Source: Pseudomonadaceae bacterium (lineage in GTDB: Bacteria > Pseudomonadota > Gammaproteobacteria > Pseudomonadales > Pseudomonadaceae). Taken from it: a stretch of DNA of 57,690 nucleotides. The stretch is from positions 1 through 57,690 of the forward strand of contig REBY01000070.1 in the NCBI GenBank assembly GCA_007692485.1, written 5' to 3'. Below, in pieces: positions 1-57,690 of this stretch. The notes below the pieces were generated by a model. That model made no database searches and was not told the origin of the DNA. It saw only the letters and a list, made by a program, of their open reading frames with translations. Position numbers and translations under genes: made by a program. Within the stretch, counting starts at the first letter, position 1, and the number at the start of each line of letters is the position of its first letter.

Positions 1-122
1 CTGATCCTGAGCAAGACCGCGCAGCCGATTGGGAAGACCCGGCCATTCCGGCGCGGGACATCTTCGATATGATTCAGGGCGATGATGTTGTATTTCTGCC
101 TGGCTATATCGGCCGTCAATAA
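1..122 (+). CDS. C-terminal end of an unidentified protein (5' truncated by window)
   Basis: An open frame runs from the window edge (first full codon at base 3) to a TAA at 120-122. It gives 39 residues ending FLPGYIGRQ. The tail is acidic with Asp/Glu-rich segments, and the frame has no internal stop. Too little is present to name a family, and I do not recognise it. It runs convergently towards the CBS-domain gene, with a strong hairpin between the two stops. That it is a real gene end is inferred from the open frame and the hairpin that follows it. Confidence 0.5.
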   Translation, partial: DPEQDRAADWEDPAIPARDIFDMIQGDDVVFLPGYIGRQ

Positions 123-131
123 GCCATAGGA

Positions 132-159
132 CAACGGCAGGCATTCAGGCCTGCCGTTG
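132..159. terminator. Bidirectional hairpin between convergent genes
   Basis: A perfect 11-bp stem (CAACGGCAGGC at 132-142 with its complement at 149-159) has a 6-nt loop and sits between the TAA at 122 and the stop at 161. Neither strand has a long T-run after the stem. It is terminator-like rather than a textbook intrinsic terminator. Confidence 0.5.
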
Positions 160-160
160 C

Positions 161-556
161 TCAATCCTCGCCATCCGCCAATTCCAGAATTGCGCTGACA
201 ATATCGTTCATGGTGATCAGCCCGGCCAGCTCGTTGGCGTTGGTGACCACTACACGGTGCAGCTTCATGTTCACCATTAGCCGGGCAACATGCTTTACAT
301 CCAGCTCGCGAGAGACGATCAGTGCCGGCTTGGTGCAAATGTCATAGACGTTGAGCAGGTCAATGTCGCCTTCTTCAGCAACAATGGTTTTGAGAATGTC
401 CTTATAGGTGACCAGGCCATAGGCGTCGTGCTCGTTGCCTTTGTCAACCACCAGCGATTTGATGCTGTGTTTGCGCATGATTGCCATTGCTTCGCGCACT
501 GTCGCGCGAGCACTGATGGTAATCACGTCCGGCTTCATGATGTCTTTGACCAACAT
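161..556 (-). CDS. Two-CBS-domain protein
   Basis: A 131-aa protein made almost entirely of a CBS pair. The first domain covers about residues 1-64 (opens MLVKDIMKPDV, contains GLVTYKDIL) and the second about 69-128 (contains HRVVV and GLITMNDIV). CBS pairs usually bind adenine nucleotides and act as regulatory sensors, often of a transporter or enzyme. No other domain is present, so it probably works in trans. GAGGAG lies 7 nt before the ATG. It is the last gene of a three-gene minus-strand operon, 15 nt after the PII-like gene and behind the DUF1538 membrane protein. The context suggests nucleotide-sensing control of that membrane protein, which is inference. Confidence 0.85.
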   Translation of the reverse strand: MLVKDIMKPDVITISARATVREAMAIMRKHSIKSLVVDKGNEHDAYGLVTYKDILKTIVAEEGDIDLLNVYDICTKPALIVSRELDVKHVARLMVNMKLHRVVVTNANELAGLITMNDIVSAILELADGED

Positions 557-571
557 AGGGGTTCTCCTCGG

Positions 572-919
572 TCAGATGTCGTCTTTCATTAGTTCTTCGA
601 ACTGTTCGATCTGGTGATGATCGATGCCGGCAATATGTTCCAACGGCAGGGTGAACACCACCCCACGGGTATGGTTCTTCAGATCCAGATCCTTGACCAG
701 TTGCTTCATCACCCGTAGTGACAGTTTGCGCTCGAGCACAAAGATCATCACCGTCTGGCTGCCTTCATAGGTCAAGCCGAAAAAGGTTTTCTTCTGCTCC
801 GCGCCCAAGCCGCGACCATTGAGAATGGTCACGCCGCCAGCGCCAGCAGCTTTGGCTGAGGCAATAGCATCCTCCTCCAGATCCTCGGCCAGCATGGCCA
901 CGAGTACCGAGAATTTCAT
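572..919 (-). CDS. PII-like (GlnB-superfamily) signalling protein
   Basis: A 115-aa protein with the size and fold signature of the PII superfamily: beta-alpha-beta repeats, a glycine-rich turn around residues 34-38 (GRGLG), and a TRGVVFTLPLEHI segment in the position of the B-loop. Classical GlnB/GlnK T-loop residues around Tyr51 are not obvious, so it belongs with the divergent PII-like proteins rather than the nitrogen regulators. Such proteins are trimers that bind adenine nucleotides and usually control a membrane transporter encoded next to them. The start overlaps the stop of the DUF1538 gene (ATGA type), and AAGGAG lies 8 nt upstream. The likely partner is the DUF1538 protein. The effector is unknown. 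Confidence 0.8.
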   Translation of the reverse strand: MKFSVLVAMLAEDLEEDAIASAKAAGAGGVTILNGRGLGAEQKKTFFGLTYEGSQTVMIFVLERKLSLRVMKQLVKDLDLKNHTRGVVFTLPLEHIAGIDHHQIEQFEELMKDDI

Positions 920-2436
920 GCGCTTTCTCCTTTGGTTGGGTTGATGCGCTCCATGACGATGGCATAGAGCAGAACGGTCACAATGGGGAAGATCGAGGCA
1001 AAGGCAATCAGGCCAAAACCGTCAATCAGCACGTTGCGGCCCTCGATCTGGGTAGCCAGGCCAATGCCTAGCGCAGTAACTAGGGGCACGGTGACTTCCG
1101 AGGTGGTGACCCCGCCGAGGTCAAAGGCCAGCGGCACAATAAATTTGGGCGCAAGCCAGGTCAGGAAGATGACCAGCGTGTAACCGGCGATAATGTAGTA
1201 ATGGATGGAGTCACCGGTAATGATCCGGTGCACGCCAATGGTAATGCCGATGGCCACCCCGGCGGCAACCAGCAGTCGGATATGGTTGCCACTCAACTTG
1301 CCGTTAGCGGCCTCTTCGGCCTGCTCACCAATGGCAATAAGGGCTGGCTCGGCCATGGTAGTAGCAAAACCGATGCAGAAGGCAAACAGATAGACGAATA
1401 GCAGGTTATCCAGGCCAATCAGTTGCTCGGCCATGCTGGTGCCAACCGGAAACAGACCCAGTTTGAGGCCGACCACAAAAGCATACAGGCCGATTATCAC
1501 CATGCTGAAGCCAATCACTGCGCGTTGCAGGTAGGGCAGCTTTTTGCGAATGACCGCGTACTGGAAGAACAGGATCACGCCGATGATGGGCAGTACATCA
1601 CGCAGCATCAGCACCAGATCCTTGAGCATGCCCAGGGCGTAACTGCCCGCCGTAGCCTGCACGGCGGTATCCACGTCATCGATCAGCGCCATGGCGCCGG
1701 CGCCATTGGTCAGCTCTGCTTCAACCGGAAACAGGGTGTAGACCACGATGCCGTAAAACTGTACGGCAATCATTGGCACCATCACTGCCAGGGCGACCAG
1801 GCCAAAACCGTGGGCCAAGGCGTTGCGACCCTTGATGGCTGTGGCCAGGCCAATGCCCAGCGCGGCAATTAGCGGTACCGTGACAATGTTGGTGGTCACC
1901 CCGCCGGAGTCATAGGCCAGGCCAACAATTTCTTCCGGGGCAAAAAAGGTCACGGTCACCACCAGCAGGTAGCCGATGATCATGTACCAGTGCAGCGGTT
2001 GCCCGAGCAGCGTACGGACCACGCCAAGGGCGACCACCAAGCCAACTGAAAAGGCCACCAGCAAGCGCAGGGTGAGGGCATTAATGCGGCCCTCGCTGAT
2101 ATTTTCTGCCTGTTCAGCCACGGCAATCAGCGCCGGTTCTGCAATCACTGCAGCAAAGCCAAGGCAGAAACCGAAGATCATCAGCAGTGGCAGCGAGCCG
2201 CGCCGGGCAAAATTGTTCGACAGGTTTTTACCAACCGGGAAAATCCCCAGCTCCAGGCCTTGCAGGAAAATGGCTACACCTAGCACCACAATGCCCAGGC
2301 CGATCACCATGCCGAGCAAGCCGTCTGGCACCTGGCGAATCACCAGCGCCTGAAACACCCCCACCACCAGAATGATCGGTAGCAGGTTATTGAACGAATG
2401 GCGCAAGGTGTGCCAGAAGTTGAGCAGTTGTTTCAC
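916..2436 (-). CDS. DUF1538 integral membrane protein (duplicated halves), putative transporter
   Basis: A 506-aa, very hydrophobic protein with about 12 or more membrane segments. It is an internal duplication: residues about 19-250 match about 282-506. Repeated motifs are FPVG, AEPALIA with a following EQAE (about 99 and 362), GGVTT followed by VTVPL (about 178 and 441), and ALGIGLAT...GRN...GFGL. Conserved Glu and Gly-Gly-Val-Thr-Thr in both halves suggest a pseudo-twofold transport core. DUF1538 has no function that I know of. The start is GTG at 2434-2436 with only a weak ribosome binding site. The stop overlaps the PII-like gene, which implies co-translation with a likely regulator. Confidence 0.8.
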   Translation of the reverse strand: MKQLLNFWHTLRHSFNNLLPIILVVGVFQALVIRQVPDGLLGMVIGLGIVVLGVAIFLQGLELGIFPVGKNLSNNFARRGSLPLLMIFGFCLGFAAVIAEPALIAVAEQAENISEGRINALTLRLLVAFSVGLVVALGVVRTLLGQPLHWYMIIGYLLVVTVTFFAPEEIVGLAYDSGGVTTNIVTVPLIAALGIGLATAIKGRNALAHGFGLVALAVMVPMIAVQFYGIVVYTLFPVEAELTNGAGAMALIDDVDTAVQATAGSYALGMLKDLVLMLRDVLPIIGVILFFQYAVIRKKLPYLQRAVIGFSMVIIGLYAFVVGLKLGLFPVGTSMAEQLIGLDNLLFVYLFAFCIGFATTMAEPALIAIGEQAEEAANGKLSGNHIRLLVAAGVAIGITIGVHRIITGDSIHYYIIAGYTLVIFLTWLAPKFIVPLAFDLGGVTTSEVTVPLVTALGIGLATQIEGRNVLIDGFGLIAFASIFPIVTVLLYAIVMERINPTKGESA

Positions 2437-2538
2437 AGTGTTGGCAAGCCAGTCCAGAGGAGTCTGCTAATGGTAACCAAAGCACCTGATTCGGTACTGA
2501 CCGAGATCAAGCGCGGCGAACAGTATCCGGCATAAGAT

Positions 2539-2560
2539 GCCTCTGCCGGTCGCCGGAGGC
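2539..2560 (-). terminator. Possible weak terminator after gcvR
   Basis: Directly after the gcvR stop there is a GC-rich hairpin made of GCCT/AGGC and CCGG/CCGG with a 3-nt bulge and a TCG loop. There is no clear T-run, so this is only a weak candidate. Confidence 0.3.
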
Positions 2561-2563
2561 TAT

Positions 2564-3085
2564 TCATTCAAGTTCAAAATCGAGCAGCTCAACCATCAAG
2601 TCATCGGTCAGCGCTTCCAGGTCATCGCGTAATTTGTCCAGGTCGGTCTGCGGCCAGATGCCCAATTGCGCGCGAGCCTTGAACAACATGTCGGAACTCA
2701 TGGGTGCGGTGGTGCATTCGGTTTCCAGCTGCTCGACGTTGACACCATGGCGCGCCAGAATCTGCGACACCTCATGCACGATCCCGGGGCGGTCATTGCC
2801 CAGCAAAGTCATTAGCAGGTGTTGTTGAGCGGGCTCATCGGCCTGACCGCTGATGGCGACCTGCACATTGATACCCAGGCTGGTCAGGTTTTCTAGATCC
2901 ACCCGCAGGGCTTCAACCGCATCGGCGGCAACATCTACGCGCAGAATCCCGGCAAATTGCCCGGCCATGCGTGCCATGCGGCTTTCCAGCCAGTTACCAC
3001 CATGCTGGTTGATGACCTGAGCAATGCTTTCTACCAGGCCGGGTTTGTCGGCAGATATGACGGTGAGGACCAATGGGGTAGTCAT
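2564..3085 (-). CDS. gcvR: Glycine cleavage system regulator GcvR (two ACT domains)
   Basis: A 173-aa protein with two ACT domains. The first opens with LTVISADKPGLVESIA and the second with LMTLLGNDRPGIVHEVSQIL, the hallmark of GcvR. In enterobacteria GcvR binds the activator GcvA and, with glycine sensed by its ACT domains, controls the glycine cleavage operon. The start is placed at the second of two close ATGs (3083-3085) because AAGGAG lies 6 nt before it. The upstream ATG at 3089-3091 would sit inside that site. It follows the HDOD gene by 44 nt in the same direction. No gcv genes are in the window. Confidence 0.88.
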   Translation of the reverse strand: MTTPLVLTVISADKPGLVESIAQVINQHGGNWLESRMARMAGQFAGILRVDVAADAVEALRVDLENLTSLGINVQVAISGQADEPAQQHLLMTLLGNDRPGIVHEVSQILARHGVNVEQLETECTTAPMSSDMLFKARAQLGIWPQTDLDKLRDDLEALTDDLMVELLDFELE

Positions 3086-3129
3086 GTGCATCTCCTTGGC
3101 GCGTTTGGCGCAATCAATCTTGCTGGCTG

Positions 3130-4014
3130 TCAGTCTTGATAGTAGCGACCTTCGCCACTGGCCATCATTTCGCGGCAGGTGGCAGTCAGGTTGTCAAAGT
3201 CGTATTCAGTCAGGCCGGTGTATTCCAGAATGCTGCTGCCGACCAGGTTCCATTCATGATCAACCGACTGGTTGCCCAATGTCCGGTAAGCCCGGCAGAT
3301 GTGTTCAGCCATTTTCAGCACGGCTAACTGGTTTTTCAGCGCGGCATCCTTGCTGGCTTCTTCGAGAAATATCTGACGGGCATTATGGTGGCTGGCAATG
3401 GCTTCGCACAGGTGGCGGGGTAGTAACCAGGACTTGGCGGTGAAATAACCGACCACGGCGTGATTGGTGTTCATGCGCTGGTTTTCCACATCAACAATAC
3501 GCGCGTCACTCTGTGCATAGGAATCTTCCATTACCTGGATATAGCCGGGAAAGCGGCTGAGCATCAGCGGGATGCCACAGTTATGAAACAGCCCCAATGC
3601 ATAGGCTTCATCCGGGGGTAGGCAGCCGAGCTGCTTGGCCAGCGTCATGCAGGTCATGGCAATGTCTTGCGCACTGTCCCAGAAACGGTTCAGGTTGACG
3701 ATGCTTTCATCGGTCAATTCGCCACGGATTGACTGCGCGTTGACGATGTTGACCACCCTGTTGGCACCGAGCAAATTGACGGCTTGCTGGATGGAGCTGA
3801 TGCGGTTGGACAGGCCGAAAAATGGCGAGTTGACGATTTTCAGCAAGCTGCCAGACAGGCCAGGGTCTTGGCTGATCAGCCGCGCGATCGCCTTGAGATC
3901 CGGGTCGGGCATCACCTGCTCCATTTGCAGGTCAACCATGATTTGCGGCTGCGGTGGCACGCTAATGCCCTGCAGGGCATTGCGGATCTGTTCTTCGGTG
4001 AGGTCCTGATTCAT
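3130..4014 (-). CDS. HDOD-domain protein
   Basis: A 294-aa protein dominated by one HDOD domain (about residues 15-215). Visible signatures are LISQDPGLSGSLLKIVNS, the QAVNLLG segment and the LFHNCGIPLML segment. HDOD proteins lack the HD-type catalytic metal site and are thought to act in signalling, often with second-messenger networks. No other domain is visible. The open frame extends another 102 codons upstream, but GGAAG lies 6 nt before the ATG at 4012-4014 and the extension would cross the rlmI promoter region. It is transcribed away from rlmI and probably with gcvR. The role is not known. Confidence 0.82.
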   Translation of the reverse strand: MNQDLTEEQIRNALQGISVPPQPQIMVDLQMEQVMPDPDLKAIARLISQDPGLSGSLLKIVNSPFFGLSNRISSIQQAVNLLGANRVVNIVNAQSIRGELTDESIVNLNRFWDSAQDIAMTCMTLAKQLGCLPPDEAYALGLFHNCGIPLMLSRFPGYIQVMEDSYAQSDARIVDVENQRMNTNHAVVGYFTAKSWLLPRHLCEAIASHHNARQIFLEEASKDAALKNQLAVLKMAEHICRAYRTLGNQSVDHEWNLVGSSILEYTGLTEYDFDNLTATCREMMASGEGRYYQD

Positions 4015-4080
4015 GACTGCTTCCATTGATTCGGCCTTAGCCGTTGAGTGTAGCCGCAGACTGACGGCCTTGGCACCCTG

Positions 4081-4086
4081 TATAAT
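4081..4086 (+). promoter_or_regulatory. Candidate -10 element for rlmI
   Basis: A perfect TATAAT preceded directly by TG lies 47 nt before the rlmI ATG, in the divergent gap between the HDOD gene and rlmI. I see no good -35 at 16-18 nt, so it would have to rely on the -10 region. Confidence 0.45.
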
Positions 4087-4132
4087 GCGGATGCGGTCGA
4101 ATTTCTCGGTCTGCCAGATCCCGGAGTGTGTT

Positions 4133-5326
4133 ATGAGCTTGCCCAGTTTGCGTTTGAAAGCCAACAGTGATCGTCGCCTGAAAGGGGGCCACTTGTGGGT
4201 ATTCAGCAATGAAGTTGATATTGCCCAGACGCCACTGACCGCGTTTTCTGCCGGTGATGAAGTGCAGGTGGAGACCGCTACTGGCAAGCCCTTGGGCCTG
4301 GCCTGCATGAGCCCGAACAACCTGATTTGTGCCCGTTTGCATAACCGCGATGTGCGTCACCCGCTGGACAAGCCTTTGCTGGTGCACCGTTTCAAGGTGG
4401 CGTTGGCGCTGCGCGAGCGGCTGTTCGATAAACCTTTTTATCGGCTGGTCTACGGTGATGCCGATCTGCTGCCGGGCCTTGTGGTTGACCGTTATGGCGA
4501 TTATCTGGTGGTGCAAATTGCTGCGCCGGGTATGGAGCGGGTGCGCGGTGAGATTGTCGAGGCTTTGGTGCAAGTGCTCAAACCCGCTGGTGTGCTGTTC
4601 AAAAATGATAGTGGGGCGCGTGCCGCTGAGGAGCTGCCCAGTTACGTTGAGGCGGCTTTTGGCGAGGTGCCGGAGCGGGTGGCGCTGGAGGAAAACGGCG
4701 TGAAATTCGAAGCGCCGGTCTGGCACGGGCAGAAGACCGGCTGGTTCTACGACCACCGCATGAACCGCGCGCGCCTGGCGCCCTATGTACAGGGTAAGCG
4801 GGTGCTGGACCTGTTCAGCTACATTGGTGGCTGGGGTGTGCAAGCCGCTGTTTTCGGTGCCAGTGAGGTCATGTGTGTGGATATCTCGGCCCCGGCGCTG
4901 GATCTGGTTGAGCACAATGCGGCGCTCAATGGTGTGGCGGACAAGATGGCGGTAGTGGAAGGTAATGTGCTGGATGCGTTGCGCGAACTCAAGCAAGCCG
5001 ATGAGAAGTTCGATGTGATCATTGCTGATCCGCCGGCCTTTATCAAAAAGCGCAAAGACAAGCGCAACGGCGAGCAAGCCTACCGGCGCCTGAACGAGCA
5101 GGCGATGCGCTTGCTGAACAAGGACGGCATTCTGGTCTCCGCTTCCTGCTCCATGCACCTGGAAGAAAATACCTTGCGTGACATCCTCAATGCCTCTGCC
5201 CGGCATCTGGATCGCCATCTGGTGATTACCGAGCGCGGCTTCCAGGGCCCGGATCACCCGCTGCATCCGGCGATTCCGGAGACGGGCTATATCAAGTCAC
5301 TGTTCTGTCGGGTGTTGCCGGTTTAG
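4133..5326 (+). CDS. rlmI: 23S rRNA m5C1962 methyltransferase RlmI
   Basis: A 397-aa class I SAM-dependent methyltransferase of the RlmI family. It has an N-terminal PUA-like domain (SLRLKANSDRRLKGGHLWVF), an EEHD-like middle part, then a Rossmann domain with VLDLFSYIGGWG (SAM site), IIADPPAF and the catalytic-cysteine segment SASCSMHL near residue 340. RlmI methylates C1962 of 23S rRNA. Length and motif order fit the family. The longer open frame starts at 4013, but GGAG lies about 8 nt before the ATG at 4133 and the conserved N-terminus begins there. It ends facing the HAD gene across a repeat-filled gap. Confidence 0.92.
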   Translation: MSLPSLRLKANSDRRLKGGHLWVFSNEVDIAQTPLTAFSAGDEVQVETATGKPLGLACMSPNNLICARLHNRDVRHPLDKPLLVHRFKVALALRERLFDKPFYRLVYGDADLLPGLVVDRYGDYLVVQIAAPGMERVRGEIVEALVQVLKPAGVLFKNDSGARAAEELPSYVEAAFGEVPERVALEENGVKFEAPVWHGQKTGWFYDHRMNRARLAPYVQGKRVLDLFSYIGGWGVQAAVFGASEVMCVDISAPALDLVEHNAALNGVADKMAVVEGNVLDALRELKQADEKFDVIIADPPAFIKKRKDKRNGEQAYRRLNEQAMRLLNKDGILVSASCSMHLEENTLRDILNASARHLDRHLVITERGFQGPDHPLHPAIPETGYIKSLFCRVLPV

Positions 5327-5346
5327 TTATCTCTTTTGTTATTGGC

Positions 5347-5371
5347 TAAAAACGGCCGGGCGTTGCCCGGC
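5347..5371 (-). terminator. Intrinsic terminator on the minus strand (for the HAD gene direction)
   Basis: Read on the minus strand, a GCCGGGC/GCCCGGC 7-bp stem with an AAC loop is followed by CG and TTTTT. On the plus strand there is no T-run after the stem, although the hairpin could also slow transcripts from rlmI. It lies 21 nt after the rlmI stop. Confidence 0.6.
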
Positions 5372-5400
5372 TGAAAATCGGCTTTTGGTTTGGTGCGTCT

Positions 5401-5507
5401 GGTGCGGAGGGGTTGCCCGGTACGGGACACGCGGTGAATACGTCCCTGTAGCTCGTCTGCGGCGTCCCTGCCGCAGACGGTCCCGCACCGGGCAACCCCG
5501 CCACACC
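5401..5507 (+). repeat. Modular inverted-repeat element, copy A
   Basis: Outer arms 5401-5428 and 5480-5507 are complementary over 28 positions with 3 mismatches. Inside lies a core that starts ACACGC, contains GTCCCTG and GCTCGT, and ends in a perfect 9-bp inner stem CGTCTGCGG (5454-5462) / CCGCAGACG (5471-5479). The inner right arm abuts the outer right arm through GGTC. The core recurs inverted in copy B and, more divergently, in copies C and D, while the outer arms do not. Non-coding; the short open frames here are accidental. It faces the rlmI 3' end. Confidence 0.85.
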
Positions 5508-5557
5508 TTGCGATGCCTTAGTGTGGCCGATTATCAAAATCTGGAAGTACGACAGAG

Positions 5558-5580
5558 TTTTGCTTTTGCTTTTGCTTTTG
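5558..5580. repeat. Short tandem repeat TTTTGC x3 plus TTTTG
   Basis: Three perfect 6-nt units followed by a partial fourth lie in the spacer between repeat copies A and B. The tract is non-coding and may be length-variable by slippage. No nearby promoter is recognisable, so no function is implied. Confidence 0.8.
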
Positions 5581-5612
5581 TGCGCGGGGTGTGCGGAGCT
5601 GATGAGGAGGTG

Positions 5613-5707
5613 TCGGGGTAGGCCTTGGCTGGACCGTCTGCGGCAGGGACGCCGCAGACGAGCTACAGGGATGTACTTGCTGCGTGTCCAGCCAAGGCCT
5701 ACCCCGA
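5613..5707 (-). repeat. Modular inverted-repeat element, copy B (opposite orientation to A)
   Basis: Outer arms 5613-5634 and 5686-5707 are a perfect 22-bp inverted repeat (TCGGGGTAGGCC...) that can be extended imperfectly outwards. The inner stem CGTCTGCGG/CCGCAGACG (5635-5643, 5652-5660) is identical to copy A. The asymmetric core 5661-5687 matches the reverse complement of copy A's core at 21 of 27 positions. The outer arms have no resemblance to those of A. It faces the 3' end of the minus-strand HAD gene. Confidence 0.85.
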
Positions 5708-5772
5708 TGCCTCTCAGGCACCCATATATGCCCCAGTAAATATCAAGAGAAGATTTCAGTCATTAGCTCGCA

Positions 5773-6426
5773 TCAACGCAAACTCATCACCTGCCAGCCT
5801 TTGGCTTCAGCATGGGCGCGGAGTTTGTTGTCAGGGTCGACGGCGACGGGGTGGTCGACCAGGGACAGCAGTGGCAGGTCGTTGATGGAATCGCTGTAGA
5901 ACCAGCTGTTGTCCAGGGTTTGGCTGTTTTCCAGCATCCAGCGGTCGAGGCGGGTGACCTTGCCTTCGCGGAAGCAGGGGATGTCGGTGCTGTGCCCGGT
6001 ATAGCGACCGTCGACCTTTTCGCACTCTGTGGCCAGCAGAATCTCAATGCCCAGGCGCTGGGCGATAGGGCCGGTGATAAAACGGTTGGTAGCGGTGATA
6101 ATCATCAGAGTATCGCCGGCATCGCGGTGTTTCTGCATCAGCTGGCGCGCTGCCGGCAGCATGATGGGTTCGATCTTTTCGCGCATGAATTGAGCGTGCC
6201 AGGCATCCAATTGCTCTTGAGGGTGTTCGGCCAATAGCTGCAGGCAAAAGCTCAGATAGATCTGAATATCCAGGCGCCCGGCCAGATAATCCTCGAAGAA
6301 GGCATCATTTTTGGCCTTGTAAGTCACCGGGTCGACGATCTTCTGTTCAACGATGAATTCGCCCCATAGGTGATCACTGTCACCGCCAAGCAGGGTATTG
6401 TCGAGATCAAAAATCGCAAGGGCCAC
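5773..6426 (-). CDS. HAD-IB phosphatase, PA0335-type (probable histidinol-phosphate phosphatase)
   Basis: A 217-aa HAD-superfamily IB hydrolase. The nucleophile motif is FDLDNTLLGGDSD near residue 5, motif II is IITATN, and motif III/IV is FYSDSINDLPLL. The gene sits beside rppH and ptsP as PA0335 does in P. aeruginosa. That orthologue has been reported as a histidinol-phosphate phosphatase needed for histidine synthesis; other annotations call the family SerB-like. The first open codons lie at 6459, but the best ribosome site is GGAG 6 nt before a GTG at 6424-6426. That start gives an N-terminus (VALAIFDLDNT) of the usual length. It is transcribed towards repeat copies A/B and divergently from rppH. 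Confidence 0.8.
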   Translation of the reverse strand: MALAIFDLDNTLLGGDSDHLWGEFIVEQKIVDPVTYKAKNDAFFEDYLAGRLDIQIYLSFCLQLLAEHPQEQLDAWHAQFMREKIEPIMLPAARQLMQKHRDAGDTLMIITATNRFITGPIAQRLGIEILLATECEKVDGRYTGHSTDIPCFREGKVTRLDRWMLENSQTLDNSWFYSDSINDLPLLSLVDHPVAVDPDNKLRAHAEAKGWQVMSLR

Positions 6427-6550
6427 GGCAGACTCCATCAGTAAAGGGGAATAAATCACAGGTTGTTAAGCAGCGAGCATTATATGCAATTGCTGCGCCG
6501 CGCGTCTTTGTGGAACAATGCAGGCAGTATATTAAAGAAGGGTAGCGGTT

Positions 6551-7042
6551 GTGATCGATTCCGATGGTTTTCGTCCCAATGTAGGCATCATCCTGACCAA
6601 TGGGTTGGGACAGGTGCTGTGGGCGCGCCGAATCGGTCAGGATGCCTGGCAGTTTCCGCAGGGCGGTATCCAGCGCAACGAAAGCCCGGAGCAAGCGCTC
6701 TTTCGTGAATTGCATGAAGAAGTCGGGCTGATGCCCGAGGATGTCGACATCCTTGCTTGCACACGAGGGTGGTTGCGTTACCGCTTGCCGCAACGCCTGG
6801 TCCGCAATAACTCGCAGCCAGTGTGCATCGGCCAGAAGCAGAAGTGGTTCTTGCTGCAATTGAAAACGCCTGACGAACAGGTGTGCATGACCCGCAGCCA
6901 GAAGCCGGAGTTTGATGGCTGGCGCTGGGTCAGTTACTGGTATCCGCTGGGGCAGGTGGTCGCCTTCAAGCGCGATGTTTACCGACGGGCCATGAAAGAA
7001 CTGGCGCCTCGCCTGCCGCTGAACAGTCCCCGGAGCGGATGA
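6551..7042 (+). CDS. rppH: RNA pyrophosphohydrolase RppH
   Basis: A 163-aa Nudix hydrolase. The Nudix box runs from GGIQRNESP through RELHEEVGL (about residues 37-60) and carries the catalytic glutamates. The N-terminus [14 protein letters not shown] is typical of RppH, which removes pyrophosphate from the 5' triphosphate of mRNAs and starts RNase E-dependent decay. The start is GTG with GAAGG roughly 10 nt upstream. The stop overlaps the ptsP start (ATGA type). The rppH-ptsP pairing is standard in gammaproteobacteria. Confidence 0.93.
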
Positions 7043-9312
7043 ATATGCTGAATACGCTGCGTCGTATCGTCCAGGAAGTGAATGTTGCCAGAGATCTGAC
7101 AGCAGCCCTGGATATTATTGTGCAGCGTGTCAAAGAGGCCATGGGCACGGAAGTGTGCTCGGTCTATCTGTACAACCCCGATACCGCCCGTTATGTGTTG
7201 ATGGCCACCGAAGGTCTCAACAAAGATGCTGTGGGCGTGGTCAGCCTGGCTTCGAATGAGGGTCTGATCGGTTATGTCGGCGCTCGTGAAGAGCCGGTTA
7301 ACCTGGAAGATGCCGCCGTGCATCCACGTTTCCGCTACTTTGCCGAAACCGGCGAAGAACGTTTTGCTTCCTTCCTGGGTGTGCCCATCATTCACCATCG
7401 CCGGGTGATGGGCGTGTTGGTGGTGCAGCAGAAAGAGCGTCGGCAATTCGATGAAGGTGAAGAGTCCTTTCTGGTCACCATGAGTGCTCAATTGGCTGGC
7501 GTTATTGCGCATGCTGAAGCCACGGGCTCGATTGGCGGGTTGGGCTGGGGTGGCGAGGCGGTGCAGGATACCCGCTTTGATGCGGTGCCTGGAGCTCCGG
7601 GGTTTGCTATTGGTCAGGCGGTGGTTTTTCTGCCGCCTGCCGATCTTGGCGCGGTGCCGGACAAGACGGTCGCTGATATAGCCGCCGAGCTGGAGTTGTT
7701 CCAACACGCCATCAGTGCCGTTCGCGGAGATATGCAGGATCTGTCGAGAACCCTCTCGACCCAGCTGCGCCCTGAAGAGTTAGCGCTCTTCGATGTGTAC
7801 CTGATGATGCTGGACGATGCCGCGCTGGGCAGTGAAGTGGTTGCCGTAATCAAAACGGGACAATGGGCGCAGGGCTCACTGCGCAAGGTCATCAGTGATC
7901 ACGTCAACCGCTTTGAAATGATGGATGACCCCTATCTGCGTGAGCGTGCCTCAGATGTGAAAGATTTGGGTCGCCGAATTCTGGCTTATCTGCAGGAAGC
8001 CGGCCAGGAAGATCGTGTGTATCCGGATCACACCATCCTGGTCAGTGAAGAGATTTCCCCGGCCATGCTGGGTGAGGTGCCGAAAGAAAAGCTGGTGGGT
8101 CTGGTTTCTGTGTTGGGTTCCGGTAGCTCCCACGTTGCCATTCTGGCGCGCGCCATGGGCGTGCCGACGGTCATGGGGGCGGTGGACCTGCCCTATACCC
8201 GTATGGACGGCATGGAGCTGATCGTCGATGGTAGCCAGGGTGAGGTGTATTCCAACCCTTCGGCTGAGCTGCGTCGCCACTACATGGACCTGGTCCAGGA
8301 AGAAAAGGAACTGGTCCAGGGGCTGGAAAAGCTGCGCGAAGTGCCCTGCGTTACTGTCGATGGCCATCGGATGCCGCTGTGGGTGAATACCGGATTGTTT
8401 GCCGATGTTGCCCGCTCACTGGATCGCGGCGCAGAGGGTGTCGGCCTGTACCGGACGGAAGTACCCTTTATGGTGCAGGACCGCTTCCCCAGTGAGAAGG
8501 AACAGCAGGCGACCTATCGAGAGCAACTGGAAGCCTTCCATCCCTTACCGGTGACCATGCGTACCCTGGACATTGGCGGCGATAAGGCACTGACTTATTT
8601 CCCGATCAAGGAAGACAACCCCTTCCTTGGCTGGCGGGGGATCCGGGTAACCCTGGATCACCCGGAAATCTTTCTGGTCCAGGTGCGTGCCATGCTCAAG
8701 GCCAGCAAGGGCTTGAACAATCTGCGCATTATGCTGCCGATGATCAGCAGTGTGTATGAAGTGGAAGAGGCGTTGCACCTGATTCATCGCGCGCACAGTG
8801 AGGTCTGCGATGAAGGGTTCGATGTACCCATGCCGCCGGTAGGGGTCATGATCGAGGTGCCAGCGGCGGTCTATCAGGCCCGTGAGCTGGTGCAAATGGT
8901 CGACTTTCTTTCGGTGGGCACCAACGACCTGACCCAGTACCTGTTGGCTGTCGACCGTAACAACCCGCGGGTTGCTGACATTTATCACTCCTTGCACCCT
9001 GCAGTGCTGCAGGCTTTGATGAAAATTGCCACGGCCTGCCGCGATGCGGGCAAGCCCATGAGTGTCTGTGGCGAGATGGCGGGTGATCCAGCCGCGGCTG
9101 TACTCTTGATGGCGATGGGCTGTGATGTACTGTCCATGAACGCCACCAACCTGCCCAAGGTGAAATGGTTGCTGCGCCAGATTCGGCTCAGTGACGCCCG
9201 GGCGTTGCTCAATGAAGCGCTGGAAATCGACAACCCCTTCCTGGTGCAGAGCACATTGCATATGGCGCTGCGCAATATGGGTCTGGGCAAGGTGCTCAGT
9301 CAGACGCGCTGA
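7039..9312 (+). CDS. ptsP: Phosphoenolpyruvate-protein phosphotransferase PtsP (EI-Ntr)
   Basis: A 757-aa enzyme I of the nitrogen PTS. It has an N-terminal GAF domain (about residues 1-160), the PEP-utilising N-terminal domain (about 175-300), the swivelling domain with the phospho-accepting His at about 365 in [13 protein letters not shown], and the C-terminal TIM barrel with VCGEMAGDP (Cys about 677). It takes phosphate from PEP and passes it to NPr (PtsO); the GAF domain senses glutamine in characterised homologues. It is co-translated with rppH. The last 17 bases overlap the 3' end of the convergent NRDE gene. Confidence 0.95.
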
Positions 9313-10054
9313 AGCACCAGGCTTGCTCTGTCACTATATCCCCCGCCGGGCTGAACTGCCGCTCGCGAAAACTGATTTCACCCGCTGCCGTCAGGCGCAG
9401 CAAGGTGCTGGCGCGGGTGCCGTAGTCGGGGCTGACAATAAAGGCCGCCGACAGCATGCGCTCCCACTCCTGATTGATACCTGTTTCAGGTAATTGGTCA
9501 TCCGGATACCGTTCGCGCCGGGCCAGTAATTCCAGCAGTTGGGCATCGTCAGCTGTCAGGCTGCTTTCCAGGTCCTGACAAAGGCGCCGGGTTTTGGGCC
9601 AGGGGCTGTTCAGGCTGGCATTGGACAGACCATGGATGCCCGGCGGTACCGGCAGCAGTTGACCGTCGCGGCTGTGTAGGTGCCAGAGTTCGTCGCGGTT
9701 GCCAACCAGTAGATTGAAGTCGGCATAGTCTTGCACTTCAGCCTGCAATTGCAGCAGATACTCATGCGGGCTGAGCTCACCGGTCAGGTAGCTATGAATC
9801 AGGTGGCCACGTGACTTGCCTTCACGCAATGCGCCGGGCGCGCGCACATTGGTCAGGGCGGCAAAGCGTCCGCTGCGGGTCACTCCAAGCCAACTGCCGC
9901 CGGCTTGCAGGTCTTTGCCAGCGAGCAGATCGGGTTGGTTTTCCTCGGTCCAGAATTGTGCTGGCCGGGTAGGGCGAGCGTGAAATTCGTCGCGGTTGCC
10001 AAGCAACAGCAAGGGCTGGTCATCGACCTGCCAGGCAAAGGCAATCAGGCACAT
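9296..10054 (-). CDS. NRDE family protein
   Basis: A 252-aa protein of the NRDE family, named for the Asn-Arg-Asp-Glu motif seen here as LLLGNRDEFHARPT. It starts with MCLIAF; a Cys right after Met fits an N-terminal nucleophile amidohydrolase-like fold, which is an inference. The family has no secure biochemical role; the eukaryotic homologue TANGO2 is linked to lipid and heme handling. The gene position between ptsP and TSUP matches PA0339. Its 3' end overlaps ptsP tail to tail by 17 bp. Confidence 0.82.
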   Translation of the reverse strand: MCLIAFAWQVDDQPLLLLGNRDEFHARPTRPAQFWTEENQPDLLAGKDLQAGGSWLGVTRSGRFAALTNVRAPGALREGKSRGHLIHSYLTGELSPHEYLLQLQAEVQDYADFNLLVGNRDELWHLHSRDGQLLPVPPGIHGLSNASLNSPWPKTRRLCQDLESSLTADDAQLLELLARRERYPDDQLPETGINQEWERMLSAAFIVSPDYGTRASTLLRLTAAGEISFRERQFSPAGDIVTEQAWCFSASD

Positions 10055-10134
10055 AAGGGCTCCTTGGGTCTGGGGTCAGTCTAGCATTGCCTGGTCTTGG
10101 TACCGAGCGCCTGTGCCTGCTGAATAGCCGGGCA

Positions 10135-10161
10135 TAAAAAAGGGCCAGACGATGCTGGCCC
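10135..10161 (-). terminator. Intrinsic terminator of the DUF4397 gene
   Basis: On the minus strand a perfect 7-bp stem GGGCCAG/CTGGCCC (10142-10161) with a 6-nt loop is followed immediately by six T residues. It lies 10 nt after the DUF4397 stop codon and is a textbook rho-independent terminator. Confidence 0.9.
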
Positions 10162-10171
10162 TGTTGAGTTG

Positions 10172-11539
10172 CTATTGCAGTGCAGGAGGAGTAGGTGTCG
10201 GTGGAGTTGGGTCAACTACTAGCAATGCTTCAGCGTTTGGAGTGTTGTCGTTAATGGCAATCACTGTATAAATTTCACCGCCTACAAGCGTGGTGCCACT
10301 TAAATCGATTGCAGGATCTGTAGTTGTGCCGGTAGCAAATACACCAATGTCATAGGTATCAGCAGGAACATCAAAATAAGGAGTGGCAGCAAAGAACTCA
10401 ACGCCGCTAAGTTCCTGGAAGATCGCATCGTTAACACGAATATCGACGGCACCTACATCCGGCGCGGCATGAATAATCCGGACTTTTGCGCCTTCGCCGG
10501 GCACAAGATCATCGACAAGTGGTCGAAGGCTAAATGCATTGGTATTTGAGCTATCGATAAATTGAAGGAGACCTGTTGCAAGAATGCTGTAAGCCTCGCC
10601 AGCTTCTGCGGTTACAGCTAGTGTGGAAACTTCATCACCAGCCGCTTCAACACCAATCTCGTAATCGCCTGCCAACACCTCCAAATAGGGACTGACATCA
10701 CGGAAAGCTACGTCACTCAGCACGATATCACCATTGACAGTGATATCCACATTGGGCGCATCAGGTGACAGGTGCATGGCACGAACCTGAGCACGCTGGT
10801 CTTCAAGCATTACAAAGGGCGGATTATCAAGCAGGGCGGTCACGGAGGCTGGGGCAAAGCCAGACTCACGATCCAGAGCCGCCAAGAAATAAGAAGGTCC
10901 ACTTTCCAGGGTTACAAAGCCAGAATCATAAGCAATGGTGTCGCGGTCGCCGGCAGGCGTGATCCGCACACGATAATCACCGGCCGGTACTTCTTGATAG
11001 TCTGCGCTGTCAGCACCTGGGGCAAAATCAGCAATCAAGGGCTCCGCGCCGAGTTCATCAGTCGCATCGACGTAGACATCAACATTACCCACTGCGGGTG
11101 CTGCATGCAGTACAAAGGCGCGGGCAGTATCTGCAGGTGGCGTCTGGATGTCATCGGCAATCACCAGCAAGTCGAAGGATTCATCACCCAGCAACCCGTA
11201 GGCCACGATAGTGTAGTTCTCGCCTTCAATTGGAGTAACGTCAGTAGTAAAAACTGGTTCTGAGTCAGGTTCGGCACCCGCTGCACGTACATCAATGGTC
11301 AATGTTTCAGCTGGCACACTAGTAAAGCTAGTTGCTTCAAAAACTTCCAGGCCGGAAATAGCCAGGCCATCATTGATATAGATATCCACTGCGGGCGCAT
11401 CAGCGGCAGCATGCAGTACACGCACATCAGCCGAAGGTCCGGAAGGTGGGACGAAGGTTGAGCTACTGCTGCCGCTACTGCCGAGGCAGCCACTCAAGAC
11501 GATGGCCATGGCCACCAGAAGTAAAGTTAAGGCTTTCAC
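10172..11539 (-). CDS. DUF4397 repeat lipoprotein (four repeats)
   Basis: A 455-aa secreted lipoprotein. The N-terminus MKALTLLLVAMAIVLSGC has a lipobox with Cys18; the residues after it (Leu, Gly, Ser) do not retain it in the inner membrane, so outer membrane placement is expected. After a Ser-rich linker come four DUF4397 repeats starting at about residues 37, 138, 249 and 349. Each opens with a V-R/F-x-x-H-A/L-A/S-P/A-D-like strand and contains a VDIYVND-like strand. The repeats are beta-rich and very acidic. The start is GTG at 11537-11539 with GAGGA 7 nt upstream; the open frame continues 15 codons further. The gene stands alone with its own terminator. Function is unknown; surface adhesion or ligand binding is a guess. 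Confidence 0.85.
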   Translation of the reverse strand: MKALTLLLVAMAIVLSGCLGSSGSSSSTFVPPSGPSADVRVLHAAADAPAVDIYINDGLAISGLEVFEATSFTSVPAETLTIDVRAAGAEPDSEPVFTTDVTPIEGENYTIVAYGLLGDESFDLLVIADDIQTPPADTARAFVLHAAPAVGNVDVYVDATDELGAEPLIADFAPGADSADYQEVPAGDYRVRITPAGDRDTIAYDSGFVTLESGPSYFLAALDRESGFAPASVTALLDNPPFVMLEDQRAQVRAMHLSPDAPNVDITVNGDIVLSDVAFRDVSPYLEVLAGDYEIGVEAAGDEVSTLAVTAEAGEAYSILATGLLQFIDSSNTNAFSLRPLVDDLVPGEGAKVRIIHAAPDVGAVDIRVNDAIFQELSGVEFFAATPYFDVPADTYDIGVFATGTTTDPAIDLSGTTLVGGEIYTVIAINDNTPNAEALLVVDPTPPTPTPPALQ

Positions 11540-11772
11540 TGTCAGTTCCTCTTGATCAGATTGTTCGCAAGGTTTGTAGTGCACGAAAGAAGTTAGACTT
11601 TTTTCTTGTACAGGGCACGCAAAAACCTATACAAAAGTTGCATGGAATGTTTCAGGATAATGCGCTAGCTCAAAAGAGGCGCTCTCAGGAGTGCAGGCAA
11701 ACGCTGTCATAACAGGTAAACTTGCGCGTGACTTATTGTTGAGCGCTTGCTCGTTCGCTTGCCGAGGTGGCT

Positions 11773-12558
11773 GTGGAGTTTTTGCTGTATCTGATCCTGG
11801 GTGGTTTTGCCGGTACCTTAGCAGGCCTGTTTGGCGTTGGTGGTGGCATGATCATTGTGCCGGTGCTGATCTATAGCTTTACCTTGCAAGGCTTCGACGT
11901 CGGTGTGCTGACGCATATGGCGGTAGGGACGTCGCTGGCGACTATTGCTTTTACGTCGATCAATGCGATCCGCGCCCATCATCTCAAAGGTGCCGTGCGC
12001 TGGCCGCTATTTGTCTGGATGAGCTTGGGCATTGTATTCGGAACTGTGATCGGGGCCTTCACCGCAGCGTGGCTCAGTGGCCCCTTGTTGCAGAAAATTA
12101 TTGGCGTCTTTGCTATTTGCCTGTCGATCCAGATGGCGTTCAAACTGCAACCCAAAGCTGTGCTGGATGTACCGGGCAAACCGGGTTTAACCGCTGCCGG
12201 TGGCGTGATTGGCTGGGCTTCGGCCATTTTCGGGATTGGTGGCGGCTCTCTTACGGTACCCTTTTTGGTTTGGCGCAGCGTGCCTATGCAGCAAGCGGTG
12301 GCGACCTCATCTGCCTGCGGCTTGCCGATCGCTGTAGCCGGCGCTATCAGCTTTATCTGGACCGGTTGGGCGGCGACGCCTCTGCCGGAGTGGAGTGTGG
12401 GTTATGTATACTTGCCGGCACTCGTCGGTATTGCAGCAACCAGCATGCTGTTCGCCGGCTTTGGGGCGCGTCTGGCCCACCGGCTGTCACAGGAACTGCT
12501 AAAGCGCCTGTTCGCGCTTTTGCTGTTCGGTGTCGGCATCAACTTCTTATTCTTTTAG
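11773..12558 (+). CDS. TSUP (TauE/SafE) family permease
   Basis: A 261-aa membrane protein with about eight hydrophobic segments and the two glycine-rich repeats of the family: GTLAGLFGVGGGMIIVPVL near the N-terminus and ASAIFGIGGGSLTVPFL in the middle. TSUP proteins export sulfite, sulfoacetate or related anions; the substrate here cannot be told. The GTG at 11773 is preferred over the GTG at 11767 because GAGG lies 5 nt before it and overlaps the earlier codon. Lgt starts 10 nt after its stop, so the two are probably in one operon, as in P. aeruginosa. Confidence 0.85.
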   Translation: MEFLLYLILGGFAGTLAGLFGVGGGMIIVPVLIYSFTLQGFDVGVLTHMAVGTSLATIAFTSINAIRAHHLKGAVRWPLFVWMSLGIVFGTVIGAFTAAWLSGPLLQKIIGVFAICLSIQMAFKLQPKAVLDVPGKPGLTAAGGVIGWASAIFGIGGGSLTVPFLVWRSVPMQQAVATSSACGLPIAVAGAISFIWTGWAATPLPEWSVGYVYLPALVGIAATSMLFAGFGARLAHRLSQELLKRLFALLLFGVGINFLFF

Positions 12559-12567
12559 GGACTGCGC

Positions 12568-13359
12568 ATGAATTACCCCGCGATTGACCCGGTAGCGCTC
12601 AGCCTTGGGCCGATCCAGATTTACTGGTATGGCTTGATGTATCTGATCGGTATTGGTGGGGCCTGGTGGTTGGCCAGCCGTCGCTTGCATCGTCTGGACC
12701 CGGCCTGGAGCCAAGAAAAGCTGTCTGACCTGGTGTTTTGGGTAGCGCTAGGGGTGATCGCCGGGGGGCGGCTGGGCTATGTGCTGTTTTATGATCTGGC
12801 GGCCTATTTCAATGACCCCAGCCTGGTACTGCAGATCTGGCGCGGAGGTATGTCCTTCCATGGTGGCCTGATCGGCGTGCTGTTGGCGGTCTGGTGGTTT
12901 GCCCGGCGCAACGACAAGCCATTTTTTCAGTTGATGGACTTTGTTGCCCCGCTGGTGCCTATTGGATTGGGCGCCGGACGGATCGGCAACTTTATCAATG
13001 CCGAGCTTTGGGGGCGGGCCAGTGAGGTGCCCTGGGCCATGGTGTTTCCTACCGATCCACTCCAGCTCGCCCGGCACCCGTCACAGCTGTATCAGTTCGC
13101 GCTCGAAGGCGTGGCGTTGTTTGTTATTCTCTGGCTGTACTCAAGCAAGCCGCGTCCGATGATGGCGGTCAGTGGCCTGTTTGCCGTGTGCTATGGCATT
13201 TTCCGGTTTATCGTCGAGTTTGTTCGCGAGCCAGATGCACATATCGGCTACCTGGCCTTTGGCTGGGTCACCATGGGGCAGGTGCTTAGCTTGCCGATGA
13301 TTCTGCTTGGCGCCATCATGATGGCGGTGGCCTACCAGCGTGAAGGACGTAAGCAATGA
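12568..13359 (+). CDS. lgt: Prolipoprotein diacylglyceryl transferase Lgt
   Basis: A 263-aa inner-membrane enzyme with about seven membrane segments. Signature residues are present: YWYGLMY near residue 20, the essential His in SFHGGLIG near 95, and [13 protein letters not shown] near 135-147 with the conserved Arg. It transfers diacylglycerol from phosphatidylglycerol to the lipobox Cys of prolipoproteins. The stop overlaps the thyA start (ATGA type), forming a tightly coupled lgt-thyA-folA cluster. Confidence 0.95.
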
Positions 13360-14150
13360 AACAGTATCTCGATCTGATGCGCCATGTGCGCGAGCATGGC
13401 ACGTTCAAATCTGACCGCACGGGTACCGGTACCTGGAGCGTGTTCGGTTACCAGATGCGCTTTGACCTGGCGGCCGGCTTTCCGTTGGTGACCACCAAGA
13501 AGTGCCATTTGAAGTCCATCATTCACGAGCTGCTGTGGTTTTTGCAGGGTGACACCAATATCCGTTATTTGAAGGAAAATGGCGTGTCGATCTGGGATGA
13601 CTGGGCTGACGAGAATGGTGACCTGGGGCCGGTATACGGCTACCAGTGGCGCAGCTGGCCGGCGCCCAATGGTGAGTCGATCGACCAGATCGGCAAGCTG
13701 ATCGAGATGATCCGTAATAATCCGGATTCACGTCGCTTGATGGTCTCGGCCTGGAACCCGGCACTGGTCGATCAGATGGCCCTACCGCCCTGCCATGCCC
13801 TGTTCCAGTTCTACGTCGCTGACGGCAAGTTGAGCTGCCAGTTGTATCAGCGTTCGGCCGATATTTTCCTCGGTGTACCTTTCAATATCGCTAGCTATGC
13901 CTTGCTGACCCTGATGGTTGCGCAGGTGTGTGATTTGCAGCCGGGTGAGTTTATCTGGACCGGCGGGGATTGCCATCTGTATAGCAATCACCTGGAACAA
14001 GCTGACCTGCAGCTTACCCGTGATCCGCTACCCTTGCCGACCATGCGTTTGAACCCCGAGGTGTCGGATTTGTTTGCCTTTACCTTCGATGATTTCACCC
14101 TGGAAAATTATCAGGCGCATCCGCATATCAAGGCACCGGTGGCGGTATGA
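13356..14150 (+). CDS. thyA: Thymidylate synthase ThyA
   Basis: A 264-aa enzyme, the same length as the E. coli protein. The catalytic Cys is in [10 protein letters not shown] (about residue 146), with [17 protein letters not shown] and GDCHLYSNH following. It makes dTMP from dUMP using methylene-tetrahydrofolate. It overlaps lgt upstream and folA downstream by 4 bp each. Pairing with dihydrofolate reductase makes sense because ThyA produces dihydrofolate. Confidence 0.97.
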
Positions 14151-14671
14151 GTGAGAGCAAGCCGCGTCTGGCGATGATTGCTGCGCTTGGGCGCAACCGC
14201 GTGATCGGGCGGGATAATCAGTTACCTTGGCATTTGCCGGAAGACCTCAAGTATTTCCGCGCGCGTACCTGGGGCAAGCCTATCGTCATGGGGCGCAAGA
14301 CCTTCGATTCGCTGGGCCGCCCGTTGCCGGGCAGAACCAATATCGTGCTTACCCGCCAGGCTGAGTTAAACCTGCCGGGCGCCGTTGTCGTGGCTTGCGT
14401 GGAAGAGGCATTACGTCGGGCCTATGCTCAAGCCGCGCTGGATGGTGTTGATGAGGTCATGATTATTGGCGGTGAAAACCTGTATACCCAGTTGCTACCG
14501 CAGGTTGATCGCCTTTATCTCACGCAGGTTGAGTTGGAGCCTGTAGGCGATGCCTGGTTTCCGCAGTGGGATGCGCGTCAGTGGCAACTTCAGGAAGCGG
14601 ATAACAAACCGGCTGGTGCCGACTATCCTGCCCATAGCTACCAGGTTTGGGACAGGCGCGCCGACGATTGA
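14147..14671 (+). CDS. folA: Dihydrofolate reductase FolA
   Basis: A 174-aa chromosomal-type [24 protein letters not shown] holds the Met20-loop region, followed by the substrate Asp/Glu segment PEDLKYF, then [14 protein letters not shown] and IIGGENLY for NADPH binding. It regenerates tetrahydrofolate after ThyA. The start overlaps the thyA stop. The last 34 bp overlap the 3' end of the convergent GGDEF-EAL gene, an unusually long tail-to-tail overlap. Confidence 0.95.
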
Positions 14672-16317
14672 AGTAACACCTGCTCCAGTGGCCGAGGCTG
14701 GCCGATCCAGAAACCCTGCAGGAAATCACCGCCACAGTCAGATACCTGGCGAGCGCTGTCGGCATTTTCGATATATGACGCGATGATGCGCTTATCCATG
14801 CTGCGCGACAGGCTAATCAGGTTGCGTACGTAATCGCCACTGGCGCTGTCTTCTTCAGCGTAACGGCCATCCAGCTTGACGCCTTGAATTGGCAGTCGCG
14901 ACAGATAGCCAAAGGCGCCGTACTCTTCACCAAAGCGGTCCAGCCAGATAGAGACGCCCAAAGCACTGAGCGCATGGCAGAGTTTGCTGGCCTGGTCGCT
15001 GTGGCGCAGTAGGGTGGATTCGCGCAATTCGATTTGCAGCAGGTGCGCTGGAACCTTGCTTTTTGCCAGCAACTGCTGCAATTGATCGGCAAAGCGCGGT
15101 TGTTTGAGTTCACGGTCACTGATGTTGATTGCGAGGCGGCAATTGATGCCGGCTGCCTGCCATTGGCTGAGGGCATTCAGTGCTTGGCTGATGACCCAAT
15201 GACCCATTGGCAAAATCAACCCGCTATGCTCGGCCAGTTGCAGAAAGTCGTCAGGCGTTAACAGGCCCAGCCGAGGATGCTGCCAGCGCAACAGGGCTTC
15301 CCAGGCTACGGTATCGCCATTCAGGGTGTCCACGATGGGTTGATAGTGCAGACGGAACTCGCCCTCCAATAGACCCGTGCGTAGGCCTTGCTCGATATCG
15401 AGGTTCTCCCGCGTGTGGTTGTCATCCTGCGGGGAGTAGAAGCTGTAGCCATTCCGACCGCCGGCCTTGGCGCGATAGAGTGCCTGGTCAGCATGCTGCA
15501 GCAGTTCGGTCGCTGTTTGTCCGTGTGCCGGGTGTGTGGCGATGCCAACGCTGGCGGAAATCAGCAGGTGATGACTGTTCAGGGTGATGGGTTCGCTCAG
15601 CGTGTGAATGATCTTGCTGGCGATCAGGGCGGCATCATTGGGGTCGTGCAAGTCACTCAGCAGGGCGACGAATTCGTCGCCGCCAACGCGGGCAATCAGG
15701 TCATTCTGACGCATGGTACGCCGCAGTCGATTGGCAATCACGGCCAGTAGCAGGTCGCCCAGACCGTGACCAAAGCTGTCATTGATTTGCTTGAAGTAGT
15801 CGAGGTCGATATACAGCAGGGCAAAACTGGTATGGCTGCGGGCGCTGTGCAACAGCATGCGGTCCAGTTCTTCTTCCAGGCGCGCACGGTTGGCCAGCCC
15901 GGTCAACGGGTCCTGGCGCGCTTCCAGGGCCAACTGGTCGCCGCGCAAACGGCGGCAACGGCCATGCACCAGTGCCCGCGTCAGGCTGCTGGGGCAAATC
16001 TCGCTGCGTGGCAAGACATCATCAGCGCCGGCTTCAATCGCCAGGGCGTCGTCGCCATGACTCTGTTCGTCGCTGACCACCAGACACAGGGTGTCGCTTA
16101 TTCCGCGACGAATGCCACGTATCAGGTCCATATCAGCGGGTAGCAGGCAGGCGTCGAAGCTTTCTGTGGTCAGGCGCTTGAGGGCTTCGCTGCGACGGGT
16201 GCACAGGTCAATGGCAAAGTCTGCGGGCACGCCAGCAGGCAGACAGGTCGCCAGCAACTGTTGTCGCTTGACTGGGTCTGGCTCAACCAGCAAAAGTTTG
16301 GGGCAGCCACTATCCAT
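14638..16317 (-). CDS. Receiver-like - GGDEF - EAL protein (intact GGDEF, decayed EAL)
   Basis: A 559-aa cyclic-di-GMP protein. Residues 1-130 look like a receiver fold (LLLVEPDP), but the position of the phospho-acceptor Asp reads LLPADMD and is uncertain. The GGDEF domain is intact (RVGGDEF, about residue 212) with an inhibitory RxxD site (RQND) five residues before it. The EAL domain keeps EALLRW (about 340) but has DRFG where active enzymes have DDFG, and ASYIE where they have AEGVE. The prediction is an active diguanylate cyclase with a non-catalytic EAL. The start ATG at 16315-16317 is chosen because conserved sequence begins there; the ribosome site is weak and the frame stays open 38 codons further. 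It overlaps folA at the 3' end. Confidence 0.85.
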   Translation of the reverse strand: MDSGCPKLLLVEPDPVKRQQLLATCLPAGVPADFAIDLCTRRSEALKRLTTESFDACLLPADMDLIRGIRRGISDTLCLVVSDEQSHGDDALAIEAGADDVLPRSEICPSSLTRALVHGRCRRLRGDQLALEARQDPLTGLANRARLEEELDRMLLHSARSHTSFALLYIDLDYFKQINDSFGHGLGDLLLAVIANRLRRTMRQNDLIARVGGDEFVALLSDLHDPNDAALIASKIIHTLSEPITLNSHHLLISASVGIATHPAHGQTATELLQHADQALYRAKAGGRNGYSFYSPQDDNHTRENLDIEQGLRTGLLEGEFRLHYQPIVDTLNGDTVAWEALLRWQHPRLGLLTPDDFLQLAEHSGLILPMGHWVISQALNALSQWQAAGINCRLAINISDRELKQPRFADQLQQLLAKSKVPAHLLQIELRESTLLRHSDQASKLCHALSALGVSIWLDRFGEEYGAFGYLSRLPIQGVKLDGRYAEEDSASGDYVRNLISLSRSMDKRIIASYIENADSARQVSDCGGDFLQGFWIGQPRPLEQVLLQSSARLSQTW

Positions 16318-16499
16318 ATGAGGCACCGCTGCGAGCAGGGTAAGAGAATAAGGCTGTATCTTAACGTGGATGGACTGGGGGTAGGGTCGGCATGATGGCC
16401 AATGGCTGGTTATTTCCGACGAATGGCACATTGCCTTATTGATGTCGGCGGAAAAATATTCTAAGCGCAGTGTGTGAGGCTTTGCAGGCGGAATATTGA

Positions 16500-16515
16500 C
16501 GGGGCTAAAGCCCCG
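16500..16515. terminator. Hairpin after ilvD, terminator-like
   Basis: A CGGGGC/GCCCCG stem with a TAAA loop lies 18 nt beyond the ilvD stop. There is no T-run on the minus strand, so it may only pause or protect the transcript end. Confidence 0.35.
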
Positions 16516-16533
16516 CCCTTATTCAAGTGCGGC

Positions 16534-18372
16534 TTAGTCGTCCAGCATCGCGAGGTTACGCACGGCACCTTTATCCGCACTGGTTGCCAGCAGGGCATAA
16601 GCCTTTAGCGCGCCAGATACCTTGCGTGGACGGACTTCGACCGGCTTCCAGCCCTGCTTGTCCTGCTCGATCCGGCGCTGGGCCAGTTCCTCACCACTGA
16701 CCAGCAGGTTGATGCTGCGATTGGGAATATCGATCAGCACCTTGTCGCCATTGCGGACCAGCCCGATGGCGCCACCTGCCGCCGCTTCGGGCGAAGCGTG
16801 GCCGATGGACAGGCCGGAGGTACCACCGGAGAAACGACCGTCGGTGAGCAGCGCGCAGTCTTTGCCCAGGCCCTTGGATTTCAGGTAGCTGGTAGGGTAA
16901 AGCATTTCCTGCATGCCTGGCCCGCCTTTAGGGCCTTCATAGCGGATGATGACGATATCGCCGGGTTTGACCTCATCAGCCAGAATGCCTTTGACCGCGC
17001 TGTCCTGACTTTCAAAAATCTTTGCCCGGCCTTCGAAGACGTGAATCGACTCATCGACGCCGGCAGTTTTTACCACACAGCCATCCTCGGCAATGTTGCC
17101 ATAAAGCACCGCCAGACCGCCTTCCTGCGAGTAGGCATGCTCGACACTGCGGATGCAGCCATTTTCGCGGTCGTCATCCAGGCTGTCCCAGCGTGTGCTT
17201 TGGCTGAAGGCAACCTGGCTGGGAATGCCGGCCGGTCCGGCCTTGAAGAAGGTATGTACGGCTTCGTCCGTGGTCTGGGTGATATCCCACTGGGCGATGG
17301 CTTCTTCCATGCTGGCGCTGTGCACCGTAGGTACATCGATATGTAGCAGGCCACCACGGGCCAGGGAGCCGAGGATGCTGAAGACACCGCCGGCGCGGTG
17401 CACGTCTTCCATATGGTATTTCTGGATATTCGGCGCCACCTTGCACAGCTGCGGCACCTGGCGCGAGAGGCGATCGATATCCCGCAGATCGAATGCCAGC
17501 TCGGCTTCCTGTGCAGCCGCCAACAGGTGCAGGATGGTGTTGGTTGAACCGCCCATGGCGATATCCAGCGTCATGGCATTTTCGAACGCCTTGAAGCTGG
17601 CGATATTGCGCGGCAGCACCTGCTCGTTGCCTTTGCCGTAGTACTCGTTGCACAGGTCAACAATGGTGCGCCCGGCACGCAGGAATAGTTGTTCACGGTC
17701 GCTGTGGGTGGCCAGGGTCGAACCGTTGCCGGGCAGTGACAGGCCTAGGGCTTCGGTCAGGCAGTTCATCGAATTGGCGGTAAACATGCCGGAGCAGCTG
17801 CCGCAAGTCGGGCAGGCGCTGCGCTCGTATTCGGCGACGGTTTCATCGGACACGCTGTCATCCGCGGCCACCACCATGGCATCGACCAGATCCAGGCCGT
17901 GGCTGGCCAGCTTGGTTTTGCCGGCTTCCATCGGCCCGCCGGAGACAAAGATAACCGGGATGTTCAGGCGTAGGGCGGCCATCAGCATGCCGGGGGTGAT
18001 CTTGTCGCAGTTGGAGATGCAGACGATGGCATCGGCACAATGGGCGTTGACCATGTACTCGACCGAGTCGGCAATGATCTCGCGGCTAGGCAGCGAATAC
18101 AGCATGCCATCATGACCCATGGCGATACCGTCATCCACTGCGATGGTGTTGAATTCCTTGGCTACGCCGCCTGCTCGCTCGATTTCGCGCGCTACCAGTT
18201 GGCCCAGGTCTTTCAGGTGCACGTGACCGGGCACAAACTGGGTAAAGGAGTTGGCGATGGCAATGATCGGCTTCTGGAAATCCTCGTCCTTCATGCCGGT
18301 GGCGCGCCATAGTGCGCGGGCGCCCGCCATATTGCGGCCAAAGGTGGAGGTTTTCGAGCGGTAATCAGGCAT
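16534..18372 (-). CDS. ilvD: Dihydroxy-acid dehydratase IlvD
   Basis: A 612-aa enzyme of normal length. Iron-sulfur ligands are visible in [13 protein letters not shown] and [12 protein letters not shown], followed by [11 protein letters not shown]. Further signatures are [12 protein letters not shown] and the C-terminal [16 protein letters not shown]. It dehydrates dihydroxy-isovalerate and dihydroxy-methylvalerate in valine and isoleucine synthesis. The start ATG is preceded by a plausible extended -10 promoter. It is divergent from chrA. Confidence 0.97.
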
Positions 18373-18406
18373 GGCGGTGATCTCATGTGCGTTGCATTAG
18401 CCCGAC

Positions 18407-18415
18407 ATCATAACA
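18407..18415 (-). promoter_or_regulatory. Candidate extended -10 promoter for ilvD
   Basis: Read on the minus strand the bases are TGTTATGAT, an extended -10 (TGn + TATGAT), about 35 nt before the ilvD ATG. No convincing -35 is visible. Confidence 0.4.
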
Positions 18416-18494
18416 AGTTGCCGCAGCTATCGCAGCCTGGCGGTGTGGGGAAAATCAGTCGTTTGATGTGCTGTGGGCAGCCTGAACTGCAAAG

Positions 18495-18523
18495 TTGCTA
18501 TCAGGCCATGTGATGCTTATTAG
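18495..18523 (+). promoter_or_regulatory. Candidate sigma-70 promoter for chrA
   Basis: TTGCTA and TATTAG are separated by 17 nt, about 80 nt before the chrA ATG in the divergent ilvD-chrA gap. Matches are 4 of 6 at -35 and 4 of 6 at -10, so this is a modest call. Confidence 0.35.
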
Positions 18524-18604
18524 GGTCACTTATTTCCGTTATGCTGACGCCCGCCAGCATCGGTCAAGCCGGTGAGCCCTCACCCAGTCAAAGGAAAATG
18601 CCCC

Positions 18605-19957
18605 ATGAGTGAAGCCCAAGTAGTCACTGAACGGCCAGCTCACCCGACTTTTCGTGAGGCCTTCTGGTATTGGCTCAAACTGGGCTTTATCAGCTTTGGC
18701 GGGCCGGCGGGGCAGATTTCCATCATGCATCAGGAGCTGGTCGAGAAACGGCGCTGGATTTCCGAGCGGCGTTTTCTGCATGCGCTGAACTTCTGCATGC
18801 TGCTGCCCGGGCCGGAGGCCCAGCAACTAGCGATTTACCTGGGTTGGCTGTTGCATCGCACCTGGGGCGGCATTGTTGCTGGGGTGCTCTTCGTGCTGCC
18901 TTCGCTGTTTATTCTGGCGGGCCTGACCTGGGTCTATCTGGCCCACGGGGATCTGACTCTGGTGCAAGGGGTGTTTGCCGGCATCAAGCCGGCAGTGGTG
19001 GCCATAGTACTTTTTGCCGCCTGGCGGATCGGTACGCGGGCACTGAAAAACAAGGTGATGTGGAGCCTGGCCGTGGCCGCCTTTGTGGCCATCTTTGTGT
19101 TCCGAGTGCCTTTCCCTTTTATTGTTATCGGTGCCGCGTTGATCGGTATGCTGGGCGGTAAATGGTTGCCGGAAAAGTTTCAGTTGGGCGGTGGCCATGG
19201 CGTGGCTGACAAGCATTACGGTGCTGCCGTCATTGATGATGATACGCCCCCTTTAGCGCATACCCGGCACAGCAACGTGCATCTGTTCAAGCTGGTAGCC
19301 GTAGCGCTCGCGCTCTGGACGCTGGTGATTCTGTCGCTGCCGGCGGGCACCCTGACCGAGATGGCGGTTTTCTTTTCCAAGGCTGCGCTGGTGACCTTTG
19401 GCGGTGCTTATGCGGTATTGCCCTATGTCTATCAGGGCGGGGTGGAAACCTATGGCTGGTTGACCGGCGCACAGATGGTCACTGGGCTGGCGCTGGGTGA
19501 AAGTACGCCGGGGCCGCTGATCATGGTGGTGGCTTTTGTCGGTTATGTAGGGGGCTGGACGCATGCCATCTTTGGTACTGAGCATCTGTTCCTGGCCGGT
19601 TTTGTCGCCGCCAGCGTGGCGACCTTCTTCACCTTTCTGCCGTCCTTTGTGTTCATTTTGGCCGGCGGCCCCTTGGTTGAATCCACTCATGGTGATCTCA
19701 AGTTCACCGCGCCGCTGTCAGCCATTACTGCGGCTGTGGTCGGGGTGATTCTGAACCTGGCACTGTTTTTCGGCTGGCATGTGCTCTGGCCGCAAGCCAG
19801 TGCGGCACAACCCTTTGCCGGTGGTTTTGAGTGGTTTGCTGCAGTGCTTGCGCTAGCTGCTTTTATCGCGCTCTGGCGCTTCAATATCAGCATCCTGAAG
19901 GTATTGGGTGCCTGTGCGGTGGTGGGGTTGCTGCATAGCTATCTGATGCCGGCCTAG
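18605..19957 (+). CDS. chrA: Chromate-transporter family protein ChrA
   Basis: A 450-aa two-domain CHR transporter. Each half begins with a family signature: FWYWLKLGFISFGGPAGQI near residue 20, and FFSKAALVTFGGAYAVLPYV near 270. About ten hydrophobic segments follow this duplicated plan. CHR proteins export chromate, and many chromosomal copies have no proven substrate. The ATG at 18605 is preferred, with AGGAA about 9 nt upstream; the frame opens 11 codons earlier. It stands as a single gene, with no chrB regulator beside it. Confidence 0.88.
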   Translation: MSEAQVVTERPAHPTFREAFWYWLKLGFISFGGPAGQISIMHQELVEKRRWISERRFLHALNFCMLLPGPEAQQLAIYLGWLLHRTWGGIVAGVLFVLPSLFILAGLTWVYLAHGDLTLVQGVFAGIKPAVVAIVLFAAWRIGTRALKNKVMWSLAVAAFVAIFVFRVPFPFIVIGAALIGMLGGKWLPEKFQLGGGHGVADKHYGAAVIDDDTPPLAHTRHSNVHLFKLVAVALALWTLVILSLPAGTLTEMAVFFSKAALVTFGGAYAVLPYVYQGGVETYGWLTGAQMVTGLALGESTPGPLIMVVAFVGYVGGWTHAIFGTEHLFLAGFVAASVATFFTFLPSFVFILAGGPLVESTHGDLKFTAPLSAITAAVVGVILNLALFFGWHVLWPQASAAQPFAGGFEWFAAVLALAAFIALWRFNISILKVLGACAVVGLLHSYLMPA

Positions 19958-20018
19958 GCTTTTGTAGCCCCACGGGCTTATCAGGGCTGCCGCGATAGCC
20001 GCCCGAATCTTGACCAGA

Positions 20019-20861
20019 TCAAGGCCCGCCGACCAGCCAGTCCATACGCCAGTTGGCTCCGGGTGCCTGGGCCAAGTGTTCGCTCAGCCAGGGCAGCAGA
20101 TTATCCAGCTCCTCCCATAGCGGCCAGGGCGGGTTGACCAGCATCAGCCCCGAACCGTTCAGCCCGAGGGTGGTGTCTGCCGGGCGTACGTTGAGTTCAA
20201 CCCGAAGCGCTTTTGGCCAGTCGCGCGCAGCAACCTGTTGATAAAAGCCTTTCAGGGCGCGGGTATCCTTGATCGGGTACCAGAGGGCAACCACCGTCTG
20301 GCGCATGCGCTGCAGGCCGGTATCAATGGCCTGCAGGCAACGTTCCAGATCATCGCCACGTTCAAAGGGCGGATCGAGCAGCCAGAGGGCGCGCTTTTCC
20401 GTGACCGGCAGAAAGGCTTTGCCCAGCTCGTAGCCGTCGCGCTGGTGGACGGCAATGGCATCCTGGCCGGCAAAGTGTGCCTTGAGCACGTCAGCGTCTT
20501 CTGGATGCAGTTCGCTGAGGATCATGCGGTCCTGTTCGCGCAGGGCGTCGGCCATCAGCTGGGGTGAACCTGGGTACAGGCGTAGCTGGCCATCCGGATT
20601 GTGTCGGGCAATGGCTGCGCGATAGTCCGCCAGCAGAGCAGGCAAGTCGGCGTGCTGCCACAAACGGCCAATACCTTCGCTGTACTCACCAGTCTTGTTT
20701 GCTTGCTCGCCGGCCAGATCGTACAGGGCGGTACCCGCGTGACTATCCAGATAGCAGAGCGGTGTTTCCTTGCGCTGCATCAGTTGCAGCATGCGCAGCA
20801 AAATAGCGTGCTTGAAAACATCGGCATGGTTGCCGGCGTGGTAACTGTGGCGATAATTCAT
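20019..20861 (-). CDS. rlmJ: 23S rRNA m6A2030 methyltransferase RlmJ
   Basis: A 280-aa protein matching the RlmJ family over its whole length. It opens MNYRHSYHAGNHADVFKH (the His-rich family signature) and has YLDSHAGTALYDL as part of the SAM site. The catalytic DPPF motif is in LWLLDPPFERGDD. It methylates N6 of A2030 in 23S rRNA. It is transcribed from its own ATG, with a 67-nt gap to the GspE-like gene downstream of it on the map. Confidence 0.93.
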   Translation of the reverse strand: MNYRHSYHAGNHADVFKHAILLRMLQLMQRKETPLCYLDSHAGTALYDLAGEQANKTGEYSEGIGRLWQHADLPALLADYRAAIARHNPDGQLRLYPGSPQLMADALREQDRMILSELHPEDADVLKAHFAGQDAIAVHQRDGYELGKAFLPVTEKRALWLLDPPFERGDDLERCLQAIDTGLQRMRQTVVALWYPIKDTRALKGFYQQVAARDWPKALRVELNVRPADTTLGLNGSGLMLVNPPWPLWEELDNLLPWLSEHLAQAPGANWRMDWLVGGP

Positions 20862-20928
20862 GGGGGACTCCGGTGGCCGGCCGGCATTCTAGCAGGCTGG
20901 CGCGTACACGGCAGCCGCTGTCTGCGGT

Positions 20929-22731
20929 TCACTTTTGCTGACTATTGGGCGTTACCCGCAGCACTTCCTCGATCGTGGTCAGTCCGGCTGCAACTTTTTG
21001 CGCGCCTGATAGCCGCAGGCTGTGCATGCCCTCTTTATAAGCCTGGCGGCGCAGAGCGCTGAAATCTGTGTCGGCTCGAATCATTTCCCGTAAGCCGTCG
21101 CTCATGGGCATCAGCTCATACACACCGGCTCGGCCACGATAACCGGTATCGCGGCATTCATTACAGCCGACCGGTTGCTGTGCCTGGCTGGGTAAGGGCG
21201 CATTCCACGGTCGCACCAGATCGCCCCAGGCCTCTTCATCGATTGTTGCCGGGGCTTTGCAATGCGGGCATAGGGTGCGCACCAGACGTTGGGCCATCAC
21301 ACCGAGCACGGTGGCGCGAATCAGGTAGGCCGGCACACCGAGTTCCAGCAGGCGGCTGATCGCAGTCGGCGCATCGTTGGTATGCAGGGTGGACAGCACC
21401 AGGTGGCCGGTCAGGGCGGCCTGGATGGCCATTTCAGCGGTCTCCAGGTCACGAATCTCGCCGATCATGATGATGTCTGGGTCCTGGCGCATCAGGGCGC
21501 GCACGCCGCTGGCGAAATCCAGTTCGATATTGTGCCGCACCTGCATCTGGTTGAAGCTGTCCTCGACCATTTCGATCGGGTCTTCGATGGTGCAGACGTT
21601 GACTTCGGGCGTGGCCAGCTGCTTGAGCGTGGTGTACAGGGTGGTGGTTTTGCCCGAGCCGGTGGGCCCCGTCACCAGCACAATGCCATTGGGCTGCTGC
21701 ACCATGTTCTGCCAGCGGCGTTGATCCTCGCTGGAAAAGCCCAGTTGATCAAAGCTGCGCAAGAGCACGTCGGGATCAAAAATCCGCATGACCATCTTCT
21801 CGCCAAAGGCGGTCGGCAAAGTCGACAAGCGCAGTTCGATCTCGCTGCCCTGAGGCGACTTGGTCTTGATGCGGCCATCTTGCGGTTTGCGTTTTTCCGC
21901 CACGTTCATGCGGCCAAGGCTTTTCAGCCGGCTGACAATGGCGACGGCCACTTGCAGCGGGAATTGGTAAACGGTGTGCAGCACGCCGTCGATACGCAGG
22001 CGCACGTTACCGCTGTCACGCCGTGGCTCGATATGAATATCACTCGCGCGTTGCTCAAAGGCGTACTGGAACAACCAGTCAACGATGTTGACCACGTGGG
22101 CGTCATTGGCATCGGGTTCCTGGCTCATGTTGCCGAGATTGAGCAGTTGCTCGAAGTTGGCGATGCTGCTGTTGCCTTGCGGCCCGCCAGCAGTCGCCCC
22201 GCGAACCGAGCGTGCAAGGCGGTAGAACTCGATGGTGTAACGCTGGATGTCTGCGGGGTTGGCGACCACGCGCTGGATATCGCGTTTCAGCACATGGGTC
22301 AGGTTGACTTCCCAGCTGTTGATAAAGGGCTGCGCGCTGGCTACAACGACGTGGCCTTCGGTCAGTTCCAGGGCCAGGATCTTGTGCCGCTGGGCAAAGG
22401 CAAAGGACATCAGCGGGGTAACGGTAGCGACGTCGATCTTCAGCGGGTCAATCCGGTAATAGGGTTGGTTGGCTTCTTGCGCCAGCCAGCGGCTCAGGGT
22501 TTCCAGGTCAAGCAGTTTACCCGGGCGGCTAAGGTCGGCAGGCGCCTGGCTGGCAATAAACTCCAAGGGGTGCAGGCGGGCAGTATCACCGGTAGCTGAG
22601 CGTCGCAGGGTGCTGAGATGCTCGGCACTGTCCAGCGACATACGGTCCTGGGCCACCAGGACCTTGAGAATATCCGCCAGGTCCAGCGGCCAGTCTTGTC
22701 CGGGAATAGCCAGGTCTGCCAGTGAGTTCAT
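20929..22731 (-). CDS. GspE/PilB-family secretion ATPase without adjacent partners
   Basis: A 600-aa ATPase of the type II secretion / type IV pilus family. The N-terminal MshEN-like region covers about residues 60-190. The core has ASDIHIEP, Walker A GPTGSGKTT (about residue 355), the Asp box IEDPIEMVED, Walker B DIIMIGEIRDLETAE and the His box LVLSTLHTNDA. A tetracysteine zinc site follows (CPHC ... CNECRDTGYRGR). No GspF/PilC, pilin or secretin gene is nearby. It matches the orphan secretion ATPase at PA5210 in position, upstream of a CYTH/CHAD gene. The energised machine is unknown. Confidence 0.85.
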   Translation of the reverse strand: MNSLADLAIPGQDWPLDLADILKVLVAQDRMSLDSAEHLSTLRRSATGDTARLHPLEFIASQAPADLSRPGKLLDLETLSRWLAQEANQPYYRIDPLKIDVATVTPLMSFAFAQRHKILALELTEGHVVVASAQPFINSWEVNLTHVLKRDIQRVVANPADIQRYTIEFYRLARSVRGATAGGPQGNSSIANFEQLLNLGNMSQEPDANDAHVVNIVDWLFQYAFEQRASDIHIEPRRDSGNVRLRIDGVLHTVYQFPLQVAVAIVSRLKSLGRMNVAEKRKPQDGRIKTKSPQGSEIELRLSTLPTAFGEKMVMRIFDPDVLLRSFDQLGFSSEDQRRWQNMVQQPNGIVLVTGPTGSGKTTTLYTTLKQLATPEVNVCTIEDPIEMVEDSFNQMQVRHNIELDFASGVRALMRQDPDIIMIGEIRDLETAEMAIQAALTGHLVLSTLHTNDAPTAISRLLELGVPAYLIRATVLGVMAQRLVRTLCPHCKAPATIDEEAWGDLVRPWNAPLPSQAQQPVGCNECRDTGYRGRAGVYELMPMSDGLREMIRADTDFSALRRQAYKEGMHSLRLSGAQKVAAGLTTIEEVLRVTPNSQQK

Positions 22732-22791
22732 TGCCGCTCCTTGATCGAATTAAGCCGGGGTCGCGCGCGTCCTTGTGCGTGTGGCACTGCG

Positions 22792-24195
22792 TCAGCCGTT
22801 GAGTTCCCGCCAGGCGGGCAGGCGGCGAATGCGCAACCCTTGTTTACGCAGAGTAACAAGCAGGGCGTCACGTTGCGAGGCATCCACCTGTGCGGTCTGC
22901 TGCAGCAATTCCTGCAGCTTGCTCAGTTCGCCGAACAGACGATCGGCTTCAGGAACCTTGAGCTGACGACGGAACTGGTTGAGCAGAAAGTGCAGGCGTT
23001 GCAGGCGTGGTAACTGATCGCACCACTCGCTGACACGATCGTCGTCATCGTTATTGTGTGGTACACGCAGAGCCTGAATTTCCTTACTCACCGCAGCCAA
23101 TAACCAGTGCTCGAGGGTGAGCGCCGCAACCCGTTCACCCCGTGGTGGGCGGTTTGTCGTCCAGCGGCGTTGCTGTAGCCAGAGCGCGAGGCCGATAAAG
23201 AGTTGCCCCCAGGCCAATTCATTGCTGAGTCGGGCAAAAATGTCGGAGGCGTCGGTCCGTGCAGCCTGGCCTTGGGCGTCGTCGGCCCAGCCAGCCAGGT
23301 ACAGCGGGTGCAGGTAGTTCAGCAGGTCATCCAGCGCGGCGACAAAGTCTTTCCCGGCACTGCGCGGCAAGGCCAGGTCAAACACACCAAAGTAAGCGCG
23401 CAGGTGATGCAGTTGCACCACCAGTTCACGAAAATGCCGCCACTGACCACTAAAGCGGAATTGCTCGGCCAGGCGTTGGCTATGCCCCAGCAAGGTCCAG
23501 CCGGTCAGGGCTATCACCTCATCCACGGTTACGTCGGCGGACCATTCGGGATAGCTGGGGCGCAGCTGGTAGCTGTTGGCATCCAGCAGCCGGTAGCCGC
23601 GCTCGGCCTTGCTGATGTCGCAGGGCATGAGCGGGAGGTCTTTGGCCAGCTCTGCTGCCAGTTCCAGCAGGGCGGCACTGTTGCCTTCACGCATTTCCAG
23701 TTCGAGCTCGCTGATCGGCTCTTCACCGTTGGCAGTTATTACTGCGCCTTGGTCCAGCGCCATATCGACCACAACCGATTCGCCGTCACGCTGCCAGGTC
23801 AGTAGGCAGTGTTGGCGCTCGAAGTCGGTGGTAAACAAGGGGGCCAGGCTGTTGCGGTCGCAGTCGGCCAGCGCCTCGGGCCAGTGCTCGCCCTGTAATA
23901 CACTGGTGTCGAGGACCATCTGGTCCAGATACCAGTCCCATTCGTTGCGCTCGGACAGCCCGGCGACACTATTACCCCGGGTTTTCAATGTCTGGATAAT
24001 CTGCTCGCCGTCGCGCCGCAGACGCAAGGCAACCTTGGCCGCAGCCAGTGACTGTTCCGGGGTATCGAAATACTGGTTGATCAGCGGTTTGCTTTGCCAG
24101 GCTGTTTGCTGGCGCTCCAGGACCAGCGGGTGTTGACGTAGAGCGGCCAGGGTATCAGCACTGATGCGCAGTTTGATTTCGGTTTCCTTGAACAT
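22792..24195 (-). CDS. CYTH and CHAD domain protein (polyphosphate-related)
   Basis: A 467-aa protein. The N-terminal CYTH domain (about residues 1-200) has the ETEIKL motif at 4-9 and repeated charged Arg/Lys/Glu strands expected for a triphosphate tunnel. The C-terminal CHAD domain (about 215-467) is helical with conserved basic residues and His (HYLHPLY-like and LHHLRAYFG segments). CYTH enzymes hydrolyse inorganic triphosphate in many bacteria, and CHAD domains bind polyphosphate. The ATG at 24193-24195 fits the family N-terminus; an in-frame TTG lies five codons upstream. It is followed 60 nt later by the GspE-like gene, in the same direction. Confidence 0.86.
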   Translation of the reverse strand: MFKETEIKLRISADTLAALRQHPLVLERQQTAWQSKPLINQYFDTPEQSLAAAKVALRLRRDGEQIIQTLKTRGNSVAGLSERNEWDWYLDQMVLDTSVLQGEHWPEALADCDRNSLAPLFTTDFERQHCLLTWQRDGESVVVDMALDQGAVITANGEEPISELELEMREGNSAALLELAAELAKDLPLMPCDISKAERGYRLLDANSYQLRPSYPEWSADVTVDEVIALTGWTLLGHSQRLAEQFRFSGQWRHFRELVVQLHHLRAYFGVFDLALPRSAGKDFVAALDDLLNYLHPLYLAGWADDAQGQAARTDASDIFARLSNELAWGQLFIGLALWLQQRRWTTNRPPRGERVAALTLEHWLLAAVSKEIQALRVPHNNDDDDRVSEWCDQLPRLQRLHFLLNQFRRQLKVPEADRLFGELSKLQELLQQTAQVDASQRDALLVTLRKQGLRIRRLPAWRELNG

Positions 24196-24353
24196 AAGCC
24201 TCACAAGCAAGCGGTTGCAGCAAAATGGATATCATTGAGTTTACCGGAGTCGCCAGGGCACTGGGCGGATTCTTTACGGCATATGGCCTGACGGCTGACG
24301 TATTCAGCCGGAGCGCGTAAGCTGGATTGATTCATTGTTAGCGGAGTGTTGCC

Positions 24354-25502
24354 ATGGCTGTGCCCAACCTGAAAACCCAGTTTGCCGAGCTGCTGCAAAG
24401 CCAGTCGATCAGTTGCACCCAGCCTGACTGGGACCAGTCCAATCTGGGGGTGGTCCACCTGTTGGCAGACTGGTTGGGTGATTTGGGTTTTGCCTGCGAT
24501 ATCCAACCGATTGCGGATCACCCCGGCAAGGCCAATCTGGTTGCTACCTACGGCAGTGGCCCGGGTGGTCTGGTCATGGCCGGGCATACGGATACGGTGC
24601 CCTGCAACCCGGAGCGCTGGCAGTACGATCCGTTTCAACTGACCGAGGCCGATGGCCGTTGGTACGGGTTGGGCAGTTGTGACATGAAGGGCTTTTTCCC
24701 GCTGATTATCGAGGCGGTAAAAGGCTATCTGGATCAGCCGTTCAAGCAACCCTTGATCATTCTTGCGACGGCGGATGAGGAAAGCACCATGAGTGGTGCC
24801 CGGGCGCTGGTCGCCAGCGGCCAGCCGAAGGCGCGCCATGCGGTGATCGGTGAGCCGACGGGGTTGAAGCCGATCCGGGTGCACAAGGGCATCATGATGG
24901 AGCGGGTGGATATCGTCGGGCAGGCGGGGCATTCGTCGGACCCGAGCCTGGGCCGCAATGCGCTGGAGGCGATGCATTTTGTCATTGCTGATCTGATGAG
25001 CCTGCGCGGTGACTGGCAGAAGCGCTGGAACAATCCGCTGTTCGGGGTGCCAACGCCGACGCTGAATCTGGGCTGTATTCATGGCGGCGATAACCCTAAT
25101 CGGATTTGTGCCAAGTGTGCGCTGGAGTTTGATATTCGTCCGTTGCCGGGGATGGATCCGGATATGCTGCGCGCGGATATCCGTCAGCGGCTGGCGCTGA
25201 TTGCTGAGGAGCGGTCGGTGGATATCAAGCTGACGCCGCTGTTCCCGGGTGTGCCGCCGCTGGATACGGCCGCTGATGCGCCCTTGGTGGCGGCCTGTGA
25301 GCGGCTGACTGGGCACAGTGCAGGTAGTGTGGCTTTTGCCACCGAGGGGCCTTACCTGAATCAGATCGGTATGCAGACGCTGATTTTGGGCCCGGGCGAT
25401 ATCGACCAGGCGCACCAGCCGGATGAGTTTCTGGAAATGGACCGGATTCAGCCGACGGTGGATATTTTGCGGGGTCTGATTCGGGAGTTTTGTTTGCGGT
25501 AG
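24354..25502 (+). CDS. argE: Acetylornithine deacetylase ArgE
   Basis: A 382-aa M20-family metallohydrolase. Metal ligands are visible in VMAGHTDTVP, GLGSCDMKGF and ATADEESTMSGA, and the dimerisation domain contains HKGIMMERVDIVGQAGHSSDP. It removes the acetyl group from N-acetylornithine in arginine synthesis. GGAG lies 7 nt before the ATG. It precedes repeat copies C/D and lies 2 kb from argA, the first enzyme of the same pathway. Confidence 0.94.
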   Translation: MAVPNLKTQFAELLQSQSISCTQPDWDQSNLGVVHLLADWLGDLGFACDIQPIADHPGKANLVATYGSGPGGLVMAGHTDTVPCNPERWQYDPFQLTEADGRWYGLGSCDMKGFFPLIIEAVKGYLDQPFKQPLIILATADEESTMSGARALVASGQPKARHAVIGEPTGLKPIRVHKGIMMERVDIVGQAGHSSDPSLGRNALEAMHFVIADLMSLRGDWQKRWNNPLFGVPTPTLNLGCIHGGDNPNRICAKCALEFDIRPLPGMDPDMLRADIRQRLALIAEERSVDIKLTPLFPGVPPLDTAADAPLVAACERLTGHSAGSVAFATEGPYLNQIGMQTLILGPGDIDQAHQPDEFLEMDRIQPTVDILRGLIREFCLR

Positions 25503-25533
25503 TTGGTGCGCGTTAAACCGACTTAAGGTGCCG

Positions 25534-25690
25534 GCACGATTGGCGCTGACCGGTTCTAGACACGCCGTAAACCCGTCCCTGGGGGCTCGTAGATGCCCAC
25601 AGAAAATTGCTCCTGCATTTTCTGTGCTTCCGCCATCCCTGGCGGTCGCATGGCATCTAACGGTCTAGAACCGGTCAGCGCCAACCGTGC
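25534..25690 (+). repeat. Modular inverted-repeat element, copy C
   Basis: Outer arms 25534-25561 and 25663-25690 are complementary over 28 bp with a single mismatch. The core begins ACACGCCGTAAA, then CCGTCCCTG and GGGCTCGT. The inner stem is TAGATGCC (25590-25597) with GGCATCTA (25652-25659). It encloses two further hairpins: CACAGAAAA/TTTTCTGTG (25598-25626) and CCGCCA/TGGCGG (25630-25645). Same design as copies A and B, with an added inner module. It lies 31 nt after argE and faces its 3' end. Confidence 0.87.
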
Positions 25691-25755
25691 TTGCAAGTAT
25701 TTGAGTAGTTAGTCAGCGCCGCTAAGAAAAACGCTAATTCGATGCCAGGCTACAC

Positions 25756-25915
25756 GAGGGGCGTTGCCAGTTACCTATACCAGACCGTCGATGCACAGCG
25801 ACCGCCATGGACGGCGGAAGCGCAGAAAATGCAGGAGCATTTTTCTGTGAGTGCATCGACGAGCCCCAGGGACGGCTCGTAGCGTGTCTGGGATAGGTGG
25901 CTGGCAATGCCCCTC
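25756..25915 (-). repeat. Modular inverted-repeat element, copy D (opposite orientation to C)
   Basis: Outer arms 25756-25785 and 25886-25915 pair over 30 positions with 4 mismatches, most of them G-U type. The inner stem is a perfect 11 bp, CGTCGATGCAC (25786-25796) with GTGCATCGACG (25851-25861). The enclosed hairpin modules match the reverse complement of copy C closely. The core (GGGACGGCTCGT then GCGTGTC) matches the family on the minus strand. The outer arms are unique to this copy. It faces the amn 3' end. Confidence 0.87.
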
Positions 25916-25966
25916 AACACCAATCCCGATTATTCAGGGTTTCCGGGCGCAAACCTCAAGCATTGG

Positions 25967-27436
25967 TTACCTGAACGGTGGCTCATCAAAACTGCGCAAT
26001 TTACGTGAATGGAGGGCATTGAGTTGCCCGCGCAGCAGGTCGAGGGCGGCGATGCCGATGTGCAGGTGTTGGGTTACGGCACGCTGGTAGAAAGCGCCAG
26101 CGGCGCCGGGTAGTTTTATTTCGCTGTGCAGGGGTTTGTCCGAGACGCAGAGCAGGGTGCCGTAGGGTACGCGGAAGCGGTAGCCCTGGGCGGCGATGGT
26201 GCCGCTTTCCATATCCACGGCAATGGCGCGGGCCTGGTTGATCAACGGGCGTTCCTGCGCCCAGCGCAGTTCCCAGTTGCGGTCGTCGTAAGTCAGCACG
26301 GTGCCGGTGCGCAGGCGGCGCTTGAGTTCGTCGCCGTGCTCGCCGGTTACCTCCGCAGCGGCGGCTTGCAGGGCCTGCTGCACCTCGGCCAGTGCCGGCA
26401 AGGGAATATGCGGTGGCAGCACCCGGTCAAGAATACCGTCGCGGCGCATATAGGCGTGGGCCAATACGTAGTCACCGATGGTTTGGGATTGGCGTAGGCC
26501 GCCGCAGTGGCCAATCATTAGCCAGCAGTGCGGGCGCAGCACAGCGAGGTGGTCGGTGATGTTCTTGGCGTTCGAGGGGCCGACGCCGATATTCACCAGG
26601 GTTATGCCGTCGCCATCGCTGGCCAGCAGGTGATAGGCCGGCATCTGGAAGCGGTGCCAGGCGATGCTGTCGACTACCGCCTGCATATCGTCTTCGGCCA
26701 TGCCGCGTTCAATGATCACGTTGCCGGGTAACACCAGGCGTTCAAAGCGTGATTCGCTGAGCAGCATATCCATGCTGTAGCGGATGAACTGGTCAACATA
26801 GCGGTGATAGTTGGTCAGCAGTATCCAGGGCTGTACGTGTTGCCAGTCGCTGCCGGTGTAGTGCACCAGCCGGCGTAGCGAGAAGTCGACCCGCGGTGCG
26901 TCGAACAGCGCCAAGGGCAGGGTGTCGAGGCCTTCCCAGCTTTGCTGGCCATCAGCCGCGCGGTCGGTGATGGCTGCCAGGTCGGTGCCGGCAAAGACCC
27001 GTGACAGCTCGCCAGCCGTAATGCCGGAACGGGCCAGTTCATCGTGCGGCAACACATAGGGATAGGGGATGGGTTGGTCGCTCAGACCGACATTGAGTTC
27101 AATGCTGAAGTCGCGCAGCAGCGGTTCGAGCTGGTCAATCAAATAGGTGCGAAAGGCTTGCGGGTGGGTCACCGTCAAGCTGTAGGTGCCGGGGACCTGT
27201 ACGCGAGCGTAGGCGCGCACGGTACTGGGAGCTTCGCCTTGGGCCTGGTAGCTCAGGCGCAGTTCAGGGTAGCAGAATTGGCGTAATTGGTCGGCGCTGG
27301 GCAGGCTACGCTGGCTCAGGTAATCGTGCAGGGCTTGCTCCAGTGTTTCCGTGGCAAACAGGTAGAGCTCGGCCAGCCGATCGACTGCGTCGCTGGCACT
27401 GGTAACGGGTTGAAAGTCGAGATTGGGTGTCGGCAT
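25967..27436 (-). CDS. amn: AMP nucleosidase Amn
   Basis: A 489-aa protein of the Amn family: an N-terminal AMP-nucleosidase-specific domain and a C-terminal phosphorylase-like domain. The latter includes MIGHCGGLRQSQTIGDYVLA, AIAVDMESGTIAAQGYR and LCVSDKPLHSEIKLPG. It cleaves AMP to adenine and ribose 5-phosphate. Length is normal for the family. It lies between argE and argA, convergent with argE and divergent from argA. Confidence 0.93.
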   Translation of the reverse strand: MPTPNLDFQPVTSASDAVDRLAELYLFATETLEQALHDYLSQRSLPSADQLRQFCYPELRLSYQAQGEAPSTVRAYARVQVPGTYSLTVTHPQAFRTYLIDQLEPLLRDFSIELNVGLSDQPIPYPYVLPHDELARSGITAGELSRVFAGTDLAAITDRAADGQQSWEGLDTLPLALFDAPRVDFSLRRLVHYTGSDWQHVQPWILLTNYHRYVDQFIRYSMDMLLSESRFERLVLPGNVIIERGMAEDDMQAVVDSIAWHRFQMPAYHLLASDGDGITLVNIGVGPSNAKNITDHLAVLRPHCWLMIGHCGGLRQSQTIGDYVLAHAYMRRDGILDRVLPPHIPLPALAEVQQALQAAAAEVTGEHGDELKRRLRTGTVLTYDDRNWELRWAQERPLINQARAIAVDMESGTIAAQGYRFRVPYGTLLCVSDKPLHSEIKLPGAAGAFYQRAVTQHLHIGIAALDLLRGQLNALHSRKLRSFDEPPFR

Positions 27437-27493
27437 GCATGACTCTCTTGGGTCTTGATTAGTGATTACCCGATACTAGCAGCTAGCGCGGGC

Positions 27494-27523
27494 TTGCTGC
27501 GCAGGGGGAAAACTCCCTACACT
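27494..27523 (+). promoter_or_regulatory. Candidate promoter for argA
   Basis: TTGCTG (27494-27499) and TACACT (27518-27523) are separated by 18 nt. A start around 27530 would give a leader of under 20 nt before the argA ATG. A short GC-rich inverted repeat (27503-27518) lies between the two boxes. Confidence 0.4.
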
Positions 27524-27547
27524 GCGTTTTTGCCCGGAACGCAGCGA

Positions 27548-28837
27548 ATGCCTGATTACGTCAACTGGTTTCGTCACTCGACGCCCTACATCAACACCCA
27601 TCGGGATTGTACCTTTGTGGTGTTGTTGCCGGGTGAAGCCATGGCGCACCCGAATTTTACCAATATCATCCATGACATCATGCTGCTCAACAGCCTGGGC
27701 GTGCGGCTGGTGCTGGTGCACGGGTCACGTCCGCAGATTGAGGAGCGTTTGCGTCTGCGTGGCCTGCCGTCGCGGTACCATCAGGATTTGCGGGTTACTG
27801 ATATGGATACGCTGGCGGCGGTCATGGAGGCGGTGGGCAGCCTGCGCATCAGTATTGAGGCCCAATTGTGCACGGCACCTTCCGGGCAACGCTCGCGCTT
27901 GCGCGTGGTCAGCGGCAATCTGGTCACCGCCAAACCGATTGGCGTCGTCGATGGGGTGGACTATCACCATACCGGTGAGGTGCGGCGGATTGATCGCAAG
28001 GCGATCAGTCAGCATCTGGATGAGCAGGCGATTGTACTCTTGTCATCGCTGGGGTATTCGCCAACCGGTGAGGTGTTCAACCTGGCCTGTGAAGATGTGG
28101 CGACCAGTGCGGCGGTGGCGCTGGGGGCTGACAAACTGATTCTGCTGGGCCCTGATGCGGGCATTATCGACAGCGATGGCAACCTGTTGCGTGAGCTGCG
28201 CACTGCCCAGGCAGCCCCCTTGCAGGAGCAGTTGGGCCATAGCCTTGCCGGCAGCTTGCTACAGGCGGCCTGCAAAGCCTGCGTCAATGGTGTGCGGCGC
28301 AGCCATATCGTCAGCTTTGCCGAAGATGGCGCCATTCTGACGGAGCTGTTTACCCGTGATGGTGGCGGTACCCTGGTCAGCCAGGAAGCCTTCGAGATTA
28401 TTCGCCCGGCAACCATTGATGATGTCGCCGGTTTGGTCGAGTTGCTACGGCCGTTGGAAGAGGCGGGCATTCTGGTGCGCCGCTCGCGTGAAATGCTGGA
28501 AACGGAAATTGGCCAGTTCACTCTGGTTGAGCGCGATGGGGCACTCATTGGCTGCGCTGCGCTTTATCCGCTGGAAGGTTCGACGGCGGGTGAGCTGGCT
28601 TGCGTGGCGATTGATCCGGCTTATCGGCATGGGCAGCGGGGTGATCAGCTGCTGACGCACATTGAGCGCCAGTGCAAGCAACTCGGTCTGGAGACCTTGT
28701 TCGTACTCACTACGCGAACTGCTCATTGGTTCCGCGAGCGCGGCTTTGTGCCTAGCAGTGTGGAGCGGTTACCCGCCAAACGCGCCTCGCTATACAATTA
28801 TCAGCGTAACTCCAAAGTCTTTGAAAAGGCCCTGTAA
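27548..28837 (+). CDS. argA: N-acetylglutamate synthase ArgA
   Basis: A 429-aa enzyme with an amino-acid-kinase-like N-terminal domain (about residues 1-285; LVLVHGSRPQIEERL) that carries arginine feedback control. A GNAT acetyltransferase domain follows (about 290-429; GELACVAIDPAYRHGQRGDQL). It makes N-acetylglutamate, the first step of arginine synthesis. The ATG at 27548 begins the conserved sequence (MPDYVNWFRHSTPYIN); the frame is open 31 codons further upstream. Its 3' end is built into a terminator hairpin. Confidence 0.94.
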   Translation: MPDYVNWFRHSTPYINTHRDCTFVVLLPGEAMAHPNFTNIIHDIMLLNSLGVRLVLVHGSRPQIEERLRLRGLPSRYHQDLRVTDMDTLAAVMEAVGSLRISIEAQLCTAPSGQRSRLRVVSGNLVTAKPIGVVDGVDYHHTGEVRRIDRKAISQHLDEQAIVLLSSLGYSPTGEVFNLACEDVATSAAVALGADKLILLGPDAGIIDSDGNLLRELRTAQAAPLQEQLGHSLAGSLLQAACKACVNGVRRSHIVSFAEDGAILTELFTRDGGGTLVSQEAFEIIRPATIDDVAGLVELLRPLEEAGILVRRSREMLETEIGQFTLVERDGALIGCAALYPLEGSTAGELACVAIDPAYRHGQRGDQLLTHIERQCKQLGLETLFVLTTRTAHWFRERGFVPSSVERLPAKRASLYNYQRNSKVFEKAL

Positions 28838-28847
28838 CGGGCCTTTT
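28824..28847 (+). terminator. Intrinsic terminator of argA overlapping the stop codon
   Basis: AAAAGGCCC (28824-28832) pairs with GGGCCTTTT (28839-28847) around a 6-nt loop that contains part of the TAA stop at 28835-28837. The closing T-run is inside the stem end, a common compact terminator form. Confidence 0.8.
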
Positions 28848-28999
28848 ACGCCTTCTTGTTGACCCTGCGGTCACTACTTATACCTTGGTCGAATAACACC
28901 ATAGCTGGTGATTCTTTATGTTTTGCTGAATATTTCATTTATATTACCGCCCTGTCCCCCAGACCGGGATATAACAATGATGATTCAGGAGCACACCCG

Positions 29000-30301
29000 A
29001 TGAAACAATCCACCTTGGCCAGCGCTGTAGCTGCTGCTGTGCTGGCAACCAGCCTGTCCACTCAGGCGCAGGTCAGCAACGGCTTTATCAGCGACAGCTC
29101 GCTGAATCTGGGCCTGCGCAATTTTTACCTGAACCAGGATCAACGCAGTGGTAATCCGGGCTTTTCCCGTCAGGAAGAGTGGGGGCAAGGCTTTGTGTTG
29201 CAGTTCCAGTCCGGCTGGGTGGATACCGGGGCGGTGAAGTTGGGTGTAGATGCCTTGGGGCAATATGGTGTGCGTCTGGATGGCGGCGGCACTGCCGGCA
29301 AACCGGGTATTACCCGCAGCCCAGGTCAGCTCTTTCCGCTGGACAGTGATGGTAGTGCCGTCAGCGAGTTTGGTCGGGTCGATCTGATCGGCAAGTTACA
29401 GGTCGCTGAGACGCGAGTTGATCTGGGCATGCTGCGCCCGCGTCTGCCCGTTCTGACGATCAACGATGGTCGTCTACTGCCGCAAACCTTCCGTGGCGGT
29501 CAGCTGGTGTCGCGTGACATCGAGGGTCTGACCCTGCAGGCGGGCCAGATCGAACGTGTCAGTGCGCGTGCATCGACCAATTACGAAAACATGGGCATCG
29601 CTGGCGCCAGTGCCGCAGCGCGGGTCAATCAGTTCCGTTTTGCCGGTGGTGACTATCAGGTCAATGAAAACCTGACGACCAGTTACTACTTTGGCCAGTT
29701 GCAGGACTTCTATCGCCAGCACTTTCTCGGCGCGCAGCACCGCACCGCCTTGGGTGCCGGAAGCCTGAGCACGGATCTGCGCTTCTTTGATAGCAATGCT
29801 TACGGTGCCAACCGCAGCGAAACGGCCGGTTATGGTGCCAAGGTGGACAATCGCGCCATCAGCGCGATGTTCACTTACAGTCAGGCCGGGCACAGTTTTG
29901 GGTTGGGCCGCCAGCACCTCAGCGGCAAGACTGCCTTTCCGTTCATTAACAATGGCGACGGGGCTACGGCCTACCTGATCACCGACTCGCAAATCGGTAA
30001 GTTTCTGCGCGCTGAGCAGCGTACTTGGGTGGCTGAATACGGCTACAACTTTGCCGAAGTGGGTATCCCGGGTCTGCGTGCCAGCGGTAAATACCTGCGC
30101 GGTGACAATGTGCGCGGTCAGCCATCAGGGCAGGACAAGGAATGGGAGCGGGATCTGCGGGTTGATTACACAGTGCAGCAAGGTGTCATGAAAAACCTGG
30201 GCTTCTCTCTACGCCATGCCAGTCTGCGCAGCAGTGTGCCGAGCCAGCGGGATGTTGATGAAACGCGCGTTTATGTGACGTACAGTTTCGCCTTGCGTTA
30301 A
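29000..30301 (+). CDS. OprD-family outer membrane porin
   Basis: A 433-aa outer membrane protein. A cleavable signal peptide covers about residues 1-24 (KQSTLASAVAAAVLATSLSTQAQ). The mature protein starts VSNGFISDSSLNLGLRNFY, typical of OprD porins, and has alternating beta-strand sequence. It ends in an aromatic/hydrophobic strand (VYVTYSFALR). OprD proteins are monomeric 18-strand channels for amino acids or small organic acids; the substrate cannot be inferred. AGGAG lies 8 nt before the ATG. The open frame begins earlier, at 28856, without a ribosome site. It is a single gene with its own terminator. Confidence 0.88.
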   Translation: MKQSTLASAVAAAVLATSLSTQAQVSNGFISDSSLNLGLRNFYLNQDQRSGNPGFSRQEEWGQGFVLQFQSGWVDTGAVKLGVDALGQYGVRLDGGGTAGKPGITRSPGQLFPLDSDGSAVSEFGRVDLIGKLQVAETRVDLGMLRPRLPVLTINDGRLLPQTFRGGQLVSRDIEGLTLQAGQIERVSARASTNYENMGIAGASAAARVNQFRFAGGDYQVNENLTTSYYFGQLQDFYRQHFLGAQHRTALGAGSLSTDLRFFDSNAYGANRSETAGYGAKVDNRAISAMFTYSQAGHSFGLGRQHLSGKTAFPFINNGDGATAYLITDSQIGKFLRAEQRTWVAEYGYNFAEVGIPGLRASGKYLRGDNVRGQPSGQDKEWERDLRVDYTVQQGVMKNLGFSLRHASLRSSVPSQRDVDETRVYVTYSFALR

Positions 30302-30314
30302 GTGCGCGTGCATT

Positions 30315-30352
30315 AAAAAGCCCCGGCCATCATATGATGGTCGGGGCTTTTT
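30315..30352. terminator. Strong bidirectional intrinsic terminator
   Basis: A near-perfect 38-nt palindrome (AAAAAGCCCCGGCCATCA and its complement, two mismatches) sits between the convergent porin and saccharopine-dehydrogenase-like genes. It has T-runs on both strands. Confidence 0.93.
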
Positions 30353-30364
30353 GCTGCCAGGGGC

Positions 30365-31543
30365 TCAGCCTTCGAGCTTGAAGGTCAGGCCAGCATGTTC
30401 TTGCAGGCGCTTGATCAGCTTGTCGCCCATGGCGGGGGCGGTGGTCCAGATGCCGCCAGGGGTGTCAGTGGCATCGCGCAGCAGGCACAGGGCGCTTTCC
30501 GCGATCATGCGCGAGGTCGAACCGTAGCCCGGGTCTCGCTTGCCAGAGACGCTGGCCATCAGTGTCTGACCCTCTTTGCTTTCACCGATAAAGAGCACGT
30601 CATAAAAACCCGTTTCGCGCTCTTCCTTGCTTGGGCCTTCGCCTGGCTTGGGTGCCTTGTCGCTGGCCAATGAACGGTCATTACCCACATGCTCGGCGGT
30701 GGCTTTGCCTTGCTCGCCGGGGCCGGTCAGGATCATTTCGTCATAGACGAAGTCTTTGCCGTATTCATGCCCAAGCAGGTAGTTGGAGCGATGCACGTTG
30801 CGGGTGTTGATAGCCGCCATGATGAACGGCGCTGCCCAGCTATTGAGGGCGTCTTCGTGCACAGGCTTGTCGGCTGCTGGTTGCTCGGGGCCAGTAAATC
30901 CGGGTGCCAGGGCAAAGTGGTTGCTCAGCAACTGGTAAATTTCCGGATCTTTTTTAGCTGCAATCAGCGTGGCTTTAAGGCTGGCTGCGGTGCCGCCGGA
31001 GAAGGTGCCCTTCATCTTGCGTACCCGGCCCTTGACGCGTGGCAGAGTGGTGCCGAGTTGTTGCTTGGCTGCTTGCTGCAGGTACCAGACGCCGAGGTCG
31101 AAGGGGATGGAGTCGAAGCCGCAGGAAAATACAATCCGGGCGCCGCTTTGTTTGGCTGCATCGCTATGGGCGTCGATCATGTGTCGCATCCAGGCGGGTT
31201 CACCACACAGATCGACATAGTCGGTACCCAGTTCGGCGCAGGCGGCAACCAGTTCCGAGCCGTACAGTTGGTAAGGGCCAACGGTAGTCAGAATGACTTT
31301 GGTGCTGGCTACCATGGCTTTCAGGCTGGCTGGGTCACTGGTATCGGCAATCACCAGTGGAATATCAGCTGGTGCGCCAATCTCATCGCGGACAGCGGCA
31401 AGCTTGTCGGCGTTTCGGCCAGCCATGGCCCAGCGCAGACCACTATCATTGGCATATTCCTGGCTCAGATATTCGGCCACCAGGCGACCGGTATAGCCAC
31501 TGGCGCCATAAACAATCAGGTCATATTCCCGTGCTGTACTCAT
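30365..31543 (-). CDS. Saccharopine dehydrogenase NADP-binding domain protein (enoyl-reductase-like)
   Basis: A 392-aa protein. The N-terminal Rossmann fold is visible as YDLIVYGASGYTGRLVAEYL. It also has YVDLCGEPAWMRHMIDAH and IVFSCGFDSIPFDLG, typical of the bacterial saccharopine-dehydrogenase-like family that includes mycobacterial trans-acting enoyl reductase. The substrate is unknown, and true saccharopine dehydrogenase activity is unlikely. The ATG at 31541-31543 begins the conserved domain; the open frame extends 64 codons upstream into the promoter region of the divergent DUF883 operon. It appears to be a single gene. Confidence 0.83.
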   Translation of the reverse strand: MSTAREYDLIVYGASGYTGRLVAEYLSQEYANDSGLRWAMAGRNADKLAAVRDEIGAPADIPLVIADTSDPASLKAMVASTKVILTTVGPYQLYGSELVAACAELGTDYVDLCGEPAWMRHMIDAHSDAAKQSGARIVFSCGFDSIPFDLGVWYLQQAAKQQLGTTLPRVKGRVRKMKGTFSGGTAASLKATLIAAKKDPEIYQLLSNHFALAPGFTGPEQPAADKPVHEDALNSWAAPFIMAAINTRNVHRSNYLLGHEYGKDFVYDEMILTGPGEQGKATAEHVGNDRSLASDKAPKPGEGPSKEERETGFYDVLFIGESKEGQTLMASVSGKRDPGYGSTSRMIAESALCLLRDATDTPGGIWTTAPAMGDKLIKRLQEHAGLTFKLEG

Positions 31544-31788
31544 GTGTGCAATCCCATTGTGATAACAAGTTAGCGGGTGAAACACTGACAGTCTGGCACA
31601 AGGTGCCGCGGCCGCCAGGCAAGCACCAAGGGTCAACCATTCATGCCGTTCAGATAAAGCCCTCAGGGTTCCATTTCGTTGATGCGAATGCTGTACTATC
31701 ACCCTCCGGCATGGCATTAAATGGCAATGTCGCATGACCTGTATTAGTCTGTAACAGGTACGATCCGATAATTAATCAGGAGAGGACC

Positions 31789-32082
31789 ATGGCAGCAAGT
31801 AAAGACGCAGCAACTGAGGACAAGGTGCTGGATACCAGCAAGGACGAAGCCATGCAGGCTTATCAAAATCTTCTGGAAGCGAAAGAACACTTCCGAAAAG
31901 CCGCCGAAGCCGCCGGTATGGATCTGAAAGCCGAGGCCACCGATCAGTTTCTTAAAGGGAAAGACAAGGCCGAAGCGCTGGGCAATGAAGCCAGTCGTTA
32001 TATGCATGAAAAACCCTTGGCAACGCTCGGTGTTGCTTTTATCGCCGGTTTTGTCTTTTCCCAACTATTTTCCCGTAAATGA
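31789..32082 (+). CDS. DUF883/ElaB-YqjD-like ribosome- or membrane-associated protein
   Basis: A 97-aa protein: a long charged, coiled-coil-like helix (residues about 10-75, rich in Ala, Glu, Lys and Asp) followed by one C-terminal membrane segment (LATLGVAFIAGFVFSQLFS) and a basic end. This is the layout of the ElaB/YqjD/YgaM family, which are C-tail-anchored proteins; in E. coli YqjD binds ribosomes in stationary phase. GGAGAGG lies close before the ATG. The stop overlaps the next gene (ATGA type). First gene of a four-gene operon. Confidence 0.82.
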   Translation: MAASKDAATEDKVLDTSKDEAMQAYQNLLEAKEHFRKAAEAAGMDLKAEATDQFLKGKDKAEALGNEASRYMHEKPLATLGVAFIAGFVFSQLFSRK

Positions 32083-32534
32083 GTGTGCCACCCGGCCAGT
32101 TACCACCCGATGCTGACGAGGCGCCGCCTAGCGAGCAGCCTGCTGGTGTTGAGCAAGAACTGAGTGCTTGGCTGGCCTGGATACAGCAGGCAGCTGAGGC
32201 GGGTGGTACTTTTGCACAGTTACTGCAGACAGAGGTTCGCCTGGCTTTGCGCAGTGCCAGGCAGCTGCTGTTGCTCGGAATGCTCATGCTGCCATTGCTG
32301 TTGATGGCGTGGCTGGGTATGAGCTCGGCAGTGGGCTGGTTGGCTTTTACTAGTTCGGGGTCAGTGCTGCTTGGTTTGTTGGCGTTTACTGCGGTTCAAC
32401 TGGTGGTACTGGTACTGCTTGGCCGCAAAGCCAAAATATTGCGCCGCCGTTTACGTTTGCCGGCAACAAAGCAGCAAATCGAATCATTTATGCACGGAGC
32501 GTCGAAAGATGGGCACACGCCAACTGGTCGCTGA
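32079..32534 (+). CDS. DUF1469 / phage-holin-like family membrane protein (YqjE-like)
   Basis: A 151-aa protein: an acidic Pro/Glu-rich N-terminus, an amphipathic helix, then two membrane segments (about residues 66-85 and 92-113) joined by a short loop, and a very basic stretch (GRKAKILRRRLRL). This matches DUF1469 (actinobacterial holin-like / YqjE). Despite the holin name, no lysis role is implied. It overlaps the DUF883 gene by 4 bp and the next gene by 26 bp, which supports one co-translated unit like yqjD-yqjE-yqjK of E. coli. Confidence 0.82.
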   Translation: MSVPPGQLPPDADEAPPSEQPAGVEQELSAWLAWIQQAAEAGGTFAQLLQTEVRLALRSARQLLLLGMLMLPLLLMAWLGMSSAVGWLAFTSSGSVLLGLLAFTAVQLVVLVLLGRKAKILRRRLRLPATKQQIESFMHGASKDGHTPTGR

Positions 32535-32787
32535 TCTGGACGCGCTTGAGCAAAAGCTCAACTTGCAGCGGGCTACGCTGCAATTGAATACCCGCCAGCG
32601 CGCGGCGGTATTAAAGCGTATTTCGCCACTCTGGTTGCTGGTCGGTGGGCTGGCAGCCGGAGCCCTGTCTGGCCGGTTGCTGGCCTCAGGTCAGAACGCG
32701 GCCTATGTGCTGACGTTGGGCGGGCTGAAAGTCTGGCGGCTATATTCGCTGGTGATGCCCAGCATACGTGGAGCTGCCAGTGAATGA
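32509..32787 (+). CDS. YqjK-like small protein
   Basis: A 92-aa protein: an N-terminal helix with coiled-coil character (DLDALEQKLNLQRATLQL), then a hydrophobic glycine-rich segment (PLWLLVGGLAAGALSGRLL), then a weaker second hydrophobic stretch. Its position and layout correspond to YqjK in the enterobacterial yqjDEK cluster, but the sequence is divergent, so the name is by context. The ATG at 32509 has GGAG about 12 nt upstream and lies inside the end of the DUF1469 gene. It overlaps the next gene by 4 bp. Confidence 0.7.
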   Translation: MGTRQLVADLDALEQKLNLQRATLQLNTRQRAAVLKRISPLWLLVGGLAAGALSGRLLASGQNAAYVLTLGGLKVWRLYSLVMPSIRGAASE

Positions 32788-33962
32788 GTGAGCCGGCGGA
32801 CATGAGCACGGATGCGGATGACGCTGATTTTTTCCCCGGCAAGCCCGGTGCGTCGAAGGCGCTGTATTGGCTCTTGGGTTTGGCGTTGCTCTATACCCTG
32901 TATTTTGCCAAAACGCTGTTGATGCCGATTGTAGTGGCCGGGCTGTTTACGCTGCTACTTGGCCCCATCGTTGCCTGGCTTAAATCTTTCCATGTGCCGC
33001 GTACCTTCTCGGCTGTGCTCTTGTTGTGTGCCATCGGTGGCCCGTTCACCCTGCTGGCCGTTGAATTGTCCGAGCCGGCGCAACGCTGGGCCAAACAAGT
33101 GCCCGAGCTGACCGCGAAGGTTACCGAGCAGCTATCTATCCTGACAGATGGGCTGGAGCCAGAGCAGGGTCCATTGATTGAAACCCGCCCTGAGGAGCAG
33201 CGCCAAGGCGGCTTGTTCTCCTGGTTTCGTGGCGAGGTAGAGCAGGAGGTCAGTGAGCCCTCAGCGGATGATGAAAACGGCGATGACGATCCCGTGAGCG
33301 CCAAGCTCAAGGAAGGCGGGTTGGAAATGCTGGTCTCCATGTTGGCGGCCGCCCCTCTGATCATCGCCCAGCTGGTTACCTGCATCATTCTGACTCTGTT
33401 TCTGCTGGTGTTTGGTCCGCGCTTGTTCGAGACCTTTGTCGATAACTTTCCTCAGGTGCGGGATAAACGCCGCACTATTTGTCTTGTCGGGGCCATGCAG
33501 CGTGAGCTGTCACGCTATATTGTCACGGTCAGCTTGATCAATGCGGGGTTGGGCCTGACGACGGCGTTGGTGCTTTGGATGCTGGGTATGGATGACCCGC
33601 TGCTCTGGGGCGTTATGGTCGGACTGCTGAATTTTGCCCCTTACGTCGGCCCCTTGGTTAGCTTGGCTGTACTCAGTCTGGCTGGTATCGCCCAATATGG
33701 CCTGGAGTGGGTGGCGCTGTTGCCGGCCGTGGTGTATTTCAGTATCAATATGTTTGAGGCGCAGCTGGTTACCCCGTTAGTGCTGGGGCGCAACATGCGC
33801 CTGAATCCTTTGATTATCATCGTTTGGCTGATGATCTGTGGCTGGCTTTGGGGAGCCGTGGGTGTGCTTCTGGCTGTGCCCCTGCTGGTGTGTCTGAAAC
33901 TGGCTGCAGCCCAACTCAATGTAATGGGTAACTGGATCAGGCTGGTCGAAACCCGCGCCTGA
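32784..33962 (+). CDS. AI-2E transporter family (PerM/TqsA-type) membrane protein
   Basis: A 392-aa protein with about eight membrane segments and a hydrophilic acidic insert at roughly residues 120-175. The signatures PIVVAGLFTLLLGPIVAWL near the N-terminus and MVGLLNFAPYVGPLVSL in the C-terminal half are typical of the AI-2E exporter family. Members export autoinducer-2 or act as sodium/proton antiporters; many have unknown cargo. It overlaps the YqjK-like gene by 4 bp and closes the four-gene envelope operon. Confidence 0.85.
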   Translation: MSEPADMSTDADDADFFPGKPGASKALYWLLGLALLYTLYFAKTLLMPIVVAGLFTLLLGPIVAWLKSFHVPRTFSAVLLLCAIGGPFTLLAVELSEPAQRWAKQVPELTAKVTEQLSILTDGLEPEQGPLIETRPEEQRQGGLFSWFRGEVEQEVSEPSADDENGDDDPVSAKLKEGGLEMLVSMLAAAPLIIAQLVTCIILTLFLLVFGPRLFETFVDNFPQVRDKRRTICLVGAMQRELSRYIVTVSLINAGLGLTTALVLWMLGMDDPLLWGVMVGLLNFAPYVGPLVSLAVLSLAGIAQYGLEWVALLPAVVYFSINMFEAQLVTPLVLGRNMRLNPLIIIVWLMICGWLWGAVGVLLAVPLLVCLKLAAAQLNVMGNWIRLVETRA

Positions 33963-33978
33963 TCCGGTCGATGCCAGT

Positions 33979-34626
33979 TTAGCTCGGCATTTTCACGCCG
34001 GTGCCACTCAAGCCGCAGTATCCGCCCGGGTTCTTGTGCAAGTACTGCTGATGATAATCTTCCGCGTAGTAAAACTCGCCAACCGGCAGAATCTCAGTGG
34101 TTACCGGATCGAGCCCGGCATCTTGCAGGGCGTTGGCGTAGTTGGCCTTGCTGACTTCGGCGAGGGTGCGATGGTGCATGTTGCTGACATAGATGCCTGA
34201 GCGATATTGGGTGCCTATGTCATTGCCCTGACGCATGCCCTGGGTCGGATCATGTGCCTCCCAGAATACCCGGAACAGGTCCTCCAGGCTGGTATGTTCG
34301 GGGTCAAACACCACCAGCACCACTTCGTTGTGCCCGGTCCGGCCGGAGCATACCTCTTCGTAGGTCGGGTTGGGTGTCAGGCCGCCACAGTAGCCTACTG
34401 CCGTAGTGAAAATGCCCGGTAGCTGCCAGAAGCGGCGCTCGGCACCCCAGAAACAACCCATGCCGAAAACGATTTGCTGCATATTCTCCGGGAAGGGCGG
34501 TTGAATGCGGGTATTTAGCACAGCGTGAAGGGTGCTGGTGGTGATGGCTGTGTCGCGGCCGGGAAGTGCTTCTTCGGCAGTCGGCAGACGGAGTTTGTGC
34601 TCTGGGGGTTGGCGACGAAAAAACAT
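33979..34626 (-). CDS. msrA: Peptide methionine sulfoxide reductase MsrA
   Basis: A 215-aa protein. The active-site Cys is in [14 protein letters not shown], followed by TTAVGYCGG and [12 protein letters not shown]. Near the C-terminus are AEDYHQQYL and GYCGL with a recycling Cys. The N-terminal extension ([13 protein letters not shown]) is shared by Pseudomonas and E. coli MsrA. It repairs methionine-S-sulfoxide in proteins. It follows cysQ by 21 nt in the same direction, so nudE-cysQ-msrA may be one transcript. Confidence 0.95.
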
Positions 34627-34647
34627 ATTTGCACCTCGTGGCGGGAT

Positions 34648-35451
34648 TCAGCCCCGCAGTAATTGCAACCAGGCCGGATCGGGCCAGCCGCAGGCAATAA
34701 AATGCGGGTTCAGCCAGGATTCCCGGCTGGGATAATCAAAACGTTGACCATTGAGCTTGAGTACTTGCCCGCCAGCCCCTTCGAGCACTGCTTGCGCTGC
34801 GGCAGTATCCCATTGGCAGGTCGGGGCCAGGCGTGGGTAGAGGTCGGCTGCACCTTCTGCCAACAGGCAAAACTTGAGCGAGCTACCGATGGAGACCAGT
34901 TCAAGCGGGCGCTTTTGTGCCATGGTATCCAGTATAGCTTGTTGCTCGGGGCTGCTATGACGGCGACTGGCGACGACGCTGATTATCTCGCCAGGTTGAC
35001 GAGTATGCAGCGGCGTGGCTTTTTGCTTGCCGTGCTGGCGCCAGGCACCAAGGCCGTGGCCACCCCAGTAAAGGGTATCGCGTGCCGGAACGCCAACCAG
35101 GCCAAAACTGACCTGGGTATTATCGATCAGTGCAATATTGACGGTATATTCATCACTGCCATCAATAAACTCCTTGGTGCCATCCAGTGGGTCGATGAGC
35201 CAGAACCGTGACCAGTCAGCGCGCTCTGTCAGCGGAATATCCGCTGCTTCTTCCGAGATCACCGGGATATCCGGTGTCAGCTGGGACAAGCCGGCCATTA
35301 AAATATCGTGGGCTGACAGATCGGCAGCCGTCACGGGTGAGGCATCGGCTTTTTCCTGCACCGCTGGATTCTGCTGCCAATAGGTTAGGGTAGCGGTGCC
35401 GGCATCGCGGGTCAGTTGCGCCAGTTGCTCTATGCTGCACGGCAGGTTCAT
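34648..35451 (-). CDS. cysQ: 3'(2'),5'-bisphosphate nucleotidase CysQ
   Basis: A 267-aa inositol-monophosphatase-family enzyme. Metal-site motifs are ISEE (about residue 66), WLIDPLDGTKEFI (about 88-100) and CQWDTAAAQAVLEGAGG near the C-terminus. It removes the 3' phosphate from PAP produced during sulfate assimilation. Its start overlaps the nudE stop by 4 bp. The nudE-cysQ pair with divergent yrfG is a common Pseudomonas order. Confidence 0.94.
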   Translation of the reverse strand: MNLPCSIEQLAQLTRDAGTATLTYWQQNPAVQEKADASPVTAADLSAHDILMAGLSQLTPDIPVISEEAADIPLTERADWSRFWLIDPLDGTKEFIDGSDEYTVNIALIDNTQVSFGLVGVPARDTLYWGGHGLGAWRQHGKQKATPLHTRQPGEIISVVASRRHSSPEQQAILDTMAQKRPLELVSIGSSLKFCLLAEGAADLYPRLAPTCQWDTAAAQAVLEGAGGQVLKLNGQRFDYPSRESWLNPHFIACGWPDPAWLQLLRG

Positions 35452-36014
35452 CGGCTGAGTTCTCCGCGCTGCTCAAGCAGGTCGCGCACTAGATACAATG
35501 CGGCTAGCGCGCGGCCTTCGGTAAAGTTGCTTTGTTGCATCAGCTCGGTCAACGCATAGAGGTCAACCTGATCAACGCGGATGGGCTCGGGCTCATCGCC
35601 GGGCAAACGTTTCTCATACAGATTGCGCGCCAAAACCACGGAAATGCTCTGGCTCATATAGCCTGGAGACAGTGATAATTTTCCAATCAGTTCGAGCTGT
35701 TCGGCGCCCAGCCCGGCTTCTTCCATCAGTTCGCGATTGGCCGCATCCAGTACGTCTTCACCGGGTTCAACTAAACCTTTAGGCAATGACATCTGATAGT
35801 CACCCGTACCGCCGCAGTATTCCTCAATCAGAACCGCCGTACGCGGATCATGCAGTGCAACCACCATGACGGCGCCATAGCCTTGCCCCTTGTTGACCAA
35901 GCGTTCGTACGTGCGCTCAACCCCGTTGCTGAAACGCAACTGCAACTGTTCGACGGTAAACAGTCGGCTTTTGGCTACGATGCGCGCATCAAGGGTTTCT
36001 GGCTTTTGTGGCAT
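35448..36014 (-). CDS. nudE: ADP compounds hydrolase NudE
   Basis: A 188-aa Nudix hydrolase. The Nudix box runs from GLVEPGED to RELMEEAGL (about residues 80-102), and IGKLSLSPGYMSQ follows as in NudE. It hydrolyses ADP-ribose, NADH and diadenosine polyphosphates. The open frame is 123 codons longer upstream, but that part runs antisense to yrfG. GGAG lies 5 nt before the ATG at 36012-36014. It overlaps cysQ and is divergent from yrfG. Confidence 0.92.
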   Translation of the reverse strand: MPQKPETLDARIVAKSRLFTVEQLQLRFSNGVERTYERLVNKGQGYGAVMVVALHDPRTAVLIEEYCGGTGDYQMSLPKGLVEPGEDVLDAANRELMEEAGLGAEQLELIGKLSLSPGYMSQSISVVLARNLYEKRLPGDEPEPIRVDQVDLYALTELMQQSNFTEGRALAALYLVRDLLEQRGELSR

Positions 36015-36080
36015 GCTGGCTCCATGGTGAATGGCCGGGGGCTGACGTATGATAGACCTACATTCGCTGCAAACCCAACC

Positions 36081-36746
36081 ATGATGCTGAACTGGAAAAC
36101 AATAGATACCGTCTTGCTGGATATGGATGGCACTCTGCTTGACCTGCATTTTGATAACCATTTCTGGGTCGAGTTCCTGCCTCGGCGCTATGCTGAGCAC
36201 CACGGCCAGCCGGTCGAGTGGGGCAAAGCAGAAATTTACCCGCTGATGCAAGCCAAGCAGGGCCAGCTTGACTGGTATTGCCTGGACTTCTGGGAGCGGG
36301 AGCTGAAACTGCCGATCGTCGAGCTGAAGCGCGAAGTGGCGCACCTTATCAGCCTGCGCCCGGATGCCGATACCTTTCTGCAAGCGCTACAACATGCCGG
36401 CAAGCAGGTGATCATGATCACCAATGCGCACCGAAATGCTTTGTCACTGAAAATGGAGCGGGTAGAGCTGCGTACCTACTTCCAGCGCCTGATCAGCTCG
36501 CATGATTTTGGCTTTCCCAAAGAGGCGCAGGCTTTCTGGCAGGCGCTTCAGGCAGAAGTGCCTTTTGACCCCGCAACCACCTTGTTTATTGACGACAGTC
36601 TGCCGATTTTGCGTGCGGCCCGGGATTTTGGCGTAGCCCATCTGCTTGCCGTGCGCCAGCCTGACAGCCGAAGCGCAGTGCGCGATACCGAAGAGTTTGC
36701 GGCGGTAGAGGATTACGCCAGCCTCGCAGCAGAGCTGCGAGACTAA
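36081..36746 (+). CDS. yrfG: HAD-family GMP/IMP nucleotidase YrfG
   Basis: A 221-aa HAD hydrolase. Motif I is [15 protein letters not shown], motif II MITNAH, and motif [13 protein letters not shown] with LFIDDS. YrfG acts on GMP and IMP in E. coli. Two ATGs in tandem (36081 and 36084) are possible starts, and the ribosome site is poor at both. The stop overlaps the stop of the convergent rimK gene. Divergent from nudE. Confidence 0.88.
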
Positions 36747-37648
36747 CCGCGCCCCCGGGTGCGCGTTTGATGTGGCCGGGCATTTTTCTCGATGTGCTGG
36801 ATCAGCAGCGTGGCGACATCCTTGCCGGTGGTGGTTTCAATGCCTTCGAGGCCGGGTGAGGAGTTGACCTCCATGACGACGGGGCCGTGATTGGAACGCA
36901 GGATGTCGACGCCGGCGACATTCAGGCCCATGACCTTGGCGGCGCGCACCGCGGTCATGCGCTCTTCCGGAGAGATCTTGATCAGGCTCGCACTGCCGCC
37001 TCGATGCAGGTTGGAACGGAATTCACCTGGCTTGGCCTGGCGCTTCATGGCGGCAATGACTTTATCGCCAACCACCAGACAGCGGATATCGGCGCCACCC
37101 GCTTCCTTGATATATTCCTGCACCATGATATTGGCTTTCAAACCCATAAAGGCCTCAAGTACAGATTCGGCAGCCTTTTCGGTTTCGCACATCACCACGC
37201 CAATGCCCTGAGTACCTTCCAGTAGCTTGATGACCAGCGGTGCACCGCCGACCATGCTGATCAGATCCGGAATATCATCCGGGGAGTGGGCAAAACCGGT
37301 TACTGGCAGACCAACGCCTTTGCGCGATAGGAGTTGCAGCGAGCGCAGTTTGTCCCGCGAGCGGGTAATGGCCACAGACTCGTTCAGCGGGTATACGCCC
37401 ATCATCTCGAACTGGCGTAATACCGCAGCGCCGTAAAAGGTCACCGAAGCGCCAATGCGCGGGATCACGGCATCATAGCCGGTCAGTTCTTCGCCCTTGT
37501 AATGAATCGAGGGTTTGTGACTGGCAATATTCATATAGGCCCGCAGGGTGTCGATGACATGGATTTCATGCCCGCGTGCTTCAGCGGCTTCGACCATGCG
37601 GCGGGTTGAATACAGCCGCGGGTTGCGCGACAGGATCGCGATTTTCAT
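36743..37648 (-). CDS. rimK: Ribosomal protein S6 glutamate ligase RimK
   Basis: A 301-aa ATP-grasp ligase. It opens [17 protein letters not shown] as RimK does. ATP-grasp parts are [38 protein letters not shown] and the metal site [15 protein letters not shown]. It adds glutamates to the C-terminus of ribosomal protein S6 and so remodels translation; in Pseudomonas it is tied to cyclic-di-GMP. Its start overlaps the stop of the rimB-like gene (ATGA type), so the two are co-translated. Confidence 0.95.
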
Positions 37649-38127
37649 GGGTTGTCCTCGCTGCGCACGGGGTGGGCAGCCAAATTCGGTTTATCTTGCA
37701 CAAAGCGCAGGCCGGGATTGATGACCAGGTCGCCATCAACCATAGCAGTACAGCCAATTAATACGCGGTAGCGCATCGCCTTGCGGCAGGTCAGGGTGAA
37801 CTCCACCGGCCAGCTGCGGTCACCCAGTATCATGGTAGTGCGTATGGTCATGCGTTCCTGGGTAACGCCGTTGGAACTGGTCACCGGGCGGATTTCCACC
37901 AGCTCGGCCTCGCAGCGCTGCAAATGCTGCTGTTTACGGCTGCCAATATGCGCATTGAAGCTGACCCAGGTGCGATCATTGCGCTGGAAAGGCGTAATGT
38001 CGCTAGCATGCATGGCAGAGGTTTTTGCACCGCTATCGACTTTGGCCAGGATCAGTTCCAGGCCCAGATCAGGCAAGGCAATCCACTCGCGCAGGCCGAT
38101 CACGTTAAGATGGTCAAAGGTTTTCAT
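37645..38127 (-). CDS. rimB: RimB-like retropepsin-type protease (annotated elsewhere as ATP-dependent zinc protease)
   Basis: A 160-aa protein of the family often labelled ATP-dependent zinc protease. What the sequence shows is a single aspartic-protease-like motif, [13 protein letters not shown] (Asp about residue 31), and no HExxH zinc motif. That fits a retropepsin-type dimer. In P. fluorescens RimB works with RimK and reverses or limits S6 glutamylation. The ATG at 38125-38127 is chosen over the GTG one codon earlier because GAGG lies 6 nt before it. It is directly upstream of rimK; no rimA-type EAL gene is present. Confidence 0.85.
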
Positions 38128-38209
38128 CACAGACCTCGTAAGTGCCCAGCGGCTTGGCGCGCATCATGGGGCATGATGGGGTTTACGACAAGATAGCAGA
38201 GCGCAACTA

Positions 38210-38620
38210 ATGGCAGAAAAAGATGACAATAAGGTGCGGCTGGACAAATGGCTCTGGGCGGCACGATTTTTCAAAACCCGAAATCTGGCCAAGGCCGCTA
38301 TTGAGGGCGGCAAGGTGCAGTCGCAGGGTGAGCGCTGTAAGCCCTCGAAGGAGCCGCGTGTCGGTGACCTGCTGACCATTCGCCAGGGCTTTGACAGCCG
38401 TGAAGTAGAGGTGTTGGCATTAAGTGGTCAGCGCCGCGGGGCGCCAGAGGCGCAGCTGCTCTATCGCGAAACTGAGGCCAGCATTGAGCGGCGTGAAGCG
38501 GCGGCTGCGCAGCGCAAGGCCATGGGGGCGGGCGCGGTGATCAGCGAGCAGCGACCGACGAAAAAGCAGCGTCGACAGATTCATCAGTTTCGCGATCAGC
38601 GCGATCTGGGCGGCGACTGA
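38210..38620 (+). CDS. hslR: Ribosome-associated heat shock protein Hsp15 (HslR)
   Basis: A 136-aa S4-domain RNA-binding protein. VRLDKWLWAARFFKTRNLA opens the S4 domain and the C-terminus is strongly basic. Hsp15 binds free 50S subunits that carry a stalled nascent chain with tRNA. It sits 75 nt upstream of hslO, the heat-shock pairing seen in E. coli. Confidence 0.92.
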   Translation: MAEKDDNKVRLDKWLWAARFFKTRNLAKAAIEGGKVQSQGERCKPSKEPRVGDLLTIRQGFDSREVEVLALSGQRRGAPEAQLLYRETEASIERREAAAAQRKAMGAGAVISEQRPTKKQRRQIHQFRDQRDLGGD

Positions 38621-38660
38621 CGTTTGGTCGGTAAAGCACTGATCTGTCTGGCGCTTAGGG

Positions 38661-38666
38661 TATAAT
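38661..38666 (+). promoter_or_regulatory. Candidate -10 element for hslO
   Basis: A perfect TATAAT lies 29 nt before the hslO ATG and after the hslR stop, so hslO may also have its own promoter. The -35 region (CTGATC at 16 nt) is weak, and no heat-shock sigma-32 consensus is visible. Confidence 0.4.
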
Positions 38667-38695
38667 TGGTTTTTCTTTTTGCAGGTTTGATAACT

Positions 38696-39583
38696 ATGTC
38701 CGCAGTTCTGGATACCACGCAGCGCTTTCTTTTTGATGATCAGGATGTGCGCGGTGAAATCGCCACCCTGGAGCATAGCTACCAAGAGATACTCTCGCGC
38801 CACCCTTACCCGGAGCCGGTCAAGGCGTTGCTCGGGGAAATGCTCGCGGCAACGGTGTTGCTGTCCACTACCCTGAAGTTTGAGGGTCTGCTGGTGTTGC
38901 AGGCGCGTTCTTCCGGGCCGGTGTCAACGCTGATGGTGGAGTGTTCAAGTAATCAGGAGGTGCGTGGCATAGCCCGTTACGAGGACGGCCTGCAGGCATC
39001 GCAGGCGCTGCATGAATTGATGCCCAATGGCGTGTTGACGATTACCATCGATCCGGAAAATGGCCAGCGTTATCAGGGTATTGTTTCCTTGGAGGGCAGC
39101 TCCCTGGCTGACGCGCTGAATGGCTACTTCGCCAGTTCAGAGCAGCTGCCGACGCGTTTCCGTTTGCAGGCCGATGGCCGCAAGGCACGTGGTTTTTTGT
39201 TGCAGGCTTTGCCAGCCAACCGGGTGACTGACCCTGAGGCGCGCGCCAACGCCTGGGAGCATTTTACTGTGTTAGCCGCCAGCCTGACTCCGGAAGAGCA
39301 ATTGGCACTGGATAATGAAACTATTTTGCACCGGCTGTTTCACCAGGAAGCGGTGCGCTTGTTCAGCCCTCGTCCAGTCCGTTTTCATTGCAGCTGCTCG
39401 GCCGAGCGTTCAGGCAATGCGCTGATCAGTCTTGGGCGTGAAGATGCCATGGCGCTGCTGGCTGAGCGAGACGGTGAAATTGAGGTTGATTGTCAGTTTT
39501 GTAATCAGCGCTACACCTTCGATGCGGATGCGCTGGACGCCCTGTTTGATCAAGCTGCAGACCAGGCGCAGCGTCTGCATTAA
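38696..39583 (+). CDS. hslO: Redox-regulated chaperone Hsp33 (HslO)
   Basis: A 295-aa chaperonin. The C-terminal redox switch is complete: a C-x-C pair in HCSCSAER and a C-x-x-C pair in DCQFCNQRY, about 32 residues apart. The N-terminal part (LEHSYQEILSRHPYPEPVKALLGEMLAA) is typical. Oxidation releases zinc and activates the holdase. The ATG at 38696 gives the family N-terminus; the frame opens 10 codons earlier. It lies downstream of hslR. Confidence 0.95.
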   Translation: MSAVLDTTQRFLFDDQDVRGEIATLEHSYQEILSRHPYPEPVKALLGEMLAATVLLSTTLKFEGLLVLQARSSGPVSTLMVECSSNQEVRGIARYEDGLQASQALHELMPNGVLTITIDPENGQRYQGIVSLEGSSLADALNGYFASSEQLPTRFRLQADGRKARGFLLQALPANRVTDPEARANAWEHFTVLAASLTPEEQLALDNETILHRLFHQEAVRLFSPRPVRFHCSCSAERSGNALISLGREDAMALLAERDGEIEVDCQFCNQRYTFDADALDALFDQAADQAQRLH

Positions 39584-39645
39584 AAGCCGCTTCAATAGAT
39601 AGAATGAGACTATTGCCGCTATTGATCAGATAGTTCAGTCAGGGT

Positions 39646-39755
39646 TTAGCTTAGTCCGGTTTTTTTTGGCATAATAGCTGCCCTGCGCGCTGGCCCAGCG
39701 CTGACCATAAGTTGTATAAACCCAGTTACCCCCCCGTGCCGAGACCGGTTTGCGG
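39646..39755 (+). promoter_or_regulatory. Candidate promoter and leader of pckA
   Basis: The gap from hslO (39584) to pckA (39799) is 215 nt. It contains a poly-T tract followed by CATAAT at 39670-39675, with a weak TTAGCT 18 nt upstream. Beyond it lies a transcribed leader of about 110-120 nt. The leader includes a small hairpin ACCG/CGGT around 39742-39755. I see no known riboswitch signature. Confidence 0.35.
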
Positions 39756-39798
39756 TCTTATGGAAGAGTTCGGTCCAAGCCGAAGAGGACGACGTTTG

Positions 39799-41343
39799 AT
39801 GACGCAAGCAACCAATACCGTATATTCCGATCTGAGCATTGCTCATTTGATCGAACTGGCAATTCAGCGCAATGAGGGTCAGTTGGCTGATACCGGTGCC
39901 CTGGTGGTCAAGACGGGCGAGCGTACTGGTCGCTCACCGATGGACCGCTTCATTGTTGAAGAGCCATCTACCCAGGAAGCCATTGCTTGGGGGGCAATCA
40001 ACCGTCCTTTCCCGGCAGACAAGTTCGATGCTTTGTGGGCGCGCGTGGCCGATTACCTCAAGTCGAGTGACAGCTTTGTTTCCCACGTACATGTCGGTGC
40101 TGACCCTGAGCATTACCTGCCGGTAGTTATGCAGACTGAAACTGCCTGGCACAATATTTTTGGCCGCACCCTGTTCATCAATCCGGCACAGTTCAACCCG
40201 TCGAGCAAAGGCGAGTGGCAGATCATCAATGCCCCGCATTTCACCTGTGAGCCGGAGCGTGACGGCACCAACAGTGATGGTTGTGTGATCATCAACTTTG
40301 CTCAGCGTAAAGTCTTGCTGGCAGGTATGCAGTATGCCGGTGAAATGAAAAAAGCCATGTTCTCGGTACAGAACTTTCTGTTGCCGGCCAAAGATGTGCT
40401 GCCGATGCACTGTGCCGCCAATGTCGGTGATGACGGTGATACCACCTTGTTCTTCGGCTTGTCGGGTACCGGCAAGACGACCCTGTCTGCCGACCCGGCA
40501 CGCAACCTGATTGGTGATGACGAGCACGGCTGGGCGACCGGTAGTGTCTTCAACATTGAAGGGGGCTGCTACGCCAAGTGCATTGACCTGTCGGAAAAGA
40601 ATGAGCCGGTCATCTGGAAGGCGATCAAGTTCGGCTCCATCATCGAGAATGTAGTTATCAACCCGGAGACCCGGGCCGCGGATTACACCGATGTCAGCCT
40701 GACCCAGAATACCCGGGTTGCTTACCCGCTTGAGCACGTGGAAAAGCGTGTGGAAGCCAACCGTGCCGGTGAGCCGAATGCGATTATCTTCCTCACCTGT
40801 GATCTGACAGGCGTTTTGCCGCCAGTATCGATATTGAACAATGAGCAGGCCGCTTATCATTTCCTGTCCGGTTACACGGCGTTGGTCGGTTCAACCGAGA
40901 TGGGTTCTGGTGGCGGTATCAAGTCGACCTTCTCTACTTGCTTTGGCGCGCCCTTCTTCCCGCGTCCGGCCGGCGAGTACGCTGAGTTGCTGATCAAGCG
41001 CATCAATGCCTTCAACAGCAAGGTCTATCTGGTTAATACTGGCTGGACTGGTGGCCCTTACGGGGTTGGCAAGCGCTTCAGCATTCCGACAACGCGTGCC
41101 ATTATTGCTGCGATCCAGTCTGGCGTGTTGGCTGGCACCACGACTGAGCATGTTCCGGTGATCAACCTGGACGTGCCGGCGGCGGTCCCCGGTGTCGAAA
41201 CCCGCTTACTGAATCCGCGCAATACCTGGGCTGATGGCGCTGCTTATGATGCTGCGGCGCAGGAGCTGGCTGGCAAGTTCATTGAAAACTTCAAGAAGTT
41301 CGAGGTGGACGCGGCCATCATTGCCGCAGGCCCGCAGCTCTGA
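39799..41343 (+). CDS. pckA: Phosphoenolpyruvate carboxykinase (ATP) PckA
   Basis: A 514-aa ATP-type PEPCK of normal length. The substrate region has [14 protein letters not shown], the P-loop is [14 protein letters not shown], and metal/kinase motifs include LIGDDEHGW. It converts oxaloacetate to PEP in gluconeogenesis. The ATG at 39799 gives the family N-terminus, with GAGG about 11 nt upstream; the open frame extends 29 codons into the leader. A strong terminator follows. Confidence 0.96.
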
Positions 41344-41362
41344 GCAAGGGTGCTGGCTGATT

Positions 41363-41392
41363 GACAAAACCCGCCCTATGGCGGGTTTTGTC
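41363..41392 (+). terminator. Intrinsic terminator of pckA
   Basis: A perfect 13-bp stem GACAAAACCCGCC / GGCGGGTTTTGTC with a 4-nt loop (CTAT) lies 19 nt after the pckA stop. The T-run is in the 3' arm. The A-run on the 5' arm makes it potentially bidirectional. Confidence 0.92.
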
Positions 41393-41474
41393 GTTTCCGA
41401 CACCCCTGTCGGGGTAAAACTGCAAGCGATTTCCCAGCTTCGCCAAGTCATTGCCAAGAAAGGTAATTTCTAGC

Positions 41475-41502
41475 TTGACAGCTTCGCCCGGACCGGTAAA
41501 AT
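41475..41502 (+). promoter_or_regulatory. Sigma-70 promoter of the tRNA operon
   Basis: A perfect TTGACA (41475-41480) and TAAAAT (41497-41502) are separated by 16 nt. A GC-rich stretch (GGCGCGCC) follows the -10, as in stringent-controlled stable-RNA promoters. The first tRNA begins about 55 nt downstream. Confidence 0.85.
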
Positions 41503-41565
41503 GGCGCGCCTCAGCAGGGGATATGTAGCCATACAGAATGCCTCGCTGAGTGTTTCAAAGGTAAT

Positions 41566-41641
41566 TCCGCGATAGCTCAGTTGGTAGAGCAAATGACTGT
41601 TAATCATTGGGTCCCAGGTTCGAGTCCTGGTCGCGGAGCCA
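41566..41641 (+). tRNA. tRNA-Asn (anticodon GTT)
   Basis: A 76-nt cloverleaf. The acceptor stem TCCGCGA pairs with TCGCGGA. The anticodon stem AATGA/TCATT holds the loop CTGTTAA with GTT at 41599-41601. The T-arm has GGTTCGAGTCC, and the CCA end is encoded. Confidence 0.97.
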
Positions 41642-41654
41642 TTTGGTACAAGAT

Positions 41655-41731
41655 CGGGGTATAGCGCAGTCTGGTAGCGCGCCTGCTTTGGGAGCAGGAT
41701 GTCGGGAGTTCGAATCTCTCTACCCCGACCA
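41655..41731 (+). tRNA. tRNA-Pro (anticodon TGG)
   Basis: A 77-nt cloverleaf. The acceptor stem CGGGGTA pairs with TACCCCG. The anticodon stem CCTGC/GCAGG holds the loop TTTGGGA with TGG at 41689-41691. The CCA is encoded. Second tRNA of the operon, 13 nt after tRNA-Asn. Confidence 0.97.
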
Positions 41732-41747
41732 TCTTGAATGAGCATAC

Positions 41748-41823
41748 GGGTCGTTAGCTCAGTTGGTAGAGCAGTTGGCTTTTAACCAATTGGTCGTAGG
41801 TTCGAATCCTACACGACCCACCA
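41748..41823 (+). tRNA. tRNA-Lys (anticodon TTT)
   Basis: A 76-nt cloverleaf. The acceptor stem GGGTCGT pairs with ACGACCC. The anticodon stem GTTGG/CCAAT holds the loop CTTTTAA with TTT at 41781-41783. The CCA is encoded. Third tRNA of the operon. Confidence 0.97.
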
Positions 41824-41948
41824 TTCTCTTGCCGTGCTCAGGCAACTCAGCTGCACAAGCCACAAAACTCTAGCTTTAAGTCACAACTCCCTGGTATCAG
41901 CAAAAATCCGTTTACTGCTTGGCTGAATGCAATAAGCGGCAGCATTGT

Positions 41949-41976
41949 CCGCTTGCCGCTTGCCGCTTGCCGCTTG
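41949..41976. repeat. Heptamer tandem repeat CCGCTTG x4
   Basis: Four perfect 7-nt units lie just past the ndh stop codon, in the 163-nt gap between tRNA-Lys and ndh. Length variation by slippage is likely. The rest of the gap shows no gene or clear hairpin. Confidence 0.85.
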
Positions 41977-41986
41977 CCTGCGCCCG

Positions 41987-43309
41987 CTAGTGCAGCTTGA
42001 GGCGAGGTTCAGTGCTGCGTCCGATACGGTCGCTGAGCATCAGTAGTATGGTGCGTGGCAGGCCGTAGAGCGCCATCTGGTGCAAGCGGTAGAGGGACAC
42101 ATAGAACATGCGCGCCAACTTGCCTTCAAGCATTACGCTGCCAGTCAGGTTGCCCATCAGATTGCCTACGGCGCTGAAACTGGATAGCGAAATCAGCGAG
42201 CCATAATCCCGGTACTCGAATTCCAGCAGAGGCTTGTCGCTGAGCAGGCGTTTGAAGTTCTTGAATAATAGGTTGGCTTGCTGATGCGCGGCCTGTGCCC
42301 GCGGTGGCACCATGTTGCCGCTGTCGTCCATTGGGCAGGCAGCACAATCACCGAAGGCAAAAATGGCTGGGTCATCAATGCTTTGCAGCGTGCGCTGGAC
42401 ATGGATCTGCTGAATCCGGTTGATGCTCAAGCCCAGGCTGCCAAGAAAAGCTGGACCGCGGATACCGGCAGCCCAGACTTTAAGTGAAGCAGGAATGCGC
42501 TCACCATTTCTCAGTATCAGGGTGTCTGCGGTAATTTCTGCCACGGGAGAGCCGGTAATTACCCGCACACCGAGGTCATTGAGTACCTTGGTCACCGGGC
42601 CGCTGATACGCTCAGGCAGTGCCGGCAAAACCCGCTCGCTGGCTTCGATGAGATGAATGTTGAGATCTTCCGGCGTCATGCCAGCCATGCCGTAAGTGCG
42701 CAGCAGGCGCGCGGCATGGTGCAGCTCAGCCGCTAGTTCAACGCCTGTAGCGCCAGCACCAATAATGGCCAGATTGATTTTCTCGGGCGTCATGTCGGCG
42801 CCACGCGCATGCGCTTTCATGTACTGATTGAGCAGGCGACGGTGAAAGCGTTCTGCCTGGGCGCGGGTGTCGAGAAACAGGCAGTGCTCGCTGGCACCGG
42901 GGGTATTGAAGTCGTTGGTGGTGCTACCCACTGCGATCACCAGATAGTCATAGCTGATGCTGCGGGCGGGGATCAGTTCAACGCCTTGTTCGTCGGCAAT
43001 CGGTTCCAGCTGGATGCTCTTTTGGGTCCGATCCAGTCCGCACATGCGCCCCAGCTGGAAGTAGAAGTGATTCCACTTGGCTTGGGCAACATAGTTGAGT
43101 TCGTCTTCGGTAGAGTTCAGTGAGCCGGCGGCTACTTCGTGCAGCAGCGGCTTCCAGATATGCGTCATGTTGGCGTCGATCAGCGTGATACGCGCCTTTT
43201 GCTTGCGCCCGACGCTGCGCCCGAGGCGGGTAACCAGCTCAAGACCGCCAGCGCCGCCGCCGACCACAACAATGTGCGGTGCTGCGGATGAAACCTGTGC
43301 ATGCGACAT
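41987..43309 (-). CDS. ndh: Type II NADH dehydrogenase Ndh
   Basis: A 440-aa FAD-dependent oxidoreductase. The FAD motif is IVVVGGGAGGLELVTRLG at the N-terminus, the NADH motif is LAIIGAGATGVELAAELHH near residue 180, and IFAFGDCAACP binds the flavin ribityl part. The C-terminal region with YVSLYRLHQMALYG resembles the membrane-attachment part of NDH-2. It oxidises NADH and reduces ubiquinone without proton pumping. It is transcribed towards the tRNA operon. Confidence 0.9.
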   Translation of the reverse strand: MSHAQVSSAAPHIVVVGGGAGGLELVTRLGRSVGRKQKARITLIDANMTHIWKPLLHEVAAGSLNSTEDELNYVAQAKWNHFYFQLGRMCGLDRTQKSIQLEPIADEQGVELIPARSISYDYLVIAVGSTTNDFNTPGASEHCLFLDTRAQAERFHRRLLNQYMKAHARGADMTPEKINLAIIGAGATGVELAAELHHAARLLRTYGMAGMTPEDLNIHLIEASERVLPALPERISGPVTKVLNDLGVRVITGSPVAEITADTLILRNGERIPASLKVWAAGIRGPAFLGSLGLSINRIQQIHVQRTLQSIDDPAIFAFGDCAACPMDDSGNMVPPRAQAAHQQANLLFKNFKRLLSDKPLLEFEYRDYGSLISLSSFSAVGNLMGNLTGSVMLEGKLARMFYVSLYRLHQMALYGLPRTILLMLSDRIGRSTEPRLKLH

Positions 43310-43362
43310 GATGTTGACTCACTAGACGATAGAAGTGAACGTCAGTCGATGCACTGCCACTC

Positions 43363-43539
43363 TCAGCTCAGAACGTACCAGGACAGTAGTCGGGATACCA
43401 AACCCATGAAAATAACCATCAGGGTGATACCGCCGAGTAACAGCCAGGCGTTAAAGGGCTTGCGCTCAACCTGATGCAGAGGCGTTTTCAGGTACTCGTC
43501 AACGCGTTTCTGGTCTTCGGGATAGAGTTTACTGGGCAT
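43363..43539 (-). CDS. DUF3094 small membrane protein
   Basis: A 58-aa protein: a charged N-terminus (PSKLYPEDQKRVDEYLKTP) and one C-terminal membrane segment (AWLLLGGITLMVIFMGLVSR). This matches DUF3094, a short Pseudomonas-type protein with no known role. The ATG at 43537-43539 has AAGG about 8 nt upstream. The frame is open 33 codons further, but that part lacks family resemblance. It lies just upstream of ndh and may be co-transcribed with it. Confidence 0.8.
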   Translation of the reverse strand: MPSKLYPEDQKRVDEYLKTPLHQVERKPFNAWLLLGGITLMVIFMGLVSRLLSWYVLS

Positions 43540-43695
43540 GACATGACCTTTCTTGTTTCGGGCGCGATGCGGTGCCGCGCAGCTAGGCTTGACTGACTTT
43601 GTCATCATTCTACTCTCTGTTGGCCATTTTTCCACCACTACCCGGGTAGCATGGCTGATAAACTGCTAGCACCATTTCTGTTGTGCGGAGTCGTC

Positions 43696-44382
43696 ATGTT
43701 CGCTGCCAGCTTGCTTACTACGGTTCAGGTGCTGTTGACCTTTGTGGTTTACCTGGTCGTACTCGGTTGGGCATTGGCCCGCGTGCCCTGGGTCGAGCTC
43801 CTGGCAGATAGTCGTCGCCAGCATCTGCTGTTCGGCGCAGTCATTTTCCTCGTGCTGATGTGGTTGGTGCGGCGTGAATTCGATAGCGGTTTAACCTTCC
43901 ATTTTCTTGGCATGACTGCGGTTGTGCTCTTGCTCAACTGGCCTTTGGCTGTGGTGGCGGGGAGCCTGGCACAAGTGCTGCTGCTGTTACTGGGGCTGGA
44001 TGATTTTGCGGCTTTGGGGGCCAATGGCTTGGTCCGTATCGGTTTGCCGGTGCTGGTCACCATGTTGGTCTGGCACAGTCTTGAGCGTTGGCAGTCACGC
44101 AATCTGTTTGTGTATATCTTCGTCTGTGCTTTTTTTGGCGCGGCACTGGCTGGCCTGGCCAGCATCCTGGGTACCTTGTTTGTATTGTGGTGGTCAGGCG
44201 CACTGGGCGAGCTACAGGCGCTGTGGGAGTATTTTGCCTATCTGCTGCTGATTCTGTTTCCGGAAGCTTTTGTCAACGGCATGTTGATTTCCGGGCTGGT
44301 GGTGTTCTCCCCGCATTGGGTAGACACCTTTGATGATGACCGTTACCTTCAGGAGCCTTTTGACCCACCACCAAAACCCTGA
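43696..44382 (+). CDS. CbiM-like energy-coupling-factor permease family membrane protein
   Basis: A 228-aa protein with about six membrane segments. The C-terminal segment LILFPEAFVNGMLISGLVVFSP resembles the CbiM/ECF substrate-binding permease family, and members of this length are widespread in Pseudomonas. No ECF ATPase or CbiQ-type partner is nearby, so transport activity is unproven. The ATG at 43696 is preferred because GGAG lies 6 nt before it; the earlier ATG at 43651 has no such site. It is divergent from the DUF3094 gene. Confidence 0.65.
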   Translation: MFAASLLTTVQVLLTFVVYLVVLGWALARVPWVELLADSRRQHLLFGAVIFLVLMWLVRREFDSGLTFHFLGMTAVVLLLNWPLAVVAGSLAQVLLLLLGLDDFAALGANGLVRIGLPVLVTMLVWHSLERWQSRNLFVYIFVCAFFGAALAGLASILGTLFVLWWSGALGELQALWEYFAYLLLILFPEAFVNGMLISGLVVFSPHWVDTFDDDRYLQEPFDPPPKP

Positions 44383-44459
44383 GCCAGATCAAGAGTCCTC
44401 TGCTGCGGATTTGCTTTAATCGGGTTTTGCATAGCATACGCACACTATGAGAGGTGACC

Positions 44460-44675
44460 ATGACAGCATTCAGTCTGGCCAAAGAGGTCATGCAGCAAGC
44501 CCTGGCGCAAGGGCAACAGCAAGGGTTTGAAGAGCAAGCCGTGGCGCGGGCTCTGTTGGCAGAAGTGATTACCGTCTACAAGCGTGGGCGCAGTCAGGCG
44601 GATATCCGCCATGAACTTGAGTTTCTCGCCGATAATCTTGATGACGACGCCGACTATACCTTTATGCGGCCCTGA
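44460..44675 (+). CDS. Unrecognised 71-aa soluble protein
   Basis: A short protein, largely helical and rich in Gln, Ala and Glu (AKEVMQQALAQGQQQGFEEQ), with an acidic C-terminus (ADNLDDDADYTFMRP). It has no membrane segment and no motif that I recognise. GAGG lies 5-6 nt before the ATG at 44460, which supports translation. It lies 77 nt after the CbiM-like gene in the same direction. I offer no function. Confidence 0.6.
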   Translation: MTAFSLAKEVMQQALAQGQQQGFEEQAVARALLAEVITVYKRGRSQADIRHELEFLADNLDDDADYTFMRP

Positions 44676-44708
44676 TAGCGTCCAGGCCGTATAAAAGCTG
44701 CTGTCAGC

Positions 44709-45431
44709 TCAGTGCTGTATTTCGATAACGCCATCTGCCTGAACGCTGACGCTGGCCTCGCCCGCCTCAACATTAGGCGCGGTGCTGTCAGCTTCACTGC
44801 GCATCAGCATAGCGTTGCGTGGATAGATCGGGCCTGGCGACTGAGTGTGCAGGTTCAGGCTGACGATCTTGTAGCCTGAGCCGCCGAGTTTTTCTGTCAC
44901 CAGATCAGCTCGTTGTCGGAAGGCATCAATGGCATCACCAATCAGTGCTTCTTCACTGCTTTGGCGCGCCTCAGGCGACAGGCTGAACTGCATGCCAGAT
45001 AGCGAAAGGTCCTGGAGTAGTTCGCCGGTCAGACTGGAGAGTGCAGCAAAATCGCTGCTTTCCAGGCGGATCTCGGCGCGTTCGCGCCAACCGGTAATGT
45101 TGTTGCGTTTGTCGTCATAGACGGGATGGCTGCGGCGGTTGCCGCTGGCAACCTGAACGCCATCGACCTCACGGGCGCGGTCTAGCCCTTTGTTCAGGCG
45201 CTGCGTGATCTGCTCTGCCAGTCGGCTCGGGTCAGCGTGCTGTTCTTCGGCATAGAGGATGACGGTGAGGGTGTCATTGTTGACCGCCTGTTGCGCCTCT
45301 GCGCGCAAAGAAACCTGGTTGTAGCGGTCCGTATCGGCCTGCGCCGGCAGCGTCAGTAACAGGGCTGTGGAGAGGCCAAGCAAGGTAATGGCTCGAGTAA
45401 GCGAGAGTCGGGTATGAGTAGCACGGCGCAT
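44709..45431 (-). CDS. SIMPL-domain (DUF541) periplasmic protein
   Basis: A 240-aa protein. It has an N-terminal signal peptide (SLTRAITLLGLSTALLLTLPAQA) and a SIMPL domain over most of the rest, with YNQVSLRAEAQQAVNNDTLTV at the start and repeated beta-strand/helix units. SIMPL/DUF541 proteins are exported and have been linked to oxidative or envelope stress, with no defined activity. The ATG at 45429-45431 is favoured, with AAGGA 8 nt upstream; another ATG lies three codons earlier. It is divergent from the sensor kinase gene. Confidence 0.85.
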   Translation of the reverse strand: MRRATHTRLSLTRAITLLGLSTALLLTLPAQADTDRYNQVSLRAEAQQAVNNDTLTVILYAEEQHADPSRLAEQITQRLNKGLDRAREVDGVQVASGNRRSHPVYDDKRNNITGWRERAEIRLESSDFAALSSLTGELLQDLSLSGMQFSLSPEARQSSEEALIGDAIDAFRQRADLVTEKLGGSGYKIVSLNLHTQSPGPIYPRNAMLMRSEADSTAPNVEAGEASVSVQADGVIEIQH

Positions 45432-45567
45432 GGCATACATCCTTTGATGTTAGGTGTTTGTCAGACCGGATGTTTTGCAACAGGTTCCCGCTGACGTGGG
45501 CGCTGCTTTGTGCGACGCTGTGACGCAGAATACAGCAAATGGTAGCGCTTATACTGGAGTCTTTCCC

Positions 45568-46860
45568 GTGCCTCAGCGGTTTTTCATGAGTCCCAACGCC
45601 CTTGCCCTGTCGCCCTCACGGCAAAACCTCTGGCGCCTGCTGTTGGTGCGCATATTGGTATTGCTGGCGCAAAGCCTGTCAGTCCTTGGCGCCTACCTGA
45701 GCGGCTGGTTCCCGCTTATGTGGACGGCCCTGTTGGTTACGCTTGGCATTTCTGCGCTGGTCACCTTGATGACGCTAGTGCGCTTGATGCATGACTGGCC
45801 GGTGACTGACCAGGAATTCAGCCTGCAACTGTTTTTCGATATTTTGATCCATAGCGTTTTACTCTACTTTTCTGGCGGCCCGAGCAACCCCTTTGTTTCC
45901 TATTATTTGGTCCCTTTGACCATTGCTGCTGCCACTTTGCCCTGGCTGTATACCCTCGCGCTCGCGAGTATGGCCGTCGCGGCCTTCAGTGTCGTATTGC
46001 TCTGGTACGCGCCCTTGCCGGTATTTCAAATGCCGATCGGACCTACCGGGATCAACCTATATGTGATTGGTATGTGGCTGAACTTTGCCATGAGTGCCGG
46101 CCTGATCAGTCTCTTTGTGGTGCGCATGGCCGACGCCCTGCGCCAACATGCTCAGCGCCTGGCGGAAAGCCGCGAGCAGAGTCTGCGCGATGCGCAATTG
46201 CTGGGTATTGCCAGTGTGGCAGCAGGTGCGGCGCATGAACTGTCCACGCCGCTCTCGACCATGAGCGTGTTGCTCAAGGATATGCAGCATGATTGCCAGG
46301 ATGCCGAGATGCGTGAAGATCTGGCGTTGCTGCAACAGCAGGTGAGCCAGTGCAAAGTCAGCTTGCAACAGATGGTACGTGGCGCCGAAGACAGTCGCCG
46401 TCAGCCGCAGCGGGTAGAAGCGGCGGATGTGTGGCTCAAGGCATTGCTGGCCCGTTGGCAGTTGATGCGACCAGAGGCGGCCTGGCAATGGCTGCCGCTG
46501 CCTTCAACGCCAGTGCCTGCCTTGCGGGTAACGCCCGAATTGGGTCAGGCAATACTCAACCTGCTGAATAATGCGGCTGATGCCTGCCCAGAGGGTATTA
46601 CTATTGAGCTTGACTGGCAGAGCCGCAAACTGTTTGTGCGTATTCGTGACCTGGGACCCGGTGTGCCGCTGCATATTGCTGAACAACTCGGCACCGCCTT
46701 TTTTACCACCAAAGGCAAGAAGGGTTTGGGGCTTGGCTTGTTTCTCAGTCAGGCAGCGGTTGAGCGACTGGGCGGCAGTGTACGCTTGTTTAATCAGCAG
46801 GGCGGTGGCACCTTGACTGAAGTGGTATTGCCGATTGACGAGGACATGGCTGATGACTGA
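45568..46860 (+). CDS. roxS: RegB/PrrB/RoxS-type redox sensor histidine kinase
   Basis: A 430-aa membrane kinase. About six N-terminal membrane segments are followed by an H-box GAAHELSTPLS (His about residue 226) and an ATPase domain with LLNNAADACPEG, DLGPGVP and GLGLGLFLSQAAVE. Two RegB hallmarks are visible: the quinone-site heptapeptide GGPSNPF between membrane segments, and a Cys 39 residues after the H-box His, close to the redox Cys265 of RegB. The start is set at GTG 45568, with GGAG 8 nt upstream; ATG 45586 is the alternative. It overlaps the regulator gene by 8 bp. Confidence 0.88.
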   Translation: MPQRFFMSPNALALSPSRQNLWRLLLVRILVLLAQSLSVLGAYLSGWFPLMWTALLVTLGISALVTLMTLVRLMHDWPVTDQEFSLQLFFDILIHSVLLYFSGGPSNPFVSYYLVPLTIAAATLPWLYTLALASMAVAAFSVVLLWYAPLPVFQMPIGPTGINLYVIGMWLNFAMSAGLISLFVVRMADALRQHAQRLAESREQSLRDAQLLGIASVAAGAAHELSTPLSTMSVLLKDMQHDCQDAEMREDLALLQQQVSQCKVSLQQMVRGAEDSRRQPQRVEAADVWLKALLARWQLMRPEAAWQWLPLPSTPVPALRVTPELGQAILNLLNNAADACPEGITIELDWQSRKLFVRIRDLGPGVPLHIAEQLGTAFFTTKGKKGLGLGLFLSQAAVERLGGSVRLFNQQGGGTLTEVVLPIDEDMADD

Positions 46861-47407
46861 TGAGACTATGCCGGAGCAACAGCCTTTACTGTTGCTGGTG
46901 GATGACGACCCGACCTTTACCCGCGTTATGGCGCGTTCATTGAGTCGGCGCGGTCTGCGGGTGACCACAGCCGCAGACGCGGACGAGGCCATGCTGCGCG
47001 CCCGTGAGGAAGAGCCGGATTTTGCTGTATTGGACCTGAAAATGGAAGGTGACTCGGGCCTGGTGCTGCTGCCACGTCTGCGCGAACTCTACCCAGAACT
47101 GAAAGTCGTGATTCTGACTGGCTATTCGAGTATTACCACGGCCGTTGAAGCGATCAAGCGTGGTGCTACCAATTACCTGTGTAAGCCGGCGGACGCTGAT
47201 GACGTTCTGACCGCCCTGCTGTCCGAACAGGCGGATCCGGATACGCTGGTGCCAGACCACCCCATGTCGGTAGACCGCTTGCAGTGGGAGCATATTCAGC
47301 GCGTGCTGGGCGAGCATGACGGCAATATTTCGGCTACCGCACGGGCTTTGGGCATGCACCGGCGCACCTTGCAACGCAAGTTGCAGAAACGACCAGTACG
47401 CCGCTGA
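46853..47407 (+). CDS. roxR: RegA/PrrA/RoxR-type response regulator
   Basis: A 184-aa regulator. The receiver domain (about residues 13-125) has the acidic pair LLVDDDP, phospho-acceptor Asp in AVLDLKMEG, switch Thr in ILTGYS and Lys in LCKPA. The C-terminus has a short Fis-type helix-turn-helix (NISATARALGMHRRTLQRKL), which is the RegA family layout. It likely controls respiratory and redox genes in response to RoxS. The start lies within the kinase 3' end, so the two are co-translated. Confidence 0.9.
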   Translation: MTDETMPEQQPLLLLVDDDPTFTRVMARSLSRRGLRVTTAADADEAMLRAREEEPDFAVLDLKMEGDSGLVLLPRLRELYPELKVVILTGYSSITTAVEAIKRGATNYLCKPADADDVLTALLSEQADPDTLVPDHPMSVDRLQWEHIQRVLGEHDGNISATARALGMHRRTLQRKLQKRPVRR

Positions 47408-47456
47408 GGCGATTGGCCTGCTAAGGTGTAGGCAACCCAACGAATTGAGGTGTTTA

Positions 47457-48484
47457 TGTTTGCAGCCATGCGATCCTTCGGGATGGAAGCCGTGCATCTG
47501 TTCAGTGATGCCGCGACCGGACTGGAAGCCATCATTGCCATTCACAATACGCGGCTGGGGCCAGCGCTCGGTGGTTGCCGTTACCAACCCTATGGCAGCC
47601 TGGATTTGGCGCTGGCTGATGCCATGCGCCTGGCGCGAGGCATGAGCTATAAAGCTGCGCTGGCGGGGCTGCCGCATGGCGGCGGTAAAACAGTGATCCT
47701 GCGGCCGCCCCATGTGGACAACCGTGCCGCATTGTTTGAAGCCTATGGCCGGGCTATTGAATCACTGCGCGGACGCTATATCACCGCCATGGACAGCGGC
47801 ACCAGTAGTGAAGATATGGACTGCATTGCCCAGCAGACCGGCCATGTCACCAGTACGACAGCGGCGGGTGACCCCTCACCACATACGGCACTCGGGGTGT
47901 TGACTGGCATTCGCTCCGCCGCGCTGGCTAAGCTTGGTTCGGCCAACCTGGATGGGGTGCGGATTTGCGTGCAGGGTGCCGGCAATGTGGGTAGTGCTCT
48001 GGTTGCCATGCTGGTAGACGAAGGCGCGGATGTACTGGTGGCAGACCTGGATGCAGGCAAGGTGCACTTACTGGTGGATGAGTTTGGCGGGCAGCCGGTA
48101 GCGCCCGATGCCGTCTATGAAACCCCTTGCGATATTTTTGCGCCCTGCGGTCTGGGTGGGGTGCTCAGTCACGAGAGTATTCTGCAGCTACGCTGCGCCG
48201 TGGTTGCTGGCGCAGCAAACAATCAGCTGGCCGATCCGGAAGCAGCTAATGCGCTGGATGCGCGTGGCATTCTTTACGCGCCGGACTATGTGATCAATGC
48301 TGGCGGCCTCTTGCATGTGGCCTTGACCCATCAACAGACCAGTGCTGGCGAGATTGCCGAGCGAGTCAAAGCGATTGGCCAGCGACTGGATCTGATCTTT
48401 GCTGAAAGCCAGGCGGAAAGCCGCTCACCAGCAGTGATCGCGGATCGCCATGCAGAAGCTATTCTGTATCCTGAACAGCGCTGA
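47457..48484 (+). CDS. ldh: Leucine-dehydrogenase-like Glu/Leu/Phe/Val dehydrogenase
   Basis: A 342-aa enzyme. The catalytic Lys region reads KAALAGLPHGGGKTVI, MDSGTSSEDMD occupies the place of the catalytic Asp segment, and the NAD fold has CVQGAGNVGSALVAML. It probably deaminates branched-chain amino acids oxidatively; the exact substrate is not settled by sequence. GAGG lies 5 nt before the ATG at 47457. It follows roxR by 49 nt in the same direction and is convergent with the SDR gene. Confidence 0.82.
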
Positions 48485-48492
48485 GTTGGGAC

Positions 48493-49320
48493 TCAGACTT
48501 GTTTGTCGAGCCCGAAGCGCTTGCGCAGCTGGCTTTCCAGAATCGAGGTCGGTAGCCAGCGTTTCATGCGCACCATGCTGCGGCTGCTGGTGCCGATCAA
48601 TGCGGTCTCTGGACGCAGCGGGTTTTTTACATAGCGCATCAGCTCGATGGCAAAGTCTTCGGCACTGGTCGAACTGGCCTTTTGCGAAGCCTTAGCGCGG
48701 GCTTGCACGGCTTTCTCCCAAGGCTTGAACCATGAGCCCTCACGCATGGTGATAGCGGCCGTGGCATTGTTGCCAAAGTCCGATGCTATCGCGCCGGGCT
48801 GAACCGTCAGAACCTTTATACCAAATGGATGCAGCTCCATGCGCAAGGCTTCCGAGAGGGCGTGCAGGGCTGCCTTTGAGGCGCAGTACACACCGGAGAA
48901 GGGTGTGGTAGTCACGCCGGAGACACTGCCAATATTGACGACCAGGCCTTTGGCCTCACGCAGCAAGTCGGCACAAGCGCGCACCAGCTGAATCGGAGCA
49001 AATACATTGGTATCAAACTGTTTGAGCAGGGTGTTACGGTCAGCATCCAGCAGGGGGCCCATGGCACCGTAGCCGGCATTGTTGATCAGCAAGTCCAGGC
49101 GCCCGGCTTCGTCTCGGATACGCGCTGCACACGCCTCTAGCTGTTCGCTGTCGTTGACATCCAGTTGCATGGCAATGGCACCCTTGGCGACTAGCGGCTC
49201 CAGGGTCTCCGGGCGTCGCGCTGTTGCCCAGACCTGATAGCCCTGCTGCAGACATACGTCGGCCAATGCCTGACCAATACCGGTTGAGCAACCGGTAATC
49301 AGCGCTACTGCTTGTGTCAT
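48493..49320 (-). CDS. Short-chain dehydrogenase/reductase (SDR)
   Basis: A 275-aa classical SDR. The cofactor motif is TGCSTGIG, the second motif NNAGYG, and the catalytic set is Ser in GSVSGV and YCASK (Tyr and Lys). The NADP(H) or NAD(H) choice and the substrate cannot be told. It is convergent with the leucine-dehydrogenase-like gene, with only 8 nt between stops. The 3' part (KRWLPTSILESQLRKRFGL) resembles the SDR group often annotated as ketoreductases. Confidence 0.87.
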   Translation of the reverse strand: MTQAVALITGCSTGIGQALADVCLQQGYQVWATARRPETLEPLVAKGAIAMQLDVNDSEQLEACAARIRDEAGRLDLLINNAGYGAMGPLLDADRNTLLKQFDTNVFAPIQLVRACADLLREAKGLVVNIGSVSGVTTTPFSGVYCASKAALHALSEALRMELHPFGIKVLTVQPGAIASDFGNNATAAITMREGSWFKPWEKAVQARAKASQKASSTSAEDFAIELMRYVKNPLRPETALIGTSSRSMVRMKRWLPTSILESQLRKRFGLDKQV

Positions 49321-49353
49321 GAGGTTGTCCTTCTTGTTGTTCTGGTAATGTTT

Positions 49354-49815
49354 TCAGTGCACATCGGCACGAATACGTTCAGCGCGGTATTCCAGGTCGA
49401 CAGCCCGGTAACCACTGCGCAGACGGGGCATTTCATAACACTGTTGCCACTCATCGCCTGCTGCCAGTGGCCCGGCATAACGGTAACTGGCCCCGGCACC
49501 GCCCACATCGAGCATGTTGGTGTTCATGCCAGCCGGGCTGCCGACCAGCTGCCAGTTGATGTTACTGATGCTGCGGCTGCTCTGGTTAACCAGGGTCAAT
49601 TGCAGCGGTTTTCCGGGTTGGCATTCGGTGGGTGCGTAACGGTAGTTGAAAGCCAGTTCGTCGATGTGCCGCTGGCTGAACCATTGCCAGAGTGCAACCA
49701 GTGCGGCAAGCACGAGTGCGACTACGACTACGCCTGCACTGGCCGGAACCATGACGCGCGGAAAGCGGATCAACAAGACCAGCCAGATCAATAACAGAAT
49801 CACACCTAAGGCCAT
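49354..49815 (-). CDS. Unrecognised membrane-anchored protein
   Basis: A 153-aa protein. Two N-terminal hydrophobic segments (about residues 2-16 and 23-44) are followed by a soluble beta-rich domain of about 100 residues with two Cys (TECQPG and QQCYEM). The topology suggests the domain is periplasmic. I do not recognise the family. Homologues in Pseudomonas are probably labelled as hypothetical or multidrug transporter, which the sequence does not support. It lies between the SDR and TatD-like genes, all in one direction. Confidence 0.65.
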   Translation of the reverse strand: MALGVILLLIWLVLLIRFPRVMVPASAGVVVVALVLAALVALWQWFSQRHIDELAFNYRYAPTECQPGKPLQLTLVNQSSRSISNINWQLVGSPAGMNTNMLDVGGAGASYRYAGPLAAGDEWQQCYEMPRLRSGYRAVDLEYRAERIRADVH

Positions 49816-49869
49816 GCCCAGTCTCCCGACATTTTAAAATTCTGCATTGACTGTACCAGAGCGGCGCGG

Positions 49870-50664
49870 TCAAGGCACCGTTGTGGCTGGCCAGTTGAAT
49901 AATTCACAGCTGTTATACCAGCATTGCTCGGCCAGCTGTTGCGGAGTTTCGTTGCGCAGTTCGGCAATCAGTGCCGCAATTCGAGGCAAGTGTTCCGGGC
50001 TATTGCGTTGCTTGGCGGCAAACGCCGGAGCCATATCCGGGGCATCGGTTTCCAGGACCAGAGACTCAGCTGGCAGTTGCGCGACCACCCGTTGCAGGCG
50101 TTTGGCTTGCGGCCAGGTGACGGCGCCACCCAACCCCAGCTTGAACCCCAGCTTATGGTATTCACGCGCTTCTTCCAGACTGCCGGCAAAAGCATGCACG
50201 ATGCCACCACGTGGCAGGCGATAACGTTTCAGCGTCGCAATCGTTGCAGCATGTGCACGACGCACATGCAACAGGGCTGGCAAGTCAAAATCCAACGCTA
50301 GCGCCAGTTGCTGTTCGAACAGGGATTGCTGATGGTCACGGTCAAGTTCCGGGAGGAAATAATCCAGACCAATTTCACCCACCGCACAGCACTGAGGATG
50401 CCGGTGATGAGCGGCGAGCCAATCATGCAGTTGCTGGATGTCAGCCGGTTGATGATCAGCGAGAAACATCGGGTGTAGGCCAAAGGCGGCAAATAAGCGC
50501 GCGTCACTCTTGACCAGATTCCAGAGTCGCGGCCAGTGGCCGGCGCTGACACCAACCACAACCAGGCGCTCGACACCGGTCCGAGCACAGTCGGCCAGCA
50601 CCGACGCGCGATCAGCAGCAAAGTCGGGAAAGTCAAAATGGGTATGGGTATCAATATAACGCAT
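49870..50664 (-). CDS. TatD-family metal-dependent hydrolase (YjjV-like)
   Basis: A 264-aa TatD hydrolase. The N-terminal H-x-H metal pair is in YIDTHTHFD. Other ligand segments are AVGEIGLDYF, LPALLHVRRAHA, GIVHAFAGS and LVLETDAPDMAP. TatD proteins are metal-dependent DNases. In this region the paralogue is more like YjjV than TatD. It lies downstream of prfC in the same direction, separated by 86 nt. Confidence 0.88.
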   Translation of the reverse strand: MRYIDTHTHFDFPDFAADRASVLADCARTGVERLVVVGVSAGHWPRLWNLVKSDARLFAAFGLHPMFLADHQPADIQQLHDWLAAHHRHPQCCAVGEIGLDYFLPELDRDHQQSLFEQQLALALDFDLPALLHVRRAHAATIATLKRYRLPRGGIVHAFAGSLEEAREYHKLGFKLGLGGAVTWPQAKRLQRVVAQLPAESLVLETDAPDMAPAFAAKQRNSPEHLPRIAALIAELRNETPQQLAEQCWYNSCELFNWPATTVP

Positions 50665-50750
50665 TGATACAGCTTCGGCGCAAAAGACGCCGCTGGCAAG
50701 TAGCGCAGAGCGTATGCCAACGGTCCTTTAACCTTAACGCCTGATTTGCT

Positions 50751-52337
50751 TTAGTGATGCTCGCGGGTGGCGCTGAAACGAATATCCGGCCAACGCTCTG
50801 CGGTCAGGTTGAGGTTGACGCGGGTCGGCGCCAGATAAGTCAGGTGGCCGCCGCCATCGATAGCCAGATTTTCCATGGCCTTGTTCTGGAACTCGTCGAG
50901 CTTTTTCGCATTGTCTGAACTGACCCAGCGAGCGGACCAGACATTGACCGGCTCATACATGCATTCCACCTTGTACTCATCCTGCAAGCGGCTGGCGACC
51001 ACGTCGAACTGCAAGACGCCGACGGCACCCAGAATGATGTCGTTACTACGCTCAGGGAAAAACACCTGGGTGGCGCCTTCCTCTGCCAGTTCCTGCAGAC
51101 CCTGGCGTAATTGCTTGGATTTCAGCGGATCTTTCAGCCGAACGCGGCGGAACAGTTCGGGGGCGAAGTGGGGGATGCCGGTAAAACCGATTTTTTCACC
51201 TTCGGTAAAGGTGTCGCCAATCTGGATAGTGCCGTGATTGTGCAAGCCAATGATATCGCCAGCCCAGGCCTCCTCAAGGTGTTCGCGCTCAGCAGCAAAG
51301 AAGGTGAGAGCATCGGGCACGCGCAGCTCCTTGCCGGTGCGCACATGGTGCAGCTTCATGCCCTTCTGGTATTGCCCGGAACAGATGCGCATAAAGGCAA
51401 TACGATCACGGTGGCGCGGATCCATATTCGCCTGGATCTTGAACACAAAGCCGGTGAAAGGCGCTTCGGTCGGTTCCACCACGCGTTCGTGGCTGGCCCG
51501 TGCCAGTGGAGCGGGTGACCAGTCGACCACTGCATCCAGTACCTGGTCGACACCAAAGTTGCCAAGGGCCGTACCAAAAAAGACCGGGGTCAACTCGCCC
51601 TTGAGAAAGGCGTCCTGGTCAAATTCGTGGCAGGCGCCCTGGACCAGTTCCAGTTGCTCGACAAAGTCGTCATAGAGGTCATCCAGGTGGGCGCGGGCTT
51701 CATCCGAATCCAGATGCTGAATGCGTTTGGCCTCGGTGCGCTCGTGACCGTGGCCGGTTTCGTAGACAATGATGCAGTCTTCCTTGAGGTGGTAGACACC
51801 CTTGAAGTCACGGTAGCAGCCGATCGGCCAGGTAATGGGCGCCGCGCGGATGTTCAATACCGCTTCAATCTCGTCAAGCAGCTCGATCGGGTCGCGGATG
51901 TCGCGGTCCAGTTTGTTGATAAAGCTGACAATCGGTGTATCACGCAGGCGGCAAACATCCATCAGCGCGATGGTTCGGGGCTCAACCCCTTTACCGCCGT
52001 CGAGCACCATGAGTGCTGAGTCGACTGCCGTCAGTGTGCGGTAGGTATCTTCCGAGAAATCCTCGTGACCGGGTGTGTCGAGCAGGTTAATCATATGCTC
52101 GCGGTAAGGGAACTGCATTACCGAGGTGCTGACCGAGATGCCGCGTTGTTTTTCCATCGCCATCCAGTCAGAGGTGGCATGGCGGTCTGACTTGCGTGCC
52201 TTGACGGTGCCCGCCACATTGATTGCTTGGCCCATCAGCAACAGACGCTCGGTGATGGTGGTTTTACCCGCATCAGGGTGCGAGATAATGGCGAAGGTAC
52301 GGCGCGTGGCGACTTCTTGAGCAATGCTGTTGGACAT
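50751..52337 (-). CDS. prfC: Peptide chain release factor 3 (PrfC)
   Basis: A 528-aa translational GTPase. G1 is [10 protein letters not shown]3 is [12 protein letters not shown], and G4 is NKLDRD. The N-terminus [17 protein letters not shown] is typical of RF3. It recycles RF1 and RF2 after peptide release. The ATG at 52335-52337 is chosen by family N-terminus; the open frame reaches 55 codons further and would run into the large GGDEF-EAL gene. Confidence 0.96.
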
Positions 52338-52455
52338 AATCAGGTTCAGACCAGAGTGGCCGCTGCCTGGGCAGGGGCCAGCAGTAAATGGGATCGGGCC
52401 GTATTGTGGCCGATTCAGCAGGGCATGACAAAGGGAATGCGTGTCTTTGGTCGGC

Positions 52456-55400
52456 TCAGGCGTTGCGCGTGGTGCTCTGTAACGCTTGCGCCAGGTCGTC
52501 AAGTTTTAACGGCAGGCCATAGTGGTAGCCTTGCGCATAGTCCACACCGATGTCAGTCACAGCCTGCAGGGTGGCGCTGTTGGCAACATATTCGGCGATC
52601 ACTCGCTTGTTCAAGTGATGGCCCATTTCGGTAATCGAGCGTGCCAGCGCGTAATCGACTGGATTGCGTGTGATATCGCGAATAAAGGCCCCGTCAATTT
52701 TCAGGTAATCGACCGGCAAGCGTTTCAGGTAAGTATAAGACGATTGCCCGGCACCGAAGTCATCCAGTGAGAAGCGGCAACCTATACCACGCAATTCGTT
52801 GATAAAGTCGGCGGCTTCTTCAAGGTTGGCCACAGCGGTGGTTTCGGTGATTTCGAAAATGAGCTTGTCGCGCGGCACCGGGTAACGCGACAGGGCGCTA
52901 AACAGAAACTCCAGAAAACTGTCATCGTTTAATGAGTGGCCTGAGAGATTGATCGAGAAACCGCCGAAACGGGCCAATAGCCCCTCGTTGCACAACATCC
53001 ATTCCAGTACATGCTCGATGACCCAGCGGTCCACGGCATTCATTCGGTGATAGGTTTCTGCAACCTCGATAAAGGCCGCGGGGGGCATGGCCTGGCCATG
53101 CTCGTCGAGTACCCGCAACAAAATCTCGAAATGCGGCAATTGAGTATTGCCAGTAAGCGGTTGAATACGCTGGCAAATGAGTTGCAGTTGGTCTGCATCC
53201 AGAGCCCGGTTGATGCGGGTCATCCACTGCATGACTTCATCCAGGGCTTCAAGTTGCTCATCCCCCGGACGAACCCGCTGCACCTTGGTGCGACCGCCTT
53301 GTTTGGCCAGTCCGGCAGAGGTTTCCAGGCTGCGGAGTAATTCCATCGCGCTATGCGACGGGTTGTTGAAGCCTAGCAAGGTAACCGCAGTATTGATGAC
53401 GAAGCGATCATCGCCATGCTGAAAGCGCTCAGCTTCCAACGCCTGTTTCAGCGCTTGGGCCAGCGCCAGCCCGCCGTCATCGGGTGAGACGGGAAGCAGG
53501 AGGGCAAACTGGTCGGCACCGACGCGGCCGGCCAGGGCGTCAGTGGGTAACATGCTGCGAATACGCTCGGACAATTCCCGCAGCAAGCGATCACCGGCGG
53601 CATAGCCACAGGAGTTATTGATCAACTTGAATTGCAGCAAGTTAATGAACGTCAGCGTGTACTCCTGCCCCAGGCTGGCACAGGTGTTAACCACCTTTTC
53701 CAGACGCTGAATGAATTCACGCCTTGTTAGCAAGTTGGTCAGTGGGTCCTGGCTGGCATCCAGCGCCAGGCGCGCATAGACTTTCTGTACCAACGCATCG
53801 AGCCCTTGCTCGACCGGTTGTTGACTGAATTCCGGTCGGCTGGTCATCCGCCCATCACAGAGCATCTGCGCGATTTCATCCAGCTCCAGTGTCAGGCTGC
53901 GGGTACCCTGACGGTTAGCCAGTAATAGTCGGGTCATATCCGCGGATTGCCAGATAATTTGCGCGGGTTGGTGTTGGAAAGGCCCCCGGTTTACCTCGAA
54001 CCATTGCCCGGGTTTCAGCTTGCGTGCGCGTTGCAGCCAATGTCGCTGGTCCGTAGCGCCCTCCGCTAATGCTTGCAGCCGCGCTGCGCGCAGTTCACTG
54101 TCCAGAATAGGTGCCTGGTAGCGGCTGCGAGGAAACGCATCGGGCTCATTTAAGAGTAGGGCAATATCTTCCAGCAGATGAGCGTGTCGGCCAAGTTCAT
54201 CCGGGACCTTGGACAGGCCGATACGCACCAGCTTGAGTACATCCTTTGCTGCCAGTGGCTGCTCGGTCAGTGGTGTTTCGCGAACACTATCGCCCAACTG
54301 TGATGCCGCTTTGATGCACATGGACCAGGCCGGGCTTTCAGCACCTTCACGTAACCAGGTCAGTCGCATCAGGGCCTTCCAGCCATATTCGAGCAGGTCA
54401 AGCAGCGGCTGTGGGGCGGCGCTTGGCAGTACGGCCAGCAGCGCACTTTCGATGGCCTGGTTGGCCTGTTGCAAACGCTGCTGACCTTCGCATCGATCAC
54501 GTAGCCGGCCAAGGTTGCGTTCGGTCAGCCGCTGTTCGCGATGCACCAGGCGCTCCAGCGCGGTATCTACGGTTCGGAAACTGTCCGCTTCCGGGTTGCC
54601 GAGAATGCTCTGCACTGCCTGGGTTACCGCGGTACGGTTTTGTTCGGCATTCATGCTCTGGCTATCGGCCAGCACCGCCAGGTGGTTGATGGTCTTGCGC
54701 AGCGGATGTTGTGCCTGGTCCAGCAGAGCCGGGTCGCTCAGCAATTGGCGCAAGACGGGTAGCTGCAATTTGCGCAACTGGGCTTGTAACTCGGGCTGAA
54801 TGTGCTGATTGTGTGTCAGGTTGGTAAACAGCTCTTCGACCAGTTCAATCGTGTCAGCCGAATTACCGCTCAACTCAGGAGCATGCTGTTGAATCAAGGA
54901 ATGCAGATCTTGTTCGTTTAGCTGGGGGCTTTGTGTCTGGGCCAATTGCTGCTGTAGCTTGAGCAGGTTGTCCAGTGTGCTGGCGTTGACCTGAGGTGGC
55001 TCGGAGGCCTGAGGGTCATGCGGGCTGCGCCGGGATTGCTGTAACCGGTTAATCAGCTGCAGCTGCGGAACGACAGCTTGTTGAGGGCGCTCACTGTCGC
55101 CGGCGCTGGTTGCAGTATCCTCAGCCGGCGGTGTTGTAGCCCGGTCGCTTGTCTGGCGTTGTTCGCGTAATGCCTGGTCAGCAAGGTATTGGGTCGGGTC
55201 GAGATCTGGCAGCAATCCTGCGCCAGCAAAGCCTTGATTTAGCTGTTTATATAGCGGCTGCAGACGGCTTAGCAGGTGCGCTTGCAGGCATTCATAAATA
55301 ATGCGCAAGGCTTCGTGTGGCAGTTGCAAGGGTGTTATCGCGGCATGCAGGGCATGGCAGATAGCTGAGGGCGCAAAGGGGTTGGGGCAGTGCCGGCCGT

Positions 55401-56187
55401 GTCGCAGGGAGTAACCGGCATCCAGTCGCACTTGCAGGGCGATCAGGTCGTCGCGCCATTGTAGCTCAGCGCGGGAAATGGCCACCCTGACCAGCAACCA
55501 GTCTTCAAAGGCTTCCTTGCCAACCAAGCTGAGACTCTGGGCATTGGTGGAAACCCTGGGCTGTGCACTGATGATTGCCAGCGCCGCAGGTTGCTCCATG
55601 GCTTTGCCGAGGGTATCCAGGACTTGTTGGCGAATAGGGCTTTGTTGCGCGCGCAATTGCAGCATGGCGTCAAATAACAGCTGTTGCTCAGTTTGCGTGC
55701 GCTGCTGTTCAGCCGCTGTTAGCAGCGCATTATCGGCCAGTTCGAAGAAGTGGGTGAGATGGTCATCCATAAAGTCATGCAGGGTTGCCAAAGCGCTGGC
55801 CAGTGCGGCCTCGGCATCGGCTGTACTGACCTGCGTAGCAGCCGGCAGCGCAGCGGAGGTGTGCTGTTCCTGGGTTTGGGCGGCTGTGGCCAGGCAGGCC
55901 AGTTGATTGCGCGTGGCCTGGGTAAACCGCAAACCTAATAGCTGCCTGGATTGGTGGGCAACGACGACGGGAATGGCTTGAGGGCCTTGCGCAGCAAAAA
56001 ACAACAGCTGCAATTCACTGCCGCTGGCCAATGCTCGCTGTTCGGCTGGCGTCAGAGGAAGGTTGAGCTCAAGCAAAACGCCACCGCTGCTGTAATCCTT
56101 GATGCAGCCGGCTGATTTGAAGCCCTGGCTGTTTTTCAGCAAGGCTTCAAGATTGGCGATATGGCGCTGGTGTTGCCGCTTTTCCAT
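52456..56187 (-). CDS. PilZ - DUF1631 - GGDEF - EAL protein (decayed GGDEF)
   Basis: A 1243-aa cytoplasmic protein. A PilZ domain comes first (residues about 1-100; RxxxR at 4-8 and [11 protein letters not shown]). A long DUF1631 region follows (about 130-750), rich in Gln and Leu helices. Then come a GGDEF domain and an EAL domain. The GGDEF site reads GADQF (about residue 890) with no RxxD site, so cyclase activity is unlikely. The EAL motif reads EIL (about 1020), but [25 protein letters not shown] with YLKIDG, and AQGYHYG are kept. The prediction is a PilZ-sensing phosphodiesterase or GTP-gated effector. It stands alone between prfC and urtE. Confidence 0.86.
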
Positions 56188-56338
56188 AGGGTGCTTGCCG
56201 CTCCTGATGATGGTCAGGAAGCTGTAGAGAAACTACATTGCATGACCACGCATTCAATGGGAGTATCGCGCTAATTACCGCAATATGAAATAGCCGTCCA
56301 AGCCTAATGTTTTACGCTATGTCCGCAGTTTTCCTTTC

Positions 56339-57034
56339 TTATACTGTCAGATACTGCTTGATCAGCTTGTCATCCAGCGTATCCATAGGCCCTTCTGCCA
56401 TGACCCGGCCACGCTCCATGATGAAAAAATCATCGGCCGCGCGGCGGGCAAAGGGCAGTTTCTGCTCGACCAGTAGCACGGTCAGCCCCAGTTCTTGATT
56501 CAGGCGACGGATAACATCGCTGATATCACGCACGATATTTGGCTGAATGCCCTCGGTCGGTTCATCCAGAATCAGCAGCTTGGGGTCGAGCACCAGTGCC
56601 CGACCAATCGCCAATTGCTGCTGCTGACCGCCAGAGAGATCGCCACCGCGGCGGTTTTTCATTTCCTTGAGTACCGGGAACAGCTCGTAGATCAGTGAGG
56701 GTATCTGCCGGGCGCGGTCCTTGCGTGCGCCGAGGGAGATTTTCAGGTTCTCCTCGACGGTCAATAGCGGAAAAATCTCACGGCCCTGGGGCACATAGCC
56801 GATGCCGGCGCGAGCACGGTTTTCCGTGCGCATGCGGCTGATATCCTGACCGTTGAACATGATCTGGCCATCGCGGATGGGCAGCAGCCCGGTGATGCAC
56901 TTGAGCAGGGTGGTTTTGCCGACGCCGTTACGGCCGAGCAGGCAGCCGCAGGTGCCTTCCTGCAGCTCCAGGTCCAGGTCCCAGAGAATATGGCTCTGGT
57001 TGTAGTACTGGTTGATTGACTTGATGCTGAGCAC
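56339..57034 (-). CDS. urtE: Urea ABC transporter ATP-binding subunit UrtE
   Basis: A 231-aa ABC ATPase. Walker A is LLGRNGVGKTTLLKC, the signature is LSGGQQQQLAIGRAL, Walker B LLILDEPTEG, and the H-loop reads LLVEQK. YVPQGREIFPLLTVEENL is typical of UrtE within the LivF-like group. With UrtD it energises urea uptake. It starts 5 nt after urtD and is the last gene of the operon on this map. No clear terminator follows; the 151-nt gap to the next gene holds nothing I can name. Confidence 0.93.
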   Translation of the reverse strand: MLSIKSINQYYNQSHILWDLDLELQEGTCGCLLGRNGVGKTTLLKCITGLLPIRDGQIMFNGQDISRMRTENRARAGIGYVPQGREIFPLLTVEENLKISLGARKDRARQIPSLIYELFPVLKEMKNRRGGDLSGGQQQQLAIGRALVLDPKLLILDEPTEGIQPNIVRDISDVIRRLNQELGLTVLLVEQKLPFARRAADDFFIMERGRVMAEGPMDTLDDKLIKQYLTV

Positions 57035-57039
57035 AGGCG

Positions 57040-57690
57040 TTATTCTCCCAGATAGACTTCGACCACTTTCGGGTCGTTCTGCACTTGATCCATGCTGCCT
57101 TCGGCCAGCACCGAACCCTGATGCAATACAGTGACGGTACGTGCAATTGAGCGCACAAAAGCCATGTCATGCTCGACCACCACCACCGAGTGCTTACCGG
57201 CTAGCGAGGTGAGCAATTCAGCCGTTTTTTCCACCTCTTCACCGGTCATCCCGGCTACGGGTTCATCGACCAGTAGTACCCGCGGGTTTTGCATGAGTAG
57301 CATGCCGATTTCCAACCACTGCTTCTGCCCGTGGGACAGTTCACCGGCATCCCGGCGTACCAATGTCTGCAAGCCGATCAGCTCCAGCACCTCGTCGATA
57401 CGTTCGCGCTGTAGGCTGCTCAGGTCGCGCAGTAGGGTAGACCAGACACGCTTGCTGCCAGCGCTGGCCAGTTCCAGATTCTCGAATACTGACAAGGCTT
57501 CGAAAATCGTTGGTTTCTGGAATTTACGTCCGATCCCGCCGCGAGCAATGCTGTGTTCAGACTGCTTGAGCAGGTTGATGCGTTGGCCGAACCACACGCT
57601 GCCGCTATCGGGCTTCGTCTTGCCGGTGATCACATCCATCATGGTGGTCTTGCCGGCCCCGTTGGGACCGATGATGCAGCGCAGCTCGCC
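57040..57690 (-). CDS. urtD: Urea ABC transporter ATP-binding subunit UrtD (5' end outside window)
   Basis: The C-terminal 216 residues of a LivG-like ABC ATPase; the frame runs open to the window edge. Walker A is seen just inside the edge (IIGPNGAGKTT), then GRKFQKPTIFEALSVFENLE, a signature-like LSHGQKQWLEIGMLL, and Walker B VLLVDEPVAGM. The KPTIFE and LSHGQKQW variants fit UrtD. Its downstream partner urtE supports the assignment; urtABC should lie beyond the window. Confidence 0.9.
   Translation of the reverse strand, partial: GELRCIIGPNGAGKTTMMDVITGKTKPDSGSVWFGQRINLLKQSEHSIARGGIGRKFQKPTIFEALSVFENLELASAGSKRVWSTLLRDLSSLQRERIDEVLELIGLQTLVRRDAGELSHGQKQWLEIGMLLMQNPRVLLVDEPVAGMTGEEVEKTAELLTSLAGKHSVVVVEHDMAFVRSIARTVTVLHQGSVLAEGSMDQVQNDPKVVEVYLGE

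Follow-up and report, generated by a model that had tools for sequence, protein, structure and literature searches.

Inverted branched repeats between argE and amn belong to a dispersed gammaproteobacterial family and may carry a CsrA/RsmA-binding RNA

What are the two inverted elements that lie between the convergent genes argE and amn in this Pseudomonadaceae genome, and which of their strands, if either, is kept for its fold? The original prediction, made from the letters of a 57,690-nucleotide stretch of contig REBY01000070.1 (the window), had placed in this gap two elements, C and D, of the same family as another pair, A and B. Arm complementarity and folding confirmed C and D as two elements of one family in opposite orientation, with the ACACGC end of C directed towards argE and that of D towards amn. 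Their parts are given below with the flanking genes and elements A and B; the folding strand is the strand opposite to that carrying ACACGC, as will be seen from the mismatches in the outer stem P1.

24354 to 25502, plus strand: argE, acetylornithine deacetylase, left flank (NF003474)
25529 to 25695, plus strand (ACACGC strand): element C; folding strand minus
25529 to 25561, plus strand: 5' arm of outer stem P1 of C, variable in sequence, pairing with 25663 to 25695 (33 nt, 91% complementary)
25559 to 25589, plus strand: core of C, GACACGC...GCTCG, with the P2 hairpin; loop at 25575 to 25580, GTCCCT, which is AGGGAC on the folding strand
25598 to 25626, plus strand: inner module hairpin 1 of C (CACAGAAAA..TTTTCTGTG); 25611 to 25614 is an AGGA loop on the folding strand
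25630 to 25645, plus strand: inner module hairpin 2 of C (CCGCC/GGCGG); loop ATCCCT, which is AGGGAU on the folding strand
25660 to 25665, plus strand: ACGGTC of C, junction and foot of P1
25663 to 25695, plus strand: 3' arm of outer stem P1 of C
25756 to 25915, minus strand: element D, inverse to C; folding strand plus
25802 to 25817, plus strand (folding strand): inner module hairpin of D, CCGCC-AUGGAC-GGCGG
25822 to 25849, plus strand (folding strand): inner module hairpin of D, GCAGAAAAUGC-AGGA-GCAUUUUUCUGUG
25861 to 25879, plus strand: P2 hairpin of D; loop at 25868 to 25873, AGGGAC, on the folding strand
25967 to 27436, minus strand: amn, AMP nucleosidase, right flank (TIGR01717)
5392 to 5504, plus strand: element A, short form, with two GGA loops on the minus strand
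5610 to 5722, minus strand: element B, short form

The predicted folds of both elements were very stable, with z-scores of -11.7 for C (167 nt) and -11.4 for D (166 nt), and 0 of 200 shuffles was equally stable in either case. When the C/D gap was scanned, no promoter-like site and no T-rich tail beside C or D was found, and the single terminator-like site lies outside both elements. The corresponding gap is element-free in two sister genomes: the two stop codons stand 12 nt apart in G425 and overlap in G388. On the contigs of G402 and G413, argE and amn are not adjacent. An unrelated CCCCTCTCCC-type hairpin repeat occupies the gap in another sister genome, G372 (L207, G372:C1:94250-94850), and the same convergent gap is taken by different palindromic repeats in different species. 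Elsewhere in the window, three consecutive tRNA genes lie at 41566-41820.

The longer inner part attributed to C and D was borne out as a 60-nt stretch (25598-25657 in C and 25790-25849 in D, 88% complementary in inverse) that holds the CAGAAAA hairpin and the CCGCC/GGCGG hairpin and is missing from A and B. The original prediction described it as nearly identical between these two copies; the inner part is indeed shared, but it marks a subtype and is not a property of this pair. Seven complete copies of the module were found in the own genome and one in G425, the module of C being 0.88-0.89 identical to that of D and 0.83-0.88 identical to other copies, and the module of D being nearer to four other copies (0.91-0.94) than to that of C. 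The long form carries three GGA loops (in P2, in the CCGCC/GGCGG hairpin and, as AGGA, in the CAGAAAA hairpin) and the short form two, so that the inner module reads as one additional GGA hairpin. The idea that subtypes pair only with their own kind did not survive: C and D share the module yet differ in P2 hairpin type, the members of all four units of one pair in G372 (described below) differ in P2, and for five of the seven module-bearing copies of the own genome no partner was found. At these four units (L173, L174, L175 and L176), P2 stems swap whole (TAC/GTA versus CCC/GGG) between near-identical copies. In one G372 copy (L217:820-1000) the inner module is apparently inverted inside the hairpin P3, so that its GGA loops come to lie on the other strand; the module may move on its own.

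Copies of the family occupy at least 58 places in the own genome, as compiled from model, pattern and blastn-type searches; the figure includes truncated contig-end copies, leaves out two short contig-end fragments (C122 and C147) and is a lower bound, 150 of 903 candidates having been scored in the model search. The search model was built from an alignment of 19 short own-genome copies; of the 57 rows given by the model search, five show a copy a second time, on its opposite strand. The pattern search of the own genome gave 49 matches against one for the reversed control. Elements measure approximately 100-170 nt and fold into three helical arms, consisting of a ~60-nt core with the conserved GACACGC, GCTCG and ACGGTC and of ~20-bp arms; two hairpins of variable sequence stand on a long stem that varies as well. 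Most searches required GACACGC, GCTC(G) and the TCC of P2, whose invariance is therefore partly by construction; no such requirement was placed on the P3 loop, the stems or the ACG that precedes GTC. The bases after GCTCG vary among copies, and several type I copies have GATTAA-like left and TTAATC-like right flanks in common.

Covariation was analysed on the folding strand of 62 non-redundant copies of one length class (88 in the class; 215 passing the arm filter), with one row from the own genome. Over 36 pairs, 95.1% of positions were paired. Two-sided changes numbered 826 (238 in shuffles), and the covariation score reached 0.907, compared with 0.189 for shuffles and at most 0.173 for slid versions. 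Measures that count pairs or types were unexceptional against the shuffles (30 versus 28.9 and 115 versus 110.2). The pairing percentage of P1 is in part a product of the filter, since a copy entered the set only if its outer arms paired (11/16). No such selection acted on the two inner hairpins, of which P3 was 94.2% paired with two-sided changes in seven of seven pairs, and P2 was 91.9% and 99.5% paired.

The mismatches in the outer arms then showed which strand is kept. Read on the ACACGC strand, the 39 own-genome copies had 39 A.C, one G.T and ten other mismatches, and 161 copies from other genomes had 197, 29 and 134 respectively, giving 236 A.C to 30 G.T over 200 copies. Counted per copy, 122 had more A.C and ten had more G.T. 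The excess was also seen in the 81 copies whose arms are <60% alike (A.C 83, G.T 11, other 72) and in the 62-copy set, in which rows favoured A.C over G.T by 28 to 6 (p = 2e-4); in this set it was confined to P1 (55 to 10), with P3 at 5 to 3 and P2 at 0 to 3. An A.C on the ACACGC strand is a G.U (or G.T) on the opposite strand, so it is the fold of the opposite strand that is under selection. Thus the folding strand is the one opposite to ACACGC, and not the strand described in the original prediction. An earlier candidate, a palindrome kept at the DNA level (19 own-genome copies had seemed free of one-sided outer-helix changes), was dropped, as the mismatches are mostly A.C and hence G.U on the other strand. 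In 213 of 274 distinct cores the well-paired arm ends at GTC and in 13 it pairs elsewhere; the other 48 lack any 12-bp arm pairing at 9/12 or better, 11 of them because the sequence stops. The 13 copies that pair elsewhere than at GTC showed hardly any asymmetry (14 to 11, with 35 other mismatches).

Of 196 copies, 192 have TCC at the centre of P3 on the ACACGC strand and one has GGA; the P3 stem varies freely, and this loop was not demanded by any search. P2 carries an NTCCNT hexaloop in 185 of 197 copies, a count that is not independent because most loci were fetched with a pattern requiring TCC. On the folding strand the P2 and P3 loops are A-N-GGA-N closed by C-G, and at least two CANGGANG occur on that strand in 166 of 200 copies and on the other strand in two, the P2 one being demanded by the search. 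According to the accessible text of PMC7652899, CsrB repeats read CAGGA(U/A/C)G, the SELEX consensus for CsrA is RUACARGGAUGU, mostly placed in six-base hairpin loops, and the CsrA dimer offers two RNA-binding surfaces. This 12-mer is present exactly in eight of 200 copies on the folding strand and in none on the other. Nineteen of the 20 genomes tested, among them the own genome, encode CsrA, and the exception, G343, is 85% complete.

The GGA hairpin loops, which correspond to the CsrA/RsmA site, the presence of CsrA in nearly all of these genomes and the precedent of the TwoAYGGAY RNA lead us to favour, tentatively, the reading that C and D are copies of a REP/BIME-like dispersed gammaproteobacterial repeat that carries a transcribed structured RNA bound by CsrA/RsmA, a reading that the sequences and predicted folds make quite possible. 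The RNA would be a three-way junction composed of a long P1 of free sequence closed by GAC/GUC, the hairpin P3, and P2 with a UUYAC-type bulge; in the long form, two hairpins would replace the tip of P3, giving two hexaloops and one AGGA loop. The folding strand would be transcribed by read-through from either gene or independently, and its GGA loops would be held by a GGA-loop protein, most probably a CsrA/RsmA dimer taking two at once. In this way the element would tie up CsrA/RsmA, or protect and tune transcript 3' ends, and repeat load would be linked to a global regulator.

Several results sit uneasily with the CsrA/RsmA-binding reading. The C/D gap offers no promoter-like site, the strand asymmetry is found in P1 only, 48 of the 274 cores have no well-paired arm and the arms that pair off GTC are hardly asymmetric. 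The sister genomes G402 and G413, both among the 20 tested, encode CsrA without any pattern match, and the apparently inverted inner module of L217 puts GGA on the other strand. The P3 stems, at 7-8 bp, are longer than those of most SELEX ligands, which have at most four contiguous pairs in the accessible text of PMC7652899. A cis role in the 3'-UTR for one strand gains no support, since copies in co-directional gaps have no clear orientation bias (11 in the sense of the gene and six against in the own genome; 16 same and 16 opposite in 80 named loci), and a 3'-UTR element acting in the gene's sense was set aside on this ground. The lack of a promoter-like site in the C/D gap likewise speaks against a cis role.

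Like CsrB, RsmX/Y/Z and other CsrA/RsmA-binding RNAs (PMC7652899, PMC12047976), the element has several GGA hairpin loops per molecule, with at least two A-N-GGA sites in hairpin loops as judged from sequence and predicted fold. As presented in the accessible text of these sources, however, CsrB and RsmX/Y/Z are few dedicated sRNA genes, whereas the present copies are dispersed, with a three-way junction, a long variable clamp stem and predicted binding. The TwoAYGGAY RNA, RF01731, is likewise a small structured RNA with two GGA-type loops and a predicted CsrA binder (PMC2864571, PMC4333381); unlike the present element, it is not called a dispersed repeat in the accessible text of these papers, and we found no match to it at the gathering score in the window, at E<=5 for C and D or at E<=1 for seven other loci. 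Rfam gave only chance-like matches below the gathering score for C, D and other loci (miRNA families, PhotoRC-I and Ysr224). No published description of the element was found in the open-licence literature, and one may exist elsewhere. An extended form of the CsrA/RsmA-binding reading, which we consider unlikely on balance, is that the family is a mobile domesticated sponge: its tens to hundreds of copies, with two or three GGA loops each, would form a genome-wide CsrA/RsmA titration array, spread singly or as outward pairs, with a further GGA hairpin gained as a module. Repeat load would then set the free CsrA/RsmA pool.

The selected fold could also be that of single-stranded DNA, as in an alternative that we regard as possible but doubtful, namely a non-autonomous mobile element on whose folded DNA single strand a transposase acts, as RAYT/TnpA-REP does on REPs. 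The junction and loops would then be recognition signals and the outward pair a mobile unit with two hairpin ends, and no RNA role would be needed. Folding of one strand and the indifference to gene orientation fit such an element, as does the patchy spread. An exact 31-base core pattern occurred in 20 of the 369 class genomes, which come from many families and include the own genome (0 control matches), and in four of 59 genomes of the family, all of the own genus (0 of 53 outside it). Within that genus, two of six genomes, G402 and G413, had no exact match. In the phylum 13 of 398 genomes (own included) had the pattern, all within the own class. A 30-base form gave 247 matches in one Xanthomonas and 36 in one Stenotrophomonas genome, and the scan of named genomes found, among the matches listed, Stenotrophomonas, Xanthomonas, Shewanella, Marinobacter, Microbulbifer, Halopseudomonas, Haliea, Alteromonas, Erwinia and others.

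The pairs, too, behave as units. Among at least 120 named stretches listed, copies <450 nt apart were arranged outwards, (+-), in 24 cases, (-+) in three, (--) in three and (++) in none, in agreement with the predicted recurrence of the outward pair; the 24 are not independent, as ten come from Xanthomonas. Twelve of the 24, from several genera among the stretches listed, have start-to-start spacings of 184-201 nt. In G372, 14 of 22 exact-pattern copies form seven (+-) pairs, one of which is a 303-bp unit with sharp ends at four loci, and Xanthomonas has units of 282 and 400 bp (two measured copies), some of them in alternating arrays (L247 and L261). These recurring pairs and sharp-ended units at several loci indicate that the outward pair is a recurrent, dispersing unit. 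One composite stands in opposite orientation at a site common to G372 and L314, as a transposing element might. Pairing is not the rule in the own genome, however, where eight of the 58 compiled places lie in pairs <450 nt apart: A/B, C/D and C85:7213/7495, all (+-), and C132, (-+). Of the other 50 places, 15 are within 450 nt of a contig end and may have lost a partner because such repeats break assemblies, and 35 are single as far as the searches show; pairs were present in three of the 15 own-genome convergent gaps with copies. The predicted paired layout thus held as to orientation, the pairs being mostly outward, and did not hold as to number, single copies being commoner in the own genome. 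One of the 24 outward pairs, in Xanthomonas (L288:560-760), is a fused double core in which two inverse P2 halves share one P3, perhaps a collapsed pair.

The transposase itself was harder to place. A Y1 transposase match was present in 18 of 18 element genomes searched, but no clear element was seen beside the Y1 genes (34 of 69 Y1 matches, up to ~1.5 kb on each side), where only loose partial pattern matches occurred, in L356, L358, L377 and L192. Moreover, G425 has elements with no Y1 match, and G402 and G413 have Y1 with no pattern match. No orientation switch was found between the chromosome halves of Stenotrophomonas (9:4 versus 16:7, with the origin assumed at position 1), no target duplication was established and no match was obtained in the plasmids (two queries), phages (one query) and viral contigs searched. 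In G795, the Stenotrophomonas maltophilia SJTL3 genome behind L278, the two strands carry 25 and 11 matches, and the ratio is similar in both halves of the chromosome. A RAYT/TIRYT partner is unsupported by the 34 Y1 loci. A transposon with its gene inside the pair was also considered and rejected, as nothing transposase-like was seen between copies in G134, L273, C83 and C65: an apparent type II secretion/pilus ATPase gene separates the two copies in G134, apparent metabolic genes separate those in L273 (both read from translations), and the C83 reading frame has no Pfam match. In contig C65 (L105:217-1650) two same-direction copies stand around a zinc-type dehydrogenase gene in a cassette-like layout.

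Known mobile repeats were compared on the same points. REPs, as described in the accessible text of Di Nocera et al. 2013 (PMC3733652), have a single stem, measure 20-40 bp and are tagged by GTAG or CGTC, and their wobble pairs have been read as a hint of transcription. The present family resembles REP/BIME/REPIN elements, in that account, in that it is scattered between genes and mostly downstream of them, occurs as single copies or in inverted dimers and clusters, and has variable stems with compensating changes; intergenic inverted dimers and alternating clusters are thus found here, although most own-genome copies have no partner found. Unlike these elements, it lacks a GTAG or CGTC end tag, its flanks being GACACGC (demanded by the search) and ACGGTC, it is a three-way junction of ~100-170 nt with two or three GGA loops instead of a single 20-40-bp stem, and no Y1 gene was found alongside in the 34 of 69 Y1 matches. 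Because tag, size, single stem and Y1 association all differ, we do not file the element as a REP/BIME, although its lifestyle is alike. The TIR repeats of TIRYT genes, which in the accessible text of PMC3733652 are moderately abundant, partly self-complementary, often dimeric and reported from Stenotrophomonas maltophilia, resemble it in these respects; they flank a Y1 transposase, whereas the 34 Y1 loci here have no clear element. They are the nearest described candidates in a comparison by description only, and the family may be identical with one TIR family. Sharp boundaries and dispersed near-identical copies (the G372 unit at four loci and the Xanthomonas units) are as in a MITE, with neither parent transposon nor target duplication identified. 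The role of REP-like repeats is an old open question, and the present family keeps a branched GGA fold on one strand while its stems drift.

The siting of the copies bears on a second alternative, distinctly unlikely in our view, by which the element is a strong 3'-end hairpin sited past stop codons and serves one or both genes by terminating transcription or by blocking 3' exonucleases. Gene calls in the own genome and in the named loci were home-made, from codon scores. The predicted preference for convergent gene ends was upheld but is not exclusive: of 40 own-genome places with both neighbours called (18 others have no called neighbour on one side), 18 are convergent, 17 co-directional and five divergent. 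Beside at least one called gene end lie 35 places. For 34 of them the closest stop codon is 24-117 nt away, whichever way the element points, and for one it is 371 nt away. In the named loci, of which 80 of the at least 120 listed stretches were used for siting and all for pair spacing, 56 copies (both members of a pair being counted) gave 21 convergent and three divergent, whereas among 193 background gaps of at least 80 bp 46 were convergent and 34 divergent; these 56 copies were left from 91 copies after omission of 35 (seven in a called frame, 24 at an edge and four with far neighbours). This enrichment in convergent gaps and avoidance of divergent ones, the closeness to stop codons and the very stable folds of C and D are what a 3'-end hairpin would give. 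However, the C/D gap lacks the T-rich tail that follows the hairpin of an intrinsic terminator, G425 and G388 do without an element between argE and amn, and such a hairpin leaves the conserved GGA loops on free stems and the one-strand wobble unexplained.

That the repeat is a functionless palindrome kept nearly perfect by template switching or arm-to-arm gene conversion is highly improbable, for although whole stems have switched between near-identical copies (the TAC/GTA and CCC/GGG types above, and CAAGTAC/GTA versus TGAATCC/GGA), A.C outnumbers G.T by 236 to 30, an imbalance not expected from arm copying, which also leaves the conserved unpaired loops unexplained.

A further arrangement was seen at L342:1501-2760, where six same-direction copies form a tandem array with a 226-229-bp unit; in most of the repeats a GTAGGAGC REP-like palindrome lies within the unit as well.
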